Source: Chloroflexota bacterium (GTDB lineage Bacteria; Chloroflexota; UBA11872; VXNJ01). Taken from it: a stretch of 64,000 bases of DNA. The translations under genes and the position numbers were made by a program. The DNA lies in NCBI GenBank assembly GCA_026707405.1, contig JAPOWW010000009.1, forward strand, positions 96,452 through 160,451, read 5' to 3'. Below the pieces are notes generated by a model that did not search any database, had not been told where the DNA came from, and saw only the letters and a list, made by a program, of their open reading frames with translations. Position 1 is the stretch's first letter, and every line of letters begins with the position of its first letter. Shown here one piece after another: positions 1-64,000 of this stretch.

Positions 1-208
1 TGAGGTATTCGTCGCCCGGTTCGCCGAGACATTGGAGCGTTGGAGACCCGATAGGCCGGTCGAGGGCGGCCCGGAGGGCGGTTTCGACCGACAGCGCGCC
101 CGACACGTCGACCGGGGTCATGATGCCCGCGATATTGAGTCCGGCTGAATGGAGCGAGATGACGGAATGGTCTCCGTAGGGTATTTCAATCAGATTTGGA
201 TCAGTCAA
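1..208 (-). CDS. larA: Lactate racemase-like protein (LarA family), N-terminal fragment
   Basis: Only about 69 N-terminal residues are in the window; the gene continues to the left of base 1. The minus-strand reading begins LTDPNLIEIPYGDHSVISL and later has DRPIGSPTLQ followed by GEPGDEYL. This matches the start of nickel-dependent lactate racemase (LarA, formerly DUF2088) proteins, which open with a short beta segment ending in PYG and then an ALxxPIGSPxL helix before the nucleotide-binding core. Family members racemise lactate or related 2-hydroxy acids with a nickel-pincer cofactor in the cytoplasm. The start is a guess: a TTG at 206-208 gives the expected N-terminal length, and the first in-frame ATG would remove the PYG motif. 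No strong ribosome-binding site is visible. The residues holding the cofactor lie outside the window, so substrate and activity cannot be judged. Confidence 0.6.
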   Translation of the reverse strand, partial: MTDPNLIEIPYGDHSVISLHSAGLNIAGIMTPVDVSGALSVETALRAALDRPIGSPTLQCLGEPGDEYL

Positions 209-440
209 AGTCGCACCCGCCGATCCGGCTCGTCTCCCAGGCGACGCAAACGGAACTTGCCGCTAAACAACTAGTCATCCCCACCGTCCGGCGCCGCATG
301 CGCCCTCCGACATGCTCGCAGGCTTGGCCCGTCTCGCAAACGGCCAACTCGGCGTCTGGCGTCGGAGCACCTCCCGCGACATGCGGCGTGACCCGGACGA
401 GTGGGCGCACACAATATCACGACCTCGGTAGTGATTCAGC

Positions 441-1217
441 CTAAAACTCACGCAGAAGCTCGAGCATGTGCGTTTTGAAGAGGCGGGGCGCCTCAATCAT
501 CGCCATGGCGCCGGCGGAGTCGATCGACTCGATCCTTGAAGTGGGAATCTGCGATCTGAGGATCTCGGCCTCGGCCGCGGTGAGGGGAGCATCCTTGCCA
601 CCCCGAATGATCAGAGTTCGCGCGGTCAATCGATTCAGAAGGTCGACGGTGTTCGCATTAGCGTATTCCCGTGCGACGGCGCAAGCGGCCTGCTGGTCGG
701 TGGCCTCAGCGATATCGAGCAACTCCCCGAAGAGCTTTTCGCGGGGCCGCTTTACGTAGTGTGAAGCGATCTCGTCGCTCAGCGCTTCACGGGACCAGTC
801 CAGCTCGGCAAGCCGCTCGGCCTGAGCGGTGGCGGCTTGGGCGTCCAACGCAAACGCGCGGCTGCCGAAGAGAACAAGCTTGAACACAATGTGGGGGTAC
901 CGTGCGCCGAGACTTTGCGCGACCATGCCTCCTACCCCACAGGCAACGACGCTGCACCGCTCGATCTTGATGCTGTGCAGGGCCTGGCGAACGCTGTCGG
1001 CCATGGCGTCGATTGTGGGCGTGGGAAGTGGTGACGATCCCCCGCAGCCGGGAAGATCGAACGCAAGCCGTCGGAACTCTATGCTTGGCATCCCGCGCAT
1101 GAGCGGTGTCCAAAGCTCCGAAGACTGAAGAAGGCCGTGCAGGAACAGGACGTTATGAACACCGTCGCCCTGCTCCAGGTAGTTGATTGAGCAATCCCGG
1201 GCATCGGCTACGGGCAT
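441..1217 (-). CDS. Alpha/beta-hydrolase-fold protein lacking the catalytic Ser and His
   Basis: This 258-residue protein has the alpha/beta-hydrolase plan: the FLHG oxyanion-hole strand (H27-G28), DLPGCGGS after strand 4, a nucleophile elbow at 90-100 and a C-terminal IEAP segment. The ATG at 1217 is preferred because AGGAG lies 10 bases upstream; the longer reading from 1253 adds an arginine-rich tail without such a site. The elbow reads VACGVGGMVAQ, where active members have GHSMGG, so the nucleophilic Ser is Gly94. The expected catalytic His (AGHMxMxEAP) is Ala237 in SAGAMAMIEAP. The acidic residue in GGKDAPL (D209) remains. Normal hydrolase chemistry is therefore unlikely; a binding role or a degenerate enzyme fits better. 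The frame is otherwise intact, which suggests it is maintained. It is transcribed away from the Gfo/Idh gene. Confidence 0.85.
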   Translation of the reverse strand: MPVADARDCSINYLEQGDGVHNVLFLHGLLQSSELWTPLMRGMPSIEFRRLAFDLPGCGGSSPLPTPTIDAMADSVRQALHSIKIERCSVVACGVGGMVAQSLGARYPHIVFKLVLFGSRAFALDAQAATAQAERLAELDWSREALSDEIASHYVKRPREKLFGELLDIAEATDQQAACAVAREYANANTVDLLNRLTARTLIIRGGKDAPLTAAEAEILRSQIPTSRIESIDSAGAMAMIEAPRLFKTHMLELLREF

Positions 1218-1529
1218 CTTTCGGCGACTCCTATAGTTACGGCGCGCAAACATCCGGAGGACTTTGAGTTCAAGGTCTGGTTGGTCTCAAGCCCAGCGGA
1301 GAGTTTGCATGGCTTTCGAACAATCTTCCGAAAGACCATATGCATCAACAGTGACGTTAACGCATACCGTATCCGACGGCGAATTCCCGTTCCAGTCCCA
1401 AGGCTGCGCCGATTGCGGGCAACGGGGGCAGAACACCTCGTTGATATAATCTGCGGCCTTCGACTGCCGGCCAACCGGTTCCGCGACCTGCATACGCCGG
1501 GCAGACCAGAATTACTCCCGGGGGGCTTG
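1218..1529. other. Divergent intergenic region
   Basis: About 310 bases separate the hydrolase-like gene (minus) from the Gfo/Idh/MocA gene (plus). A perfect TATAAT lies at 1445-1450 on the plus strand, roughly 80 bases before the oxidoreductase ATG, but no TTGACA-like box stands 16-19 bases upstream. The open frame continuing upstream of 1530 looks like chance reading and does not resemble the dehydrogenase family. I see no RNA gene here. Confidence 0.4.
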
Positions 1530-2576
1530 ATGGCGAATCCCATTCCTATTGCGGTTGTCGGCATGGGCGTTATCGGGAAGACCCATGCGCGAGCGGTGGT
1601 GGACGCCGAGGGAGCCGACCTTGCCGCGGTCGTGGATACGGACATTGATCGGGCGCGAGCGGTCGGCGAAGAGTATGGTGCGCCGGCGTTCAGTTCGGTG
1701 GACGAGTTGATCGGAAGCGGGCTTGCGACGGCGGCGACGATTGGCGTGCCGAGTGGCACTCACGCGCAAGTGGGGATCCCGCTGGCGGAGGCCGGAATCC
1801 ACCTGCTTTGCGAAAAGCCTATCGACGTTTCGCTTGAAGCGGCAGACCGTCTAATCAGCTCATGCGAGGCCAACGGCGTAACGCTGGCCTGCATTTCTCA
1901 AAGCCGATTCGAACCGGACCTGCGCGCGGCCCGGGAGCTGGTGCAGAGCGGTCGCCTTGGAAGAACGGTGCTGGCGCAGGCAGACACGAAGTGGTACAGA
2001 TCGCAGGACTACTACGACGCCGGTGGCTGGCGCGGGACGTTTGCGCAGGACGGAGGCGGCGCACTGATAAACCAGTCGATTCACGCAATCGACGCCTTGC
2101 AATGGGTGATGGGGCCGGTAGAGCGTGTTTGCGGTTTTACGACAAATCGATGGCACGATATCGAGGCCGAGGACACCGGTGCGGCCATCCTGCGTTTTAG
2201 GAGCGGGGCGCTCGGAGTGATTCAGGGAGCAACGTCGCTGGGCAAGGCGCAGCCGAAGCGGCTGGAGTTCCACGGTGAGGCGGGGACGATAGTGCTCGAA
2301 AACGACGTGGCAATCGCGTGGGACGTCGATGACGGTTCGACGGCACCGAGCGCGGCAAGCGGATCGGGACCGCGCAAGGGCGCCGGCGCAGACGCACGGG
2401 ACGTAGGCCACATCGGACACATAAGACAGGTGGAAGACCTCGTAGAGGCGATTGCGGAGGGACGCCCGCCGGAAATCACGGGCGTGGACGCGAGAGCGCC
2501 GCTAGAACTGATTCTGGCGATCTACGAATCCGCCAACTCCGGCGGCAAGCCTGTAACGCTGCCTCTAGCGAGGTGA
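1530..2576 (+). CDS. Gfo/Idh/MocA family NAD(P)-dependent oxidoreductase
   Basis: The protein has 348 residues. The N-terminal Rossmann domain starts AVVGMGVIGKTHARAV (GxGxxG at 11-16) and the acidic residue at the end of beta-2 is in VVDTD. The family signature EKP is at 95-97 (LLCEKPIDVS). The substrate domain carries INQSIHAIDALQW with H185 and D188, the usual catalytic pair region. Members oxidise or reduce cyclic polyols, sugars or related compounds; the substrate cannot be read from sequence. The frame is open further upstream, but the ATG at 1530 is chosen because the dinucleotide-binding motif then begins at residue 8, as in the family, and GGGGGG lies just before it. No sugar transporter or kinase is adjacent, so pathway context is weak. 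Confidence 0.9.
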   Translation: MANPIPIAVVGMGVIGKTHARAVVDAEGADLAAVVDTDIDRARAVGEEYGAPAFSSVDELIGSGLATAATIGVPSGTHAQVGIPLAEAGIHLLCEKPIDVSLEAADRLISSCEANGVTLACISQSRFEPDLRAARELVQSGRLGRTVLAQADTKWYRSQDYYDAGGWRGTFAQDGGGALINQSIHAIDALQWVMGPVERVCGFTTNRWHDIEAEDTGAAILRFRSGALGVIQGATSLGKAQPKRLEFHGEAGTIVLENDVAIAWDVDDGSTAPSAASGSGPRKGAGADARDVGHIGHIRQVEDLVEAIAEGRPPEITGVDARAPLELILAIYESANSGGKPVTLPLAR

Positions 2577-2586
2577 GATCTCCTAC

Positions 2587-2877
2587 TTAACGCGGATCGT
2601 CGTCGTCTTCTCGCTTGATTGACTCGACGAACGTAGTGACCCAAGCGGCATAACGTTCCGCCGCCGTCAGCCGGGTCATGGCGTCGGTAGCGATCCCGCC
2701 GATCCGCTGTTCGAGATTTTCCGCGCTTTTTGCCTGACGCCGGAGGAACATACGGGTCACTGCGGTGGACTCGACCACGCTGACACCCGCAACTATTATG
2801 CCGATGAGGATTGCGCCAAACAGCAGCAGCAACTCGACCGCGAGTATCAGGAGAGCGATACTTGCAGCGGTCGACAC
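2587..2877 (-). CDS. Small membrane protein of unknown function
   Basis: This 96-residue protein has one or two hydrophobic segments near residues 6-35 (LLILAVELLLLFGAILIGII) followed by a charged amphipathic helix and a very acidic tail (EDDDDPR). The start is GTG. I recognise no family. It is the last gene of a minus-strand run comprising the DUF58 gene, the transglutaminase-like gene, a DUF948-like protein and a YtxH-like protein, all closely spaced. A role in envelope organisation together with these neighbours is inference from position only. Confidence 0.6.
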   Translation of the reverse strand: MSTAASIALLILAVELLLLFGAILIGIIVAGVSVVESTAVTRMFLRRQAKSAENLEQRIGGIATDAMTRLTAAERYAAWVTTFVESIKREDDDDPR

Positions 2878-2906
2878 TAGCGGAAACTCACGTGTGACTT
2901 AGCGGC

Positions 2907-3107
2907 CTAGTTCCGGCGCGCCTCTTCAAACGACTGCTCAATCGATCGTTGAGCCTCGTCGGCGGCGGCGTCGGCCTCAACACGCGCCCTCCTGAATCTG
3001 ATGCGAGCGTTTTCGAGGATATCGGCCCCTTTCTTGGGCGCGATCACAGCACCCGCGATGCTACCGACTACAAAACCTATCAACGCACCCAGAAATGCGT
3101 AAGGCAT
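2907..3107 (-). CDS. YtxH-like small membrane protein
   Basis: The 66-residue protein starts MPYAFLGALIGFVVGSIAG, a glycine-rich membrane helix. It then has VIAPKKGADILENARIRF, typical of YtxH/gas-vesicle-like small proteins (a helix followed by APxxGxxxR), and a long charged helix rich in Ala, Glu and Arg. A longer frame exists upstream, but the ATG at 3107 is preferred because the membrane helix then begins at once and AGG lies about 12 bases before. The preceding gene ends 11 bases upstream on the same strand, so co-transcription is likely. YtxH-type proteins are poorly understood and often linked to envelope stress; no specific function is claimed. Confidence 0.65.
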   Translation of the reverse strand: MPYAFLGALIGFVVGSIAGAVIAPKKGADILENARIRFRRARVEADAAADEAQRSIEQSFEEARRN

Positions 3108-3118
3108 GGGAAAACAAC

Positions 3119-3403
3119 CTACTTTCGTCCAAATCGCAGAAACGAGGCCCGTTTTCGGGCGCGTCCCGCGGCTATTACCGTCTTTACCACAGTTCCAGTT
3201 GAAGAATTCTCGGCAGCGGAAGTAATCCCCTGTATGGATGCCGCGGTCGATGCGGCGGACTTCAGAATGGGCTGGACTTCCCGCCTGATCACGCCGATCA
3301 GCCGCCACAGCAGAGCCGCGGTGATGATCAGCACGATTACGGTTACGATCGATACGGCTGCAAGGGCGACGATTGCAATATCGCGGACGTCAGCAATCTC
3401 CAA
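3119..3403 (-). CDS. DUF948-like membrane-anchored coiled protein
   Basis: The 94-residue protein has a single strong N-terminal membrane segment (about residues 9-34, IVALAAVSIVTVIVLIITAA) followed by RLIGVIRREVQPILKSA and a long polar helix. This anchor plus heptad-like helix resembles DUF948 general-stress-type proteins, although similarity at this length is weak. It starts with TTG at 3403, 11 bases after the stop of the transglutaminase-like gene, and is followed after 11 bases by the YtxH-like gene. DUF948 and YtxH-like genes often sit side by side in Gram-positive genomes, which supports both calls. Confidence 0.6.
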   Translation of the reverse strand: MEIADVRDIAIVALAAVSIVTVIVLIITAALLWRLIGVIRREVQPILKSAASTAASIQGITSAAENSSTGTVVKTVIAAGRARKRASFLRFGRK

Positions 3404-3414
3404 GGTTCGCGCCC

Positions 3415-5829
3415 CTAACGAGCTAGTAACTTACGCCGTCGAATGATCCTTCCCAGGAGCAGAGGCCTGAGCCTCTTCCAGGCGCGGTCAACGGAGCGCC
3501 TATCTATCGGCAATACTCCGTGATCGCTGTAAAGCGCTCGCGCATACTGTCTTGCGATCTCATTGGGAGGGCGGTCCTCTTCCAGAAAAACCCGCGTTGT
3601 CTGGGTCTTTTCCGTTTGGCTTTCGCTCGAATACAAGCCTTCGGACAAGGCCTCGGCCAGTTCCAGCGGCGTTCGCGCCTCACTAGGATTGTAACCCGCC
3701 CAGCGCGCATATTTCAGCATTCGCTTATATGTTCCGCGTATCCGGGTCTTTGGACTCTGGAATCGGGTTGTGGCAAATCCGATGAGGAAATAGAGCAGAA
3801 ATCCGCCGATAAGGGTGCCGACGATACCGCCGACCACGATAAAGACGCCCGATGCGGTCCGGATAAATTCGACGATGGGGTTTTCGTTGATCTCCCCTAT
3901 GGGATCGAAGTTGCCCGATGTTGAGCCGAGCGCCAGGTCATCGAGCAAGGCTTCGAGATCGTAGATGTCGATAAGGTCGCCGGGATTTGCGCCTCCCAGA
4001 CCGCTTCCGCCTTCCTGTCGAACGAGAGGCACCCGGTAACCGGAAGGCTCGAACGGGATCCATCCGTAAGCGGGAAAGAAGATTTCCACCCAAACGTGGG
4101 AGTCTTCGGGTCCGGCAATGAATCTGCCGGTTTCTTCGTCGAACGTGCCCGGGACGTAGCCGGAGACAACGCGGGCGGGTATGCCGTTGAGGCGGGCCAG
4201 CACGGCCATGGCGGAGGCGGTGTAGTCGGCGTAGCCGCGTCTATATTCGAACAGATATTGATCGACGACATCGGATCCGGGAGCCGGTTCGGGGATCTCT
4301 ATCGAGAACGGATAGCGCCGCAGGAAGAACTCGATACGCTGCGCCCTGTCGAAGGCGTTGTCGCCCGACGTGGCGAATCGAGCGGCTAGCTCTTCAACCC
4401 GGGGGCTGACGTCGGGAAGCTGTAAGTACTTATCGATCCATGCAGGGTAGGCCGTGCCCGCATCCCGCAGTGCTCTAACCGAAGGTCCGGGGAGAGTGGA
4501 CTCAACCGAGTACGCGATTCGACGGCCTACGCTGCGAGTCGCCCTGATGGACGAGAAGTCGCCTACGTCGTCCTTCTCGCTGCTCTGAATGAGGTATTTG
4601 CGGCTCATCGTTACGAGGTCGCCGGGAATGAAGAGCACCGACGAATTGGAGTCCAGAATCTCAATGTTGGCCTTGACGGCGATGCGCGACTTGAGCTCAA
4701 CGTCCTTGGTAAGCGCCTGACCGGGGTCTCGCGCGGTGAGCGCCTTGTCGGTGTTTTCCCATCGGTCTCCGACGAAACGGTCGTAGGTCACTCCCCGCCA
4801 GTACGCCTCGTGCGTCGACTGAACGATAAGCGTGGCCCGCTTGGTGAACGGGAGCACGGCTCCGACGGGCAGCTGCTGCGGACCGGAGAGCGACGACGCA
4901 CCGGAGGGGTTCGAGACGCCACTGAAGAGCCGGTTGGCGGCTGCCTCGACGTTGCCCCAGCCGTCGCCCATGTAGGTCCAGAACGAGTCCGAAAGAGGAT
5001 TGGCGCGAATTCGGGGGAAGAACACGGCGAACAGTGTCACCACGGCTACGAGCACCAGGCTGAGCGCCGTTATGTTGATGCCCAGCTCGGCGGAGTATTC
5101 GATCTTCGCCTTCTGCCAACGGTCCGACAAAGCGAAGAGGTTGACCTGGACCATGAGCAGAAGGAGCGCGACCATGAAGATGATGAACGGAAGCCGCGTA
5201 GGACCGACGTAGGTAACGTTCACAGCAAGGCCGACGGCCGCGCCGAGCGCGGCGATGGCGACGCTGCGGCGGCGGTAGAGTCCCCACGCGCCGATGAACC
5301 CCATTCCCCATGCGGCGTAGGCCATCCACAGAAGGAAAATGACGTTATCAGCGCTTGCCCTGAACGAGGAGACGACATCGAACCAGTCGGCGAGGCGGAT
5401 GCCGAGATCGACTACGAACTCCCAACTAGTGGTCAACGCCCCGATGAGCGGCTGGGGGCCGGTGGCGATGCCGGCGCGCCGGTCGCCGACCCATCCGAGA
5501 GTTTGCCTGAACATGTCGACGAAATTCGGAACGAGGTCGGTCGGGCCTGGGAAGGCTTCGGAAACGATGATGAAGGACGAAACGGCTCCCACCACGACCC
5601 CGATGCCGATTATTACGGCGGAGTGGAGTTTGCGGTTGCAGAGCCATGCGCCGACCGCGATTCCGAAGGCGGCGAACGGGAACATGATCCCGGTATTGGC
5701 CGCCCACCGCGCCTGATCGATGGAATAGACGACCGACATCACCAGCGCGATGAGCAAGATGATGGGCAGCCAGCCCTGGGCTGGTCGGGCGAGACCGGTG
5801 CGAGAAAGGGCTCTGGCCGCGATGGTCAC
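3415..5829 (-). CDS. TgpA-like membrane protein with inactive transglutaminase-like domain
   Basis: This 804-residue protein has about seven membrane helices in residues 20-275, an extracytoplasmic region, a transglutaminase-like core at about 480-600, a further membrane helix near 650-680 and a cytoplasmic C-terminal helix bundle. That is the TgpA/DUF3488 - transglutaminase - DUF4129 plan. The core reads RRGYADYTASAMAVLARLNG, whereas active members have Cys in GYCxYFAxA; Ala534 replaces the nucleophile. The His is kept (DSHVWVE, H578), and the usual WxPFDP Asp is Glu594 (WIPFEPSG). Classical peptidase or crosslinking chemistry is therefore unlikely, and a binding or scaffold role in the envelope is inferred. 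GTG at 5829 overlaps the upstream DUF58 stop by four bases (GTGA), so the two are translationally coupled. Confidence 0.88.
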   Translation of the reverse strand: MTIAARALSRTGLARPAQGWLPIILLIALVMSVVYSIDQARWAANTGIMFPFAAFGIAVGAWLCNRKLHSAVIIGIGVVVGAVSSFIIVSEAFPGPTDLVPNFVDMFRQTLGWVGDRRAGIATGPQPLIGALTTSWEFVVDLGIRLADWFDVVSSFRASADNVIFLLWMAYAAWGMGFIGAWGLYRRRSVAIAALGAAVGLAVNVTYVGPTRLPFIIFMVALLLLMVQVNLFALSDRWQKAKIEYSAELGINITALSLVLVAVVTLFAVFFPRIRANPLSDSFWTYMGDGWGNVEAAANRLFSGVSNPSGASSLSGPQQLPVGAVLPFTKRATLIVQSTHEAYWRGVTYDRFVGDRWENTDKALTARDPGQALTKDVELKSRIAVKANIEILDSNSSVLFIPGDLVTMSRKYLIQSSEKDDVGDFSSIRATRSVGRRIAYSVESTLPGPSVRALRDAGTAYPAWIDKYLQLPDVSPRVEELAARFATSGDNAFDRAQRIEFFLRRYPFSIEIPEPAPGSDVVDQYLFEYRRGYADYTASAMAVLARLNGIPARVVSGYVPGTFDEETGRFIAGPEDSHVWVEIFFPAYGWIPFEPSGYRVPLVRQEGGSGLGGANPGDLIDIYDLEALLDDLALGSTSGNFDPIGEINENPIVEFIRTASGVFIVVGGIVGTLIGGFLLYFLIGFATTRFQSPKTRIRGTYKRMLKYARWAGYNPSEARTPLELAEALSEGLYSSESQTEKTQTTRVFLEEDRPPNEIARQYARALYSDHGVLPIDRRSVDRAWKRLRPLLLGRIIRRRKLLAR

Positions 5830-7073
5830 GCGCTGGCCGAGCTTGCCGTTCGCGATACGGCGAATGCCGATCGCGGTGTAGCACCGGCGTAAGAGTCGGC
5901 GCCGATTTCAGCCCTGATGGTCTCGAACTTCTGCCCCTGGCGCACGGTGCGAAGACTGACTCCAGCGGTAGCCAAAAGCTCGCGGACCTCTCTATTGGAG
6001 CCGGTTCCCCCAAAGCTCTCGCCATCGATCAGGACGGCACCGGGGAATAGCCCCCGACCGCCGAGGTTAAGCATGGCGGTCCCCCAGTCGAGATCGCTTG
6101 ACGGTGAGATTGCGACCAGGCTCATTCCACGGCCGAACGCGGGCGCGGTTTCGGTGAGGAACTCGGCAAACGGCGCCGTTCCATTGGCGCTTACAGTTGC
6201 GAGCTGCTCAAGGATTCGCCACAACTGGCGGGTGCCTTTTTGAGGCTCGACGAGGATCCGCTCGCGTCCGAACGCGGCGAGTCCCACGGACTTGCCATCT
6301 CGAACCTGCTGGTAGGCGAGGGCCGAGGCGATCTTGACCGCGTATTCCTCGGTGGACTCGTCGCCGCTGCCGCTCTGAACGGCCCGGTGCATGTCTAGAA
6401 CGAGCCACACGCTGGCAGCGGGTTCCAGGTCGAATTCCTTAACCATCAGCGTCATCTTCCTGGCGGTCGAGAGCCAGTGGATGCGCTTCATCTCATCGCC
6501 GGGGACCAGCTCCCGCACGCTGGACGCATCGGCGGTAACCTGCGGGCTTCGAATGTTGGAGCGTGTGTTGCCGAAGAACGACCCCGTAGGAATTCGGAAG
6601 TCCGGCATGACGCTAATCGGAGGATAGACGACCAACGTGCTTACCTGGGGGAAGCCGAACTCGGCGAGGAATATGCCGAACGGATCGCCGGTCCTTACAG
6701 TCATCGGGCCGAGTGAGAAGAGTCCTCGCCGTAGGGCTCGACCGCTGCTTATCCATCGCTTTGTCTGGCGGCCGTCGAGGTTCTCGGCGACACTGGCCGA
6801 GTAGCCGGGCAGGTTGGACTGGTCGTCCAACTCGACCAGCAGAATCGGCAGCCTGCCGAGGTTGCTGAGCAGGATCTCCTCGTCGATGGCATCGCCGGTG
6901 GTAGCCCACTTGTTGGCGAGCGTCCTTCGGATTCTCAGATTGTCAGCCGCGCTCTTCGTCCAGAAGTACGAGACGACGACGAGTACGGTGAGCGCGTAAA
7001 AGAACCAGAAGACGATTGCGGAGGTGGTGACCAACGACAAGACGAGCAGAGCGCCAATCAGGACGAGCGCCAT
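5826..7073 (-). CDS. DUF58 domain membrane protein
   Basis: The protein has 415 residues: two adjacent N-terminal membrane helices (about 3-38) and a soluble part with the DUF58 signature at about 187-217, RELVPGDEMKRIHWLSTARK followed by MVKEFDLEP. DUF58 proteins have a von Willebrand A-like fold (LVLDMHR follows the signature here) and normally work with a MoxR AAA ATPase and a TgpA-like transglutaminase protein. The TgpA-like partner follows with a GTGA overlap, but no MoxR gene is next to them in this window. The start is ATG at 7073. Function is presumed to be in the cell envelope, by family association. Confidence 0.88.
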   Translation of the reverse strand: MALVLIGALLVLSLVTTSAIVFWFFYALTVLVVVSYFWTKSAADNLRIRRTLANKWATTGDAIDEEILLSNLGRLPILLVELDDQSNLPGYSASVAENLDGRQTKRWISSGRALRRGLFSLGPMTVRTGDPFGIFLAEFGFPQVSTLVVYPPISVMPDFRIPTGSFFGNTRSNIRSPQVTADASSVRELVPGDEMKRIHWLSTARKMTLMVKEFDLEPAASVWLVLDMHRAVQSGSGDESTEEYAVKIASALAYQQVRDGKSVGLAAFGRERILVEPQKGTRQLWRILEQLATVSANGTAPFAEFLTETAPAFGRGMSLVAISPSSDLDWGTAMLNLGGRGLFPGAVLIDGESFGGTGSNREVRELLATAGVSLRTVRQGQKFETIRAEIGADSYAGATPRSAFAVSRTASSASA

Positions 7074-7220
7074 GGGCCGCTGAACGTAAATCTGCGGCCG
7101 TTGCAGTAACGCTCGCTGTTCTACGGCTTCGATGTGGCGCCGCCCTTTTTCGCTGATGGCTCGGGAGGTCTAATCAACTGCGCGAATCGCCTCCAGACTC
7201 ACGATTGTACAGCCACAGTT

Positions 7221-7239
7221 GCCGCCCTTAGCGGGCGGC
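7221..7239. repeat. GC-rich inverted repeat downstream of the GNAT gene
   Basis: GCCGCCC, a five-base loop TTAGC and GGGCGGC form a perfect 7-bp hairpin just after the stop of the acetyltransferase gene (minus strand). No T tract follows on either strand, so it may stabilise the 3' end or be a weak terminator. The rest of 7074-7250 shows no gene. Confidence 0.4.
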
Positions 7240-7250
7240 CGCACGCGATT

Positions 7251-7769
7251 TCAGACCAGGTCCATCACCATCGCGATCTCGTCACAGCGATCGAATTTGG
7301 GACAGCGGTAGCACTCCTGCCAGACCTTCAGCGTGAGAGTGTCTCGTTCGACCCGGCGAAAGTTCAACCTGGCGAAGAAACGTTCTTCGAGGGTGAGCGT
7401 GAACGCCTTGGGTATCCCGAAACCACGCGCTTCGTCCAGGCACGCGCCGACCAGACGGCTGCCGATTCCGAGTCCGGTGTAGTCGCTGTGCACGGCAAGT
7501 GCCCGGACCTCGGCGAGCTCCGGCGAAAAAATGTGCAGCGCGACACAGCCGATAACGCCTGACGGAATCCTATAGACGAGATATTCGCGAATGTTCTCAA
7601 ATATCTCCTCGGTGGACCTAGGCAGCATGAGGTCTTGCGCGGCGTAAGGATCTATGATCGCCTTGATGCCCTTCACGTCCGCGAAAGTCGCGGGCACGAT
7701 TTGGGCGTTACCCGCATCGAACGATGCGACTTCGCGGTACGCGCCGCGAGCGGTGATGCTGGATGTCAT
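7251..7769 (-). CDS. GNAT-family N-acetyltransferase (ArgA-like)
   Basis: The 172-residue protein has the GNAT motif A with acetyl-CoA-binding loop SDYTGLGIGSRLVGACLDEA preceded by the strand AEVRALAV, and an ArgA-like tail. The tail holds FFARLNFRRVERDTL and a cysteine-containing segment, WQECYRCPKFDRCDE, seen in short N-acetylglutamate-synthase-like acetyltransferases of many bacteria. The likely reaction is acetylation of the amino group of an amino acid such as glutamate, the first step of arginine synthesis. The window also carries argF at 33.9 kb, but the two are not linked, so the assignment to arginine synthesis is inference. The gene starts with ATG at 7769. It is a single gene between the DUF58 operon and the divergent helicase gene. 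Confidence 0.8.
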   Translation of the reverse strand: MTSSITARGAYREVASFDAGNAQIVPATFADVKGIKAIIDPYAAQDLMLPRSTEEIFENIREYLVYRIPSGVIGCVALHIFSPELAEVRALAVHSDYTGLGIGSRLVGACLDEARGFGIPKAFTLTLEERFFARLNFRRVERDTLTLKVWQECYRCPKFDRCDEIAMVMDLV

Positions 7770-7882
7770 AAGGATATTATGCCCCGGAAATCGTTTGCGG
7801 TGTCCATTTTTGATCTCTGATTGGCGTTGGCCCGCGTCGGGCAGTGCTCGGAGAGCCGTTCATCGGGCACTGGCCGCGTCCC

Positions 7883-7888
7883 TATAAT
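7883..7888 (+). promoter_or_regulatory. Possible -10 box for the helicase gene
   Basis: A perfect TATAAT stands 48 bases before the helicase TTG. A poor -35 candidate, TTCATC, lies at 7859-7864 with an 18-base spacer. The match is suggestive only. Confidence 0.3.
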
Positions 7889-7935
7889 CGGGATGGCTGC
7901 GAAATTCATACCACCTGGACCTTGCAAACCATCTC

Positions 7936-10119
7936 TTGACGGCTGAAACCGAACGCTGGAACCTGAATCCTCCGCAGTGGGAAGCAGTCCGCCACGGAAG
8001 AGGTCCTCTGCTGATATTGGCGGGGGCGGGGTCGGGGAAGACCCGCGTTATCACGTACCGGATCGCGTACCTGATCGCAGAGCGGAACGTCGCACCGTGG
8101 AACATCCTGGCTGTGACGTTTACGAACAAGGCCGCGGACGAGATGCGGGACCGCGTCGCGCGCCTGCTTGCGGAAAGGGCCGGCGGCGTGACGATAGGCA
8201 CATTTCACCGAACGTGCGCGGAAATGCTGCGGCGGAACGCGGCCCAGGCCGGACTGGATCGCAATTTCCCGATTTTCGACGCCGCTGACCAGCTTGCAGT
8301 GGTCCGAACGGCGTTGAAAGACCTGGGATTGACGCCCACACAGGTTTCTCCGACCGCGGCGCGGGCGGGGATCTCGCGCGCCAAGGACGAATTGCGAACT
8401 CACTTCGAATATGCCGAATATGCCGAGGGGCATATACAGGAGATGATCGCCCGCATCTACCGGCGCTACGAGCAACTGCTGACCGAGTCGGGGGGACTGG
8501 ATTTCGGCGACCTGATAGTGCGAGCGGTGAACCTGCTGAGAGATTCGCCGGATGTGCTCGACTACTACCGCAACAGATTTCGCTTCGTGATGGTGGACGA
8601 ATATCAGGACACCAATCGCGCCCAATATCTACTGGTGCGCGAGCTGTGCAAATTGCATCGCAACCTGTGCGTCGTGGGCGACGACGACCAGAGCATCTAT
8701 GGCTGGCGGGGAGCGGACATTCGCAACCTGCTGGAGTTCGAAAATGAGTACACAGACGCAAAGGTCGTCAAGCTAGAGCAGAACTATCGCTCGACCGAGA
8801 TGATCCTGGAGGCGGCGCACGGCGTCGTTTCACCGCTTCCAGGACGCAAGCCGAAAAAGCTGTGGACGGCGCGGGACGGAGGGGACGATATCCGCGTCGT
8901 GGAAGCATACGACGAGGAGGACGAGGCGCGCCGCGTCTTGAAGGAGTTGAGGGCGGTCGGGAGCGATGGCGTGCGACGCGGAGATGTCGCAATTATGTAC
9001 CGGACCAACGCACAGTCGCGTCCGTTCGAGGAGGCTTTCGTGCGGGCGGGAGTCGCCTATCAGCTTGTGGGTGCGACCGAGTTCTACCAGCGGCGGGAGA
9101 TCAAGGACTTACTGGCCTATCTCCGTTGCGTGGCCAATCCGAGAGATTCAGTTAGCTTCGGGCGGATCGCGAACGTGCCCGCGCGGGGAATAGGAGCGAA
9201 GACTCTCGACGAGCTTGCGCGATGGGCGTCGTGGAGGTCGATGGCGCCCGGCGAGGCGGTACGACTCTTGTCCCAAGAAAGCGAGAGCGATCTCTCCACG
9301 CGCGCCGCCAGAGTGTTAACGCCGCTGGGGCGGCTGCTGACAAGACTGGATGAGGCGGCGTCGGCAACGTCGCTTCCCGCGTTCATTCAGCTTGTCTATC
9401 GGGAGAGTGGTTACGAAGCGCTTTTGAACGAAGACGAGGACCGCGGTGAGGAGCGGATCGACAACGTGATCGAGCTGGTGGCGGCGTCGACGCGGTATGT
9501 GGGGCTGCCTCCGGCGGAGGCGATGACCGCCTTTCTGCAGGACGTGTCGCTGGTCTCCGACGTAGATCGAATGCGTGCCGACGGGGACGCCGTTACGCTC
9601 ATCACCCTGCACGCAGCCAAGGGACTGGAATTTCGCAAGGTCTTCATCGTGGGTTTCGAGGAGGAGCTTTGCCCGCACATACGGTCTTTTACCGATCCCG
9701 CGCAGATGGAGGAAGAGCGCCGGCTGGCCTACGTGGGTATGACGCGCGCTATCGACAGTCTGGTGTTCACTTACTCGCGCTACCGCGGGGGATGGGGAAG
9801 CTCTTCGCGATTGGCGTCCAGGTTCCTGAGCGACATTCCGGACGAACTGCTGGACCGGGACCGCAAACCGGCCAGAGATTCGCAACGGTACGGATGGATA
9901 GGCGTTGAAAATACGGTGCGGGATCGTCAAGGAGCGGAGCCTGTCGCGTCGATGGAGCGGACCTTCACCGACGGGGCCAGAGTGCGCCACTCGATTTTCG
10001 GCGAGGGGATAGTTGTCACGGGCAAGGTGGGGCCAGGAGGCGAGGAAGTCAGCGTAGCGTTCAAGACCGAGGGACTTAAGCTGCTGAGCGTGGCGTTCGC
10101 GAACCTGGAGCGGATTTGA
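7936..10119 (+). CDS. uvrD: UvrD/PcrA-type superfamily 1 DNA helicase
   Basis: The 727-residue protein has all SF1A helicase motifs in order: the Q motif region LNPPQWEAV, Walker A ILAGAGSGKTRVITYR (30-36), motif II VDEYQDTNRAQ, motif III GDDDQSIYGWRGAD, motif IV QNYRST, motif V TLHAAKGLEFRKVF and motif VI RLAYVGMTRA. The C-terminal end (ARVRHSIFGEGIVV, then VAFKTEGLKLL) is the small domain of the PcrA type. It unwinds DNA with 3'-5' polarity in excision and mismatch repair and removes proteins from DNA. The TTG at 7936 is chosen because a stop in the same frame (7885-7887) rules out a much longer N terminus and no ATG or GTG lies between. An ATP-dependent DNA ligase follows about 200 bases downstream. 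Confidence 0.95.
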   Translation: MTAETERWNLNPPQWEAVRHGRGPLLILAGAGSGKTRVITYRIAYLIAERNVAPWNILAVTFTNKAADEMRDRVARLLAERAGGVTIGTFHRTCAEMLRRNAAQAGLDRNFPIFDAADQLAVVRTALKDLGLTPTQVSPTAARAGISRAKDELRTHFEYAEYAEGHIQEMIARIYRRYEQLLTESGGLDFGDLIVRAVNLLRDSPDVLDYYRNRFRFVMVDEYQDTNRAQYLLVRELCKLHRNLCVVGDDDQSIYGWRGADIRNLLEFENEYTDAKVVKLEQNYRSTEMILEAAHGVVSPLPGRKPKKLWTARDGGDDIRVVEAYDEEDEARRVLKELRAVGSDGVRRGDVAIMYRTNAQSRPFEEAFVRAGVAYQLVGATEFYQRREIKDLLAYLRCVANPRDSVSFGRIANVPARGIGAKTLDELARWASWRSMAPGEAVRLLSQESESDLSTRAARVLTPLGRLLTRLDEAASATSLPAFIQLVYRESGYEALLNEDEDRGEERIDNVIELVAASTRYVGLPPAEAMTAFLQDVSLVSDVDRMRADGDAVTLITLHAAKGLEFRKVFIVGFEEELCPHIRSFTDPAQMEEERRLAYVGMTRAIDSLVFTYSRYRGGWGSSSRLASRFLSDIPDELLDRDRKPARDSQRYGWIGVENTVRDRQGAEPVASMERTFTDGARVRHSIFGEGIVVTGKVGPGGEEVSVAFKTEGLKLLSVAFANLERI

Positions 10120-10214
10120 GTGTGGTGCCGCGGGACGGTATTGCGCCGATGTATACAGTGTCATGAGGTCTACTTGTAGGGATATGAACGTGAGGCATCC
10201 TGATTCATGAAGTT

Positions 10215-10301
10215 TCTGGATTCCCGCCCCGTATCGGGGTACCGAGCGACGTTCTTTCGCGCGAATGACGGTTATGCAAACTTCTCTTCAAGGGAGAGGG
10301 A
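10215..10301. repeat. Intergenic repeat-like sequence with small hairpins
   Basis: The gap between helicase and ligase holds TCTGGATTCCCGC, a CCCCG-TAT-CGGGG hairpin (10227-10239), then GCGCGAATGACGG, which resembles decayed copies of dispersed GGATTCCCGC...GAATGAC elements. A TCAAGGGAGAGGGAG segment follows (about 10287-10301) that shares its core with the hairpin near 20.97 kb. A related GATTCCCGCCCAAGCGAGAATCAC occurs near 17.73 kb. No gene is visible here. Confidence 0.4.
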
Positions 10302-10322
10302 GCGGATTTTCGCGGCCCAGAT

Positions 10323-12050
10323 ATGAAGTTTTATGAACTGGCCGGCTACTTCGAGCGGATCGAGCAGACGAGCGGTCGAATAGCGATGACAGAGCTCCTG
10401 GCGGAGATTTTCAAGAGCGTCGATCCGGGTGAGGCCCGCCACGTCGCCTACTTGCTACAAGGTCGAGTTGCGCCGAGGTTCGTGGAGGTCGAGTTCGGCA
10501 TCGGCAACAAATTGCTGCAGGCGGCGATCGCCGCCGCGTTTGACGTCGAGCCTGGAGAAGTCCGCGAGCAGCTCAGGGACCTAGGCGACCACGGATTAAC
10601 CGCCGAGCGGTTCTGTCAAGCGGAAGGCGCGGGCTTGACGGTGATCGAAGTGTTTGAACGGCTCGACGCCCTAGCGCGGACCTCGGGGGAAGGCTCGGTG
10701 GAGAGCAAAGTCACCCAGCTTGCGAGCCTGATGCGCGACGCCGGGCCTCTGGAGAACCGCTATCTCGTGCGAATCCCGCTCGTACGCCTGCGGCTAGGCG
10801 TCGGCGATCCGACGATCATGGACGGGATGTCGTTCGCCGTCGTGGGCGACAAATCCGAGCGTTCGGCAATCGAGCGCGCCTATAACTATGTGAGCGATCT
10901 GGGACTGGTGGCGGAACGCTATATCGAAGGCGGGGCCGAGTCTATAGCCAAGATTCGCGTGGAGGTCGGCAATCCGGTGCGGATGGCCCAGGCCGAGCGG
11001 CTGTCGTCGGGTGCGGAGATCATCAAGAAGATCGGCAGATGCGCGGTGGAGCCGAAGTTCGACGGATTTCGCCTACAGATTCACCGAGCGGGCGGCGACG
11101 TCGCCATCTTCTCCCGGAACCTGGAGAACATGACCGGGATGTTCCCGGAAGTCGCCGAGGCCGTGCGGTCGCGACTCAACAGCGAAAGCGCGATTATCGA
11201 AGGCGAGGCGATGGGTTATGACCCGGAGTCACTGCATTTCCTACCTTTCCAGCTAACCATGTCGCGGCGGCGCAAGCACGGTATCGAGGAGCTGGCGCAT
11301 TCGATTCCGCTCAAGCTGCTGGCGTTTGACGTTCTGTACGCAGGAGAGGAAGACCTGACGCCGCTGTCGTACGAGGAGCGGCGCGAGCGGCTCGAGCGGC
11401 TAGTCAATCCCAACGAATCGATAGGCGTCACGGAGAGCATTGTTACGGCCGATCCTGAGAAGGTGGACACCTACTTCGCGGACAGGGTCGAGGACGGTCT
11501 TGAGGGCATCCTGGTCAAGAGGCTGGAGTCGCCCTATCAGGCCGGGAAGCGAAACTTCAACTGGATAAAGCTCAAAGGCAGCTACAAGGGAGGACTAAGC
11601 GACTCGTTGGACTGCGCGATCGTGGGGTATTGGCGCGGTCGGGGGAAACGGACAGCGTGGGGTATCGGGGCGATATTGACGGCCGTGTGGGACGCGGAGG
11701 AAGCCCGGCTGAAGACGATAGCGAGGGTGGGAACCGGATTCTCCGACGAGGAATGGGTGCAGATACGGGAGCTGTTGGACGAGGACGCGCGGGAAGGGGC
11801 GCCGCCGATGCTTGATACGACCGTCGAGGCTGACGTTTGGGTGGAGCCGCGTTACGTTGCGCCGGTGCTGGCCGACGAGCTTACGCGCAGTCCCAACCAC
11901 ACGGCGGGGCGCAAGGGCGACGAGGCGGGATATGCCCTGCGGTTTCCGCGGGTGCTGGCGATGCCGCGCGCGGACAAGTCGCCGCAGGACGCTACCACGG
12001 TGGCCGAAGTCGAGTCGCTGTTTGCAGCGCAAGGGCGCGGAAGCGCCTGA
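10323..12050 (+). CDS. ATP-dependent DNA ligase
   Basis: The protein has 575 residues in the archaeal/eukaryotic-type order: an N-terminal DNA-binding domain (about 1-200), an adenylation domain with motif I EPKFDGFR (K245 is the AMP-accepting lysine), motif III near FDVLY, motif IV GLEGILVK and motif V NWIKLK, then an OB-fold domain. It seals nicks using ATP rather than NAD. The length and N-terminal domain are those of stand-alone DNA ligase I-like enzymes, not of LigD, whose polymerase and phosphoesterase domains are missing, and no Ku gene is adjacent. Bacteria with this enzyme normally also keep an NAD-dependent LigA, which is not in the window. Closeness to the helicase suggests a repair role. 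ATG at 10323 lacks a clear ribosome-binding site. Confidence 0.93.
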   Translation: MKFYELAGYFERIEQTSGRIAMTELLAEIFKSVDPGEARHVAYLLQGRVAPRFVEVEFGIGNKLLQAAIAAAFDVEPGEVREQLRDLGDHGLTAERFCQAEGAGLTVIEVFERLDALARTSGEGSVESKVTQLASLMRDAGPLENRYLVRIPLVRLRLGVGDPTIMDGMSFAVVGDKSERSAIERAYNYVSDLGLVAERYIEGGAESIAKIRVEVGNPVRMAQAERLSSGAEIIKKIGRCAVEPKFDGFRLQIHRAGGDVAIFSRNLENMTGMFPEVAEAVRSRLNSESAIIEGEAMGYDPESLHFLPFQLTMSRRRKHGIEELAHSIPLKLLAFDVLYAGEEDLTPLSYEERRERLERLVNPNESIGVTESIVTADPEKVDTYFADRVEDGLEGILVKRLESPYQAGKRNFNWIKLKGSYKGGLSDSLDCAIVGYWRGRGKRTAWGIGAILTAVWDAEEARLKTIARVGTGFSDEEWVQIRELLDEDAREGAPPMLDTTVEADVWVEPRYVAPVLADELTRSPNHTAGRKGDEAGYALRFPRVLAMPRADKSPQDATTVAEVESLFAAQGRGSA

Positions 12051-12165
12051 TAGGGCTGGATACGCTATATCTCAGGACTGTCTCCATGGGGCGGCCCTGC
12101 GAACTCCGGACGGTTAGATTGGATAGTATTTGCTCCTGACCTACTAGCGCGAAAGGGATGTTCGG

Positions 12166-13071
12166 ATGGACCCGATGATCGAAGTTCTTGACACACGCCT
12201 TCTGCGCCTGATTCGGGACGATGCGGAGATCGAACGGATAGCGGGTGGCTTCACATTCACCGAAGGGCCGCTTTGGCGTGGCGACCATCTGCTGTTCAGC
12301 GATATACCAAACAACCGCATCGTGAGATGGGAGGAGGGGCCTGAGGGGCCGTCGGTGAGCACGTTTCGGACGCCGAGCGGGCGCTCGAACGGTCTGACCC
12401 TGGACAAGCAGGGACGCCTGATCGCCTGCGAGCATCAGGGGCGACGCGTATCGATAACGCAGGCGGACGGTTCGGTGGAGCCGCTGGCCGAGTATTACGA
12501 CGGGAAGAGGCTCAACAGTCCGAACGACGTGGCTGTCCGCTCGGACGGGATCGTCTATTTCACCGACCCGCCCTACGGCCTGCTTCCATGGCCGGGCTCG
12601 GGTGACGCCGAAATCCCTAGCGAAATCGGGTTCAACGGACTGTACAGAGTGCTGCTAGATGGAACGGTGGAATTGCTAGCCGATGATTTCGTGAGGCCCA
12701 ATGGACTGGCTTTCAGCGTCGATGAGAGCATCCTGTACGTGGACGATACTCACGCGCGGCACATAAGGGCGTTCGACGTGGCTGCTGACGGGTCGCTGAG
12801 CAACGACCGCGTTTTCTTCACCTACCTCGGCGTCGCCGACGAGCACGGACCGGACGGAATGAAGATCGACGTGGAGGGGAATCTGTGGGTAACCGGTCCG
12901 GGCAGCACGTGGGTGGTGTCGGCGGAAGGCGAGGCGCTGGGCCGGATCCGGCCTCCCGAGCATCCGGCGAATCTGGCGTTTGGCGGCTCTGATTGGAAGA
13001 CGCTGTTCATGACCGCCGACACGAGCGTGTACCGGCTCAGGGTCAATGTGGCCGGGGTCGCCGTTCCGTAA
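12166..13071 (+). CDS. SMP-30/gluconolactonase family protein
   Basis: The 301-residue protein has the six-bladed propeller signatures of SMP-30/gluconolactonase/LRE enzymes: FTFTEGPLW with the metal-binding Glu (E33), LNSPNDVAVRSDG, FVRPNGLAFS and YVDDTHARH, which supply the Asn and Asp metal ligands, and DGMKIDVEGNLWV. Members hydrolyse sugar lactones with a divalent metal. The ATG at 12166 follows AAAGGGATG at a suitable distance. The next gene is a PQQ-type sugar dehydrogenase, whose product would be an aldonolactone, so the pair could oxidise a sugar and open the lactone. However, this protein has no signal peptide while the dehydrogenase is exported, so the link is only suggestive. Confidence 0.9.
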   Translation: MDPMIEVLDTRLLRLIRDDAEIERIAGGFTFTEGPLWRGDHLLFSDIPNNRIVRWEEGPEGPSVSTFRTPSGRSNGLTLDKQGRLIACEHQGRRVSITQADGSVEPLAEYYDGKRLNSPNDVAVRSDGIVYFTDPPYGLLPWPGSGDAEIPSEIGFNGLYRVLLDGTVELLADDFVRPNGLAFSVDESILYVDDTHARHIRAFDVAADGSLSNDRVFFTYLGVADEHGPDGMKIDVEGNLWVTGPGSTWVVSAEGEALGRIRPPEHPANLAFGGSDWKTLFMTADTSVYRLRVNVAGVAVP

Positions 13072-13114
13072 GGAAGTCAGGCAGACGCTGCGCTCGATCA
13101 AGTCCTGCCGTCTG

Positions 13115-14692
13115 ATGAGGAAGCTCCTCTGGGTTCTTGCGTTGGCCGGACTCCTTGTAGTCGCTGCCGCTTGCGAGGAAGGCGGTCGCGAGACAGCGCC
13201 AACACCGCGGGCGGAAGCTTCACAGCCGACGGCGACGGCTCGCGTCGAGACGGAGGCGGTCCCAAGTCCGACGCCGCCGACTCCGACCGCCACTACCGCA
13301 GCCCCTACGACGGTCGCGCCCACTCCGACGCCTACAAGCACGGCCGTTCCCACCGCAGCCGCGCCGCTGGAATACGAAGTCAGTCCGAACGACACGCTGT
13401 CGGAGATCGCCCGCCGCTTTGGAGTTACAACGAGTGAGCTGGCGGAAGCGAACGAGATCGAGAACCCGGATGAAATTCGGGCCGGTGAGGTCTTGAGAAT
13501 CCCGACCTCGCCGGCCGGCGACAGTAGCGCGCCTACGCCTACTCCTTCGCCAACGCCGACCGATGAAGCGGAGGCCAAAGAGGCGGAACAGTCGCCGACT
13601 CCGGCCGCGCCGACGCTGGCGGGAATCGCGGTCGAAAAGGTGGGTGAGGACTTCGAGCAGCCGGTCCAGCTAACCCACGCGGGCGACGGATCGGGGAGGC
13701 TGTTCGTGGTGAGCCGGCAGGGGACGATACAGATCCTGAAAGGCGGCGTAGTACAGCCTGAACCGTTCATGGACATAGGGGATCTGGTTAGCACGGGAGG
13801 GTCGGAGCAGGGACTGCTGGGTCTCGTGTTTCATCCCGATTACCGGAATAACGGACGCCTGTTCGTGAACTACACGGACAGGGACGGGGATACAGTGATC
13901 GCCGAATACCGTGTGGCTTCGAATGATCCAGATCGGGCGGCTCCAGACGCATTCCAAATCGTCCTGGAGTACGAGCAGCCGTACAGAAACCACAACGGCG
14001 GAATGCTTGCGTTCGGTCCGGATGGATATCTGTATATCGGAACGGGCGACGGCGGGAGCGGGGGCGACCCGCAAGGCTACGGGCAGAAACTCTCCACGCT
14101 GCTTGGGAAGATGCTACGGATAGACGTGGACGCCGGTTCGCCTTACGTCGTGCCCGCGGACAACCCGTTCGTCGGCGAAGCGGGGGTTCGGCCGGAGATA
14201 TGGGCTTACGGACTGCGCAACCCGTGGCGCTACTCGTTCGACCGCGAGACGGGCGACCTGTACATCGCCGACGTGGGGCAGAACAGACTGGAGGAGGTGC
14301 ACTTTCAGCCTGCCGCGAGCGCCGGGGGCGAAAACTACGGGTGGAACATCATCGAGGGGTCGCGGTGCTTTGCACCGGGTGAGGGTTGTGACAAGAGCGG
14401 ACTAGTGCTCCCTATTGCGGAGTATGGTCGCGACGACGGCTGCTCGATAACCGGCGGCTACGTCTACAGGGGACAGTCGGAGGCGGCGCTGAATGGGCAC
14501 TACCTTTTCGGGGACTTTTGCAGCGGCCGCATCTGGACGGTAGTGAGATCGGCGGACGGCGTCTGGACCACGACCGAGCGGCTAACGACCGGTCTGAACA
14601 TCAGCTCGTTCGGCGAAGATGAGGATGGAGAGGTCTACTTCCTCGACTATCGCGTCGGATCGGTTTTCCGAATCAAGGCCGTGACCGGATAA
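13115..14692 (+). CDS. LysM lipoprotein fused to PQQ-type soluble sugar dehydrogenase domain
   Basis: The 525-residue protein starts with a lipoprotein signal (LLVVAAAC, lipidated C20) and a Pro/Thr/Ala-rich linker. A LysM domain follows at about 86-130 (YEVSPNDTLSEIARRFGV, then IRAGEVLRIP), then a second low-complexity linker. From about 170 there is an aldose sugar dehydrogenase (YliI/GdhB-like) propeller with EQGLLGLVFHPDY, HNGGMLAFGPDGYLYIGTGD, WAYGLRNPWRYSFD and GGENYGWNIIEG. Such enzymes oxidise sugars with PQQ outside the membrane. LysM binds peptidoglycan, so the enzyme would be held at the wall. The frame is open from 13046, overlapping the lactonase, but ATG 13115 puts the signal peptide at the N terminus. 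No PQQ synthesis genes are in view. Confidence 0.9.
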   Translation: MRKLLWVLALAGLLVVAAACEEGGRETAPTPRAEASQPTATARVETEAVPSPTPPTPTATTAAPTTVAPTPTPTSTAVPTAAAPLEYEVSPNDTLSEIARRFGVTTSELAEANEIENPDEIRAGEVLRIPTSPAGDSSAPTPTPSPTPTDEAEAKEAEQSPTPAAPTLAGIAVEKVGEDFEQPVQLTHAGDGSGRLFVVSRQGTIQILKGGVVQPEPFMDIGDLVSTGGSEQGLLGLVFHPDYRNNGRLFVNYTDRDGDTVIAEYRVASNDPDRAAPDAFQIVLEYEQPYRNHNGGMLAFGPDGYLYIGTGDGGSGGDPQGYGQKLSTLLGKMLRIDVDAGSPYVVPADNPFVGEAGVRPEIWAYGLRNPWRYSFDRETGDLYIADVGQNRLEEVHFQPAASAGGENYGWNIIEGSRCFAPGEGCDKSGLVLPIAEYGRDDGCSITGGYVYRGQSEAALNGHYLFGDFCSGRIWTVVRSADGVWTTTERLTTGLNISSFGEDEDGEVYFLDYRVGSVFRIKAVTG

Positions 14693-14730
14693 CGGAGGTG
14701 TCCGGGGCTCGACTTCCGAATCCGGCGACT

Positions 14731-15081
14731 CTAGTCGGCGCCGATTTCCTCGAACTCCCGGCGGTCGAATCCGGCGATGATCTGTTCGCCAACGACTACG
14801 AGGGGCCGCCGGATCAGGGTTGGGTCTTCGACCATCAACTCGATGAGCTGGTCGTCCGTTAAATCGGCGGTATCGAGCTTGAGCTCCCTGAACTTCCTGG
14901 AGCGCCGGCTGAGGAAATCGCGAACGCTTCGCCCGGCCAACAGACTGCTCAACTCATCCACGGTGAACGGCTGCTTGAAGTAGTTGCGGACCTGGTATTT
15001 GACTCCCCTGCTATCCAGCAGGGCCGTGCCTTTACGGCAGCTCGATCAGCCGGGTTTGATGTATACGAGAGGTTCGCTCAT
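14731..15081 (-). CDS. ArsC/Spx-like thioredoxin-fold selenoprotein (TGA read as Sec)
   Basis: Read through one TGA, the gene encodes 116 residues. ATG at 15081 gives MSEPLVYIKPG, then TGA (15046-15048), then SSCRKGTALLDSRGVKYQVR, and continues in frame to PTLIRRPLVV and a GFD-containing end. This is the ArsC/Spx/YffB family: family members have NPxCxxCRKAxxxL at this point and xPxLIKRPLVV near the end. The TGA is exactly at the first, nucleophilic Cys, leaving a U12-x-x-C15 motif. A SECIS-like hairpin follows. Translation that ignored the TGA would give only a GTG-started 76-residue piece from 14961 without the active site. Product role: a thiol/selenol reductase, possibly arsenate-reductase-like; the substrate is unknown. 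It is the last gene of a minus-strand operon, 23 bases after the D-aminoacylase-like gene. Confidence 0.8.
15006..15023 (-). promoter_or_regulatory. Bacterial SECIS-like hairpin
   Basis: On the coding (minus) strand CCCTGCT, loop GGAT, AGCAGGG form a perfect 7-bp stem. Twenty-two bases separate the TGA from the stem and 29 separate it from the loop. The apical loop starts with two guanosines. These features fit the general bacterial SECIS rules as I know them: a loop about 16-37 bases after UGA, a small loop and a G among its first two positions. The hairpin lies inside the coding sequence, as is normal for bacterial SECIS elements bound by SelB. Confidence 0.7.
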
Positions 15082-15104
15082 AGGGGCTGTGAGACCCTCC
15101 ACGT

Positions 15105-16745
15105 CTATGCGGCTTGGGGGCCGCGAAGCGCTCGACCGGGCAATTCCTTCGATTGCGCACCGTCTCGCACGACGAATCGACCGCCAACGATAACATGCAC
15201 GATACCCTCGGGAAATTGATGCGGGTCGTCGAAGGTGGCGGTGTCGATTATCCGGTCGGGATCGAACACGACCAGATCGGCATCGCGTCCCGGCTCAAGG
15301 AGTCCCTTGGCTTCGAGACCCATTTTCTTGGCTGGAAATCCCGTCATCTTGTGAACGGCTTCTTCGAGCGGGAAGAGGTTTTCGTCGCGGGCGTAATGTC
15401 CCAGGACTCGCGGGAAGGCGCCGTAATACCGCGGATGGGGACGGCCCATCCCAAGCGGCGGTTCGGGCGAGATGGCCGAGCCATCGGAACCGATCATTGC
15501 GGCGGGATGGCGCAGCACGTATCTAACGTCCTCTTCGTCCATAACGAAGTGGATAAGGGCGCCTTGCAATTCTTCTTCGATCAGAATGTCGTGCGCGGCG
15601 GTCTCCGGCGGGACACCTCTCCGGCGCGCTATCTGGGCGACGCTCTTTCCGACTACGTCCGGATTTCCCGACGCCGTCCAGGATATGTAAGTCGAGTCCC
15701 ACTCACGCTGCTCTGATCTCAATTCGGCTTCAAGCCGGTCTCTGACAGCACGGTCTCGCAATCTGGCGAGGATTGCATCGCTACCGCCTTCGTGAGCCCA
15801 TTCGGGTACTAACTGTGTGATGCTGCCACCGCCGGCGGGATACGGATAGACATCGACGGTCACGTCCACGCCGCGGTCCTGGGCGGCTTCGACCATAGCC
15901 AAGGATTCGCGCACGCGCCCCCAGTACGGCCTGCCCGACGCCTTGTGATGGGCTATCTGGACGGCGACACCGGCGCGCTCACCGATCTCGATAGCCTCGG
16001 CGACCGCTCGGAGGAGGCTATGGCCTTCGCCGCGTATGTGGCTGAAATAGACCCCGCCGAACTCAGCCAGGACTTCTGCCAGCTCGACGATCTCGTCCGT
16101 CTCGCTGTAGGAGCTTGGCGGGAAGATAAGCCCGGTCGAAAACCCGAACGCGCCCTCTTCGAGCGACGCGTGGAGCAGCGCCTTCATCTCGTTTAGCTCG
16201 CCGCTGGTGGGATAGCGCTTGTCATAGCCCATCACCGCGGTGCGGATGGGCACATGCCCGACAAGGGCCAGTACATTGACGGCGACGCCGGAGGCGTCGA
16301 GACGGTCGAGGTAGCCGCCCATCGAGTCCCATGACCAGTCGAAGTCGGCGCCCATTGCCAAGTGCAAGCTTGTCGAGACCATGTCGCTCCGATTGAGGTC
16401 GGTGACGGGGGCGGGGCTGAATCCGCAGTTACCGACGATTTCGGTGGTTACGCCTTGACGGACCTTGCTCTGGGCAGCGGGATCGATGAGGAGCGGGAAG
16501 TCGGAATGGCTGTGAGTGTCGATGAAGCCGGGGCAGATAACGAGACCGTCAAGGTCGATAACCGTACGGCCCCTGGAGCCGGGAATCTCACCGACCGCCG
16601 CAATGGTGGACCCGTTGACCGCGACCGCGCCTGAACGCCGGGCGGCTCCCGTACCGTCGAGGATCGTGCAGTTATCGAAAACGATGTCGTAGTCGGCGGA
16701 CGCGTTCACGGGCGTTCTCCCACTGGAGTTACGGTCGAGCGGCAC
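15105..16745 (-). CDS. N-acyl-D-amino-acid deacylase-like amidohydrolase
   Basis: The 546-residue protein is an amidohydrolase-superfamily TIM barrel of the D-aminoacylase/dihydroorotase-like type. It has PGFIDTHSHSD (H78, H80 metal ligands), GNCGFSPAPV with C107 at the position of the metal-bridging Cys of D-aminoacylases, HIRGEG, AHHKASG and IGSDGSA with the catalytic Asp. A C-terminal beta strand segment, GLLEPGRDADLVVFDPD, is typical. Members remove acyl groups from N-acyl-D-amino acids or act on related cyclic imides; the exact substrate is not evident. The start is GTG at 16745, ten bases after the SDR gene's stop, so the two are probably co-transcribed. The selenoprotein gene follows. 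Confidence 0.9.
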   Translation of the reverse strand: MPLDRNSSGRTPVNASADYDIVFDNCTILDGTGAARRSGAVAVNGSTIAAVGEIPGSRGRTVIDLDGLVICPGFIDTHSHSDFPLLIDPAAQSKVRQGVTTEIVGNCGFSPAPVTDLNRSDMVSTSLHLAMGADFDWSWDSMGGYLDRLDASGVAVNVLALVGHVPIRTAVMGYDKRYPTSGELNEMKALLHASLEEGAFGFSTGLIFPPSSYSETDEIVELAEVLAEFGGVYFSHIRGEGHSLLRAVAEAIEIGERAGVAVQIAHHKASGRPYWGRVRESLAMVEAAQDRGVDVTVDVYPYPAGGGSITQLVPEWAHEGGSDAILARLRDRAVRDRLEAELRSEQREWDSTYISWTASGNPDVVGKSVAQIARRRGVPPETAAHDILIEEELQGALIHFVMDEEDVRYVLRHPAAMIGSDGSAISPEPPLGMGRPHPRYYGAFPRVLGHYARDENLFPLEEAVHKMTGFPAKKMGLEAKGLLEPGRDADLVVFDPDRIIDTATFDDPHQFPEGIVHVIVGGRFVVRDGAQSKELPGRALRGPQAA

Positions 16746-16755
16746 TCAGCCTGCG

Positions 16756-17508
16756 TTAGAGGCTCAGAACCTCCTCAAGGGTGCGGGTTGGCCTGATGAT
16801 GATCTCGGTAACGCAGGCCCGAGGCGGCAGGGCGGCGACGAAGAGCACAGCGGCGGCGAGGTCGTCCGGCTGCAGGAAATAAGCTCTCTGCTCGGGGGAG
16901 GGCGGGGCCGGGCGCCTGTCGAGTATGGGAGTCTCGACGTCGCCCGGATAAATCGAGGTTGCCCGAATCCCGTACTGGTGCTCCTCGTCGTTGATGCTCC
17001 CGGTGAGCCCAGCCATACCGAATTTGGAGGCCGAATAAGCCGCGCCCGAAAGCTTGGAGGCGGCCTTACCCGCCAGCGACACGATGTTCACGACGAGGCC
17101 GCCACCGTCCGCCTTCATATGGGGCAAAACCTCACGCACGAAGCTGTAGGCGCCGGTGAGGTTTACGGCGACGATGCGATCCCAGTCCTCGTCAGAAGTC
17201 TCGGACACTCCGCGTTTCGGCGTGTTGGTGCCGGCATTGTTGACGAGAATGTTGGGAACGCCCAACTGTTCGCGGGTGAGCCGCACCACCTCTTTGACCG
17301 CAGCGCGGTCACTTACGTCACCCGGGTAAGCAAGCACCTCTCCGGAGTGCTGTCGTGCTTCGTTCGCCACCTTCTCAAGCTGCTGCTCGCTTCTGGCGAA
17401 GAGGGCGACGTTGGCGCCAGCGGCGGCCAGCGTCATCACTATTCCTCTCCCGATTCCGGTACTTGCCCCGGTAACGATGGCGGTCTTGCCGGTTAGTTCA
17501 CCAGCCAT
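16756..17508 (-). CDS. SDR-family oxidoreductase
   Basis: The 250-residue protein is a classical short-chain dehydrogenase: TGASTGIGRGIVMTL (cofactor motif TGxxxGIG), NNAGTN, the catalytic Ser in IVSLAGKAASK and YSASKFG (Tyr and Lys of YxxxK). Size and motif order match the FabG-like group, which uses NAD(P)H to reduce or oxidise carbonyls or alcohols. A strong ribosome-binding site (AGGAGA, seven bases) precedes the ATG at 17508. It leads the operon with the D-aminoacylase-like hydrolase and the ArsC/Spx-like selenoprotein. Substrate unknown. Confidence 0.93.
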   Translation of the reverse strand: MAGELTGKTAIVTGASTGIGRGIVMTLAAAGANVALFARSEQQLEKVANEARQHSGEVLAYPGDVSDRAAVKEVVRLTREQLGVPNILVNNAGTNTPKRGVSETSDEDWDRIVAVNLTGAYSFVREVLPHMKADGGGLVVNIVSLAGKAASKLSGAAYSASKFGMAGLTGSINDEEHQYGIRATSIYPGDVETPILDRRPAPPSPEQRAYFLQPDDLAAAVLFVAALPPRACVTEIIIRPTRTLEEVLSL

Positions 17509-18132
17509 CTGGTTCTCCTATAACGCATGGTGGGGAGCCTCGATGTTATCGACTCACCCGACGAATTGATTTTGTGGGTCATAGTCTAGCGGGCGCGATT
17601 CGGGGCGTCGGGGCGGGGCCGGCACGGGTGGCGTTTTGTGATTTTGCCGCAACATTACCCTGTGAACCAGGCAAAAAGAGGCAAAAAACAAAGGGACGGT
17701 TGACGACGGGAGAAACTGGTGTAAGGGGACGTGGATTCCCGCCCAAGCGAGAATCACAGGCGAGACGAACAGAGGAGCCTGTCGTTGCCACATCACTTGA
17801 TCCAGCATCGACTGTGGGGCAGATGGAGTGTAAATGTGGGACACGGTTTGCGGCTTGCAGCGGGACGCGTCCAGCCGCGTGCCGGATACGCCCTCCGACG
17901 GTTCGGCCAGGGGCGGATTGGAGCGGGACAGATCCAACGCTTGGCCTGGCGGTCCGTTCGTGATTCGGGCCTTCGACGGGCTCAGGACGAACGGATACGC
18001 ACCAATAAACCTCCGCTAATCCGGCTCTGGCTCAGATATACTTGGCGGCGGGAGGAACCGGCGACGGGCGCAATCCGGTCTCTCCTCGCTAGGCCTTGCG
18101 GCCAAGCGGTTCGGCAGGGATCGGACTAACAA
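17509..18132. other. Long intergenic region with repeat elements
   Basis: About 620 bases between the divergent SDR and DtxR-family genes. It holds an A-rich direct repeat (AGGCAAAAAGAGGCAAAAAAC near 17.67 kb), a GATTCCCGC...GAATCAC element near 17.73-17.76 kb, the inverted repeat listed separately, and a TATACT at 18037-18042 that could be a -10 box for the regulator gene. Short open frames here do not resemble proteins. Confidence 0.45.
17953..17995. repeat. REP-like palindromic element
   Basis: TCCGTTCGT at 17953-17961 is inverted as ACGAACGGA at 17987-17995, a perfect 9-base arm pair around CCTTCGACGGGCTCAGG. This looks like the widespread intergenic hairpin element ending in TCGAC(A/G)GGCTCAGGACGAACGG, partly decayed in its inner stem. 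Confidence 0.5.
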
Positions 18133-18855
18133 TTGGACTCGAACGGGAATCGCACAACGCTCGACGCTGACCAGGCCGTCAAAATGCCGAGCTCGACCAT
18201 TCAGGACTACCTGCTGGCGATCTACAGCCTGGACTTCGAACAGGTGCACGTAATAGCGGCGCGACTGGCGGAAAAGCTCGAGGTCTCAGCTCCGACCGTC
18301 TCGGTGACGGTAGAGCGGATGGTCAGGGACGGTTACGTGGACGTCGACAGCAACCACACGATCACCTTGACCGAAAAGGGGCGGGCCGTGGGCAGCCGGG
18401 TGGCCCGGCGTCACAGACTGATTGAGCGCTGGTTGAACGACATGCTGGACCTCGACTGGGTGATGCTTCACGACGAGGCGCATCTTCTCGAACACTCCCT
18501 TTCGAGCGCGTTGGAACAGAAAATATCCGAAGCGCTGAATCATCCGGAGACTTGTCCGCACGGGAATCCGATTCCCGGAAACGCCAAGAACTGGTCGTTC
18601 GAAGGCATGAAGCAGCTTTCGGAATCGGAAGCTGGAGAGAAATTGAAAGTAGCGAGAATATCGGAGCTTGCCGAGGACAACGCCGAGATCATGCGCTATC
18701 TGCAACAGAAGAACCTGGTGCCGGACACTTCATTGGAGGTCCAGGAGATCACGCCGTTTGGCCATGTGGTACTCAAGGTAAACGGCGATATGGCGGTCAT
18801 CGACCCGGAAATCGCCGTGTACGTATGGACCAGATCGGCGGCGGCTCCGAATTAG
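18133..18855 (+). CDS. DtxR/MntR-family metal-dependent transcriptional regulator
   Basis: The 240-residue protein has an N-terminal winged helix (TIQDYLLAIYSL to APTVSVTVERMVRDGYV and ITLTEKGR), the metal-binding dimerisation domain (RRHRLIERWLNDML, then HDEAHLLEHSLS and NHPETCPHGNPIP) and a C-terminal FeoA/SH3-like domain from about 165. The three-domain length matches DtxR/IdeR rather than short MntR. The ligand position that is Cys in IdeR (Cys102) reads His in DEAHLLEH, so metal preference (Fe or Mn) cannot be assigned. TTG at 18133 gives 17 residues before the first Met (18184); either start keeps the helix-turn-helix. An ABC exporter follows 72 bases later and may be under its control. 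Confidence 0.9.
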   Translation: MDSNGNRTTLDADQAVKMPSSTIQDYLLAIYSLDFEQVHVIAARLAEKLEVSAPTVSVTVERMVRDGYVDVDSNHTITLTEKGRAVGSRVARRHRLIERWLNDMLDLDWVMLHDEAHLLEHSLSSALEQKISEALNHPETCPHGNPIPGNAKNWSFEGMKQLSESEAGEKLKVARISELAEDNAEIMRYLQQKNLVPDTSLEVQEITPFGHVVLKVNGDMAVIDPEIAVYVWTRSAAAPN

Positions 18856-18927
18856 CGCGTCGGCGCCGAAACAGGGACGACGCACGACAAGCACGGAAAC
18901 CTACGGAATCGACGGAGGCCTGATAAC

Positions 18928-19845
18928 TTGCCGATAGTGGAAGTGCGCGATCTCCGTAAGCACTACGGAGACGTGAAGGCCGTGGACGGCCTTTCGTTCG
19001 AGGTCGAGCCAGGCGAGGTCTTTGGCATGTTAGGCCCCAATGGCGCGGGCAAGAGCACAACGGTCGAGATCGTCGAGGGGCTGCGCGAGATGGACGCCGG
19101 TCACGTGCGAATACTCGACCTCGACCCGCACCGAGACAGGGTGAAAGTCAGAGAATCGATAGGGATTCAGCTTCAATCGGCGTCGCTTTTCGACAAGCTG
19201 ACGGCGCGTGAGCATCTAGCACTCTTCTCTTCTTTCTATTCGCGAACCCGAACCGTGGACGAGCTAATTGAGCTGGTCGATCTGGCGGACAGACAAAACG
19301 CAGTCTCCAAGGAGTTGTCGGGCGGCCAGAGACAACGCCTGTCGTTCGCCCTCGCGATGGTCAACGACCCGGAGGTCGTGTTTCTGGACGAGCCCACGAC
19401 GGGGCTCGACCCGCAGGCGCGAAGGCACATGTGGGACGTGGTCGCGGCGATGGGGAAGGAGGGCAAGACGGTCTTTCTGACAACTCACTACATGGAGGAA
19501 GCCGAGCTGCTGTGCGACCGGATCGCCATAATCGACCACGGCAAGATTATCGCGCTCGACACTCCGGCGCGGCTTATCGAAAGCAATTTTCAGGCGCAGA
19601 CCGTCAGCTTCGATACGGCCCACGGGAGCTTGTCCACAACTGAGCTCGAGTCGCTGTCAGGCGTGACCCAAGCGGTTGCCGACGATGGGCATGTCGAGCT
19701 GTTCACGGCCGACGTAGCCGCAACGATAGGCGCGCTGATGGACTACGCGAGACAGCAAGACGTGCCGATGAGCGATCTGAATATCGGGCAAGCCAATCTG
19801 GAGGACGTGTTTCTGAAATTGACGGGCCGCCGGATACGCGATTGA
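18928..19845 (+). CDS. ABC-2 exporter ATP-binding protein
   Basis: The 305-residue protein is a single ABC ATPase of the DrrA/CcmA type: Walker A LGPNGAGKSTT, Q-loop IGIQLQ, signature ELSGGQRQRLSFALAMV, Walker B VVFLDEPTTGLDPQARR and the H-loop LTTHYMEEAELL. The C-terminal extension with TARLIESN is typical of drug or lipid exporters. It energises the permease encoded by the next gene, with which it shares a four-base TTGA overlap. The start is TTG at 18928. The substrate is unknown; the regulator upstream might tie it to metal status, but this is inference. Confidence 0.93.
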   Translation: MPIVEVRDLRKHYGDVKAVDGLSFEVEPGEVFGMLGPNGAGKSTTVEIVEGLREMDAGHVRILDLDPHRDRVKVRESIGIQLQSASLFDKLTAREHLALFSSFYSRTRTVDELIELVDLADRQNAVSKELSGGQRQRLSFALAMVNDPEVVFLDEPTTGLDPQARRHMWDVVAAMGKEGKTVFLTTHYMEEAELLCDRIAIIDHGKIIALDTPARLIESNFQAQTVSFDTAHGSLSTTELESLSGVTQAVADDGHVELFTADVAATIGALMDYARQQDVPMSDLNIGQANLEDVFLKLTGRRIRD

Positions 19846-20927
19846 AAGCCATCGGCGCGTTAATTCTGGCGCTTGGCCGCGAGTTCGTGCGGGACCGTAC
19901 CGCGCTGTTCTTCACGCTGGCGTTTCCGTTCATCTTCATGATCATCTTCGGGCTCTTGATGCAAGGGTTGGACCGACCGCGCAACTTCGACATCGGCCTA
20001 GTGGTGGAAGACGCCTCGCCGGCGGCAAGCGGGCTTGCGAACGCGCTGCGGAATGTACCGGTTCTGAAGATCACCGAAGACGGATTCGACACCGAGCAAG
20101 ACCGGCTGGAGGAAGGCGACCGGGACGCGGTTATCGTCGTTCCCGAAGGGTTTGGGGATACGGTGACAGCGGGAGCGACGGCGACGGTCCGCGTGTTCTT
20201 CGATCCGTCGCGTCAAACGACCGCGACGATAGTGCTGCCTATCTTGTCGCAGATTCTGGACGGAATAGATCGAGTGCGAGCGGGCACTCCACGGGGACTC
20301 GTGATCGAGCCCGTCTCGGTGGTGGCTTCCGACCTGCGTGTCGTGGACTTCGTCGCGCCGGGAGTAATCGCGATGAGCGTGATGCAGCTTGGGGTGTTTT
20401 CCTCGATAAACCTGGTGATGAGGCGCGAGAAGCTGATCCTCAAGCGTCTGGGCGCCACACCCATCCGGCGCGAAACGGTTATTGCCGGCGAGGTCTTGTT
20501 CCGGCTGATCATCACGGCGGTGCAGGCGGTCCTGCTCGTAGCGATGGCGAATCTTGCGTTTGGGGTGCCGATACAAGGAGGCTTTCACGAGCTGATCGCG
20601 ATAGTCGGTCTGGGGGCGCTGGCGTTCATCGGTCTCGGATTTGCGATCTCTTCGTTTGCCAAAACCGAAGAGGGGATGCTGCCTATCGCTCAGCTCGTGT
20701 CTCTGCCGATGATGTTTCTCTCGGGGATTTTCTTTCCGATAGACGGACTTCCGGGCTTCTTGCAGCCGGTGGTGAAAGTGCTGCCGCTCACCTTCCTGGG
20801 CGACGGGATCCGGCAAACGATGGTTGGCGGTTTCAGCATCAACGCGATGTGGGTGAACTATATGGCGCTGGCGCTATGGCTGGCGGCGACATTTCTGGTG
20901 GCGGTGCGGCTGTTCAAGTGGGAGTGA
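19842..20927 (+). CDS. ABC-2 type permease
   Basis: The 361-residue protein has an N-terminal membrane helix (FFTLAFPFIFMIIFGLLM), an extracytoplasmic domain of about 150 residues (about 45-170) and five further helices, as in the ABC-2/YhgE-like permeases. LPMMFLSGIFFPIDGLP near 285-302 is a family hallmark. The TTG start at 19842 overlaps the stop of the ATPase gene (TTGA), indicating translational coupling. The gene ends shortly before a strong hairpin and converges with the spermidine-synthase-like gene. Confidence 0.92.
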   Translation: MKAIGALILALGREFVRDRTALFFTLAFPFIFMIIFGLLMQGLDRPRNFDIGLVVEDASPAASGLANALRNVPVLKITEDGFDTEQDRLEEGDRDAVIVVPEGFGDTVTAGATATVRVFFDPSRQTTATIVLPILSQILDGIDRVRAGTPRGLVIEPVSVVASDLRVVDFVAPGVIAMSVMQLGVFSSINLVMRREKLILKRLGATPIRRETVIAGEVLFRLIITAVQAVLLVAMANLAFGVPIQGGFHELIAIVGLGALAFIGLGFAISSFAKTEEGMLPIAQLVSLPMMFLSGIFFPIDGLPGFLQPVVKVLPLTFLGDGIRQTMVGGFSINAMWVNYMALALWLAATFLVAVRLFKWE

Positions 20928-20950
20928 AGGGGCGAGGCGTGGTTGTGGAG

Positions 20951-20991
20951 AACACCCTCACCCCAACCCTCTCCCGTCAAGGGAGAGGGGG
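20951..20991. repeat. Dispersed hairpin repeat between convergent genes
   Basis: CCCTCTCCC (20967-20975), loop GTCAA and GGGAGAGGG (20981-20989) form a perfect 9-bp stem preceded by ACACCCTCACCCCAA. This is the common intergenic CCCTCACCCC...CCCTCTCCC/GGGAGAGGG type of element. Placed between the ends of two convergent genes, it could act as a bidirectional terminator, although no T run follows. Confidence 0.55.
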
Positions 20992-21020
20992 TGGACGCGG
21001 TGGAGGAGGATTGGGTGGCG

Positions 21021-22637
21021 CTAGCGGGCGGTGTTGACCGAGCCGTCTCCCGACTGGGCGACACCGAGAATCATCTGATGAATCACCTGCTCCACCGGAG
21101 CGAGGTCGTCGGTGAAAGCGCCCTCCGAGGATTCGACAGGACGGGGATTGACGCCCTTTTCCGCTATGGCCCTGATCCAGACGTCGTCGGTTTCGGAGAG
21201 CCGCCGGTTGACTTCGTCGAGAGAGATCGGGCTGTTGGAGGCGAATATAAGGCTGTTGAGGTAGCCGGCGGGAAGGTCGATGACGAATACGGTGGGGAAG
21301 ACGGATCGCATGGTCTTGCTCAACGCTTCGACGAGGCGAAAGTCGTCAGGGGCGCGGCCCGCGTTCAGCGCGACGATTCCATCGTCTTCCAGATGACTCT
21401 GAATCTCCTCGAAAAACTCGCGCGTGGTCAACTGAAACGGAATGTACGGCTGCCGGTAGGCGTCGACCATGACCACGTCGTAGGCACGGTCGGTGCGCCG
21501 CAGGAAGTAGCGGCCGTCCTCGGCGACGGCGTTCAGGTTCGGCTCGTTCATGTCGAACATGTCCCGGCCGATATCGATTATCTGGGGATCGATCTCGACG
21601 CCGTCGATATGCGTTCGGTCGCCGTAGACCTGGTTGTAGAGCTTTGAGACGGTGCCGGTACCGAGTCCGACTATGAGGACGTCTTCGACCTGGCCGGGAT
21701 GCTCCTTGCGGAACTGGGGCGCGAGGAGAAAGTAGTCCCAGGGGCCGCTGGTGAGCGGCTGGATTTCGAGCGCCGGGAAGAACACGGAGTGAGTGGCCAG
21801 ACCTTCATTGAGCACGAGCCGCCGCATCCCCGAGTCGGTGTCCTGGACCTGGATGAAGTTGAATATCGATTCGTCTTCGTAGACCAGCGTGCCCCGCTCG
21901 GCGGCGCGGACGACGTCGGGCCGGACGTTAACTATCACGGTAATGGCGACGAGGACAATGAGCAGAGTCAGGAATCGCCAGCTCTTTAGTCCGGCGACCG
22001 CAAGCGCGAGCAACACAAGCGCGAAGGCGAGGAACGTGTTGCGCGTCCCGATGTTGGGGACGAGCAGCAGCACCGGCAAAAATGCGCCCATGATGCTGCC
22101 AAGAGTTCCAAGGGCGTAGATGCGGCCTGCGTTGGCGCCCGCCGAGCTCAGGTTGGCGGTGCTGAGCCTTATCGCGAACGGAGACACGAAACCGAGGATG
22201 GTTATGGGAATCGCGAAAAGGAAGATCACGCCGAACAGGGACCCCCAGAATACGCCGAGCGACAGTCCGGCGAAGGCTTCGGTCGAGAGGTTAAGAATCG
22301 GCTTCGCGACCAGGGGGATCAGCCCGATGCCGAAGGCGGCGATGGCGACGAGACGCAACAGCAGCCGGTCGTCGGGACGCCTGTCGGCGATGCGACCGCC
22401 GACGTAGTAGCCGAGCGTGAGATAGAGCAGGACCAACCCGATAAGGTTGGCCCACACGAACAGATTGTTGCCGTAGAAGGGCGCGAGGAGCCGGGACCCG
22501 GCAAGCTCCGCGCCGAGCACGGTCATCCCCGAGAAGAACACTACGGCAAGCAGCATTCCGTCGCGGACCGTGCGCGGGTAGCGAGCGTCCGGGGAGCCGC
22601 TCGAGCTTGGGGAGTCTGGTACTTGATCGGTGCTCAA
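21021..22637 (-). CDS. Membrane-fused spermidine-synthase-like protein
   Basis: The 538-residue protein combines about eight membrane helices (residues 25-255, starting LLAVVFFSGMTVLGAELAGS) with a C-terminal methyltransferase-fold domain of the spermidine synthase family: VLIVGLGTGTVSKLY, DGVEIDPQIIDIGRDMF, VAEDGRYFL and YDVVMVDAYRQPYIPFQLTT. Such fused MFS/SpeE-like proteins are common in bacteria. The aminopropyltransferase function is not established for many of them, and the catalytic segment here (MVDAY) is only loosely like that of true SpeE. The gene starts with TTG at 22637. No polyamine genes are adjacent. Confidence 0.85.
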   Translation of the reverse strand: MSTDQVPDSPSSSGSPDARYPRTVRDGMLLAVVFFSGMTVLGAELAGSRLLAPFYGNNLFVWANLIGLVLLYLTLGYYVGGRIADRRPDDRLLLRLVAIAAFGIGLIPLVAKPILNLSTEAFAGLSLGVFWGSLFGVIFLFAIPITILGFVSPFAIRLSTANLSSAGANAGRIYALGTLGSIMGAFLPVLLLVPNIGTRNTFLAFALVLLALAVAGLKSWRFLTLLIVLVAITVIVNVRPDVVRAAERGTLVYEDESIFNFIQVQDTDSGMRRLVLNEGLATHSVFFPALEIQPLTSGPWDYFLLAPQFRKEHPGQVEDVLIVGLGTGTVSKLYNQVYGDRTHIDGVEIDPQIIDIGRDMFDMNEPNLNAVAEDGRYFLRRTDRAYDVVMVDAYRQPYIPFQLTTREFFEEIQSHLEDDGIVALNAGRAPDDFRLVEALSKTMRSVFPTVFVIDLPAGYLNSLIFASNSPISLDEVNRRLSETDDVWIRAIAEKGVNPRPVESSEGAFTDDLAPVEQVIHQMILGVAQSGDGSVNTAR

Positions 22638-22682
22638 CGCATCACCACCTAGGGGCGTTTGCCGTCGGTACGACGGATCGCA

Positions 22683-23507
22683 TCAGGGTTCATTGGCCAG
22701 GGTCAGGGCCGCGTCAGCGGCTATTTGAACGTAGCTGCGGCGGGCCTCGGCGAATTCGGGCGTAGGGACGCCCCATCTCCACTCTCGATCCCACAGCTCG
22801 TCCGAGACGAGCAGAAGGACGCCTACGTCGATTCCCATGGCGCTGCCGAGGGAAACGATAGCGCTAGTCTCCATATCAACTCCCAATACACCTCGAGCCG
22901 CGAATTTTTTCACCTTGTGGCGAGTCTCGCGATAGGGAGCGTCCGTGGTCCAGATGGGACCTTCCCTAAGGGCGGCTCCGGCACGGGCGGCGGCGCTGCG
23001 AAGGGCGCCGTTGACGGTTGGGGAGGGCAATGGATCGGCGTCCGCGGGCAGATAGTGATAGGAGGCGCCTTCCTCGCGAATTACCGAACCGGCGAGCAGG
23101 ATGTCTCCGACACGCACCTCCGGGTGGACGGCGCCGCACCATCCGAAAGCTATCACCGTTTTAACACCATCCAGCTTCAGGCTCTCGAACGTACCGGCGA
23201 CCTTGGGCGCGTAGACGCACGGTCCAGCAACGGATACTCCATCGACTGTAACGCGCCGTCCGCGTTCCTCCGTTGTTTCAGAGCTATTCGCAGCACCCAA
23301 TCGCTCCAGGCACCAGTCCATTTCCTTGTCGCCAAGGATACTGAGAACGACGGTTTCCGCAATCGGCGGTCGCTCGGAGGCCGGTTCGCCACGGAAGCTG
23401 CGCCTGCCCAGCACCTCTCTCTGGTGGGCGACTGTTATGACAGGCTCGTCCGCGCCCTGGTTGGTGAGGAAATCGGGGCCAGAAGCGGGTTTGGCCCGGC
23501 TGGACAC
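22683..23507 (-). CDS. Nucleoside phosphorylase family protein
   Basis: The protein belongs to the PNP/UDP phosphorylase (PNP_UDP_1) family: VVLSILGDKEMDWCLERL, VIAFGWCGAVHPEVRVGDIL (the phosphate/purine-binding glycine strand region), IREEGASYHY and the signature GVLGVDMETSAIVSLG with the ribose-binding Met-Glu. It cleaves nucleosides with phosphate to give free base and ribose-1-phosphate; purine or uridine preference is unclear. The start is uncertain. The frame is open to an ATG at 23630, but that adds an arginine-rich stretch unlike the family. A GTG at 23507 gives 274 residues, close to the usual size, and is used here. Confidence 0.82.
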   Translation of the reverse strand: MSSRAKPASGPDFLTNQGADEPVITVAHQREVLGRRSFRGEPASERPPIAETVVLSILGDKEMDWCLERLGAANSSETTEERGRRVTVDGVSVAGPCVYAPKVAGTFESLKLDGVKTVIAFGWCGAVHPEVRVGDILLAGSVIREEGASYHYLPADADPLPSPTVNGALRSAAARAGAALREGPIWTTDAPYRETRHKVKKFAARGVLGVDMETSAIVSLGSAMGIDVGVLLLVSDELWDREWRWGVPTPEFAEARRSYVQIAADAALTLANEP

Positions 23508-23714
23508 GGGGGCGCTCAACAATGTGATCGCATGGTTAGGCGGACGCGCGGCGACGCGGTCAGGGCACTGCCTTAGCCGTCGCTCAGTCAGACTTCTGAG
23601 TTTGCTCGCGCCGCGGCGCGTTGAATCCATTTGATAACTTCAGGCCTTCTCCGCTCGTCGGCGGACTCCACCCAGGGGCCTCCGTCGGGAAGCCGTCGAG
23701 ATTACGCGGGAGGT

Positions 23715-25274
23715 CTAGCGTACTCCGAACGAGACGGTATGATACCCGGTCGCGCCGTCGGGACGCGCCTCGTGAATCTTCGAGGTTTGCGTCTCGCCAG
23801 TTCCGTCGGTGGCGCGGACTCTGATGGTGTGATTACCGGAAACGGCTTCGAAGTCAAACACCCAGCGCCGCCAAGCGTCCTTGGTCAGGGCCTCGCCGAG
23901 ACGCGCCTCCTTCCAGGGGCCGTCGCCGATCTGGCACTCGACCTTGTCGATGCCTCGGGTCGGCGCCCACGCGAATCCGGCGGCCTGCGCCGGACCGGGT
24001 GGAAGAGTACGCAGGTGCCGTGGAATGTCAATACGCGACTGCGTCTTGACCGGCGCGCGCTTGGCCCAGCCTCGCGGAATCCAGTAAGCGTTGAAGCCTT
24101 CCCAAGTCGTCAACTCGATCTCCCTCAGCCACTTGGTCGCGGACACGTAGCCATAGAGTCCGGGCACTACCAGGCGGGCAGGAAATCCGTGGTCGAACGG
24201 CAGAGGCTCGTCGTTCATTCCAACGGCTACGAGAGCGTCCCGGCCGTCGAAGGCGATCTCGGTTCGGAATCCGACCGTGAAGTCGTCCACGCTGCGACCG
24301 ACTATCTGCGTGGCGCCTTCCTGGACGCCGGCGCGATTGAGGATCGTGCGGAGGGGGACGCCGAGCCACTTGGCGTTGCCGACCAGATCGCCTCCGACAT
24401 CGTTAGATACGCAGGAAAGGGTGACATAGCGCTCGATCGTCTCCATTCCAAGCAACTCTTCAAACGTCAACTCGTAGGGCCGGTCGACCATGCCGGTGAC
24501 GTTCAGCCGCCACGAATCAGGATCGACCTTGGGGATGGAGAGCGCGGTGTCGATTTGGTAGAAGTCCTCGTTGGGAGTTATCAGCGGATCGAGTCCGGGG
24601 ACATCGATGGCCCTTTCAGGGGAGGGAGGATCCACGAACTCGCTGGGACGAGGCAGTACTACTTCCTCGCGGCTCAGGATGACGGCCTTGCCGCGTTCGG
24701 CGAGCGCGCGCCCGGCGGCGGCGAAACCGATTGCCAAAGCCACCAAGCCGCCTCCCCGGTAAAGGAAGGTACGCCTGGGCATCGGGGTCTGCGGGGCGTA
24801 GCTCTCACGGTCGGTGGGGCGCGGCTGCCGGAAAACGAGCCAGCCAAGCGTAACGATGCCTGCGGCCGCGGTGACGGCCGCGACGAACACAGACGGGACG
24901 GGTCCGTAAAGCGGGTCCCTGATTGCGGCAAAAGCGCCCAGCACGCCGAATGCGGCGAATCCCGCTGCAGCCAGCACGAAGAAGCGGATCGCGAGGATGC
25001 CCAGCAAGGCCCCGATGACGAGCGAAAGAATGATGGTTCCAACTATGAGCGCGAGCTTGTCGTTGGTGCCAAAGACGTTGATGGCGAAATCTTCCATGGC
25101 GGGGGGCGCGTAGTCGATTACGAGCTTGCCGACCGCCAGGAGCATTGAAGGCAGGCCGGAGGAAAATCCGGCGACAAGCTCACTCGCGCCGAGGGCCGCG
25201 GCCGAGGCGATAAGTCCGCCGATGGCGGACTGGAGGACAGGCCACGTTCGCGCTTTGGACATTAATTGCTTCAT
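23715..25274 (-). CDS. Membrane-anchored molybdopterin oxidoreductase (sulfite oxidase family)
   Basis: The 519-residue protein has an N-terminal membrane part with about four helices (15-150), a further hydrophobic segment at 172-190 preceded by RRTFL, and a sulfite-oxidase-type molybdopterin domain from about 205. The molybdenum-ligating Cys is C288 in VTLSCVSNDVGG, followed by GNAKWLGVPL, and the dimerisation/immunoglobulin-like end has VRATDGTGETQ. The family includes sulfite oxidase and YedY (MsrP); the substrate cannot be decided. The RR plus hydrophobic segment before the catalytic domain is like an internal Tat signal, suggesting the domain is exported. ATG at 25274. The gene for an electron-accepting partner is not adjacent. 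Confidence 0.88.
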   Translation of the reverse strand: MKQLMSKARTWPVLQSAIGGLIASAAALGASELVAGFSSGLPSMLLAVGKLVIDYAPPAMEDFAINVFGTNDKLALIVGTIILSLVIGALLGILAIRFFVLAAAGFAAFGVLGAFAAIRDPLYGPVPSVFVAAVTAAAGIVTLGWLVFRQPRPTDRESYAPQTPMPRRTFLYRGGGLVALAIGFAAAGRALAERGKAVILSREEVVLPRPSEFVDPPSPERAIDVPGLDPLITPNEDFYQIDTALSIPKVDPDSWRLNVTGMVDRPYELTFEELLGMETIERYVTLSCVSNDVGGDLVGNAKWLGVPLRTILNRAGVQEGATQIVGRSVDDFTVGFRTEIAFDGRDALVAVGMNDEPLPFDHGFPARLVVPGLYGYVSATKWLREIELTTWEGFNAYWIPRGWAKRAPVKTQSRIDIPRHLRTLPPGPAQAAGFAWAPTRGIDKVECQIGDGPWKEARLGEALTKDAWRRWVFDFEAVSGNHTIRVRATDGTGETQTSKIHEARPDGATGYHTVSFGVR

Positions 25275-25341
25275 AGAGACAGCCCAGACCTTCAGCTACC
25301 AACCGTCAGACGGTAATACGCACCGACCGACCTTTCGGTTT

Positions 25342-26472
25342 CTAGCGGACGGTGTGCATCGGCATGATGACATGTATGTACGAGTCATCACCCCTGGGAC
25401 GTATCAGCCCGGGGCTTGTGGCGCCCGACAGTTGTACCTCCACTTCATCCGTGTGAATTGTACCAAGGCATTCGCCTAGGAAACGGGCATTGAAGGCTAT
25501 AAACGCCTGCTCGCCGTCTACCTCCGCGTCGAGTACGCCGGAGTTCCCGCCGATGTCCGCCGACTCCGCCGATACGGACACCCTACCTCCGTCACCTTCG
25601 TCCGCGTCGATTTCCAAACGGATGACGTTGGAGCCGCTGCGCGCAAAGATCGCCGCAATTCTGGTCGCCTTCGAAAACTCGGCGGTGCTGAGCAAAAGGC
25701 GGGTGGAGCAATCGGTCGGCACCAACTGCTCGTAATTCGGGAATTGTCCCTCGATCAGGTGAGAGATCATCTGAATTCCCGCAACCTGGAAAGCGGCGTG
25801 TGTCGCCTGGGGGGAGATTACGATCTCGACCTCTTCGTTGGTATCGCCAAGTATGCGCGACAGCTCAATCATGCTGCTTCGAGGGACGATGATTTGGACG
25901 CCTCTGCCGACATCGGTTTCGGCGTTCAATTTCTTGATCGCCAGGCGGTAGCCGTCGGCGGCGGCGAATACCAACGAGTCGGGACTTATCGATATCGACA
26001 CTCCCGCCAGCACCGGCCTGCTGTCGTCGGTGGCGGTGGCGATCGTGGAGAGGTCAATCATTTGCTTGAGGGTGGCGGCGTCGATCCGCAACACGGTACC
26101 GGGTTCGGCGGCCGGCAGCGGTGGAAAGTCGTCCGCCGAAATACCTTTCAACGTGGCGTTGTATTTCCCGGAGGAGAGGGACAGCTCCAACGTCTCGGGG
26201 TTCAATTCGAAATCGACGGGTCCGGCATCGAACTGAGAAACGAGGTCGGTGAGCATGCGCGCCGGAACGGTTACCGCTCCTTCGGAATCGATCTTGCATC
26301 CCACCATGACCGTCGTGGAAATCTCCATGTTGGTGGCAGAGAGCTTGAGCATGGACCGCTCGGTAGCGACGAGCACATTCGAGAGGACGGGAAGGCTGGT
26401 GCGCGTGGCGACCGCCCGGTTTACGACCGAAAGTGCCCTACTGAGATTCTCCTGCACGCACGTAAGCTTCAA
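25342..26472 (-). CDS. dnaN: DNA polymerase III beta subunit (sliding clamp)
   Basis: The 376-residue protein matches the bacterial beta clamp in length and in its three repeated domains. It opens MKLTCVQENLSRALSVVNRA with VLSNVLVATE, has ISADDFPPLP and IATATDDSRPVLAGVSI in the middle, and ends with PGLIRPRGDDSYIHVIMPM, the conserved C-terminal signature. It is the ring that tethers DNA polymerase III to DNA. TTG at 26472 is preceded by GGGGAGG, a good ribosome-binding site. No dnaA, recF or gyrB is adjacent, so this is not the usual dnaA-dnaN origin arrangement. A divergent ANTAR regulator gene lies on the other side. Confidence 0.96.
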   Translation of the reverse strand: MKLTCVQENLSRALSVVNRAVATRTSLPVLSNVLVATERSMLKLSATNMEISTTVMVGCKIDSEGAVTVPARMLTDLVSQFDAGPVDFELNPETLELSLSSGKYNATLKGISADDFPPLPAAEPGTVLRIDAATLKQMIDLSTIATATDDSRPVLAGVSISISPDSLVFAAADGYRLAIKKLNAETDVGRGVQIIVPRSSMIELSRILGDTNEEVEIVISPQATHAAFQVAGIQMISHLIEGQFPNYEQLVPTDCSTRLLLSTAEFSKATRIAAIFARSGSNVIRLEIDADEGDGGRVSVSAESADIGGNSGVLDAEVDGEQAFIAFNARFLGECLGTIHTDEVEVQLSGATSPGLIRPRGDDSYIHVIMPMHTVR

Positions 26473-26677
26473 CGCGGCCTCCCCTTGCAGCCCGGTTGGT
26501 CAAGCTCCTATGAGCAGATTTGCGCGGGTTATGGTACGTGATATTGTACCGGCCCGTCGACAAGCCGGTTTGGCTACAAGATGTAGTATTGTCGCTCTAG
26601 CGGTTCGGAGCGCGTGCAACGCGCGCCCGCTTGCTGCTACGCTGAATCGGAAGAATGTCAGCCAGGAAAAACTCACG

Positions 26678-27271
26678 TTGGCAACCCGGACCGGCACAAC
26701 GCCGCTGAGAGTCGTAGTCGCCGAAGACGAGACCATAATCCGGATGGACCTCCGGGAGCGTCTCGAAAACCTCGGCTATCAGGTTGTCGGCGACGCGTCG
26801 GACGGCGAGACTGCCGTGAACCTCGCCCGTCAAACACGACCCAACGTCGTGGTTATGGATATAAAGATGCCCGTGCTCGACGGCATATCGGCGGCTGAGA
26901 CGTTGACCAGAGAGGGCATTGCGCCGGTCGTCCTGGTCACAGCCTTTTCGGACCAGGGACTCGTGCAGAAGGCGAGCGAAGTGGGGGTAATGGCGTACGT
27001 GATCAAACCCCTGCGAGACAACGATCTGCGTCCGGCCATCGAGGTGGCCGTTTCCCGATTTCGGGATTACCAGGTTCTGGCGAACGAAGTGGCAGACCTC
27101 ACCGAGCGCCTAGAGACACGTAAGGTGGTCGAGCGGGCCAAGGGGCTGCTCATGGAGAAGCACGGGCTTTCGGAGCGGGAAGCGTTTCAGCGGATTCAAA
27201 AGCTGAGCATGGACCGGCGGCGCACAATGAAGCACATCGCCGAGGCGTTGCTGCTGGCAGAGGAAGTTTGA
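26678..27271 (+). CDS. Response regulator with ANTAR RNA-binding output domain
   Basis: The 197-residue protein has an N-terminal receiver with the acidic pair in AEDE (16-17), phospho-acceptor D61 (VVVMDIKMPVLDG), T88 region and K110 (YVIKPL), then a linker helix and an ANTAR domain at about 142-195 (VVERAKGLLMEKHGLSEREA, then RRTMKHIAEALL). ANTAR regulators bind tandem RNA hairpins and prevent transcription termination. The TTG at 26678 has AGGA ten bases upstream; the frame is open much further upstream, but that part lies opposite dnaN and is not family-like. The partner kinase is not adjacent. It is divergent from dnaN. Confidence 0.93.
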   Translation: MATRTGTTPLRVVVAEDETIIRMDLRERLENLGYQVVGDASDGETAVNLARQTRPNVVVMDIKMPVLDGISAAETLTREGIAPVVLVTAFSDQGLVQKASEVGVMAYVIKPLRDNDLRPAIEVAVSRFRDYQVLANEVADLTERLETRKVVERAKGLLMEKHGLSEREAFQRIQKLSMDRRRTMKHIAEALLLAEEV

Positions 27272-27354
27272 TCGATCCGGTCGATGCGAGCCGGCGATCT
27301 AAATTCGAACCTCGACTTGATCGGTCGCAGGATCGGATCGACTACCACTAGAAC

Positions 27355-30330
27355 GTGACTCGTTCGGGAGCGAGACCGCTCCCCGGGGTAGGCTCCGCGC
27401 TTCTGAGTGTTGCGGCTATTACGGCCGCGGTGGCGATTTCTTACCATCGCGTGATCTTCGAAGGCCTGGTCCTGTCGGGCTACGACACCCAGACTTACTT
27501 TTTTCCGATCCGGTCGTACGCGTCCCGGGTACTGCTAGGCGGCGAGGCGCCGCTCTGGAATCCGTATCTGTTTATGGGAGCGCCGTTCCTGGCGAATCCG
27601 CAAGCGGCTGTCTTCTATCCGCTGAATCTAATACTGATGCCGCTGGAAGCGGCGAGAGCAGTATCCCTGTCGGTGGTCATTCACGTATGGCTGGCGGCGG
27701 TGGGGGCGCTTGTATTCGCTAGGCGCGTCCTGAATTTGCGGTGGATTCCGTCGACGACAGCGGCGCTGGCGTTCGGCTTGGGCGGGATGCTGAGCGGGCA
27801 GACGGGCCATCCGAATCAGCTTGCGGTGATCGCGTGGCTGCCGCTTGCGCTTTGGATGGTGTGGCTGATCTCGACCTGCCGGGCGGGGTGGCCGGCACTC
27901 GGTCTGGGCCTGATTGTGAGCTTGCAGATACTGGCCGGCCATCCACAGCAGCTATACATGTCAACGGCATTCTGCACCGCCTTCCTGATATTCGCCTTGC
28001 TGGCCCACCGGCGGGATGGAGAGTCGTGGAACTGGCGCGACGCCGCGCTGCGGGGCGGCTTGTATGTTTCGGCGCTGGCATTGGGGGCGGCGCTGGCGGC
28101 AGTGCAGATATTGCCGAGCCTGCTCTTGTCGTCACTGTCGATCAGATCGGGAGGGCTTGCGCTCTACGAGGCGGGATCTTTCTCGCTGACGCCCGGAGCT
28201 CTGGGACCGGCTTTGCTGCCGAGCTTTATATACTCGCCGTCGTCGCAGGAGTTCCTGGCATTTGCGGGCTTCACGGCGATATGGCTGGCGGCTCTGGCGT
28301 TTTTTGCGCGGGTGCGGCGGCGGTTCGCGTTCTTTTTCGCGGCGCTGGCAATCGTCTGCATAGTCCTCTCGGTGGGACCGGCCACGCCGGTGTTTCGGAT
28401 TGCGCACGGAGTCGTGCCGGGCTTCGATCTCTTCCGAGTTCCCGCCCGCTGGCTGCTGGGACTCAACCTTTCGTTGGCGTTTCTGGCCGGAATGGGACTC
28501 GATTATCTGCTGGGACTGAACTCGGGCTGGTCACGCCGGACGCTGGCTGCGCTCGCGGCTGCGTTGACGGCGGTTGGCGCCGCGGCGGCGATCAGCGTTA
28601 TCTCCGACGGGAACATCCCGGATACGGTTCCGACAGTCTGGGTTGTAGCGGCGGTGCTTTCGCTTGGGATTTTGGCGCTCGTGTTGACGAGGCCCAAACG
28701 GTGGGCCTTCTTAATTCCGCTGGCGGTCGCCGCCGAGCTGGCGGCGGCGCAGCGGCCCCTGGAGCTGGCCAGGCCGGTGCCCATCGAAGCCTATTCAGAT
28801 CCCGGCGCGATAGTGACGCTTTTGCCGGAGGGTCCTGGCGAGCCACGGGTGCTGGGACTCGCCGATCCCTCTTACGAAATCAACGATGCCGACCGGGCCG
28901 TGCTTGCTTCGCGGCACCAGGAGGCACTGGGCTACCCGACGTTTCTGGAGTTCCTCATAAGTCTCAAGTATCGGGATACGTTAAGCCCCAATCTGCCCGC
29001 AGCTTATCTACGGTCAAGCCCCGACGGTTACGACGGAGGAGTGCTCCCCACCCGCGATTTCGTCTCCTTCAAAGACGCTTTGCTACCGGGCGCGGCTCTC
29101 GCGCCAGACGCCATTCTCAGGAACCAGATCGAGGGCGTGCCCGACCGCAGGATGCTCGATCTGTTAGGGGTGGGTTACCTGATCGTGGATCGTAAGAACG
29201 ATCTCGATGTGGACGGTGTTTTCTTCGACAGGGAGATCGACTTGAGCATCGAGCCCGGCGGCGCCGTAACTATGCCCTTCGCCAAAGACGTCAGGGTAAG
29301 CGAGGTCGCGATTATTGGGGAGGCGACCTCACGGGAAGGCGGCGATGCTATTGAATCTTCGGGATGGATAGAGACATTGCAGGGCGAGACGGTGTTGGCT
29401 TCGATACCAGTTTCGCCCGGGGCGAGTCTATCTGGCGGCAAATTCGCGATCGAGACAGGCGACTCGATCGTGACCGACTTGACGGCTTCGAGCTACGTTT
29501 CGAAGCGCAAGATCGATTCGCCGGGGCTTGCCGACGGGATTCGAGTCCGGTCGGCGCCGGGCGTGCAGTTCACCTTGCGGGCAATGACCGTGACGAACGA
29601 CCAGGGGGAAGCTATTCCGTTGCCGTTGAGGATGACCGACCCGTTGGAAATTCTCCATTGGACTGACGCGAAGGTCTACGAGAACCCGAATCCCCTTCCG
29701 CGCGTGTTTCTCGTCAACTCGTTTGCGGTGGCGGATGGTCCCGAGGCCGCGAAGGCCGCGCTGCGGAGCGATGGCTTCGATCCGCGAGAGGTGGTGCTTT
29801 TGGAGAAGTCCGATGCGAGCGCTTCGCCATCGCGGCCGTTGCTAGGCTGGTTTGGCGACCGGTTGCGGGACGCGGGCCTGCGAGGTCCACGGGCGAGATC
29901 CGGCGCGCTTGGTCAAGATTATCTAGCGAATCTCGTGGGAAAAGCGGCAGGTGTAAGGGCTGAGTCGCTGGAGATTCCGACGTTCGATCTTGGGACGGGC
30001 AACGCGCGTGGGGAGGCGCGCGTTGTGAGCTACGAGCCCGGACGGGTCAGCGTGGCCGTAGAGACAACCGAGAACGCGATTCTAGTGGTGGGGGACGCGA
30101 TCTACCCTGGCTGGAAGGCGCGGATTGACGGAGAGGAAGCACCCCTGATGCGGGCCAACATGCTTTTCAAGGCCGTCCTGGTTCCAACCGGATCGCACGA
30201 GGTCGTGTTTTCCTATGAATCGAACGCGTTTTTGCTGGGGACAAGAATCTCGATAGCGTCGCTAATCGCGCTTCTGGCGGCGGCGGTCGCGCTCGGCCTG
30301 TGGGATCGCAGGAAGGCACGGCAAGCTTGA
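27355..30330 (+). CDS. YfhO-family multi-spanning membrane protein
   Basis: The 991-residue protein has about twelve membrane helices in the first 470 residues and one more at the C terminus (ISIASLIALLAAAVALGLWD), with a large extracytoplasmic domain between. The first loop, GYDTQTYFFPIRSYASR followed by PLWNPYLFMGAPFLANPQ, is the signature of YfhO (GT-C-like fold), thought to glycosylate cell-wall or lipid-linked polymers. The final segment with YPGWKARIDGEEAP is also typical. GTG at 27355. It shares a TTGA overlap with the downstream glycosyltransferase gene, so the two likely act in one glycan pathway. Confidence 0.9.
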   Translation: MTRSGARPLPGVGSALLSVAAITAAVAISYHRVIFEGLVLSGYDTQTYFFPIRSYASRVLLGGEAPLWNPYLFMGAPFLANPQAAVFYPLNLILMPLEAARAVSLSVVIHVWLAAVGALVFARRVLNLRWIPSTTAALAFGLGGMLSGQTGHPNQLAVIAWLPLALWMVWLISTCRAGWPALGLGLIVSLQILAGHPQQLYMSTAFCTAFLIFALLAHRRDGESWNWRDAALRGGLYVSALALGAALAAVQILPSLLLSSLSIRSGGLALYEAGSFSLTPGALGPALLPSFIYSPSSQEFLAFAGFTAIWLAALAFFARVRRRFAFFFAALAIVCIVLSVGPATPVFRIAHGVVPGFDLFRVPARWLLGLNLSLAFLAGMGLDYLLGLNSGWSRRTLAALAAALTAVGAAAAISVISDGNIPDTVPTVWVVAAVLSLGILALVLTRPKRWAFLIPLAVAAELAAAQRPLELARPVPIEAYSDPGAIVTLLPEGPGEPRVLGLADPSYEINDADRAVLASRHQEALGYPTFLEFLISLKYRDTLSPNLPAAYLRSSPDGYDGGVLPTRDFVSFKDALLPGAALAPDAILRNQIEGVPDRRMLDLLGVGYLIVDRKNDLDVDGVFFDREIDLSIEPGGAVTMPFAKDVRVSEVAIIGEATSREGGDAIESSGWIETLQGETVLASIPVSPGASLSGGKFAIETGDSIVTDLTASSYVSKRKIDSPGLADGIRVRSAPGVQFTLRAMTVTNDQGEAIPLPLRMTDPLEILHWTDAKVYENPNPLPRVFLVNSFAVADGPEAAKAALRSDGFDPREVVLLEKSDASASPSRPLLGWFGDRLRDAGLRGPRARSGALGQDYLANLVGKAAGVRAESLEIPTFDLGTGNARGEARVVSYEPGRVSVAVETTENAILVVGDAIYPGWKARIDGEEAPLMRANMLFKAVLVPTGSHEVVFSYESNAFLLGTRISIASLIALLAAAVALGLWDRRKARQA

Positions 30331-31544
30331 AGATAGCGTTGGTCGCGCCGTTTGCAATGGCGCCCAAGGCAACGACCTCGGCACGGGTGATGCCGATGGC
30401 GCGCGCACTTGCGTTACGCGGTCACGAATGCACGGTGCTGATTCCGCCCTACGACAACAGGGACGAGTGGTCGTCTCCAAAGTTGGAAGACGGCGTCAGG
30501 CTCGTTTGGGCCGCTCCCACGGAGCACCGTCATGCTCGGGCACTCGAGACGCCTCACGATCAAATAGCGATGTACAGGCAGATCGTGCAGAGGCTTGAGG
30601 CAATCGATCCCGACGTAGTGCATATCTTTAAGCCCAAAGCGGTGTCCGGCCTGGTGCAGATCGACATCTGGTTCAGACGCACCCGGGCGGCTCTCGTGCT
30701 GGACTGCGACGACTGGGAGGGGCGGGGCGGCTGGTCGAAATTCGAGCGTTACCCCTGGGCGCTCAAGTGGGGATTCGACTTGCAGGAGAGGTTTTCCCTG
30801 ACAAGGAACGACGCGGTCACAGCCGCGAGCGACGAGCTGGCGCGCCGGATCACCGGCTGCGGAAAGCCGGTAATGAAAATTCCGAACTTCTACGATCCGG
30901 CCCGATACCGAGGCTGGAGTTCGACCGGTAACCGACGGAAAGGTCGCTTGGCGCTTGGCGTCGAGGACGAAAGTCCAATAGGGCTTGTCTACTCGCGCTT
31001 CTTCGAGTTTCCGCTTGTCGGATTTGCATCTTTGATTCAGCGCTTTCTTACAAGACTGCCGGAAGCGAGGTTCTTGGTGCTAGGCAGGGGACATAGAGGC
31101 GAGCACGTAGAGCTGGAACGCTTGAACGCGATAGCCGGTTTTTCGGGGAGGATTCACTACTGGGGATGGCCAGGGCTTGAACGCGCCGGGCAGGCACTCG
31201 CCGCCGTCGACGTGGCTCTCATGCCGTCTGTGAATACCATCGCCACAAGGTCGAAATGCCCTGTAAGGCTGCTGGACCTGGCTGTCGCAGGCGTGCCGGC
31301 GGCGGCCCACGATGTTGGCGAGGCGCGCACTTATGTTTGCAGCGGCGTGGACGGAGCGCTGGTGAGCGGCGCGGAGGTGGACCCTCTTGTAGATGTCGCG
31401 GTCAGTCTGGCGCAGAACGCAGGCCGCCCACGGCATGAGGTTCTGCCGGACAGGTTGCTGCGCGGCGATCTATCGCTGACGAAGGCCGGGGACAACCTGG
31501 AAAAGGTCTACAGCGAGGCCATACGCCAGCGCGCCGCCCGCTGA
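30327..31544 (+). CDS. Glycosyltransferase family 4-like protein
   Basis: The 405-residue protein has two Rossmann-like domains of the GT-B fold. It opens KIALVAPFAMAPKATTSARV (typical GT4 start), has VVHIFKPKAVSGL, LVYSRFFEFPLVGFA at the inter-domain region, and RFLVLGRGHRGEH then IHYWGWPGLERAGQALAAVDVALMPSV in the donor-binding domain. The usual E(x)7E motif is not clear (CPVRLLDLAVAGVPAAA stands in its place), so donor and acceptor are unknown. The TTG at 30327 overlaps the YfhO stop (TTGA). A rho-independent terminator overlaps the gene's stop codon. Confidence 0.88.
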   Translation: MKIALVAPFAMAPKATTSARVMPMARALALRGHECTVLIPPYDNRDEWSSPKLEDGVRLVWAAPTEHRHARALETPHDQIAMYRQIVQRLEAIDPDVVHIFKPKAVSGLVQIDIWFRRTRAALVLDCDDWEGRGGWSKFERYPWALKWGFDLQERFSLTRNDAVTAASDELARRITGCGKPVMKIPNFYDPARYRGWSSTGNRRKGRLALGVEDESPIGLVYSRFFEFPLVGFASLIQRFLTRLPEARFLVLGRGHRGEHVELERLNAIAGFSGRIHYWGWPGLERAGQALAAVDVALMPSVNTIATRSKCPVRLLDLAVAGVPAAAHDVGEARTYVCSGVDGALVSGAEVDPLVDVAVSLAQNAGRPRHEVLPDRLLRGDLSLTKAGDNLEKVYSEAIRQRAAR

Positions 31545-31559
31545 GGGGGCGGCGCTTTT
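31531..31559 (+). terminator. Rho-independent terminator overlapping the glycosyltransferase stop codon
   Basis: GCGCCGCCC (31531-31539) pairs with GGGCGGCGC (31547-31555) in a perfect 9-bp stem followed by TTTT. The TGA stop codon (31542-31544) is in the loop, so the last sense codons form the left arm. It ends the yfhO-glycosyltransferase operon and lies just before the end of the convergent cdaR gene. Confidence 0.8.
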
Positions 31560-31573
31560 CCCGATCCCTGTGT

Positions 31574-32974
31574 TTATCCGGAAGGAGCTTGTTGAGTGGG
31601 AGTGGGGGTTGGAGTCTCCGTGGGAGCGGGAGACGTGGGGGTGCGCGTCAACTCGGCATCGGGAGGCTCACTTTCGCCGTCGGCCGTGGGAGTTGGCGTG
31701 GGAGTGGGGGCCGGGGTTGGCGTCGGCAGCAACTGTAGAGTGAGTGTCACAGTGCGCGGCACGACCGAGGCCACATCGATGCCCGGCGGAATCAGCACGG
31801 TAGGTTGGTCCTGGTGGGTACCGGGCGCCCGGTTGCTGAGATCTACTTCAGCCCGAATGTCTGTCGGTCCCAGCTCCCTGAGCGAGTCGGCCGATCCGAT
31901 TACAAGGACTTGCACGGACGTAGGCCGAAGGGTGGCAGACATGCCTGGAGGCAGGTTGCGCATCAGGACTCCGGTTATGAAGACGGTGCTGTTCTGAATA
32001 GGGTCGATGTCGATGCGGACCTGTACGGAGTACTCACCCCGGACGAGAACGATTCCCGAAGGAACGATCAGAGGCACGACGGCCTCGACGTCGTCCACCG
32101 CGCCGCCAATGTCGATGGGTTCGGCAAAGATCTGCTCGGCGGGATCTATAAGCTCCGGCTCGCCCTGAATTTCCACATTGGACGGAGTCGACGAATAGCG
32201 CGTCGCGACTCTGCCCGAGGCTGGAACGCCGACGACCTGAAGGCGAACAGGGACCGACTTGCGAGCGGTAATTCGCTCAATGGGCACTACGACGTCGACG
32301 AGATTGGACGCGGAGAGAACCCCGAGCACTTCTTCGCCAGCCGAATCGATCGGTCGCGCGGCAACCTGCACCGACAGGTTATTGGTCGCTCCGGCAAGAT
32401 TCACTTTGGCTTCGTAGAAAGCCACCCGCTTGACTGCCTCCTCGGGGCCTTCGACGGTGATTCTTTCCGGGTCGAATGAGATTTCGTCTTGCCGGGCGCG
32501 GAATCCTTGGGTGGGTTCGCCTGTGATCACCAGCCGCACTGGCGTTTCAGAAGTAATCTTGCGCTCCAGGCGGACGGCCAGCTCCGACGGCGTGACCCTC
32601 TGAATTTCGACGCTGGGATCGGTCACCTCGGCCTCGACGGGCACAAGATGGGTCCCCGCTCCGAGCGAGGTGAGCCGGACGCGGGCGACGAAACTGTCGG
32701 CGTCCAGGAGATCGAGGCTGGTCTTTGGCCCTCGCACGGCGACTTGCACTTTTGGCAGCTCATCCACGCGCACCATGTTGTCCGGCAGGCCGACCGCTTC
32801 AACCTGTATTTCTTCTCGCAATACCGTCTCGGCGGTGGGATTAGCGTCCAGCGTAATCGCTCCCCAAACGACAATGGACAGGAGTATGGCCAGAAAGAAG
32901 CGGACTCCGAGATTCGCGGCGACCCAAGCCCCCAGGCGCCTGAGCAGCTGGCCTAGCTGGCTATTCGGGTCCAA
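31574..32974 (-). CDS. cdaR: YbbR-domain protein (CdaR-like)
   Basis: The 466-residue protein has an N-terminal anchor (VRFFLAILLSIVVWGAITLD), about four YbbR repeats (each with a DNMVRVDELPKVQVAVRGPK-like strand pattern; VRLVITGEP and VPVRLQVVGVP begin two of them) and a Pro/Thr-rich tail (PTPTPAPTPTPTP) that should cross or reach into the wall. CdaR-type proteins sit outside the membrane and modulate the diadenylate cyclase CdaA. The TTG start lies just two bases after the start of the cdaA stop codon, on the same strand. The usual third gene, glmM, is not next to the pair. Confidence 0.9.
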   Translation of the reverse strand: MDPNSQLGQLLRRLGAWVAANLGVRFFLAILLSIVVWGAITLDANPTAETVLREEIQVEAVGLPDNMVRVDELPKVQVAVRGPKTSLDLLDADSFVARVRLTSLGAGTHLVPVEAEVTDPSVEIQRVTPSELAVRLERKITSETPVRLVITGEPTQGFRARQDEISFDPERITVEGPEEAVKRVAFYEAKVNLAGATNNLSVQVAARPIDSAGEEVLGVLSASNLVDVVVPIERITARKSVPVRLQVVGVPASGRVATRYSSTPSNVEIQGEPELIDPAEQIFAEPIDIGGAVDDVEAVVPLIVPSGIVLVRGEYSVQVRIDIDPIQNSTVFITGVLMRNLPPGMSATLRPTSVQVLVIGSADSLRELGPTDIRAEVDLSNRAPGTHQDQPTVLIPPGIDVASVVPRTVTLTLQLLPTPTPAPTPTPTPTADGESEPPDAELTRTPTSPAPTETPTPTPTQQAPSG

Positions 32975-32975
32975 A

Positions 32976-33809
32976 TCATCGTCTTGTCAGCCATGCAGGA
33001 AGTCCCTGTATAGAAGGCCCGCGAATTCCGTGGCGGAAAATGGCCTGCAACCGCCTGCGCAACTCATCGGCGGTGAGGTCTCTGCGCAGTCTCCCGTTCA
33101 TCGCGAGACTAATCGAACCTGTCTCCTCGGATACGATCACGGCGATGGCGTCGGTTTCGTCGGTTATGCCAAGACCGGCGCGGTGCCTGGTACCGAGATG
33201 CCGCTCCGGTTCGACCGCTTCGCTAATTGGCAGAACGCAGCCAGCAGCGAGAATGACGTTTCCGAGGACGATTACGGCACCGTCGTGTAGCTCCGAGTTG
33301 GGGTAGAAGATCGCCATCAACAGGTCTTCCGAGATGGCGGCATCAACGCGGGTCCCAGTGTCGACGAACTCGTCGAGACCTCCCGAGCGCTCCAGAACCA
33401 TCAATCCACCCCACGACCGGCGAGAGAGCGCGCCGGCAGCGCCGGAGACCGCGGCGACCATGTCCCTGGTGGCGGTATCCTCGGCGGAACTGAAGGGATT
33501 GGCGAACATGCCTCCCGTGCGCCCGACACGCTCCAGCAGCCGGCGAAGCTCGGGAGCGAAGATCACCGCCACCACGAGGATGATGCTGGGCAGGGCGTTT
33601 TCGAGCAGCCAGTTGATGAGGGTCAGGTCGAATGCGCGCCCCACGACAATGACCAACACGAAGAGAACCACCGCGCCTCGGAGGACGATGTCGGCCTGGG
33701 TGTTTCGTATAAGCGTCAGAACGGCGTGGAACAGCACGGCGACAAACAGTATCTGAAGGAACGCGAGGAAATTGAACTGAGAGGCCAGGTAGCCAAGCTG
33801 CTCGCTCAA
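32976..33809 (-). CDS. cdaA: Diadenylate cyclase (CdaA/DisA_N family)
   Basis: From the TTG at 33809 the protein has 277 residues, the usual CdaA length: three N-terminal membrane helices, then FAPELRRLLERVGRTGG and the DAC domain with its two signatures, the DGA motif in SELHDGAVIVLG and the RHR motif in LGTRHRAGLGI. It makes c-di-AMP from two ATP at the inner face of the membrane. The frame stays open far upstream through part of argF, but that extension is Arg/His-rich and not family-like. The cdaR gene follows almost without a gap. c-di-AMP normally controls potassium and osmotic balance and wall homeostasis. Confidence 0.93.
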   Translation of the reverse strand: MSEQLGYLASQFNFLAFLQILFVAVLFHAVLTLIRNTQADIVLRGAVVLFVLVIVVGRAFDLTLINWLLENALPSIILVVAVIFAPELRRLLERVGRTGGMFANPFSSAEDTATRDMVAAVSGAAGALSRRSWGGLMVLERSGGLDEFVDTGTRVDAAISEDLLMAIFYPNSELHDGAVIVLGNVILAAGCVLPISEAVEPERHLGTRHRAGLGITDETDAIAVIVSEETGSISLAMNGRLRRDLTADELRRRLQAIFRHGIRGPSIQGLPAWLTRR

Positions 33810-33871
33810 AGAACTGTCAATCCAATCGCGTCTGGCGCCGTGCCTAGACGCCGTAACCTCAGCGTACCTTC

Positions 33872-34810
33872 TCAGGCGAGTTCGTTGAAAGCCTCGCCTC
33901 CGCGGATCAGGTGAACCAACAACGATTTCTGGGCATGAAGCCGATTTTCGGCCTGGTCGAATACCGCGGATTGGGGGCCGTCGATGACGTCGTCCGTCAC
34001 TTCCTGTCCGCGATGCGCGGGCAGGCAGTGCATGAATATGGCGTCGGGCTTGGCCGCAGCCATGACTTTGGCATTGACCTGAAACGGTCGAAAGAGGGCA
34101 AGTCGCTCTTTGGCTTCGGATTCCTGGCCCATGCTGACCCACGTGTCCGTGTAAACGGCGTCGGCGTCGGTTACGGCGTCGACGGGATCGTCGACCAGAA
34201 CCCCGGCCCCGCTGTTGTCCGCTTCCGTGAGGAGGTCCCCATCCGGCTCATAGCCGGCGGGACAAGCGCACACCATAGTGAAGCCCAGCCGAGGCGCTGC
34301 GGCCAGCAGTGAGTTGGCCACGTTGTTGCCGTCTCCAACGTAGGCCAGCTTGACGCCTGCGAGCGAGCCGTTACGCTCCTGCAGGGTCATCAGGTCGGCG
34401 ATGATCTGACACGGGTGACTTCGATCGCTCAGACCGTTTATGACCGGGACGCTCGAGGACTCGGCAAGGCGATCGAGCATCGAGTGATCGAACACCCTGG
34501 CCATGATGGCGTCGACCCATCGGCAGAGATTCCGACCAACGTCTTCGATTGTCTCGCGCACACCGATTTGCAAATGCTCCTGGGCAAGATCGATGGCGTG
34601 GCCGCCCAGCTGGGTCATGCCGGCTTCGAACGTCGCACGGGTCCGGAGAGACGGCTTCTCAAAGATCATGGCGAGCGTGTTTCCGGATAGCAGGTGCTGC
34701 GGGCGGCCGTTTTTTAGCGCGAGCTTAAGCTGCGACGCGCCATCGAGGATCGATTCGAGCTCGACGCCATCGAGATCGGAGATATTCAGAAAGTCGCGTC
34801 CGGCAAGCAA
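33872..34810 (-). CDS. argF: Ornithine carbamoyltransferase
   Basis: The 312-residue protein has the transcarbamoylase motifs: carbamoyl-phosphate site FEKPSLRTRATFEAGM, the HPCQIIADL segment (His/Gln), and the ornithine site HCLPAHRGQEV. ITC-type DRSHP and AYVGDGNNVANSL also match OTCases. It joins carbamoyl phosphate to ornithine to give citrulline in arginine synthesis. The start is TTG at 34810 (LLAGRDFLNISDLD), as the family normally begins with a few residues before a DFL helix. No other arg genes are adjacent, apart from a GNAT acetyltransferase 27 kb away. It is followed by cdaA 62 bases later. Confidence 0.95.
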   Translation of the reverse strand: MLAGRDFLNISDLDGVELESILDGASQLKLALKNGRPQHLLSGNTLAMIFEKPSLRTRATFEAGMTQLGGHAIDLAQEHLQIGVRETIEDVGRNLCRWVDAIMARVFDHSMLDRLAESSSVPVINGLSDRSHPCQIIADLMTLQERNGSLAGVKLAYVGDGNNVANSLLAAAPRLGFTMVCACPAGYEPDGDLLTEADNSGAGVLVDDPVDAVTDADAVYTDTWVSMGQESEAKERLALFRPFQVNAKVMAAAKPDAIFMHCLPAHRGQEVTDDVIDGPQSAVFDQAENRLHAQKSLLVHLIRGGEAFNELA

Positions 34811-34913
34811 TTGCTGTGTCCTCCGGTTTGTGCGGCTCCCCGAGCCGACCGAAAAAGCGGAAGGGAAACGGGGATTATACCGGGTATCCGGCTTCGCGCG
34901 GCTGAGAAAGCGC

Positions 34914-36782
34914 TCAGTAGGCGTAGCCGAGTTCGACGCCTGAGTAGTATTTCTTCAAGATTTGCTCGGCGGCGTATCCCTGGCCTGCCAGAGCGTTTGC
35001 GCTCCGCAAAGGCATGCCCACGCCGTGTCCGATTTGCGTCCAGCCCGCGCTGATCGGGTCGTCCACACCTACCGCCCATGCTCTGCCGGGAGGTCCCCAC
35101 GTGTCGGCCCACGTATAAGTGCGACCGCCCGCCTGCGAAAAGTAAACGGCTTCGATGGGCGCACCTTCGAAAGTGATGACCCGGCCTCGCGTCTCTTCGA
35201 TAGCCTCTCTCAACCGTCCCCCTTGGTAGTCACGCCTGACGCCGACGTAAAACTGATGTCTGGTGAAGTAGGAGGGAGTGCGGGTGGTTGACGAGGCCAG
35301 GTCGAAGGGTTCCAGATCTTTCTTCCTAATCCGTGACTGGACCGCCACCGCGTAGCTGCGGAAGGTGATCACGGACGCCTTGAGGGACTCCCAAGGGGCA
35401 TACTCGCCCTGCTCTATCAGTCCGGCCAGGTAGTCGTCCATGGGCAGGATGTTGATGAGCCACGAGCTTTCGAGCTTGGGCGAGTGCCGGAACTCGAAGC
35501 TGCCCCGGTACAGGCTTCCCGGCTGGATTTCGTCGACGATCATCAATCCCCCGGGTGAGGTAGTAAACAGGACCGGTTCGGTGACAAGGATTGGATCGCG
35601 TCCAGATATTTCGAGGTTGTAAATTCCGTCCGAATATGTCGTTACAACCCGAACTTCGGCGCCCAGGGAGGCGATTTCGGTCCCGCTTAGCGTCTTGATC
35701 GTGAAGGCGGCGGTGGCGGATATTGTCGCTTGCAAGTCTTCCTCGTTGGCGGGGCCAAGCTCGAGTATCCCAACCCGTACCTCCGGAATCTGATTGCCGA
35801 CTCGAATCTGTGCCGAGCCGCTAACAAGGCCGATATCGGATAGCCAGCTTTCACCAATCCTGGCATCCCAAATGATCGAGAATGGGCCGGGTTTGTCGGG
35901 TACGGGAATATCCACTTGCAACGTGATCGCGCTTCCCGGCGCAACGGAGTTTGGGAGTGGGAACCGGAGCGAGTCGCCGTTCATGTCGAGAGGCTGATCC
36001 CCTTTCCAGTGGTAAGAGAGATTGAATTGCTGGTCGCCCGTCGGCGCCCATGCAACGGTGCCGGTGTTTGTGATTTCAACGAGAAACCGGGCGGTAGAGC
36101 CGGGAGGAGCGACCTCTGGCAGCGCTGTTGTGATGACTGACGCGCGCCAAGGGCTGGCAGCTCTTAGCGCCATTTCCTGTCCCAAGGGCATGGGCTGGAC
36201 CGGCACCGGATCGCTGGGCAGGTACTTCAGGCCGCCTCTTTGGAAGTACTGGACCGTAATACCGTCCTGCGCGATTTCCTCGGATATCGGGTATCCGAGG
36301 AGATTTATGCCCCCGTTGGCGCGGAAGAAGTCCAGAAATCCGAACCGCAGTGAATGGCCGGTCTCCGGGAAGTAGACAACGGACTCCTCGGACTCGAACG
36401 GCCTGATAGTCGGGAACCAAAACCGCTCGGTAGCTTTGATTCCCAACAGGCTCGGTTGGACCTGGTAAGGCGTTCCGGCAAGATCTGGCCGATATTCCAG
36501 CATGAAATTCCGATGGTTCCGGAAGTACGCGCCCTCTTGGAATTCGAGTGGTGTTGCCTCTCCCAGCGCCGGTCCGATCACGTCGGTTCCGCCGTGGCGC
36601 GTGACAAAGTCGTCGAAGGCGGTCTCGACTGAAACGCCCGTGGCCGATCCACTCTCGGTGGCCCCGACCCCGGCCGGCGCGGCAGAGGCGACTAAGGCAA
36701 TGAGCGTGGCCACAAGGACGGCTTTGGAGAAGGGCACACCGAGCCGGCGGGCCAGCTTGTTTAGCTGTAATCCTGATCTCAT
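34914..36782 (-). CDS. Secreted SpoIID-domain protein with Chloroflexota-type N-terminal repeats
   Basis: From ATG 36782 the protein has 622 residues with a signal peptide (AVLVATLIALVASAAPAGVGA). Next come two repeats of a domain common in secreted Chloroflexota proteins (YFPETGHSLRFGFLDFFRAN, then GGINLLGYPISEE and VQYFQRGGLKY). An NBR1-like Ig domain follows (about 240-350, with VEITNTGTVAWAP), and a C-terminal SpoIID/LytB domain with SWLINILPMDDYLAGL, ASVITFRSYAVA and YFSQAGGRTYTWADTWG. SpoIID-type domains act as peptidoglycan lytic or amidase-enhancing factors. Outside endospore formers they occur widely in wall remodelling. A longer frame upstream exists but would bury the signal peptide. 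The gene stands alone. Confidence 0.88.
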   Translation of the reverse strand: MRSGLQLNKLARRLGVPFSKAVLVATLIALVASAAPAGVGATESGSATGVSVETAFDDFVTRHGGTDVIGPALGEATPLEFQEGAYFRNHRNFMLEYRPDLAGTPYQVQPSLLGIKATERFWFPTIRPFESEESVVYFPETGHSLRFGFLDFFRANGGINLLGYPISEEIAQDGITVQYFQRGGLKYLPSDPVPVQPMPLGQEMALRAASPWRASVITTALPEVAPPGSTARFLVEITNTGTVAWAPTGDQQFNLSYHWKGDQPLDMNGDSLRFPLPNSVAPGSAITLQVDIPVPDKPGPFSIIWDARIGESWLSDIGLVSGSAQIRVGNQIPEVRVGILELGPANEEDLQATISATAAFTIKTLSGTEIASLGAEVRVVTTYSDGIYNLEISGRDPILVTEPVLFTTSPGGLMIVDEIQPGSLYRGSFEFRHSPKLESSWLINILPMDDYLAGLIEQGEYAPWESLKASVITFRSYAVAVQSRIRKKDLEPFDLASSTTRTPSYFTRHQFYVGVRRDYQGGRLREAIEETRGRVITFEGAPIEAVYFSQAGGRTYTWADTWGPPGRAWAVGVDDPISAGWTQIGHGVGMPLRSANALAGQGYAAEQILKKYYSGVELGYAY

Positions 36783-37212
36783 ACTTACCGGGAACGCAGT
36801 CAAATCTGGCCGCGTAATTCCCGGATCGCACCTCCCACAGCGATCATGTTGCCCCGTGCCCAGCATTCGGTGGATGCTGTCAAGACTCGGAAACACCTGA
36901 CTTTCGCAGGCTATCACAGGTATGCAATAGCCGGACCACGTGTAGTTTCCCTGGCGTGCAACGGCTTACGACAAATTGCCCGAATTGGATTTGCCCATCC
37001 GCGGGAAACCGGGATGACACGTTGGTGCAGGATGTGCGGTTGATTCTTCAGCGGAAATCGCGGCGTTACGGCTCGTGCGCGAGTTATGTCTATATAATCG
37101 CGCTGCGACTGTGCCGTATGCGGTCAAGGGTTCTCCGGGGCCGCGCCGGTCTCGAAAGGAGCGGTCTGACCTAAACTCGTCGTAGTGGGAGGCTAGCCAC
37201 AGAGACGATCTC
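36783..37212. other. Intergenic region upstream of two small membrane-protein genes
   Basis: About 430 bases between divergent genes. A TATAAT occurs at 37093-37098 on the plus strand inside TATATAATC, 115 bases before the TTG of the next gene. The best -35 candidate, TTACGG (37066-37071), is 21 bases away and so weak. No RNA gene or convincing small protein is visible. Confidence 0.35.
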
Positions 37213-37479
37213 TTGGACATCTTGTATCTGATTCCGCCGTGGGTTTATCTGAGTTTGGTGGCGGGTAGCGCGGCGGTCTTTGTTTTCTACGTCTTCGTCG
37301 GTCACAGATATCGGAGCAGCGCGGTTTACTGGCCGTTCGGGGTTGGAGGGTTTCTCGCAGGCCACCTAGTCGCTCAGCGCGCCGGGTTTGAGTATGTGCA
37401 AGTCGGCGACATATCGATGCTTATGGCGCTGGCCGGCGCCGCGATAGGTCTTACTATTGCCCACCTCCTGGTGGCGTGA
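37213..37479 (+). CDS. Small membrane protein of unknown function
   Basis: The 88-residue protein has three hydrophobic segments (residues about 4-30, 38-54, 63-87) with short charged loops (GHRYRSSA, RAGFEYVQVGD). It ends on a membrane helix. TTG at 37213 is the only good start for the complete first helix. Small three-helix proteins of this kind appear beside alaS in related genomes as far as I recall, but I cannot name a family. It is followed by another small gene and alaS on the same strand. Confidence 0.6.
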   Translation: MDILYLIPPWVYLSLVAGSAAVFVFYVFVGHRYRSSAVYWPFGVGGFLAGHLVAQRAGFEYVQVGDISMLMALAGAAIGLTIAHLLVA

Positions 37480-37513
37480 TAGATTCGCAAGAGAGGTGTG
37501 ATACCGGAGGCTG

Positions 37514-37732
37514 ATGATTACCAAGGCAATCAGGTTCGCGGTTGGGCTCGTCCTGGGCATTCTGGTTGGCGCGGCGATGGCGAGCAAGAGGGCTGTATCG
37601 CGGGGCGAGTCAAACGGCTATCTGCATCGCGCCGCCGTGCATTCCATCGTGGCGCGCAGCCGGGCGGCGCTCAAGGCTGCCCGCAAGTCGGTAGATCTCG
37701 CCGGCGGAGAGGAGATCGCGGAGACAGGTTAG
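37514..37732 (+). CDS. Small protein with N-terminal membrane helix
   Basis: The 72-residue product begins MITKAIRFAVGLVLGILVGA, a membrane helix or YtxH-like glycine-rich segment, followed by a basic region (SKRAVSRGES) and an amphipathic helix rich in Ala, Arg and Lys (SIVARSRAALKAARKSVD). I recognise no family. An AGG run lies 12-15 bases upstream of ATG 37514. It precedes a terminator-like hairpin before alaS. Confidence 0.55.
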   Translation: MITKAIRFAVGLVLGILVGAAMASKRAVSRGESNGYLHRAAVHSIVARSRAALKAARKSVDLAGGEEIAETG

Positions 37733-37756
37733 TAGAGAAGAGTCGATAAAATCCGA

Positions 37757-37793
37757 GCCGGCGGGGGGCATCAACCGCCGGCCTTCTTCATTT
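37757..37793 (+). terminator. Terminator or attenuator hairpin before alaS
   Basis: GCCGGCGG (37757-37764) pairs with CCGCCGGC (37775-37782), an 8-bp GC stem followed by CTTCTTCATTT. It probably ends transcription of the two small genes. As it lies only about 35 bases before the alaS start, an attenuator role is possible, but I see no T-box elements. Confidence 0.55.
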
Positions 37794-37826
37794 CAACGGC
37801 ATTTGCGCTAATCGCTGGAACACTCA

Positions 37827-40454
37827 TTGAACAGTAACCAAATACGAAAAGCCTTTCTGGACTATTTCACGGAGCAGCAACACGAGGTGTATCCGAGCTC
37901 TTCGCTGATTCCGATGGGGGATCCGAGCGTTCTTTTCGCTTCGGCTGGTATGCAGCAGTTCAAGCCGTTCTACTCTGGCGAGAAGACGGCGCCGCATCCG
38001 AGGATAGCCACAGCGCAGAAGTGCGTGCGAACGAGCGATATCGAGTCGGTGGGCGACGACAGTCATCTGACGTTCTTCGAAATGCTGGGCAACTTCGCGT
38101 TTGGCGACTACTTCAAGCGGGACTCCATCGAGTTTGCCTGGGAATTGCTTGTTGAGCGGCTCGGTCTCGATCCCGACCGAATCTGGACGACATGCTTCGG
38201 CGGCGAGGGGATTGTGCCACGCGACGAAGCATCGTTCGCGCTCTGGCAGGAGACGGGAGTGCCCGCGGAGCGTATCCGCTTCTTCGGAAGGGTAGAGAAT
38301 TTCTGGGGACCGACGGGCGACCGCGGGCCTTGCGGTCCGGATACGGAGATTCACTATGAGCTTCGCCCGCCCGCCGCCGGGCACGACTGCATTGGTCCCA
38401 ACTGCGAATGCGAGCGGTTTCTGGAACTATGGAACCTTGTGTTCAATGAGTTCTACCAGGACGTGGATGGCGAGTTGACGCCCCTGGACGCGGTGGGCGT
38501 CGACACGGGAGCGGGTCTCGAACGCTGGGCCATCCTGCTTCAGGGCAAGTCCAACGTCTATGAGACGGACCTCTTCGCGGTGATCAAGTCGTGTGCGGAA
38601 GATGCGCTGGGAGGGCGGTCGACCCTGAGCGCAGACGACGAGCGGCGAATTCGAATTATCACGGAGCACAGCCGAAGCTCGGTCTTCATGCTCGCGGACG
38701 GCGTTTTGCCCGGGAACGAAGGCAGAGGCTACGTGCTCCGGCGGCTCATGCGGCGGGCGGCGGGGCAAGCCCGGCTGACCGGTTATGACGGTCCGTTCGC
38801 GCGGGAGGTCGCCGACGCGGCTATCGACGTTATGGGGAATTTCTATCCGGAGGTCGTGAATCGACGCGATCACATCCTGGCGGTGATCGAGGACGAAGAA
38901 GAGCGATTCGGACGGACCCTTGATCGAGGCTTCACGATCGCGAAGTCCAAGCTGGCCTTTTGGGCCACCGACGGCCTGAAACCTGAAACTGCCTTTGAGC
39001 TTCACGATACCTACGGAGTGCCTCTCGATCTTTTGAAGGACTTGGTGAGCGATCACGGGATCGTCGTCGACGAAGAGGCGCATGAAAACCTGATGGACCA
39101 GCAGCGCCGTCGTAGTCGCCGTGGTACCGCATCGGGTGGGCGGCAACTGCCTACGGGACTTGGCGCAACCGAGTTTGCGGGCTATGGCGGGACCGTCTCG
39201 GCGGAAAGTGAATTAGCGGCGATCTATTCGGCCGGTGAGCAGGTCTCGCTGGTAGAGGGAAGCGAAGAGGCGCTTATCGTTCTCTCCAGAACACCGTTCT
39301 ATGCTGAGGCTGGAGGGCAGGTGGGCGACGTTGGGTTGATCTCGAACGGCGGGTTCTCGTTCCGCGTAACGGATACTCAATCGAACGCCGAAGGCAGCAT
39401 CTTTCACTTTGGGACCGTAGAGAGCGGCTCGGCCCAGATCGGAGACCGCGTGACGTGTGAGGTGGATGCCACCCGCCGCCGATCGACCGCGCGAAATCAC
39501 ACCGCGACCCATTTGCTCCACTACGCTCTGAGACGGGTCCTGGGCGAACACGCCCGACAGTCGGGTTCCCTAGTCGCGCCCGACTATCTCCGATTCGACT
39601 TCAATCACGGCGCGGCGCTCAGCGATGCCGAGATCACGGAAATCGAGCTGATAGTCAACGAAGCCGTTCTCGCGGCCGTGAAAGTTGCAACCGCAGAGCA
39701 GGAAGTCCGCGAGGCTGTGGAACGGGGGGCGTTGGCTCTTTTTGGCGAGACATACGGCGACGTTGTGCGAGTCGTCAGCATTGGAGACGCTTCAAAGGAG
39801 CTGTGCGGCGGAACGCACGTCGCGACGACGGCTGAAATCGGGTCATTCAAAATATTGCGAGATGAAAGCGTAGGGTCAGGACTAAGGCGCATCGAAGCGG
39901 TTACGGGTGTTGCGGCAGTCGAGAACGCCCGCACCCGCTCAAAGGCCATGCAGCAGATCGCCGATACGCTGGGCGCGCCGGTCGAAGACGCGCCGTCGCG
40001 GGCGCGTCAGGTTGTCGAAGAGAATTCGGAGCACAGAAAGGAAATCCGACGGCTGCGCCAGAAGATCGCGGACCTGCAAGTTAATGAGGTTGTAGCAGGC
40101 GTTGAAGATCTGGGCGGCTTCGGGATAGTGGCGGCGCGGGTGAACGTAGATGCCGCCGACGCACTGCAAGCGTTAAGCCACGCCATGCGGTCCAAACTCC
40201 ATGATCGCGGCGACTGGGCGTTCCTTGTCGGATCGGTCGTGGGGGACAGACCGCTGTTCTTCTCGGCGGTGTCGGATTCCGCGGTCGAGGCTGGCGCTCA
40301 TGCGGGAAAAATCGTCCAGCGAGCTGCGCAGGTTACGGGCGGGGGCGGCGGCGGAAGGCCCGGCCTGGCCAGCGGGGGAGGACGGGACGCTTCGAGGATC
40401 AATGAAGGACTCGACGCGGGCCGGGCATTGCTTGTTGAAAGCCTGAACGGGTAG
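37827..40454 (+). CDS. alaS: Alanyl-tRNA synthetase
   Basis: The 875-residue protein has the complete AlaRS order: the class II catalytic core opening IRKAFLDYFTEQQHEVYPSS, with motif 2 region FASAGMQQFKPFY and FFEMLGNFAFGDYFKRD, the tRNA-recognition region, the editing domain with NHTATHLLHYAL (HxxxH) and CGGTHV (C...H) zinc ligands, and a C-terminal coiled coil plus DHHA1/C-Ala domain with the glycine-rich GGGGGGRPGLASGGG. It charges tRNA-Ala. The TTG at 37827 gives the usual N terminus. It heads a plus-strand gene set through to 45.7 kb. Confidence 0.96.
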   Translation: MNSNQIRKAFLDYFTEQQHEVYPSSSLIPMGDPSVLFASAGMQQFKPFYSGEKTAPHPRIATAQKCVRTSDIESVGDDSHLTFFEMLGNFAFGDYFKRDSIEFAWELLVERLGLDPDRIWTTCFGGEGIVPRDEASFALWQETGVPAERIRFFGRVENFWGPTGDRGPCGPDTEIHYELRPPAAGHDCIGPNCECERFLELWNLVFNEFYQDVDGELTPLDAVGVDTGAGLERWAILLQGKSNVYETDLFAVIKSCAEDALGGRSTLSADDERRIRIITEHSRSSVFMLADGVLPGNEGRGYVLRRLMRRAAGQARLTGYDGPFAREVADAAIDVMGNFYPEVVNRRDHILAVIEDEEERFGRTLDRGFTIAKSKLAFWATDGLKPETAFELHDTYGVPLDLLKDLVSDHGIVVDEEAHENLMDQQRRRSRRGTASGGRQLPTGLGATEFAGYGGTVSAESELAAIYSAGEQVSLVEGSEEALIVLSRTPFYAEAGGQVGDVGLISNGGFSFRVTDTQSNAEGSIFHFGTVESGSAQIGDRVTCEVDATRRRSTARNHTATHLLHYALRRVLGEHARQSGSLVAPDYLRFDFNHGAALSDAEITEIELIVNEAVLAAVKVATAEQEVREAVERGALALFGETYGDVVRVVSIGDASKELCGGTHVATTAEIGSFKILRDESVGSGLRRIEAVTGVAAVENARTRSKAMQQIADTLGAPVEDAPSRARQVVEENSEHRKEIRRLRQKIADLQVNEVVAGVEDLGGFGIVAARVNVDAADALQALSHAMRSKLHDRGDWAFLVGSVVGDRPLFFSAVSDSAVEAGAHAGKIVQRAAQVTGGGGGGRPGLASGGGRDASRINEGLDAGRALLVESLNG

Positions 40455-40495
40455 GGAAGGCCACGGTCGCGATTTCGATCTAGGTTGCCGATGCG

Positions 40496-42091
40496 ATGAC
40501 AACTCGGTCCGGGGCGGCTGGAGCGGCTAATCGGCCCGCCGCAAGGCGAACGACGGTCATCTACGTTGGATCTGTTGACGATCCCGATTCGGTCCTCCAC
40601 CTTCTGGGGCAGGCTGGCGGCGGTGAAATACGTCTTGTAGTGGGCCGGCTGGGTTCGCCGATGGCGACACCAGTGGACCTCAAACGGCTGGCGCGGCGAC
40701 TCCGGGACTATCCGGCGAACCTGGAGCTGGTGTCGCGTCATCGCAACGTGCGCGCTCTGGCGCGGAGCTTGGGAGTAAAGGCAAGCTCATCGCTCGACGG
40801 CCGATCGGCAATTCGGCGTCTGGTCGAATATCCCGTGCGGGCCACAATGCGGACGTTCGGAATCGCGGGGGGCGACACCGCGCGGGACGCGCACTCGGAG
40901 CACTACAGAGTTTCGCTTCAAGAGGTCCTTGCAGGACCGGTCTTTCTGGCTGGAATGGCTTTCGCGGCGATCTGGGCGCTGTTTTTCTTTCTGCTGCCTA
41001 CCACGACAGTCACTATCGCGCTGAGGACGATGGAAATGAGCGTGGAATTCCGCGCGCTGGCCGATCCTTCCGTGCAGGTCGCAAACGCGGAATCGGGGGT
41101 CATTCCGGGCCGGATCGTCGAAGTTGAGATCGAAGGGTTTCGTTCGGCGCCGGCAACCGGCAGCGAACTGATTGCGGGAGCGAGGTCCTCGGGCGTGGTC
41201 ACGCTTCGCAATCTGACGGCGGGAACGGTTTTGATACCGAAAGGCACCGTGGTGTCGACCAAGGACGGAGTGCGGTATTCGACGGCGGCGGAAATAGAGC
41301 TGCCGGCGTCGTTGACCGACAGCGAGGAGGAGGACGAACCCGCAGGGTTGGAGGTCGCGGTGGCGGCGATGGAAGCCGGGAGCGATGCAAACGTCCCGGA
41401 GGACTCGATCGTGACGATCGAAGGGCCGCTTCGCTTTTCGGTGCAGGTGCTGTCTTCGAGTGAGATGACCGGTGGAAGCCAGCGCGAGGTCTCGCGGGCG
41501 AGCGAACAGGACCGAATCGAGCTGCGTCGGCTTTTGCTCGAAGAGTTGCTCGCGGAGGGCGTTTCAAGGCTGCAAGGCAGCGGCGCGGCGGGCGAACTGG
41601 TAAATGTCTGGCCTGTTGGCGCGCTCAATCCGACCGTAGTTGAATCGCGGTTTTCGCCGTCGAACGAGGACGGCGACCTGGACGTCGGGCTCACGATGCG
41701 AATCAAGGTTTTGGCGACCGTCTTCAGCCAGTCTGACGCCAACCGTCTCGTCGACGCGGCGCTGGTAGCAGGGGCGTCCGAAGGGGCGGCGGATTTCCAA
41801 ATTTTCCCGAACTCGGTTGTCTACGATCAGCCGGTCATCGATCGAGTCGGCGGAGGCAGGGTGGCATTAGTGCTGACGGGCCGGGGGGTGATTATCCACC
41901 TCGTAGACACGGAGGAGATGGAGCGAAACCTACTTGACATAAATGTCGAGCAAGCCGAGGCTTACCTGGATGGCGTCGACGCGGTCTCGGACTACGAGAT
42001 CGACCGCTGGGGGCCATTGACCGAACGGACCGCCCGCCTGCCGTTCCGCATCGAGGTAAAGATCACGCAGGAGCTTGACCGGGCACAATGA
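40496..42091 (+). CDS. Baseplate-J-like domain membrane protein
   Basis: The 531-residue protein has an N-terminal cytoplasmic part of about 140 residues (ATPVDLKRLARRLRDYPANLE then VSRHRNVRALARSLG), one membrane helix (about 155-180, FLAGMAFAAIWALFFFLLP) and an extracytoplasmic region. That region contains GVIPGRIVEVEIEGFRSAPA and SSGVVTLRNLTAGTVLIPKGTV, then YSTAAEIELPA. This last pattern is that of baseplate J/gp47-like domains, which annotated Chloroflexota genomes often carry between alaS and ruvX. No other phage or contractile-injection genes are present, so a true baseplate role is unlikely. Function unknown, probably envelope-linked. It overlaps ruvX by four bases (ATGA). Confidence 0.75.
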   Translation: MTTRSGAAGAANRPAARRTTVIYVGSVDDPDSVLHLLGQAGGGEIRLVVGRLGSPMATPVDLKRLARRLRDYPANLELVSRHRNVRALARSLGVKASSSLDGRSAIRRLVEYPVRATMRTFGIAGGDTARDAHSEHYRVSLQEVLAGPVFLAGMAFAAIWALFFFLLPTTTVTIALRTMEMSVEFRALADPSVQVANAESGVIPGRIVEVEIEGFRSAPATGSELIAGARSSGVVTLRNLTAGTVLIPKGTVVSTKDGVRYSTAAEIELPASLTDSEEEDEPAGLEVAVAAMEAGSDANVPEDSIVTIEGPLRFSVQVLSSSEMTGGSQREVSRASEQDRIELRRLLLEELLAEGVSRLQGSGAAGELVNVWPVGALNPTVVESRFSPSNEDGDLDVGLTMRIKVLATVFSQSDANRLVDAALVAGASEGAADFQIFPNSVVYDQPVIDRVGGGRVALVLTGRGVIIHLVDTEEMERNLLDINVEQAEAYLDGVDAVSDYEIDRWGPLTERTARLPFRIEVKITQELDRAQ

Positions 42092-42498
42092 AGGGGGCGA
42101 TTACGGCGCTGGATTTTGGGGACCGCCGGATAGGAGTGGCCCGCTGCGACGCCACGCGCACGATCGTGACACCAGTGACCGTGTTCAAACGCAGGGATCG
42201 CGAATACGACCGTTTGAAACTGAACGAGCTAATCTCCGAACAGGAATCGGTGCTGCTCGTGGTGGGCCTGCCGTTGAACCTGGACGGCACGGAGGGACCG
42301 CAGGCACGCAAGGTAAGGACGGATGCCGCGCGGTTGCTCGATGGAAGGCCCGAGCCGGTTATTTTCTATGATGAGAGACTTACCACGTTCCAGGCGGACG
42401 AACTCAGGGCGCGCGGTGATTTGAAGTCAGATGGTGACGCACTGGCGGCGGCGGTCTTGCTGGAGGACTACATGCTCTCGGAAGGCGCGCGCCGTTGA
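42088..42498 (+). CDS. ruvX: RuvX/YqgF family nuclease
   Basis: The 136-residue protein has an RNase H-like fold of the YqgF family: ALDFGDRRIGVARCD (first catalytic Asp), VVGLPLNLDGTEGPQARKV and VIFYDERLTTFQA with the second conserved acidic residue, followed by DALAAAVLLEDYM. Members are 16S rRNA-maturation and resolvase-like nucleases. ATG at 42088 overlaps the previous gene's stop (ATGA) and its own stop overlaps the TTG of mltG (TTGA), so this part of the operon is tightly coupled. Confidence 0.93.
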   Translation: MKGAITALDFGDRRIGVARCDATRTIVTPVTVFKRRDREYDRLKLNELISEQESVLLVVGLPLNLDGTEGPQARKVRTDAARLLDGRPEPVIFYDERLTTFQADELRARGDLKSDGDALAAAVLLEDYMLSEGARR

Positions 42499-43538
42499 GG
42501 TTTAGCGAGCTTGCCACGCACATTTTGCTGATAGGCACCGTGAGCGTGGTGGGCATCGTCTACGTGGTCTATTCGGCGTTCGCGCAGGTTGCCTCGCCAC
42601 CGGCGACGGTGGCGTTCTCGACGGTCCTCTTCAAGGTCGAACCTGGCGAGACGACGGCGGAGATAGCGACCAATCTGACGGACAACGGGCTTGTTCGAAA
42701 CGACCTCCTGTTCAGGCTGCTCGTGAGCCGTCGAGGTCTCGACGGCTCGTTGCAGGCCGGCGAGTATCTCCTGCGCCCGAACATGTCCCTGGACGAGATA
42801 ATCGACGAGCTGCTGAAAGGCCGCGTGATCAACGAAGTTGTGACGATCCTCGAAGGCTGGAGGTCGGAAGAGATAGCCGAGGCTCTCGCCGCGCGTGGCT
42901 TGATCGATCCCGACGAGTTCCTGCGTATCGTGGCCAACGGACTGGCGGAGTTCGACTACGAGTTCCTGCCCCCGCCGGGGAGCGACAGTACGCTGGAGGG
43001 GTTCTTGTTCCCCGACACCTACGAGGTCGGCCCCCAGACCACCGCCCGAGATTTTGTCGAGAGGATGCTCGACAGGTTCGATCAGGTTTACACGGCGCCG
43101 ATGCGCGAGGCGGCGGTGCGACGTGGACTTTCGGCGCTCGAAGTCGTGAACCTGGCGGCCATCGTCGAGCGCGAGGCAGTCCTTGACGAGGAGCGTCCGA
43201 TAATCGCGTCGGTATTCTTCAACAGGCTGGAACGCGGGATGAAGCTGGAAGCGGACCCGACCGTTCAATACGCGGTAGCGTCACGCGAAGCCTTCGGGAC
43301 GTGGTGGAAGCAAAACCTGACGTTCGACGACCTTGCCACCAACTCGGCGTACAATACCTACGTCGTTCCGGCATTGCCCAGAGGCCCGATAGCGAACCCG
43401 GGGATCAGCTCCATTCTTGCGGTGCTGGAACCGGACGACACGAGCTTCTTATTCTTTGTGGCAAGAGGTGACGGCAGTCACGCGTTCGCTGAGACCCTTG
43501 AAGAGCACCAACAAAATGTCCAACGTTTCATCCGATAA
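42495..43538 (+). CDS. mltG: Endolytic transglycosylase MltG
   Basis: The 347-residue protein has one N-terminal membrane helix (ILLIGTVSVVGIVYVVYSAF), a LysM-like segment (FKVEPGETTAEIATNLTDNG) and the YceG catalytic domain with TLEGFLFPDTYEV, LAAIVEREAVLDEERPIIAS (catalytic Glu at E225 or E227 in VEREA), FFNRLERGMKLEADPTVQYA and NTYVVPALPRGPIANPG. It cuts growing glycan strands at the membrane and helps set their length. It starts with TTG at 42495 and overlaps the aminopeptidase-like gene by 23 bases. Confidence 0.95.
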   Translation: MRFSELATHILLIGTVSVVGIVYVVYSAFAQVASPPATVAFSTVLFKVEPGETTAEIATNLTDNGLVRNDLLFRLLVSRRGLDGSLQAGEYLLRPNMSLDEIIDELLKGRVINEVVTILEGWRSEEIAEALAARGLIDPDEFLRIVANGLAEFDYEFLPPPGSDSTLEGFLFPDTYEVGPQTTARDFVERMLDRFDQVYTAPMREAAVRRGLSALEVVNLAAIVEREAVLDEERPIIASVFFNRLERGMKLEADPTVQYAVASREAFGTWWKQNLTFDDLATNSAYNTYVVPALPRGPIANPGISSILAVLEPDDTSFLFFVARGDGSHAFAETLEEHQQNVQRFIR

Positions 43539-44604
43539 CAGCGGGATTCATCTGTCGAGGATCAACAGGCTGCTCGCCGCGTTCGAAGATCGCGGGATCG
43601 ATACGCTGCTGGTGTCCTCGCCTTCCAACCGTCGCTATCTCAGCGGATTCACAGGGAGCTCGGCGAACCTGCTGATAGCGGGTGAGCGCCGTCTGCTGAT
43701 AACCGACGGCAGGTATCTCACCCAGGCGGCGGCGCAGGCGCCGGACTATGAACTGGCTATTCACAGCGGGCCGCTGCTAGACCAGGTCGCCGCCTCCGCC
43801 CTCGACATCGGGGCCGCACGTCTGGGGTTCGATCCCGGGCTGACGACGGTGGCCGATTTCGAGGCGCTCTCGAAGCTACTGGAACCGGAGTGCGAGCTGG
43901 TAGGCGTGTCGGGCCTCGTCGAGGAGCTTCGCCTGCTAAAGGACGCAGCCGAGATGGAGGCGCTGCGGCGGGCGATTGCGATAGGCGACGCGGCAATGGA
44001 GGTTGCCGAGAAGTCCGTCCGTCCGGGCGTCCGCGAAATAGAGGTGGCTATAGCGATCGAGCGGGAGTTCAGACTGGCGGGGGCTTCGGGGCCGTCGTTT
44101 CCGGTGATAGTCGCTTCGGGTCGAAACGCGGCGATGCCTCATCACAGCCCGACTGGCAAGGAGATCGAGGCAGGCGACTCGGTAGTGATCGACATGGGGG
44201 CCAAGCTGGACGGATATTGCTCCGACATGACTCGCACGTTTTGTGTGGGCGGGCCGACGCCGATGTTCGAAAAGATTTACGGGATCGTGCTGGAGGCGCA
44301 GCAGGCGGCCATAGATGGCGTGCGGGACGGAATGTCTGCCAAGGACTGCGACGGTCTGGCGCGGGATGTAATTTCAGAGGCCGGTTACGGGGACAAGTTT
44401 GGACACGGCACGGGCCATGGGGTGGGACTGGATATTCACGAATCCCCGCGCGTGTCGTTCACGTCGAATGACGTGCTTCAGGCCGGAATGGTCCATTCGG
44501 TAGAGCCCGGCATCTATCTGCCCGAATGGGGTGGCGTGCGCATCGAGGACCTGGTTCTGGTAACGGAGGACGGTTCCGAGACGCTTTCCCAGTATCCCAA
44601 GTGA
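43516..44604 (+). CDS. Xaa-Pro aminopeptidase-like metallopeptidase (M24)
   Basis: The 362-residue protein has an N-terminal creatinase-type domain (LLVSSPSNRRYLSGFTGSSA, ERRLLITDGRY) and a C-terminal pita-bread domain with all five metal ligands: DMGAKLDGYCSDMTRTF (two Asp), GHGTGHGVGLDIHE (His), HSVEPGIYLPEWGG (Glu) and VRIEDLVLV (Glu). Members cleave the residue before proline. The ATG at 43516 is used; the frame is open further upstream inside mltG. Co-location with efp downstream is a very common bacterial gene order, which supports this assignment. Confidence 0.94.
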   Translation: MSNVSSDNSGIHLSRINRLLAAFEDRGIDTLLVSSPSNRRYLSGFTGSSANLLIAGERRLLITDGRYLTQAAAQAPDYELAIHSGPLLDQVAASALDIGAARLGFDPGLTTVADFEALSKLLEPECELVGVSGLVEELRLLKDAAEMEALRRAIAIGDAAMEVAEKSVRPGVREIEVAIAIEREFRLAGASGPSFPVIVASGRNAAMPHHSPTGKEIEAGDSVVIDMGAKLDGYCSDMTRTFCVGGPTPMFEKIYGIVLEAQQAAIDGVRDGMSAKDCDGLARDVISEAGYGDKFGHGTGHGVGLDIHESPRVSFTSNDVLQAGMVHSVEPGIYLPEWGGVRIEDLVLVTEDGSETLSQYPK

Positions 44605-44633
44605 GTTTCTAGTAGTTGTAGGCACGGAGGGGC

Positions 44634-45194
44634 TTGTTGCTTTCGGCGAATGAAGTAAGACGTGGAATGTTCCTGAGGATCGATGACAACCTTTGTGAAG
44701 TCGTGGAATCGCGTCATCAGAAGATCGGCAGGGGCGGGGCCAATCTGATACTCAAGCTGCGAAATGTGGATACCGGCGCGTCGGTGGACCGCAGCTTCCC
44801 CGCAACAAAGCGCTACGAGCGCGTCCGTCTCGATTCGCGTCAGATTCAATACATGTACGACGATCCCTCCGGTTATCACTTCATGGACATGGAGAGTTTT
44901 GAAGAGGTCACTCTAACCACCGACCTGCTGGGCGACGCGACGAAATATCTGATAGACGGCATGGAGATCGATCTGCTTGTAGAGGGTGAGCGCCCGCTGT
45001 CTGTCGAGCTGCCGCCGTCAGTTGAGATGGAGGTGGTGGAAGCGCCACCCGGTCACAAGGGCGATACCGCCACGGCGGGAACCAAGCCGGCCACGACCCA
45101 GACCGGCGTGGTGGTACAGGTACCTCTATTCGTGAACCGAGGCGACCGCATTCGCGTGGATACGAGGTCAGGCGCATATCTGGAGCGCGTGTAG
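44634..45194 (+). CDS. efp: Translation elongation factor P, arginine-type tip
   Basis: The 186-residue protein is EF-P by length, three-domain order and the signatures DDPSGYHFMDMESFEEVTL and YLIDGMEIDLLVEGERPLSVELPPSV, with the final VVVQVPLFVNRGDRIRVDTRSGAYLERV. EF-P helps ribosomes at polyproline stretches, of which this genome has several (linkers in the sugar dehydrogenase and CdaR). The domain-I tip that is PGKG in the Lys-type proteins reads QKIGRGGA, with Arg33 at the modified position and Ile in place of Pro. TTG at 44634. An accB-like gene follows after two bases. Confidence 0.95.
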   Translation: MLLSANEVRRGMFLRIDDNLCEVVESRHQKIGRGGANLILKLRNVDTGASVDRSFPATKRYERVRLDSRQIQYMYDDPSGYHFMDMESFEEVTLTTDLLGDATKYLIDGMEIDLLVEGERPLSVELPPSVEMEVVEAPPGHKGDTATAGTKPATTQTGVVVQVPLFVNRGDRIRVDTRSGAYLERV

Positions 45195-45196
45195 AC

Positions 45197-45676
45197 GTGA
45201 GTTCGACCGACGACCGCGAAGAATGGCAGAGGATGGTCGGTGAAGACCTGAAGGAGCTTCTAGACCTCGTCGAGGAGACCGGACTGGAGGAGCTGGAGGT
45301 CGCGGACGGCGAGCGCGCAATCAAGATTCGAGTGGACCGGTCGGCAGGTACGGAGCCGGTGGAGATCGATCCCGCGCCGGCGGAGACGCCCGATCCGATT
45401 CCGGAACCTGAGCCGTCGACGGTTGTGGTGACGGCCGACCGCGTCGGAACTTTCTACCGCTCGGCGGAAATAGAAGGCGCGCCGCTGAAAGCGGAAGGGG
45501 ACCTGGCCGAGGCGGGAGAAGCGGTCGCGTTTATCGACTCACTCAACATACTGCACGAGCTGACCGCTCCGAGCGGAGGCAGGATCGTCAGCTTCGGAGT
45601 CGAGGACGGGATCGACGTGGAGTACGGTCAGGAAGTTGCTGTAATCGAGCTCGAGCAAGCGGAAGTGGAGGCCTAA
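45197..45676 (+). CDS. Biotin-carboxyl-carrier-like protein lacking the biotinyl lysine
   Basis: The 159-residue protein has an acidic N-terminal helix (EDLKELLDLVEETGLEELEV), a Pro-rich linker (ETPDPIPEPEPS) and a C-terminal biotinyl-type domain with GTFYRSAEIEGAPL and APSGGRIVSFGVEDGIDVEYGQEV, as in AccB. The biotinylation motif, EAMK(L/M) in true carriers, reads DSLN: A111-F-I-D-S-L-N117-I, so Asn stands where biotin would be attached. The fold is otherwise intact. It cannot carry biotin by the normal route. It has GTG at 45197, two bases after efp, the usual efp-accB order, but no accC follows; the next gene is convergent secF. It may be a regulator of acetyl-CoA carboxylase or a repurposed domain. 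Confidence 0.85.
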   Translation: MSSTDDREEWQRMVGEDLKELLDLVEETGLEELEVADGERAIKIRVDRSAGTEPVEIDPAPAETPDPIPEPEPSTVVVTADRVGTFYRSAEIEGAPLKAEGDLAEAGEAVAFIDSLNILHELTAPSGGRIVSFGVEDGIDVEYGQEVAVIELEQAEVEA

Positions 45677-45688
45677 GGCTAACCCCGC

Positions 45689-46603
45689 TCAGGCCCTCAT
45701 CCTGTCCAGTGCCAATCGCGCCAGCTTCCGAAAGTCCCCTTCCTCCCAGCCGGCAAGCAGGCAGCTTGCGGTGAAGATCGAGGAATACGTGCCTATGGCT
45801 ATTCCGATAAGCAGCGCAAGCACGAAGTCACGGATAGTGTCGCCCCCCAGCACAAGCAGAGCGGCGAGAACGAAAATCGCCGTGAGAGAAGTGTTCAGGG
45901 ACCGGTCTATGGTCTGATTCAGGCTGAAGTTGACCACCTCCGAAAACGGCTTGTCCCGGTGTTGGGACCGGTTCTCGCGGATACGGTCAAAGACGACGAT
46001 CGTGTCATGGACCGAAAATCCAACGACTGTGAGAACAGCAGTCACGAACAGCGAATCGACTTCCATGCCTGCTATCTGGCCGAGAATGGAGAACGCTCCG
46101 AGGAGAATGACGCTGTCGTGAACGAGCGTGACTACTGCGGTGACTCCGTAACGAACGGGCCGGTCTACTTTGCGAAAGCTCCAGGTCAGATAGACGAGTA
46201 TCCCCAATGAGGCCACGCCGACCGCCAAGAATGCCTTGCGCGTGAGCTCGCGCCCGATGACAGGCCCGACACTGTTGAACGAAAGCTCTTCCACCGGCCC
46301 GAGTGTTTCCTGAAGTCTCGACTCGACCTCAGCCTTGTTTTCGCTGAGTATCGTCGCGGAGCGAATCAGGAAGGTATTTTCGCCAGCGGTCTTGACCGAC
46401 GCTCCTTCGACACCGTGATCCTCGAGCGCCTGAATGATCTCGCTCGACGTGACGCTTCGCTCGAACTGCAATCGAAGGATCGAGCCGCTAGTAAAGTCGA
46501 TTCCAAGCTTGATGCCGAAAACCAGTAGGGAGGCAACCGAGATCGCCACGACCGCGCCGGATATCGCGAAGTAGATGTGCCTACGTGAAATGATCTGAAA
46601 CAT
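45689..46603 (-). CDS. secF: Protein translocase subunit SecF
   Basis: The 304-residue protein has six membrane helices, with GIDFTSGSILRLQF after the first (the D(F)TGG-like loop of SecF), an external domain, and a block of helices containing LTVVGFSVHDTIVVFDRIRENR, FSEVVNFSLNQTIDRSLNTSLTAI and a Gly-rich end. It works with SecD to pull secreted proteins outward using the proton or ion gradient. ATG at 46603 is three bases after secD ends, so they are one operon. It ends convergently with the accB-like gene, 12 bases away. Confidence 0.97.
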   Translation of the reverse strand: MFQIISRRHIYFAISGAVVAISVASLLVFGIKLGIDFTSGSILRLQFERSVTSSEIIQALEDHGVEGASVKTAGENTFLIRSATILSENKAEVESRLQETLGPVEELSFNSVGPVIGRELTRKAFLAVGVASLGILVYLTWSFRKVDRPVRYGVTAVVTLVHDSVILLGAFSILGQIAGMEVDSLFVTAVLTVVGFSVHDTIVVFDRIRENRSQHRDKPFSEVVNFSLNQTIDRSLNTSLTAIFVLAALLVLGGDTIRDFVLALLIGIAIGTYSSIFTASCLLAGWEEGDFRKLARLALDRMRA

Positions 46604-46606
46604 AGC

Positions 46607-47923
46607 TTACGGAGCGGTCTCCGCCGAAGGTGAATCGACTCCATACCAGCGCGGGTCGTGGCCGCGCTTGAGCCGCACGACCACTCGCATGAACGTGCGG
46701 CTGGCGGTGATGGCGGAGAACATGCTCACGAGCACTCCGATAGCCAGAGTCAACGCGAAGCCCCGCACGACGCCGGAACCGAACTGCCACAGGACGGCGC
46801 AGGTGATGAGAGTGGCGATGTTCGAGTCGCGGATGGAGTTCCAGGCCCGCCTGAAACCTGCCTCGACGGCGGCGCCGATGGTGAGGCGGGACCTTAGCTC
46901 CTCTTTGGTCCTCTCGAAGATCAGTATGTTGGCGTCGACCGCCATTCCAACCGACAAGATGAAACCCGCGATGCCGGCCAGGGTCAGGGTAACGGGCAAC
47001 AACTTGAAGATCGCCAGCACGAGGGCGGCGTAGAGGAATAACGCCAGACTGGCGACCAAACCGGGCAGACGGTAGTAGGCCACCATGAACAGGAGCACGA
47101 GAACGAAGCCGACGATGCCCGCCCTGACGCTCTTTTCGAGTGAATCCTGGCCGAGCGTCGGACCGACCGTGAGGTTTTGCACTACCCGCAGCGGGACGGG
47201 CAACGCACCGTATCTGAGCTGGATTGCGACGCGGCGCGCCTCCTGGGCGTTGAAGTTGCCGGTGATGCGGCCTCTGGTGGATATCGCGGCCTGAATGACC
47301 GCCGATTGAATCACGCGTCCGTCGAGCGTTATCGACATCCACTGACCAATGTTGGCCGAAGTGTGCTCCTGGAACTTACCGCCACCCGCGTCGGTCAGCT
47401 CGAAGAGGATCTCCGGGTTGCCGATTTCGTCGAATCCCACGCTGGCGTCCTTGACCTCGGCTCCGGTGAGGATGCGGTCGGCGCCTTCGGTTGTCTCGTC
47501 AATAAATGAGCCTTCCTCGAAGGGAACGAATCCGGTCCCGAAGATCTCCAGGCTTCCGGTTTCCTTGAACAGCTTTATCGCTTCGTCCGGATCGCTTACG
47601 CCGGGAAGCTCGACGATGATGCGATCGTCACCTTCGATTTGGATTACCGGCTCCGCCACGCCGAGGGCATTGACGCGGTTTTCGATGATCTCTTTCACCG
47701 CTTCCATAGCACCTTCCGGTATCGCCTGACCGGGAACAGGATCGGCTTGGAATACAACGTGGAGGCCGCCCTGGAGGTCCAGCCCTTGCCGGACTTCCAG
47801 GTCACGCAGATTGCGGTCGCCCAGCGTGAGCGGAAGACCGGGAGTTCCCGGCCAGTCGACATAGACGGCGAATGCGGCCAGAGCCAGAATCGAAACAAGC
47901 GCGATGATCAGTCTTCGACGCAA
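46607..47923 (-). CDS. secD: Protein translocase subunit SecD
   Basis: The 438-residue protein has the SecD arrangement: one N-terminal helix, the first external domain with RQGLDLQGGLHVVFQA, VVKEI(I)ENRVNALGVAEPVIQ and RIIVELPGVSDPDEA, a second external part (ADRILTGAEVKDASVGFDE, AIQLRYGALPVPL), and a C-terminal set of five helices with GIAGFILSVGMAVDANILIFER and AFALTLAIGVLVSMFSAI. It forms the SecDF complex with the next gene. The start is TTG at 47923. The region between this start and the divergent gene at 48145 likely holds two promoters, but none is clear. Confidence 0.97.
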   Translation of the reverse strand: MRRRLIIALVSILALAAFAVYVDWPGTPGLPLTLGDRNLRDLEVRQGLDLQGGLHVVFQADPVPGQAIPEGAMEAVKEIIENRVNALGVAEPVIQIEGDDRIIVELPGVSDPDEAIKLFKETGSLEIFGTGFVPFEEGSFIDETTEGADRILTGAEVKDASVGFDEIGNPEILFELTDAGGGKFQEHTSANIGQWMSITLDGRVIQSAVIQAAISTRGRITGNFNAQEARRVAIQLRYGALPVPLRVVQNLTVGPTLGQDSLEKSVRAGIVGFVLVLLFMVAYYRLPGLVASLALFLYAALVLAIFKLLPVTLTLAGIAGFILSVGMAVDANILIFERTKEELRSRLTIGAAVEAGFRRAWNSIRDSNIATLITCAVLWQFGSGVVRGFALTLAIGVLVSMFSAITASRTFMRVVVRLKRGHDPRWYGVDSPSAETAP

Positions 47924-48144
47924 GATGGCAAACCAGACTATGGGGTGGAGAGCGGATTTTTCTTGGGCACTGTGATTATCTTATCGGCAGGCGATCCGGC
48001 GTCTAATCGATGCATGTTCGTTCGCTATGCTTCGGACGCTCCAAGACCGGTCTGGCGGTATCCGGTTTAACGTAATCGTCGGATCGTCGATACTCGGATA
48101 GGGAATCGATAGAAAAGCGACCGCAGGGTTGCAAAGGCGGTGAT

Positions 48145-49011
48145 ATGTCGAGGGCAACCACACTAAGAAAACGACTGGAAGGACCCGAAATCATCGTGAT
48201 GCCGGGCGCCTACGACGTGCTCACAGCGGTGCTGGTCGAAGGGGCTGGATTCGATACGGTGTTCACGACAGGATTCGGTGCTTCGGCGAGCATGCTTGGA
48301 GTGCCGGACATCGGCCTCCTGACCATGCCGGAGGCAGTCGACCTCGCCCGCCGAGTGACGAACGCGGTGAGCATTCCGCTGGTGGCGGACATGGACACGG
48401 GATACGGGAATCCGCTGAATGTGATCCGAACGGTCGAGCAGTGTATTGCCGCGGACGTGGGCGGAATAATCCTCGAAGACCAGGAGTGGCCGAAAAAGTG
48501 CGGACACTTCGCGGGCAAGCGAGTCATCCCGCTGGAGGACCACGTGCAAAAGATCCGGGCCGCGGTCGACGCGAGGTCGGGACACGATCTGGTGCTGATA
48601 GCTCGGACCGACGCCAGGGCGCCGCTCGGAATGGACGAAGCGGTCAGGCGCGGGAGGGCATATCGAGAAGCCGGGGCGGACGTCGTATTCATCGAGGCTC
48701 CGCGGTCGTTGGAGGACCTGGAGACGATAGTGGAGGCGTTCCCCGACGCGCCGCTCTTCGCAAACATGATCGAGGGCGGAGTTACGCCGTTTCTGAGCTA
48801 CCAGGAGCTTCAGGAGATCGGGTTCAAGATGGTCGTATACCCGCTTTCGTCGCTCTTCACCACGGCGAATGCCGTTGCGCAAATGCTGGGGGTCTTGCGA
48901 GAAACGGGCACGACGGCTGGATTCGATTACAAGGTTTCCTTCGAGGAGTTCGAGGCGATCGTGGATACCCCGAAATACCGCGCGATGGAGACTGAATACG
49001 CGGTGCGTTAA
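48145..49011 (+). CDS. Isocitrate lyase/PEP mutase family enzyme
   Basis: The 288-residue protein is a TIM-barrel carbon-carbon or carbon-phosphorus lyase/mutase: PGAYDVLTAVLVEGAGFDTV, GYGNPLNVIRTVEQCIAADV, then VGGIILEDQEWPKKCGHFAG. The KKCGH loop, with catalytic Cys, is the form found in isocitrate and 2-methylisocitrate lyases, whereas PEP mutases have a different loop. LIARTDARAPLGMDEAVRRG and ADVVFIEAPRSLEDL follow. Length favours a methylisocitrate-lyase-like or oxaloacetate-decarboxylase-like enzyme. No propionate genes are adjacent. ATG at 48145 follows AAAGG at a suitable distance. Confidence 0.9.
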   Translation: MSRATTLRKRLEGPEIIVMPGAYDVLTAVLVEGAGFDTVFTTGFGASASMLGVPDIGLLTMPEAVDLARRVTNAVSIPLVADMDTGYGNPLNVIRTVEQCIAADVGGIILEDQEWPKKCGHFAGKRVIPLEDHVQKIRAAVDARSGHDLVLIARTDARAPLGMDEAVRRGRAYREAGADVVFIEAPRSLEDLETIVEAFPDAPLFANMIEGGVTPFLSYQELQEIGFKMVVYPLSSLFTTANAVAQMLGVLRETGTTAGFDYKVSFEEFEAIVDTPKYRAMETEYAVR

Positions 49012-49133
49012 CCCCGTTCCGAGCTATATAAGGATGTGTTAGGGATGTCGTTGCTTGTGCCCAAACCGAGTTAGTGCGGGCCTATGTATAGGCTATCGTC
49101 GACTTTGAAACACGTATCCACCAAGGAGGAGAC

Positions 49134-49817
49134 ATGCAATATCAAATCAAGGGCACAGTGATGCCCCATCTGGAAATCCAGCTTGGCCCAGGCGAATCGG
49201 TATACACGGAGTCGGGGGCCATGGCATGGATGGATGCGGGCATTGAAATGAGTACGACGGGCCGCGGCGGCCTGGGCGGCATGTTGAAACGCATGGTTAC
49301 GAGCGAGTCCGTCTTTGTAACCAATTTCCGCAGTGAATCCGGCGGCGACATGGTGGCTTTCGTCTCCGAGGTTCCCGGGGCGATCATACCCATAGAGCTG
49401 CGTGAGGGGGAGTCGATAATCGCTCAAAAGGACTCGTTTCTCGTTGCGGAACAGTCGGTGGAGTTTTCGGCGATTTTCACCAAGCGAATCGGCGGCGGGC
49501 TGCTCGGCGGCGAGGGATTCATCCTGCAACGATTTACCGGCCCGGGACTGGTTTTCGTGGCGGTTGGAGGAGAAGCCCAGGAATATGACCTGGCGGCCGG
49601 GCAGACTCTGAAGGTTGACACCGGGCACGTGGCTATGTTCGAGCCTAGCGTGGAATACGACATTGCGATGGTGAAGGGGGTCAGCAACATCCTCTTCGGC
49701 GGCGAGGGACTGTTTCTGGCGACGCTAAGCGGTCCCGGGAAGGTATGGCTGCAACGGATGCCCATACGCAACCTTGCGGCGGCGGTGCTGCGGTTTATGC
49801 CGAAGCGGCGCAACTAA
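49134..49817 (+). CDS. AIM24/TIGR00266 family protein
   Basis: The 227-residue protein begins MQYQIKGTVMPHLEIQLGPG and has repeated beta strands with glycine-rich turns: SVYTESGAMAWMDAGIEM, GGLGGMLKRMVTSESVF, GGGLLGGEGFILQRFTGPGL and the C-terminal GEGLFLATLSGPGKVWLQRMP. These match the TIGR00266/AIM24 family, whose molecular role in bacteria is not settled. Strong ribosome-binding site AAGGAGGAG precedes ATG 49134. A 12-base palindrome, CCTATGTATAGG, lies at 49081-49092, about 40 bases upstream, and could be an operator or part of the promoter. Confidence 0.92.
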   Translation: MQYQIKGTVMPHLEIQLGPGESVYTESGAMAWMDAGIEMSTTGRGGLGGMLKRMVTSESVFVTNFRSESGGDMVAFVSEVPGAIIPIELREGESIIAQKDSFLVAEQSVEFSAIFTKRIGGGLLGGEGFILQRFTGPGLVFVAVGGEAQEYDLAAGQTLKVDTGHVAMFEPSVEYDIAMVKGVSNILFGGEGLFLATLSGPGKVWLQRMPIRNLAAAVLRFMPKRRN

Positions 49818-49844
49818 CGAGCGAGGAACGCGGGTAGCGCGGGA

Positions 49845-50243
49845 TCAGGGGCCCGCCGCGGCCAGCGCTTCAAGATTCGTCATTGCCGCTTCCGCCGCCT
49901 CAGACACGCTAGCTTCGTCAAGGTCGGCGACCAGTTCGTCGTAGCCTAAAGATCGCAGAGCCGGTAGCAGGTCGTTGCAGAAGTGGCTTCTAGTGAAGGC
50001 GACGCCCTGGTCGATGCTGGCTACCCCTTCCATGGTCACCCTGTCTTCCGCGCCGTCCAGGCTCCAGTGGTGTCGATGTGGATGGTTGGCGAAGCAGTCG
50101 TAGCGGAATATCTCACGCACTTCACCGGAATGCAGTTCGGCGTAAAGCTCGGCTGCCGGTCCGTGGTCGCCCGGATCGACTCGGTAAGCGGTAACGAACT
50201 TCAGCCGCCCGGCCTCTTGCGTCAGCCCGTCTCGTCTGGCCAT
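49845..50243 (-). CDS. Conserved hypothetical protein, His-rich motif
   Basis: The 132-residue soluble protein has no signal or membrane helix. Visible features are an N-terminal strand (LKFVTAYRVDPGDHG), an aromatic/His-rich block EIFRYDCFANHPHRHHWSLD, and an acidic C terminus rich in Ala and Glu. The HPHRHHW cluster could bind metal. I do not recognise the family. It lies alone between two plus-strand genes, with ATG at 50243. Confidence 0.6.
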   Translation of the reverse strand: MARRDGLTQEAGRLKFVTAYRVDPGDHGPAAELYAELHSGEVREIFRYDCFANHPHRHHWSLDGAEDRVTMEGVASIDQGVAFTRSHFCNDLLPALRSLGYDELVADLDEASVSEAAEAAMTNLEALAAAGP

Positions 50244-50399
50244 TTCCGCCCGGTCCCAATCTCGCAGCGTCGGACGAACCTTACGTCGATCTGAGGCGTG
50301 CTGCTGAACCTCGTCGGCGCTGGCCTTCAGGTTATCAGCAGAGGGGCGAGTGGATGCGCTCGGTCAGGCGATCTTGCGTCGCTGAAGTACAATCCGCGA

Positions 50400-51914
50400 A
50401 TGCTCGCCAAAGTGCATAGCTGCGCTCTTATCGGCCTCGAAGGCGTTCCGGTCGAGGTAGAGGTTGATATTTCCCAGGGTCTGGGGGCGTTCAACGTCGT
50501 GGGGCTTCCCGACGCGGCGGTGCAGGAAGCCCGCGAGCGGGTGCGCGCGGCAATCAAGAACTCCGGGGGCCTGTTTCCGAACAGACGGGTGACGGTCAAT
50601 CTGGCGCCGGCTGACGTCCGCAAGGAAGGCGGAGTTCACGATCTCTCGATGGCCGTCGGTATTTTGACTGCTTCGGGGCAGATCGTTTTGCGCAACGAGC
50701 GGCCGCTGTTTCTCGGTGAGCTTTCGCTGGACGGAGGCGTACGGCACTCCAACGGAGTGCTGCCGATGGTCGCGATTGGACAAGAGTCAGGATTCGACAC
50801 GGCATACGTGTCAGCGGAAGACGCTCCTGAGGCCGCGGCGGTGCGCGGCATGACCGTCTATCCGGTCGATTCGTTGCAACAGCTTGTCGCTCATTTCAAC
50901 GGCTTGATACAGATCGAGCCGCATGTCGAGCGCTCGGAACCAGGGGCCGAGGATACCTACGGACCAGACATGCGCGACATCCGCGGGCAGGAGCACGCAA
51001 AGCGCGCGCTGGAAGTTGCGGCGGCGGGAGGTCACAACGTCGCGATGGTCGGTCCGCCGGGAACGGGCAAGACGTTGCTGGCACGGGCGATGCCGTCGAT
51101 TTTGCCGACGCTGACGTTCGATGAATCACTAGAAGTGACCAAGATACACAGCGTGGCGGGAGTTCTGTCGCGAAGCGTGTCGCTGGTAACCGAACGGCCG
51201 TTCCGGTCTCCGCATCACACGATTTCCCATGCCGGGCTGGTGGGCGGCGGAACCGTGCCGCGCCCTGGAGAGATCAGTCTGGCGCACCGTGGCGTGCTAT
51301 TTCTGGACGAGTTTCCGGAATTCGACCGAGTTTCGCTCGAGTCGCTGCGGCAGCCGCTGGAGGAGGGCGACATTACGGTAGCGCGGGCCGCAGCGACCGC
51401 AGTGCTGCCGGCGCGGTTCATGCTCGTGGCGGCCATGAATCCGTGCCCGTGTGGATATTTGGGAGACGCGCGCAGGGAGTGCACCTGCACGCAGTCGCAA
51501 ATCACGCGCTATCACCGGCGTATCTCCGGTCCGCTTCTGGATCGAATCGACGTGCATGTTGAGGTGCCGCGGGTGAAGTACGAAGAAATGGCGGGAGTTG
51601 CCACCGGAGAACGGTCGGAGAGCATAGGCAAGCGAGTCGCCGAGGCGCGAGAGATCGGAGCCGAGCGGCTGAGTGGGACGGGAAGACTCATGAACGCGGA
51701 GATGAACCCGAAGGACGTGGACAGGTTCTGTGAGACCGACCGGGATGCGGAGTCATTGCTGCGACATGCGCACGACCGGTTGCAGCTTTCGGGGCGTGGG
51801 TTCCATCGGGTGTTGAAGGTGGCGCGGACTATAGCGGACCTGGATGGAGGCGAGCGGATCGGCGTCTCGCATCTGGGCGAGGCCCTGCAATATCGCGCGC
51901 GGGCAGAAGATTGA
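50400..51914 (+). CDS. YifB/ComM-type Mg-chelatase-like AAA+ ATPase
   Basis: The 504-residue protein has an N-terminal Lon-substrate-like/ChlI-N domain (VVGLPDAAVQEARERVRAAI, NRRVTVNLAPADVRKEGGVH, DLSMAVGIL), then the AAA+ core with Walker A GPPGTGKTLLARAMPSI, Walker B LFLDEFPEF, and RPLEEGDITVARAAATAVLPARF and MNPCPCGYLGD with the Cys-rich zinc-like segment of this family. The C-terminal domain holds LQLSGRGFHRVLKVARTIADL. ComM-like proteins are hexameric helicases for branch migration during transformation. ATG at 50400 is the family-like start; an upstream in-frame extension is not. Confidence 0.95.
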   Translation: MLAKVHSCALIGLEGVPVEVEVDISQGLGAFNVVGLPDAAVQEARERVRAAIKNSGGLFPNRRVTVNLAPADVRKEGGVHDLSMAVGILTASGQIVLRNERPLFLGELSLDGGVRHSNGVLPMVAIGQESGFDTAYVSAEDAPEAAAVRGMTVYPVDSLQQLVAHFNGLIQIEPHVERSEPGAEDTYGPDMRDIRGQEHAKRALEVAAAGGHNVAMVGPPGTGKTLLARAMPSILPTLTFDESLEVTKIHSVAGVLSRSVSLVTERPFRSPHHTISHAGLVGGGTVPRPGEISLAHRGVLFLDEFPEFDRVSLESLRQPLEEGDITVARAAATAVLPARFMLVAAMNPCPCGYLGDARRECTCTQSQITRYHRRISGPLLDRIDVHVEVPRVKYEEMAGVATGERSESIGKRVAEAREIGAERLSGTGRLMNAEMNPKDVDRFCETDRDAESLLRHAHDRLQLSGRGFHRVLKVARTIADLDGGERIGVSHLGEALQYRARAED

Positions 51915-52027
51915 CAAGTATCCCCCAAAAGTCGCGCCGGTCTTTATCCTGCATCCTGCGGCGTTGCTTACGGGGCTACCGACCGTAAAGGAATAAGGCT
52001 AGATCAAGGATCTGCGTGAGTTTCGCT

Positions 52028-54478
52028 TCAGGACATGTCTGCCTTCGGCATGCTGTAGCCGACACGAAGCTTGGTGAAGATGTAAGTCGGGTTGCCTGCG
52101 TCGTCGCGCAGCTTGCCTCGTATGGCGCTGATGGCAGTGCGCATGGGCCGTACGTCGGCGTCGCCGTCCGAGCCCCATACCCGTCTCAGCAAGTGCTCGT
52201 AAGTGAGCACCCGCCCCGCGTTGGCCGATAGCTCGACCAGCAACCGGTACTGTATGGCCGTCAAATCTATTGGGCTCCCTCCAAGCGTCACGAGACGCTC
52301 CGCGTAGTCTATGGAGAGGTTTCCCACCACATAGGGGATTGACGGCTCGGATGTGGTCCGCCTGCGCAGAGCCGCCCTGATCCGGGCCACGAGCTCTGTG
52401 GGCGAAAACGGCTTGACCACGTAGTCGTCGGCGCCTACCTCGAAGGCCTTGGCGATGAGCTGATCCTGACCGTAGGCGGACACGAAGATCACCGGCAGTT
52501 CATAGGCGTTCACAATTTCTTTCATCAGATCGATCCCGTCGACACCGGGCAACATTAAGTCAAGCAGCACGAGGTGAGGTTTCTCCTCCTCGACTAGGCG
52601 GGGTACGTCCTCCGGGTCTCCAGTGGCGACTACCACATAGCCCGACGCGACCAAGGCGTCGCGGATGTACCTGAGCGCCTGGTCGTCGTCGTCCACAGCC
52701 AGGATGCGCAACTGTTCACGTGCCGACCTGCGTGTAGACGGCGTGGAGACTTGGGGGGACGGCGCCGGAGAGACAAACCCAACCTCTTCGACCGTCGGCA
52801 AAGTGAAGGTAAACCGTGCCCCCAGTCCGGGCCCGTCACTTTCCGCCCAGATCCGGCCCCCGTGCGCCTCGACTATCCCCTTGCAGACCGCCAAGCCCAG
52901 TCCGGTATCCCCGCCCTGTTCCTCGGTCTCGATTCTGGAGAATTTCCTGAACAGGTGCGGCAAGCTCTCAGCGGGGATGCCCCTGCCTTCATCGGAGACC
53001 GATACCGAGACCTGGAGATCGCCCGGTGTGGCACTCACCCTGATTATGGACGATTCCGGTGAGTGCCGTGCCGCGTTGGTCAGCAGATTGCCGAGCACCT
53101 GGATAATGCGAGACTTGTCTCCCATGACCCAGGGCAGATCCCGCGGGACGTCGATGCTGAGGTTGTGTCTGTGACCGCCGATGCGGAAAGCGTTCCCGGC
53201 CTCGCCTATCAATACCGCCAGGTCCGTCGGTTGCGGGGAGACCGGCAGTGTGCCTGTCTCAATGCGCGCCACGTCGAGGAGGTCTGCGATCAGCGCGCGC
53301 ATACGGTCGGTTTGCTCGAGGATGATCCTGTGGAACTGGCGCATCTCGGTGGGGTGCATGTCAGAGAATTCGTCCAACAGCGCGGAGACAGATCCCCTGA
53401 CAGTGGCCAGTGGGGTGCGCAACTCATGGCTCACCGTCGCCAGGAACTCGGCCCGAAGCCGCTCAACCTCCTTGAGAGGGGTCATGTCCTGCATCGTCAC
53501 GATGAGCCTCTCCACCTCACCCTCCTCTGAAAGGATGGGGTTGCCGTTCAGCAGCACAGTGATACTCCGTCCGTCGGGCACGCTGAAGACCATCTCCTCC
53601 GCCCGCACCTTCTCGCCAGCCTTCAGCAACTGGTCGATAGGTACGTTGGCCAGGTGGAGTTCCCGACCATCGGCACGCCGGATCGTCAGAGTCTCTCGGA
53701 GATTCTCAGATGGTTCGTCCGGGGCCAGCAACGCATCGATGATCCTCATCCACTCCCGGTTGGTAGAAACAGGGGCTCCCGTTCTGGCGTCGAAGACCGC
53801 AACGCCCACCGAGGTTGTACTTATCAGCGTCTCCAGGTCGGTCCTGGAGCGCATTTCGTCCCGGTACCGGCGGGCATTTGAGATGACCATCGCCGCCTGT
53901 GAGCCGAACATGACAAGAGTTTCGACATCCTCCTCGCTGAACTCCTTATCCTCCCGGCTATGGCCCAGCCATATGATCCCCACGGGTTCGCCGAGATGTT
54001 TTATGGGCGCAGACAAACCGGCGAATACGGTCATCGGCAGCCATCCGTCCAGTCCGACCGATTCTGCAAACTCATGGTAGTTGTCCACGCGGAGAGGCCC
54101 GGGGATCTTGCTAAAGTGATCGAAAATCCTTGGACCGTCCGGCAACTCCATGAGCTGGCGGTGCTCGTCCCCTGTCGTCCCGGATGTTAGGACTGAGTCC
54201 AGGCCGCCGACTTCGTCCATGCTTGCAATGACACCGTAGCGGGCATTGGTGAGGTAGCGCGCGTTGTCAATGACCTCCTGAAGGACGACGTTGACGTCGA
54301 GGCTCCCGTTGATGTGCAAGCTGGCTGCGCTCAGTCTGGATAGCCGATCCCGCAGGGCCTGGATTTCTTGCAATAGGTCGTCTTCTCGATTCACTCTCCA
54401 ACCCCGTTGGGAATCGTCGCGCCTGATGTTCCCTCTTCCTGACGCCAGGCTGGGGGAATTTTGAATAGTCGGGGCCAC
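52028..54478 (-). CDS. Single-chain sensor kinase/response regulator with winged-helix output
   Basis: The 816-residue protein has a coiled coil (30-50), a GAF domain (50-200), a PAS domain (210-340), HisKA with H351 in VSHELRTPLATVRGS, an HATPase domain with intact N468 (GNLLTNAARHS), G1 DEGRGIP (496-502) and G2 TGLGLAVCKG, a receiver (590-705) with D640 in LVLLDLMLPGVDG, S667 and K689, and an OmpR-type winged helix (715-812). It thus senses a signal, phosphorylates itself and can bind DNA in one polypeptide. GTG at 54478 lacks a good ribosome-binding site; GTG 54394 (VNREDDLL) is an alternative. No membrane helix, so it senses inside the cell. It is divergent from a paralogue with the same domain order. 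Confidence 0.9.
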   Translation of the reverse strand: MAPTIQNSPSLASGRGNIRRDDSQRGWRVNREDDLLQEIQALRDRLSRLSAASLHINGSLDVNVVLQEVIDNARYLTNARYGVIASMDEVGGLDSVLTSGTTGDEHRQLMELPDGPRIFDHFSKIPGPLRVDNYHEFAESVGLDGWLPMTVFAGLSAPIKHLGEPVGIIWLGHSREDKEFSEEDVETLVMFGSQAAMVISNARRYRDEMRSRTDLETLISTTSVGVAVFDARTGAPVSTNREWMRIIDALLAPDEPSENLRETLTIRRADGRELHLANVPIDQLLKAGEKVRAEEMVFSVPDGRSITVLLNGNPILSEEGEVERLIVTMQDMTPLKEVERLRAEFLATVSHELRTPLATVRGSVSALLDEFSDMHPTEMRQFHRIILEQTDRMRALIADLLDVARIETGTLPVSPQPTDLAVLIGEAGNAFRIGGHRHNLSIDVPRDLPWVMGDKSRIIQVLGNLLTNAARHSPESSIIRVSATPGDLQVSVSVSDEGRGIPAESLPHLFRKFSRIETEEQGGDTGLGLAVCKGIVEAHGGRIWAESDGPGLGARFTFTLPTVEEVGFVSPAPSPQVSTPSTRRSAREQLRILAVDDDDQALRYIRDALVASGYVVVATGDPEDVPRLVEEEKPHLVLLDLMLPGVDGIDLMKEIVNAYELPVIFVSAYGQDQLIAKAFEVGADDYVVKPFSPTELVARIRAALRRRTTSEPSIPYVVGNLSIDYAERLVTLGGSPIDLTAIQYRLLVELSANAGRVLTYEHLLRRVWGSDGDADVRPMRTAISAIRGKLRDDAGNPTYIFTKLRVGYSMPKADMS

Positions 54479-54560
54479 ACTATCAGCTTTACATTAAATT
54501 CACAATAATTGGAGTCTTGCGAGCTGAAAGTTAACGGAAAATTTATACTTACCCCCCATA

Positions 54561-54566
54561 TATAAT
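54561..54566 (+). promoter_or_regulatory. Possible -10 box for the second signalling gene
   Basis: TATAAT within an AT-rich stretch (54480-54570) between the two divergent signalling genes, about 160 bases before the likely ATG at 54728. No good -35 box is present. The region is markedly more AT-rich than its surroundings, typical of a shared regulatory space. Confidence 0.3.
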
Positions 54567-54727
54567 AGGTTGGCTATTGCCCCACTCGTCGAGCGGCGTT
54601 CGCTGCGCAAGTGAGGGCCAAGTCGGGTCGCGACCTAGGCTACGGGACGCGGCGACGGATACTCGTCGGAACGCCAGCGTGGCGGCGGTCATCGCGTGGA
54701 GCCTGCCAAACAGCAGTTGGAAACGGA

Positions 54728-57241
54728 ATGCGGGTGATGGAGGCAGGATACACAAGGGAATTGGGCGAAGAGGAGTCTACTGACCGGCGATCCTCATTGG
54801 CTGAGCCGTCGCTGACTTCGCGTCAAAATGGGGCGACTTCAGTCGAATTCAACGACTTGGTGCAGAAGATTGAGTCACTCAGAACCCGGCTTTCAAAGCT
54901 TAGCGAGGCGAGCCTTCGAGTCAGCGAGAGCCTAGATGCCAATACCGTCCTCCAGGAAGTCATCGACAATGCCCGCGACCTGACGGATGCACGATACGGA
55001 GCTCTCCTCACCTACGAGCAGTCAGGGGAGATCCAGGACTTCGTAACCTCGGGACTTTCCGCCGAGGAGATCCGGCGCCTGAGCGTTTTGCCCAAGGGTC
55101 TGGGATTGCTTGGCCACATGAACGAGATACGGGAGCCTCTGAGGCTCGCGGATATCTCCAGCCATCCCAGCTCAGTCGGGTTTCCCGAGAACCACCCACC
55201 GATGAAGACCTTCCTCGGAATGCCTATCCGCCATCGCGGTGAGCACGTCGGCAACATCTACCTGACGGAGAAGGAAGGTGGCAGGGAATTCACGAGTGAA
55301 GACCGGAATGTTCTCGTGATGTTCGCGTCTCAGGCAGGGGCGGCAATCTTCAACGCGCGCAGATACCGGCAGGAACAGCAGGCAAAGGCCGACCTGGAGG
55401 CACTGGTCAATATCTCGCCAGTGGGAGTGTTGGTATTTGATGCAAAGACTGGAGACCTCGTCTCGGCGAATGATGAGACCAGGCGGATTGTCGGCAAGTT
55501 GCATGCGCCGGGCCGCTCTCTCGGCCAACTGCTCGAAGTGATGTCACTGCGCAGGCCGGACGGAAGCGACATCCCGGTGGATCAACTCCCCACCACGAAG
55601 GCATTGAAACAAGGTGAAACCGTACTCGCCGAGGAGGTGGTGATACATCTTCAGGACGGGCGGACGATCACCACGCTCGTCAATGCCAGGCCGATTCGCC
55701 GGGATGGCGGCGACATCGCGTCCGTGGTGGCCACGATCCAGGATATAACGACGCTGGAGGAGATGAAGAGGCGGCGGGCGGAGTTCCTGAACAACGTAAG
55801 CCACGAACTGCGGACTCCCCTTATGTCAATCAAGGGATCGGCATCTACTTTGCTCAACTCCCCCGACCCCGTCGATCCCGTCGAGACTCGCCAGTTCCTC
55901 AGGGTGATCGACGAGCAGACTGATCACATGCGGGATCTGATCAACGACCTGGTGGACATTACACATATCGAGCTCGGAACACTGTCGGTCAGTCCCGAGC
56001 CGATGGAGGTGGCCGTCCTGATGGACCAAGTGAGAGACGTGTACACCCACGCAGAAGCACCGACCAGCAGGGTGGAGATTGAATTACCGCCGGCTGTTCC
56101 TAAGGTGATGGCCGACAATCGCAGGATCCTACGTGTCCTCCGTAACCTCGTTGCCAGCGTATCCATGTACTCGTCAGAAACCTCCACCGTCAAGATCAGG
56201 GTGTTACCGAGGGACGGATACGTTGCATTCACAGTGGTGGACGAAACCGCGGACCCAGTCGCACTGCATTCGGCGAACGAATCAGGGAACGGTCCGAGAA
56301 CCGTCCCCCGGGTTTTGGGGATGAGAAACGGGAGTGATCGCCTTGGAATAGCGATCTGCAGGGGGATAGTCGAAGCGCACGGGGGGCGCCTATCGGCCGA
56401 AGATGGAATAGAGGGGCGCGGCAGCGGGTTCACGATCACGATCCCAATGGTCGATGAAGCCGCCTACGTTGTCGGGCTGGAAGAGTCTCAGTATCCGTCA
56501 TCACGCCGATCCCACGAGGGGAGGCCGCGAGTCCTGGGGTTCGTTGCAGACCCGGAGACGGCTAGATACGTGCGTGACATCCTCTCACACAGTGACTCGT
56601 TCGTCGCGATGGCGCGAGATCTCGACGAGGCCGAGGGAATGATTAAGACCGGGAAGCCCCACGCAATCGTCTTGGAGCCGGCCCTGCCATGGTCGGAAGG
56701 GCTTGAGATATTGGCGCGCATCTGCAGAATCTCAGGTGTCCCCGTGATCTTGGTGGCCGGCCACGGATGGGACCGATATATCGGCCGAGCGTTTGACCTT
56801 GGCGCATTCGACTACATTGCCAAGCCGTTCACATCGACGGAACTGCTGGCGAGAGTAGGCGCGGCCGTGCGAAGGAGGTCGGCAGCCGGCCGGGGAGAGC
56901 ATTCCGTGTCCTACCTACATGGTGACCTTGCCATCGACTACGTCGAACGCGCGGTGAGTGTCGCCGGTAGTCCCGTGCGTCTGACAGCGACCGAATATCG
57001 ACTCCTTGTGGAGCTTTCGGCCGCTGCGGGGCGAGTGTTGACCCATGAGCAGCTGTTGACAGGGGTCTGGGGGCCTCTCTATTCCAGCGACGCTCGGCTA
57101 GTACGTACGTACGTCAAGGAACTACGTCGCAAGCTCGGCGACGATGCCGCCCGCCCCACGTACATCTTCACCAAACCCGGGGTCGGTTATCTCATGCCAA
57201 AGCCAGCGAAGGGCTCGCGACTCCAGAGGGAGGCGTCTTGA
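54728..57241 (+). CDS. Degenerate paralogue of the single-chain sensor kinase/regulator
   Basis: From ATG 54728 the protein has 837 residues and the same domain order as its divergent neighbour: GAF (about 60-215), PAS (225-345), HisKA with H359 (VSHELRTPLMSIKGS), HATPase-like, receiver (598-712) and winged helix (725-825). The ATP lid and nucleotide motifs are lost. The N box reads RNLVASVSMYS (S477 for the Mg-binding Asn), G1 reads DETADPV and the G2 glycines are partly changed (DRLGIAICRG). The receiver has Glu650 for the phospho-acceptor Asp (AIVLEPALPW), Ala677 for the Ser/Thr switch and FVADPE for the acidic pocket; K699 remains. The DNA-binding domain looks intact. TTG of degV overlaps its stop (TTGA). 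An upstream GTG (54611) is possible; the ATG has GGAAACGGA before it. Confidence 0.9.
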   Translation: MRVMEAGYTRELGEEESTDRRSSLAEPSLTSRQNGATSVEFNDLVQKIESLRTRLSKLSEASLRVSESLDANTVLQEVIDNARDLTDARYGALLTYEQSGEIQDFVTSGLSAEEIRRLSVLPKGLGLLGHMNEIREPLRLADISSHPSSVGFPENHPPMKTFLGMPIRHRGEHVGNIYLTEKEGGREFTSEDRNVLVMFASQAGAAIFNARRYRQEQQAKADLEALVNISPVGVLVFDAKTGDLVSANDETRRIVGKLHAPGRSLGQLLEVMSLRRPDGSDIPVDQLPTTKALKQGETVLAEEVVIHLQDGRTITTLVNARPIRRDGGDIASVVATIQDITTLEEMKRRRAEFLNNVSHELRTPLMSIKGSASTLLNSPDPVDPVETRQFLRVIDEQTDHMRDLINDLVDITHIELGTLSVSPEPMEVAVLMDQVRDVYTHAEAPTSRVEIELPPAVPKVMADNRRILRVLRNLVASVSMYSSETSTVKIRVLPRDGYVAFTVVDETADPVALHSANESGNGPRTVPRVLGMRNGSDRLGIAICRGIVEAHGGRLSAEDGIEGRGSGFTITIPMVDEAAYVVGLEESQYPSSRRSHEGRPRVLGFVADPETARYVRDILSHSDSFVAMARDLDEAEGMIKTGKPHAIVLEPALPWSEGLEILARICRISGVPVILVAGHGWDRYIGRAFDLGAFDYIAKPFTSTELLARVGAAVRRRSAAGRGEHSVSYLHGDLAIDYVERAVSVAGSPVRLTATEYRLLVELSAAAGRVLTHEQLLTGVWGPLYSSDARLVRTYVKELRRKLGDDAARPTYIFTKPGVGYLMPKPAKGSRLQREAS

Positions 57242-58083
57242 CCGTCAGGATTGTGACCGACAGCACATCCGGCATCGACCGGAGTATGGCCGAGGATCTA
57301 GGCATCTCCATCATTCCGCAGAGCGTGCACTTCGGCGCCAACGCCTTCGAAGACGGCGTGACAATCACGCCGGACGAGTTCTACGAGATGCTGTCCGCCA
57401 GCGCTGATCTGCCTAGAACGTCTCAGGCGTCACCGGGACGCTTCAAGGATGTTTATGAAGAGCTGGGCCGTGACGCCGATGGCATAGTGTCCATCCACAT
57501 TTCGTCCAGGCTCAGTGGGACATGGAACTCGGCCCTACTGGGAGCCTCGAAATCGTCCTCGAGTTGCCCGATTGAGGTCATCGACTCCCGCCAAGCTTCC
57601 ATGGGCCTGGGGCTGGTCGTATTGGCGGCCGCGGATGCCGCGCGCCGGGGAGCTGACCTGGAGGAGGTAATAGTGCGCGCACGCAGCGTGGCCAGACGCG
57701 CCCAGTGCATGTGCCTGTTCGAGACCCTCGGATACCTTCAGAAGGGCGGGCGAATCGGACGGGCGCAAGCGCTCATGGGGTCAGCGCTGAAGATAAAGCC
57801 CATGATCATAGTTCGGGACGGAGAGGTGCATCCGCTGGGAAGGTCCAGGACCTTCGCGAGAGCCCTGTCCAATCTGAAGGAGGCCGCACGGGAGTTCGCC
57901 CCGATCGAGTCCCTGGCCGTTTCGCACAGCACCACCCCCGAAATTGCCCGTGAGGTTGCCAGCGATCTGAACGATATGTTGCCGGAGGGCGGTAAGGCTT
58001 ACATCGCCCGCTTGGGACCGGCTTTGGGCGTATACGCCGGCCCGGGAGCCATCGAAATCTCGCTGATCCAAGCCGAAGAGTAG
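57238..58083 (+). CDS. DegV-family fatty-acid-binding protein
   Basis: The 281-residue protein matches DegV proteins over its length: VRIVTDSTSGIDRSM, TSQASPGRFKDVYEEL (the Ser that helps hold the fatty-acid carboxylate), ISSRLSGTWNSALLGA, VIDSRQASMGLGLVVLAAA, ETLGYLQKGGRIGRAQALMG and HSTTPEIAREVASDL. The Gram-positive FakB homologues bind fatty acids and hand them to the kinase FakA. No FakA gene is in the window. The start TTG shares four bases with the stop of the degenerate signalling gene, so their translation is coupled, hinting that lipid state is part of the signal. Confidence 0.93.
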   Translation: MTVRIVTDSTSGIDRSMAEDLGISIIPQSVHFGANAFEDGVTITPDEFYEMLSASADLPRTSQASPGRFKDVYEELGRDADGIVSIHISSRLSGTWNSALLGASKSSSSCPIEVIDSRQASMGLGLVVLAAADAARRGADLEEVIVRARSVARRAQCMCLFETLGYLQKGGRIGRAQALMGSALKIKPMIIVRDGEVHPLGRSRTFARALSNLKEAAREFAPIESLAVSHSTTPEIAREVASDLNDMLPEGGKAYIARLGPALGVYAGPGAIEISLIQAEE

Positions 58084-58257
58084 GTCCCAGGCCTGGAACC
58101 CGCAGACAGGACCTGACGCTTCCGCGGAAGTTCAGGCTCCCACCACGTCCGTCACCCAAGATCCGGGCGGCTGTCAGACGGTCCTAACTCGCGGCTATCG
58201 GGCCAGACCGCCCCTGGCCGGTGCCACCCTCTCTGTCCCGGTTTCCCTGCGATCCAA

Positions 58258-58325
58258 TCCTCACGGAAACTCTCACACGCATTCGCCGAAATCCTCACGG
58301 CATCCTCACACGGCGTTTTTAGACT
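58258..58325 (+). promoter_or_regulatory. Helically phased TCAC direct repeats upstream of a -10-like box
   Basis: TCAC occurs at 58261, 58273, 58295 and 58306, at spacings of 12, 22 and 11 bases, each preceded by C or T-rich bases (CCTCACGG, TCTCACAC, CCTCACGG, CCTCACAC). TAGACT at 58320-58325 follows the last unit after about 9 bases. This layout is like the 11-base direct repeats bound by PhoP/OmpR-family winged helices just upstream of a -10 element. The rest of 58084-58469 holds a hairpin, CCTGA-CTTCC/GGAAG-TCAGG at 58112-58136, possibly ending degV, and no recognisable gene. Confidence 0.5.
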
Positions 58326-58469
58326 GCTAGAAATGGCAATAGCTCTACCTCGTATCGTTTGCTGTGGACGCCGCTAAGTCGCCGGCCGCTTTCTTCGGCA
58401 CGGAATGCTGGATACCGTCCTCAGACCTGAGAACGTGCGCAACGTCGCTGGTGAACATTGCAGCCAGAA

Positions 58470-58849
58470 ATGGCGCCGATAGCGGCGAGCCGCGGCCTTA
58501 CCTGAATCGACTTTGCCCTGCTCAGGCCACTCCTGGGAGTCGACGAGCGAACCGCCACGGAGCTAGCCGAGGCGCTGCCGCTCGCGCCGTCGGGCATAAG
58601 CCGCTCCGCGACCCAGCTGGCGGACAAGGGCCTGACACAGAGGCGGCGCCTGTTCAGCGACCGGCGGGTAGTGATGCTCACGTTGACTGACGAGGGTCTC
58701 CCCCTTGCACAAGAACTCCATCGGCGTGTCCAGGATACGACTCCACCCTCTGCGAGGGGGGCCGCGACAAAGAGATGGCGGTATTCGCCTCGGTGTCATC
58801 AAAGGTGATGGCCCACAACACGGTGTTCGTGCAATCGCAGATGAGGTAG
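58470..58849 (+). pseudogene. Decayed MarR-family regulator gene
   Basis: Two reading frames together give a MarR-type protein. From 58470, MAPIAASRGLT is followed by TGA (58503-58505), then IDFALLRPLLGVDERTATEL and a winged helix with LAPSGISRSATQLADKGLTQ, RRRLFSDRRVVMLTLTDEG and LAQELHRRVQD. Near 58735 the frame shifts by one base and continues as YDSTLCEGGRDKEMAVFASV then SSKVMAHN to a TAG at 58847. The same frame stays coding-like after it (LESMRRSMSKSNLDPEWEL). An early stop plus a frameshift make this a pseudogene. The N-terminal part before 58470 is not recognisable. It lies between the TCAC repeats and the Calx-beta gene. Confidence 0.65.
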
Positions 58850-58947
58850 ATACACAGCCTGGAAAGCATGCGTCGCTCTATGAGCAAGTCCAACCTCGAC
58901 CCGGAATGGGAATTGAGGCAGGCCCGCTTGTGTAGGAGTCCTCGGCA

Positions 58948-61900
58948 GTGACCCGTTTCTCCAAGGCGGTCGCTTACCTAGTCCTCACCGCTGCGTTGTC
59001 CTTGGGGTTGGCGGCGGTGGTTCTCGTTGGTTCCACACCTCCGGCCCGCGCGCAGACGCAGACGCCAGTCTTCAAAATCGACGGCTTCTATTCCGGGCTT
59101 CCACAGGTCTACGAGGGCGCCAAGGTCCGGTTCAAGTTGACCCCGCTCGGCCGAGTAACGTCCGCGTCAGATGTGACTGTGGAGGTCGAGACATGGGAGC
59201 CCAACCTCGACGACGGCAACGGCAACAACGCCAGCCTTCAGTCGCATCGGTTCACGTTCTCTCCGAACGACGTTGTTTCCAAGTACTTCTGGGTTACCGC
59301 CTATGTCGATGGCGTTGACGAGTCTGCTGAGGCCGGCCACGTCCTGAAGGCCAGGCTGGTGCCAAGCAGCGACGGCTCCTACGCGCTCGATGCCCAGAAT
59401 GAAGCCGAATTCACCATACTCGACCCGCCGGCTGATGTGCCCCGCATCAGTATCGCAAGTGACTCGACGAGCGTTGCTGAGGGGGACGCGGCGACATTCA
59501 CCTTGACTCGTACAGGCGATACGGCGTCGCCTCTAACCGTGCAGATCAGTGTCGAAGACCCCAATGGCTTCACCCGAGGCGACTTCTGGGACCCGCCTCC
59601 CGCGATGCCCACCAGCGTGGAGTTCGAAGCAAACTCGTCCACCGCCACGGTCAGCTTACAGACCCTGGACGACCACCGGGACATCCCGAGCGCCTCGCTT
59701 GCTGTGCAGGTTGAGCCGCCAAGGATGCAGCCTTCGGTGCCTAACCTCGTTGGACACACTGGACTGCAGACCAGGGCCAGTACGACCGTCACCGACAACG
59801 ACACGGCCCAGGAGCTGGAACTCAACTTTGGGAAGGACGGGACCAACGGCGCTTCCGCGTCCGAGGGCAATTTCGACGAGCTGGCGATCGTCGTCAAACG
59901 CCGTCAGCAAGACGCCGACACCGGCGTGCCCGCGCGCTTCATGGTCCGCATAGAGACTAACCGCAGCGGCGACGACTGGAGGCTGGAGGACTGGACCCAG
60001 GACGCCGGTACCGGTCGTCTCTACAGGGATTACTCGCTTGAGCTTACGGGCAGCGACCTCGAGGTCGAAGAGGAACTAGGAGTCACCTTTAACGGTCAGG
60101 CTGAACCCAACTGGAGGTACTGGGCATCCATCAGGCCCATCGAGGACCACGCGGGATTCCAGGTGACTGCCAGCGATGAGGCGCAGTACTGGACCGTCAA
60201 GTCTGGGTTCCGCGAGACCACCGTCAACGCGACCGACGGTGGGGCAAGCAACGGCACAATTTCGATCGACAGTGACGTCACTACCGTGAATGAGGGTGAG
60301 AGCGTCGTACTCACCCTTTACCGGATTGAGGGCCCAATGAACAAGCCCGTAACTGTCCGGGTCCAGACAAGCGAGCCAAACCGCCTGGTCGGATTCGGGA
60401 CCAACCCCAGCACTGAATACCACAACGTGACCATCCAGCCCTGGAGGGGACATGCCGAATTCACCGTCTATCCCTACGTGGACGGTGTTGCAGAGACCGG
60501 CACTGACCAACTGAGAGCAGATATCGTCAGCATCGGTCAGGTGGACGGCGCCAACCGCTACCAAGAGGGGAGCCCCAACAGGCTCGCTATCGAGATCAAC
60601 GACCCGCCCAGCGGGAGTACCGTCGTAACATTGGCCGCCAACTCCAGCTCCATCGTCGAGGGTGGCTCCACCGCCGTCACCTTCACCCGTACCGGAGGGG
60701 ACACGGCCCAGCCCCTGACCGTGAACATCCTGGTGGACGACCCTGACGGCCGGCTTCGGGGCAACCACTGGGACCCGGCTCCCGCCATCCCGACCGAGGT
60801 GACCTTCCCGGCCAATTCCACCACCCAGACGCTCACCCTGACGTTCCCCGACGACCAGCGTGACCTTGAACCCGCCGGACTCGTCAAAGTCCACGTCCTG
60901 CCCGGAACGGGTTACTACCTGGGACAGACCGGGAATGGCGGCGCCTTCACCACCTTGTCTGTTACGGATAACGACACGGCCCAGGAACTCACCTTCAAAT
61001 GGGGTCGCATCAGCTCCGACAGCCAGCACTGGGAAGTCGGAGAGTCCTACCTGACCTGCGACGAGGTCCAGGGAACCTGTACTCCCGGTCCGGCCGAGGG
61101 GACTTTCTACTATGACGACGACCGCGGTTTCGTAGTCAGGCACGAGCTGCAGGAGCCCCATCCCGCCCACTTTCTGGTCAGCCGCCGCGCGCAGGACACG
61201 GGCAAGACCGCAACCTTCGTCGTTCGCGTGGAACACAACCGCGGCTGGGAGAGTCCTCGTCACGCCGGTTGGCCTACAGATCCCGAAACAGGAAATCGGT
61301 ACCAGGAGTTCCCCCTGACTCTGACAGGAAACCAGAGACAAGTGGTAGGGCGAATTGAGGTGCTCGACAACGGTCTCCTTGACCATAACTTGTGGCAGTA
61401 CTCGGCTGAGATCAAGCAAATAGAGGATGCTGCCGACGGAACCGCCCTCAGCCCCACCGAGGAGGCCCAGTACTGGACGGTGAATGGCGCCAGGCACAAG
61501 AACATTTGGCCTGACGTTACGTTAGGGGTGCATTTCAAACTCAAATCGGTCACGCCCAAGCAGGTATCCGAAGGGCAGGACGTCACCATCATCCTGGAGC
61601 GCAATTGGGGGAACCCATTGCAGCCCTATGTGGTCGAGGTGCGCACCTGGGAGCCCAACCGGCGCATGGCCGACGGCACCAACCCAACAGACCAGGTGCA
61701 CGAAGTGGTATTCCCAGCGGTCCCCATGACAGACCTGTTTGTGGAATACGTTACCCAGACCGAGACGCTGACCGTCGCCACTTTCGACGATTCCGTGTAT
61801 GAGACTGAGGATTTCTTCAAGACCGGTCTCCTCCTCCCCTCCACGATCTCCGATCGACTACTACTTATCTCAGTAAAAGAGGCCACGATACTGGACGACG

Positions 61901-64000
61901 ACCGGCCAACCATCACCCTCTCGGTGGACGACACCAGCATTACGGAGGGGGATACCGCCACTTTCACCCTGACAAGGGGCAACAACACCGCCAACGAGCT
62001 GATCGTGGGCGTGTCGGTAGACGACCCCGGCGGGTTCCTGGATGGCAACTTTGCTTCGGACGCGGTTGCCGTCCCTTCCAACATCGTCTTTGCGCCGGGC
62101 GAAACGACCAAGGAAGTCGCCATCACCCCGCCCGACGACTGGCGGGATATCCCTGACAACGCCTTTACCTTCACCGTCGCGCAGGAGGCGGACTACGACA
62201 TCGTGGGCTCCGCATCGCTGACCGTGCAGGTGGCGGACAACGACGTGGCGCCGCAGGTGTCCATCAGCTTCAACCACGCGGAGGTCGAGGAAGGCAACGA
62301 CCTTGTCCTGGAAATCAGACGTATCGGGGAGGACAAGAACCCGCTGGAAATCCCCATCACGGCCGGGCCGGTGGGCGACCAGCAGTACCACGTGTTCGGC
62401 ATGGACGCGGGTATGTCACTGTTGACCTTCAGGTACAGCCAGCCCGACGACAGCTACAAGGGACCTGACCACCACTACGAGGCGACGCTCCAACCCGGGA
62501 GAGCCGAATTCTGGGTACCGGCGAGCACGGCCACCGTGACCGGCGCCATAGTGGACAACGACGCCTACATCGTGGGGGTGCAAGCCTACAGGAGCAACAT
62601 CAACGAGGGGAATCTCCTCGACTACCGGATCTTCCACAACGGGCACACCGGGGAAGCCCTCCGGGTGAGGGTGAACCACTCGGAGAACGGCAATGCCGTG
62701 TACGATTCGATCCTTGGAACCCAGGTCCACATCATTCCCGCCGGGAACTCGTACATCACCCCGGGCTACATTACCCACCGCAACGACGGCTACGACGGTG
62801 ATGCGGAGTTCACGGTCGAGCTGCTGGCTGACGACGCCTATGAGATCAACAGCTCGTACCCGTCTGGGACCGTCACCGTTCGCAACACGGACCCCCTGCC
62901 GGTGCTGGGATTCCGCGACGCGAGCACCACCGTCAGCGAAGGCGCCGGTACCATCGACATCTGGGTGGACATGGTCACGGCCCCGCCCTCTCTCATGACC
63001 ACAACCGTCGATTACAGCGTCAACGACCACTTCACCGGCGACGGCCTCAGTGTCACCCAGACAACGGGAACACTCAGCTTCGCGCCGGGGGAGACCAGCG
63101 CCGCCATCCCGGTGGAGGTCCTGCAGAACTCCATCGCCGGATACAAGGAGCGCTTTCACGTCGTCCTGTCAAACCCCGTCAATGCCGCCCTCCAGGACGG
63201 CGTAGCCAACCTCGTCCATCACGGAGTCATCGAAGACGACGAGTCGTCGGTCACGCTGGAGGCCCAGGGGCAGGCCGTCGACGAGGGCAGCGACGTAATC
63301 CTGACCCTCACCCGCGACGGCGACACGACCGACGAGTTGACCGTGTGGCTGCAGGTCGTCAAGACCGCCCCTCATGCCGAAAGCCGCCAGGACGCCGTAG
63401 TGTTCCCGGCGGGGGACGCCACCGTGGAGCACACCATAACCACCACGGACGATGACGTCCGGGCCGGTTCCCACACGGTGACGGCCACGCTCCTTGACCC
63501 GCCGTCCATCGGAGAACCCAGGACCTACTGGCGGGTAAGGCCGTCCAGCGTTACGGTGACGGTGCGAGACACCAATTTGGAGACGGTAGTCCTGCTTACC
63601 CCCGACCTGCGGGTGGTCGAGGGAGAATCGATAACCCTGGAGCTGTCCAGGTCCGGCAGGAGTCCGCTAACAGTGACCCTGGAAGTGACCGAGACCGGTG
63701 ACTACACAACCGGCGTCCTTCCTGAAACCGTGACCTTCGCTCTACAGCAAGCAACTGCCACGGTCACGATCGCGACGCAGGATGACACCACCACCGAAGA
63801 CCTCGGCAAGCTGACAGTGACGCTGGTGGACGGGACGGACTACCGCGCCGGCTGGCCCAATTCGCACACCTTCACCATCTATGACAACGACGGCGCAAAG
63901 CCATCGGTGTCAGTTACCAGGGACCAGGCCTGGGTGAACGAGGGGCAGCCGGTGTCATTCACGGTCACCCGCAGCACTCCCACTAACAACGCCCTGCAGG
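58948..64000 (+). CDS. Very large secreted Calx-beta repeat protein (3' end outside window)
   Basis: The frame is open from GTG 58948 to the window end, at least 1684 residues, and continues. GGAG lies nine bases before the GTG. A signal peptide (AVAYLVLTAALSLGLAAVVLV, then PARAQT) is followed by about ten Calx-beta-like modules, each with a strand such as SVAEGDAATFTLTRTG, IVEGGSTAVTFTRTG, SITEGDTATFTLTRG or VVEGESITLELSRSG, a negative DDxxxxD-like turn and a closing TVTDND/TIYDND strand. The TWEPN and EAQYWTV segments occur twice each, showing internal duplication. Calx-beta domains bind calcium and build rod-like adhesins or matrix proteins. The C terminus, with any wall anchor or enzymatic domain, is not visible. 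Confidence 0.9.
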   Translation, partial: MTRFSKAVAYLVLTAALSLGLAAVVLVGSTPPARAQTQTPVFKIDGFYSGLPQVYEGAKVRFKLTPLGRVTSASDVTVEVETWEPNLDDGNGNNASLQSHRFTFSPNDVVSKYFWVTAYVDGVDESAEAGHVLKARLVPSSDGSYALDAQNEAEFTILDPPADVPRISIASDSTSVAEGDAATFTLTRTGDTASPLTVQISVEDPNGFTRGDFWDPPPAMPTSVEFEANSSTATVSLQTLDDHRDIPSASLAVQVEPPRMQPSVPNLVGHTGLQTRASTTVTDNDTAQELELNFGKDGTNGASASEGNFDELAIVVKRRQQDADTGVPARFMVRIETNRSGDDWRLEDWTQDAGTGRLYRDYSLELTGSDLEVEEELGVTFNGQAEPNWRYWASIRPIEDHAGFQVTASDEAQYWTVKSGFRETTVNATDGGASNGTISIDSDVTTVNEGESVVLTLYRIEGPMNKPVTVRVQTSEPNRLVGFGTNPSTEYHNVTIQPWRGHAEFTVYPYVDGVAETGTDQLRADIVSIGQVDGANRYQEGSPNRLAIEINDPPSGSTVVTLAANSSSIVEGGSTAVTFTRTGGDTAQPLTVNILVDDPDGRLRGNHWDPAPAIPTEVTFPANSTTQTLTLTFPDDQRDLEPAGLVKVHVLPGTGYYLGQTGNGGAFTTLSVTDNDTAQELTFKWGRISSDSQHWEVGESYLTCDEVQGTCTPGPAEGTFYYDDDRGFVVRHELQEPHPAHFLVSRRAQDTGKTATFVVRVEHNRGWESPRHAGWPTDPETGNRYQEFPLTLTGNQRQVVGRIEVLDNGLLDHNLWQYSAEIKQIEDAADGTALSPTEEAQYWTVNGARHKNIWPDVTLGVHFKLKSVTPKQVSEGQDVTIILERNWGNPLQPYVVEVRTWEPNRRMADGTNPTDQVHEVVFPAVPMTDLFVEYVTQTETLTVATFDDSVYETEDFFKTGLLLPSTISDRLLLISVKEATILDDDRPTITLSVDDTSITEGDTATFTLTRGNNTANELIVGVSVDDPGGFLDGNFASDAVAVPSNIVFAPGETTKEVAITPPDDWRDIPDNAFTFTVAQEADYDIVGSASLTVQVADNDVAPQVSISFNHAEVEEGNDLVLEIRRIGEDKNPLEIPITAGPVGDQQYHVFGMDAGMSLLTFRYSQPDDSYKGPDHHYEATLQPGRAEFWVPASTATVTGAIVDNDAYIVGVQAYRSNINEGNLLDYRIFHNGHTGEALRVRVNHSENGNAVYDSILGTQVHIIPAGNSYITPGYITHRNDGYDGDAEFTVELLADDAYEINSSYPSGTVTVRNTDPLPVLGFRDASTTVSEGAGTIDIWVDMVTAPPSLMTTTVDYSVNDHFTGDGLSVTQTTGTLSFAPGETSAAIPVEVLQNSIAGYKERFHVVLSNPVNAALQDGVANLVHHGVIEDDESSVTLEAQGQAVDEGSDVILTLTRDGDTTDELTVWLQVVKTAPHAESRQDAVVFPAGDATVEHTITTTDDDVRAGSHTVTATLLDPPSIGEPRTYWRVRPSSVTVTVRDTNLETVVLLTPDLRVVEGESITLELSRSGRSPLTVTLEVTETGDYTTGVLPETVTFALQQATATVTIATQDDTTTEDLGKLTVTLVDGTDYRAGWPNSHTFTIYDNDGAKPSVSVTRDQAWVNEGQPVSFTVTRSTPTNNALQ

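Follow-up and report, generated by a model that had tools for sequence, protein, structure and literature searches.

Selenoproteins of the ArsC family that carry a UxxC motif, with selenocysteine (Sec) as its first residue, have been described before. The accessible part of a 2008 paper on Global Ocean Sampling data reports such a protein as 'Arsenate reductase 2', with 42 Sec forms and 238 Cys homologues (PMC2398784). An 'Arsenate reductase-like protein' with UxxC is listed in the available portions of two reviews (PMC9312934, PMC13188914). ArsC-like selenoproteins were already counted in PMC1794560, according to the available part of that paper, and the available text of PMC12013277 contains neither 'ArsC' nor 'arsenate reductase'. 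UxxC selenoproteins of the ArsC family are already in print, and the protein studied here is not a new kind; an earlier note on this DNA had guessed that such proteins might have been reported, and PMC2398784 and the later reviews, as far as their accessible text goes, bear it out. Limited literature searches returned no publication on a Sec form of Spx among the papers listed, and we make no wider claim.

In this study, we analyzed a candidate of this type in a 64,000-nucleotide stretch of Chloroflexota DNA (the window). The ArsC/Spx-family gene occupies 14731..15081 on the minus strand and has 116 codons before its TAG. Its translation (15081 to 14731) is MSEPLVYIKPGUSSCRKG...EEIGAD, and the TGA at codon 12 (15046..15048, minus) is the gene's sole internal stop, in the motif KPG-U-SSC-RKG (U12-S-S-C15). 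The earlier note gave no strand; the minus strand was assigned here by translation, and the plus strand of 14731-15081, considered as the coding strand, holds no such frame. The Pfam ArsC profile (PF03960) matched over its whole length and across the TGA (residues 7-113, 74.9 bits, cut-off 24). The translation and this match agree with the earlier description of an ArsC/Spx-like frame with a single TGA at the catalytic Cys and intact coding on both sides. The TGA, the predicted Sec codon, lies in the catalytic Cys column, as does the TGA of 41/46 relatives with a readable site. Codon 15 (TGC, 15037..15039, minus) encodes the predicted resolving cysteine of the UxxC, and its column is invariant in 26/26 aligned rows. 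A thioredoxin-type fold was predicted with a pLDDT of 93.3, and the nearest solved structures belong to the ArsC/Spx/YffB family. A GGAGGG 13 nt 5' of the ATG (15095..15100, minus) may be the ribosome-binding site.

The TGA is followed after 22 nt by a predicted bacterial SECIS hairpin at 15006..15023 on the minus strand. It reads CCCUGCU-GGAU-AGCAGGG from 15023 to 15006, which places the perfect 7-bp stem and GGAT loop of the earlier note. In the published bSECIS model, the loop is 3-9 nt with a G in the first two positions, the stem 4-16 bp, the UGA-to-loop distance 16-37 nt and the energy at most -7.5 kcal/mol; the hairpin has a 4-nt loop with G first, a 7-bp stem, a distance of 29 nt and -11.0 kcal/mol in isolation, all within these limits. 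The 64-nt stretch around it is of ordinary stability (z -0.24, 77/200 shuffles as stable), which places the signal in the local hairpin and not in overall folding. We then counted chance hairpins with an exact stem of at least 7 bp, a G at loop base 1 or 2 and a loop 16-37 nt after the codon. Such hairpins occur at 366/63,920 positions of the minus strand (0.6%) and 601/63,920 of the plus strand (0.9%) of the window, and downstream of 5/766 and 5/923 TGAs on the minus and plus strands. From the counts over all positions, the chance for this gene alone is about 1 in 100 to 200. With synonymous-codon shuffles of the gene, the hairpin had p = 0.04. An Rfam scan of 14600-15200 reported no SECIS, only two chance matches far under the gathering scores.

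Relatives were collected at two levels. In an order-level survey, the gene was found in 19/24 genomes with exactly one TGA per match, and a phylum sample gave 66 matches in 63/400 genomes. We counted the 46 matches with a readable UxxC/CxxC site. The site was not found in the match of genome G266, four fetched matches were excluded by hand (the glutaredoxin-like L074 and L075, with U, and L076, with C, and the distant paralogue L077), and the other 15 matches outside the count had E-values of 4.3e-6 to 7.7e-4, including the short glutaredoxin-like L045 and L046. The codon aligned with residue 12 was TGA in 41 of the counted relatives and TGC or TGT in 5, in support of the earlier note, which placed the TGA at the redox Cys. 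The TGA-carrying relatives show 30-50% protein identity. Among the excluded matches, L074 (G113) and L075 (G127) are short glutaredoxin-like frames with an active-site TGA (GUMFC and PGUSSC), and by eye they resemble UXX-star selenoproteins. An alignment-based search for related loci gave three, one on a Chloroflexota MAG contig and two in Rhodovulum; a single-protein query confirmed none.

The hairpins of the relatives were compared in columns numbered from the first base of the UGA. Seventeen TGA genes have 6/6 pairs between columns 19-24 and 32-37, and another 17, all of family f2, have 6/6 pairs between columns 16-21 and 27-32. Only the window gene has 7/7 pairs at its own hairpin place, and no relative shares the exact position; its family-mate in genome G020 has 5/7 pairs there, at -3.8 kcal/mol, weaker than the published limit. 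Stems of their own, with 6-7 pairs and p values of 0.012-0.30, were found in G317, G369, G389, G364 and G359. None of the five Cys forms had 6/6 pairs at either common place.

Covariation was counted in the 17 rows paired at columns 19-24/32-37. Since these rows had been chosen for complete pairing, only double changes count as evidence. There were 14 cells changed on both sides, against a shuffled mean of 3.3 (0/500 as high), and slid registers in the same test gave 0-3; two of the five measures were unremarkable (double-change pairs 53/500, pair types 122/500). An initial count, on 13 sequences taken from the stem scan, had given 15 cells against a mean of 4.3 (0/500). Synonymous shuffles reached p <=0.05 in 18/41 TGA genes, the window's included, and in 0/5 Cys genes. 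G211, G225 and G176 (p 0.68-0.98) do have a 6-pair stem, with a longer loop missed by the loop rule of the scan. In family f2, 2/17 genes reached p <=0.05 and the others lay at 0.052-0.274; the f2 stem may be largely a consequence of conserved residues. The three UGA-hairpin distances in one gene family offer material for testing SECIS shifts inside coding sequence.

The earlier note had proposed a genome search for selA, selB, selC and selD. All four were present in the host genome, one draft assembly of 3.13 Mb in 21 contigs that is 94.5% complete: selA (547 bits), selB (341.6 bits, cut-off 242), selD (408.2 bits) and tRNA-Sec (74.3 bits, anticodon tca), the last on the window's own contig. 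The host selD (L016, G000:C19:373509-374435) carries its own in-frame TGA, in a GUGCK motif, and SelD of this genome is likely itself a selenoprotein.

Among the relatives, selA was found in 41/41 TGA genomes, and tRNA-Sec, under stricter filters, in 40/41 TGA genomes vs 2/5 Cys-form genomes; it was not found in the TGA genome G017 (86% complete). Fisher tests that ignore relatedness gave p 1e-4 for selA, whose counts, here and in the tests, were read by eye from the result table, and 0.0025 for tRNA-Sec. As selA is common in the phylum (320/400 genomes over the cut-off) and the genomes are related, this co-occurrence is only supportive. The Cys-form genome G204 (80% complete) has neither a selA match nor tRNA-Sec, and G046 and G083 of the same family have the U form with both. 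The difference between L054 of G204 and both L053 (G083) and L061 (G046) may reflect replacement of Sec by Cys together with loss of the Sec trait, or else gaps in the G204 draft. In a tree of 45 sequences, which omits L040 (cut by N), the U/C distribution needs three changes, at least two of them forced. Because the branches are long, we claim no direction of change between Sec and Cys, save for G204 as a likely case.

We also examined the gene neighbourhood. An amidohydrolase gene (15105..16745, minus; Pfam Amidohydro_3, 133.1 bits), the D-aminoacylase-like enzyme of the earlier note, lies directly upstream, and a short-chain dehydrogenase (SDR) gene (16756..17508, minus; Pfam adh_short, 186.6 bits) lies second. 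The SDR, amidohydrolase and selenoprotein genes form one same-strand row, separated by 10 and 23 nt, and the amidohydrolase is possibly co-transcribed with the selenoprotein gene here. By tblastn over 51 loci, with flanks of at most about 1.5 kb and some cut by contig ends, the amidohydrolase was found only at the window's own locus. The SDR was found only at the glutaredoxin-like L075; the flanks compared are too short to show an SDR at the distance it has in the window, whose own extracted locus ends before it. For the amidohydrolase, the same-genus genome G021 holds just a 38% relative, besides one weak match. Thus the row seen by the earlier note holds for this locus, but the flanks compared in ArsC-family relatives showed neither partner next to the gene. 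The two therefore say little on function, and we dropped them as a functional clue.

In the window as in the same-family genome G020 (L023), the gene is transcribed divergently from genes for a DtxR-type regulator and an ABC ATPase. The window's copies, at 18133-18855 and 18928-19845 and both assigned by Pfam, share 53% and 59% identity with those of G020. Unlike in G020, two extra enzymes sit in the window between the selenoprotein gene and this divergent pair, so the SDR and amidohydrolase were likely inserted in the window or lost in G020, the direction being either way. Relatives of family f2 share neighbours, such as an upstream ORF cluster present in 16 genomes; the ORFs around 20 loci, compared by eye, differ between families. 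No conserved partner pointing to a substrate was found among the flanks compared. On the other side of the selenoprotein gene, and convergent with it, one frame at 13046-14692 encodes a LysM and then a glucose/sorbosone dehydrogenase domain.

Because the TGA stands at the active-site Cys position, a hairpin follows just after it and all four selenocysteine genes are in the genome, the UGA is predicted to be Sec, and we infer that it is decoded as such in the cell. Very probably, the UGA is read through the downstream hairpin to give a 116-residue UxxC protein, likely a small selenol/thiol oxidoreductase. SelB would use the hairpin just 3' of the UGA to place Sec at codon 12, and the product would be a thioredoxin-fold UxxC protein acting as a small selenol/thiol oxidoreductase. 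Judging from the fold, Sec12 would attack an oxidised substrate, Cys15 would resolve the intermediate as a selenenylsulfide, and thioredoxin or glutaredoxin would recycle the protein. In our judgement, which is not a result, the most likely substrates are disulfides, in proteins or small molecules, or related forms of oxidised sulfur, and arsenate is less likely.

A selenocysteine arsenate reductase, in which Sec12 attacks arsenate and Cys15 or glutaredoxin helps release arsenite, is unlikely, though the best placed of the alternatives. The protein scored 69.1 bits against the arsenate reductase model TIGR00014, under the cut-off of 106.05. Three arginines bind arsenate in R773 ArsC, and we matched them by numbering and by eye to residues 60, 92 and 107. 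Arg stands in 19/26 rows at residue 60 and 26/26 at residue 92, but in only 6/26 at residue 107.

A selenocysteine Spx-type regulator, which would act on transcription through binding to RNA polymerase alpha, with oxidation of the Sec-Cys pair as the switch, is less probable still. TIGR01617 (Spx/MgsR) is the best curated family and the protein lies above its cut-off (81.8 bits, cut-off 75.05), the structure of the Spx-alpha complex ranks second among the structural matches, tied with the first, and its genome gave no other ArsC-family match. However, its scores fall short of the cut-offs in all three Spx-specific models, NF002459, NF009210 and NF009885 (71.9/123, 57.1/159 and 39.7/152 bits), and at 116 residues it is short against the 131-132 of most Spx chains listed. 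In an alignment by eye, Gly52 of Spx, an alpha contact, falls opposite Ser52, next to a gap of two residues, in a column with G in 6/26 rows. Equally improbable is the fuller form of this idea, a Chloroflexota Sec-Spx stress regulator whose Sec-Cys pair would sense oxidants faster than Cys-Cys, with its SECIS at the third distance as if rebuilt in coding sequence. If the Spx reading were true, this would be a selenium-based transcription switch, a selenoprotein transcription regulator.

It is very improbable that translation starts solely past the UGA and gives just a shorter protein. All 11 database relatives with 86-96% identity are 69-96 aa long, and the six inspected are fragments that start after the UGA; a 96% identical fragment carries the label Chloroflexi. 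Gene finders treat UGA as a stop by default, and this counts against taking those fragments as real products; going by the predicted fold, a short product would also be missing the active site and the first strand, although relatives conserve the UxxC codons. Finally, a sequencing error or a decaying gene, which a single draft assembly and the one base between TGA and the Cys codons might suggest and which the earlier note had rated less likely, is effectively excluded by the same TGA in 41/46 relatives at 30-50% identity, the intact frames on both sides and the covarying hairpins.

Several described systems resemble the protein. Spx/MgsR proteins (TIGR01617; 1z3e, 3gfk, 7f75) have CxxC at the same place and a near-identical predicted fold; the window protein differs by Sec for the first Cys, by scores below the Spx-specific models and by being shorter than most listed Spx chains. 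Among ten relatives scanned singly against TIGR01617, L048 and L023 pass and eight do not. The domain model cd03032 is ArsC_Spx. The Sec 'Arsenate reductase' with UxxS (TIGR00014; MBT3519430.1), as presented in the available part of PMC13188914, shares the ArsC fold and Sec at the catalytic Cys; it has Ser three residues on, whereas the window protein has Cys there and scores under the TIGR00014 cut-off. NF041106 (ArsC_rel_Se_1) is likewise of the ArsC family, has UxxC and is annotated as a (seleno)protein, in line with the accessible text of PMC9312934 and PMC13188914. The window protein stays under its cut-off (38.4 bits, cut-off 85), and the best of ten relatives scanned singly reached 55.4, with the best E-value among the 26 rows as well. 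The window gene belongs to a branch that this curated selenoprotein model scores under its cut-off; with database relatives that are fragmentary, annotation is therefore likely to miss the protein. The Global Ocean Sampling 'Arsenate reductase 2', going by the portion of the paper available, is similar in being of the ArsC family (cd03032) with Sec first in UxxC, and differs in coming from short marine reads whereas the window is from a draft genome (PMC2398784). These results extend the UxxC ArsC/Spx-type selenoprotein from marine reads to draft genomes with Sec machinery across many Chloroflexota families.
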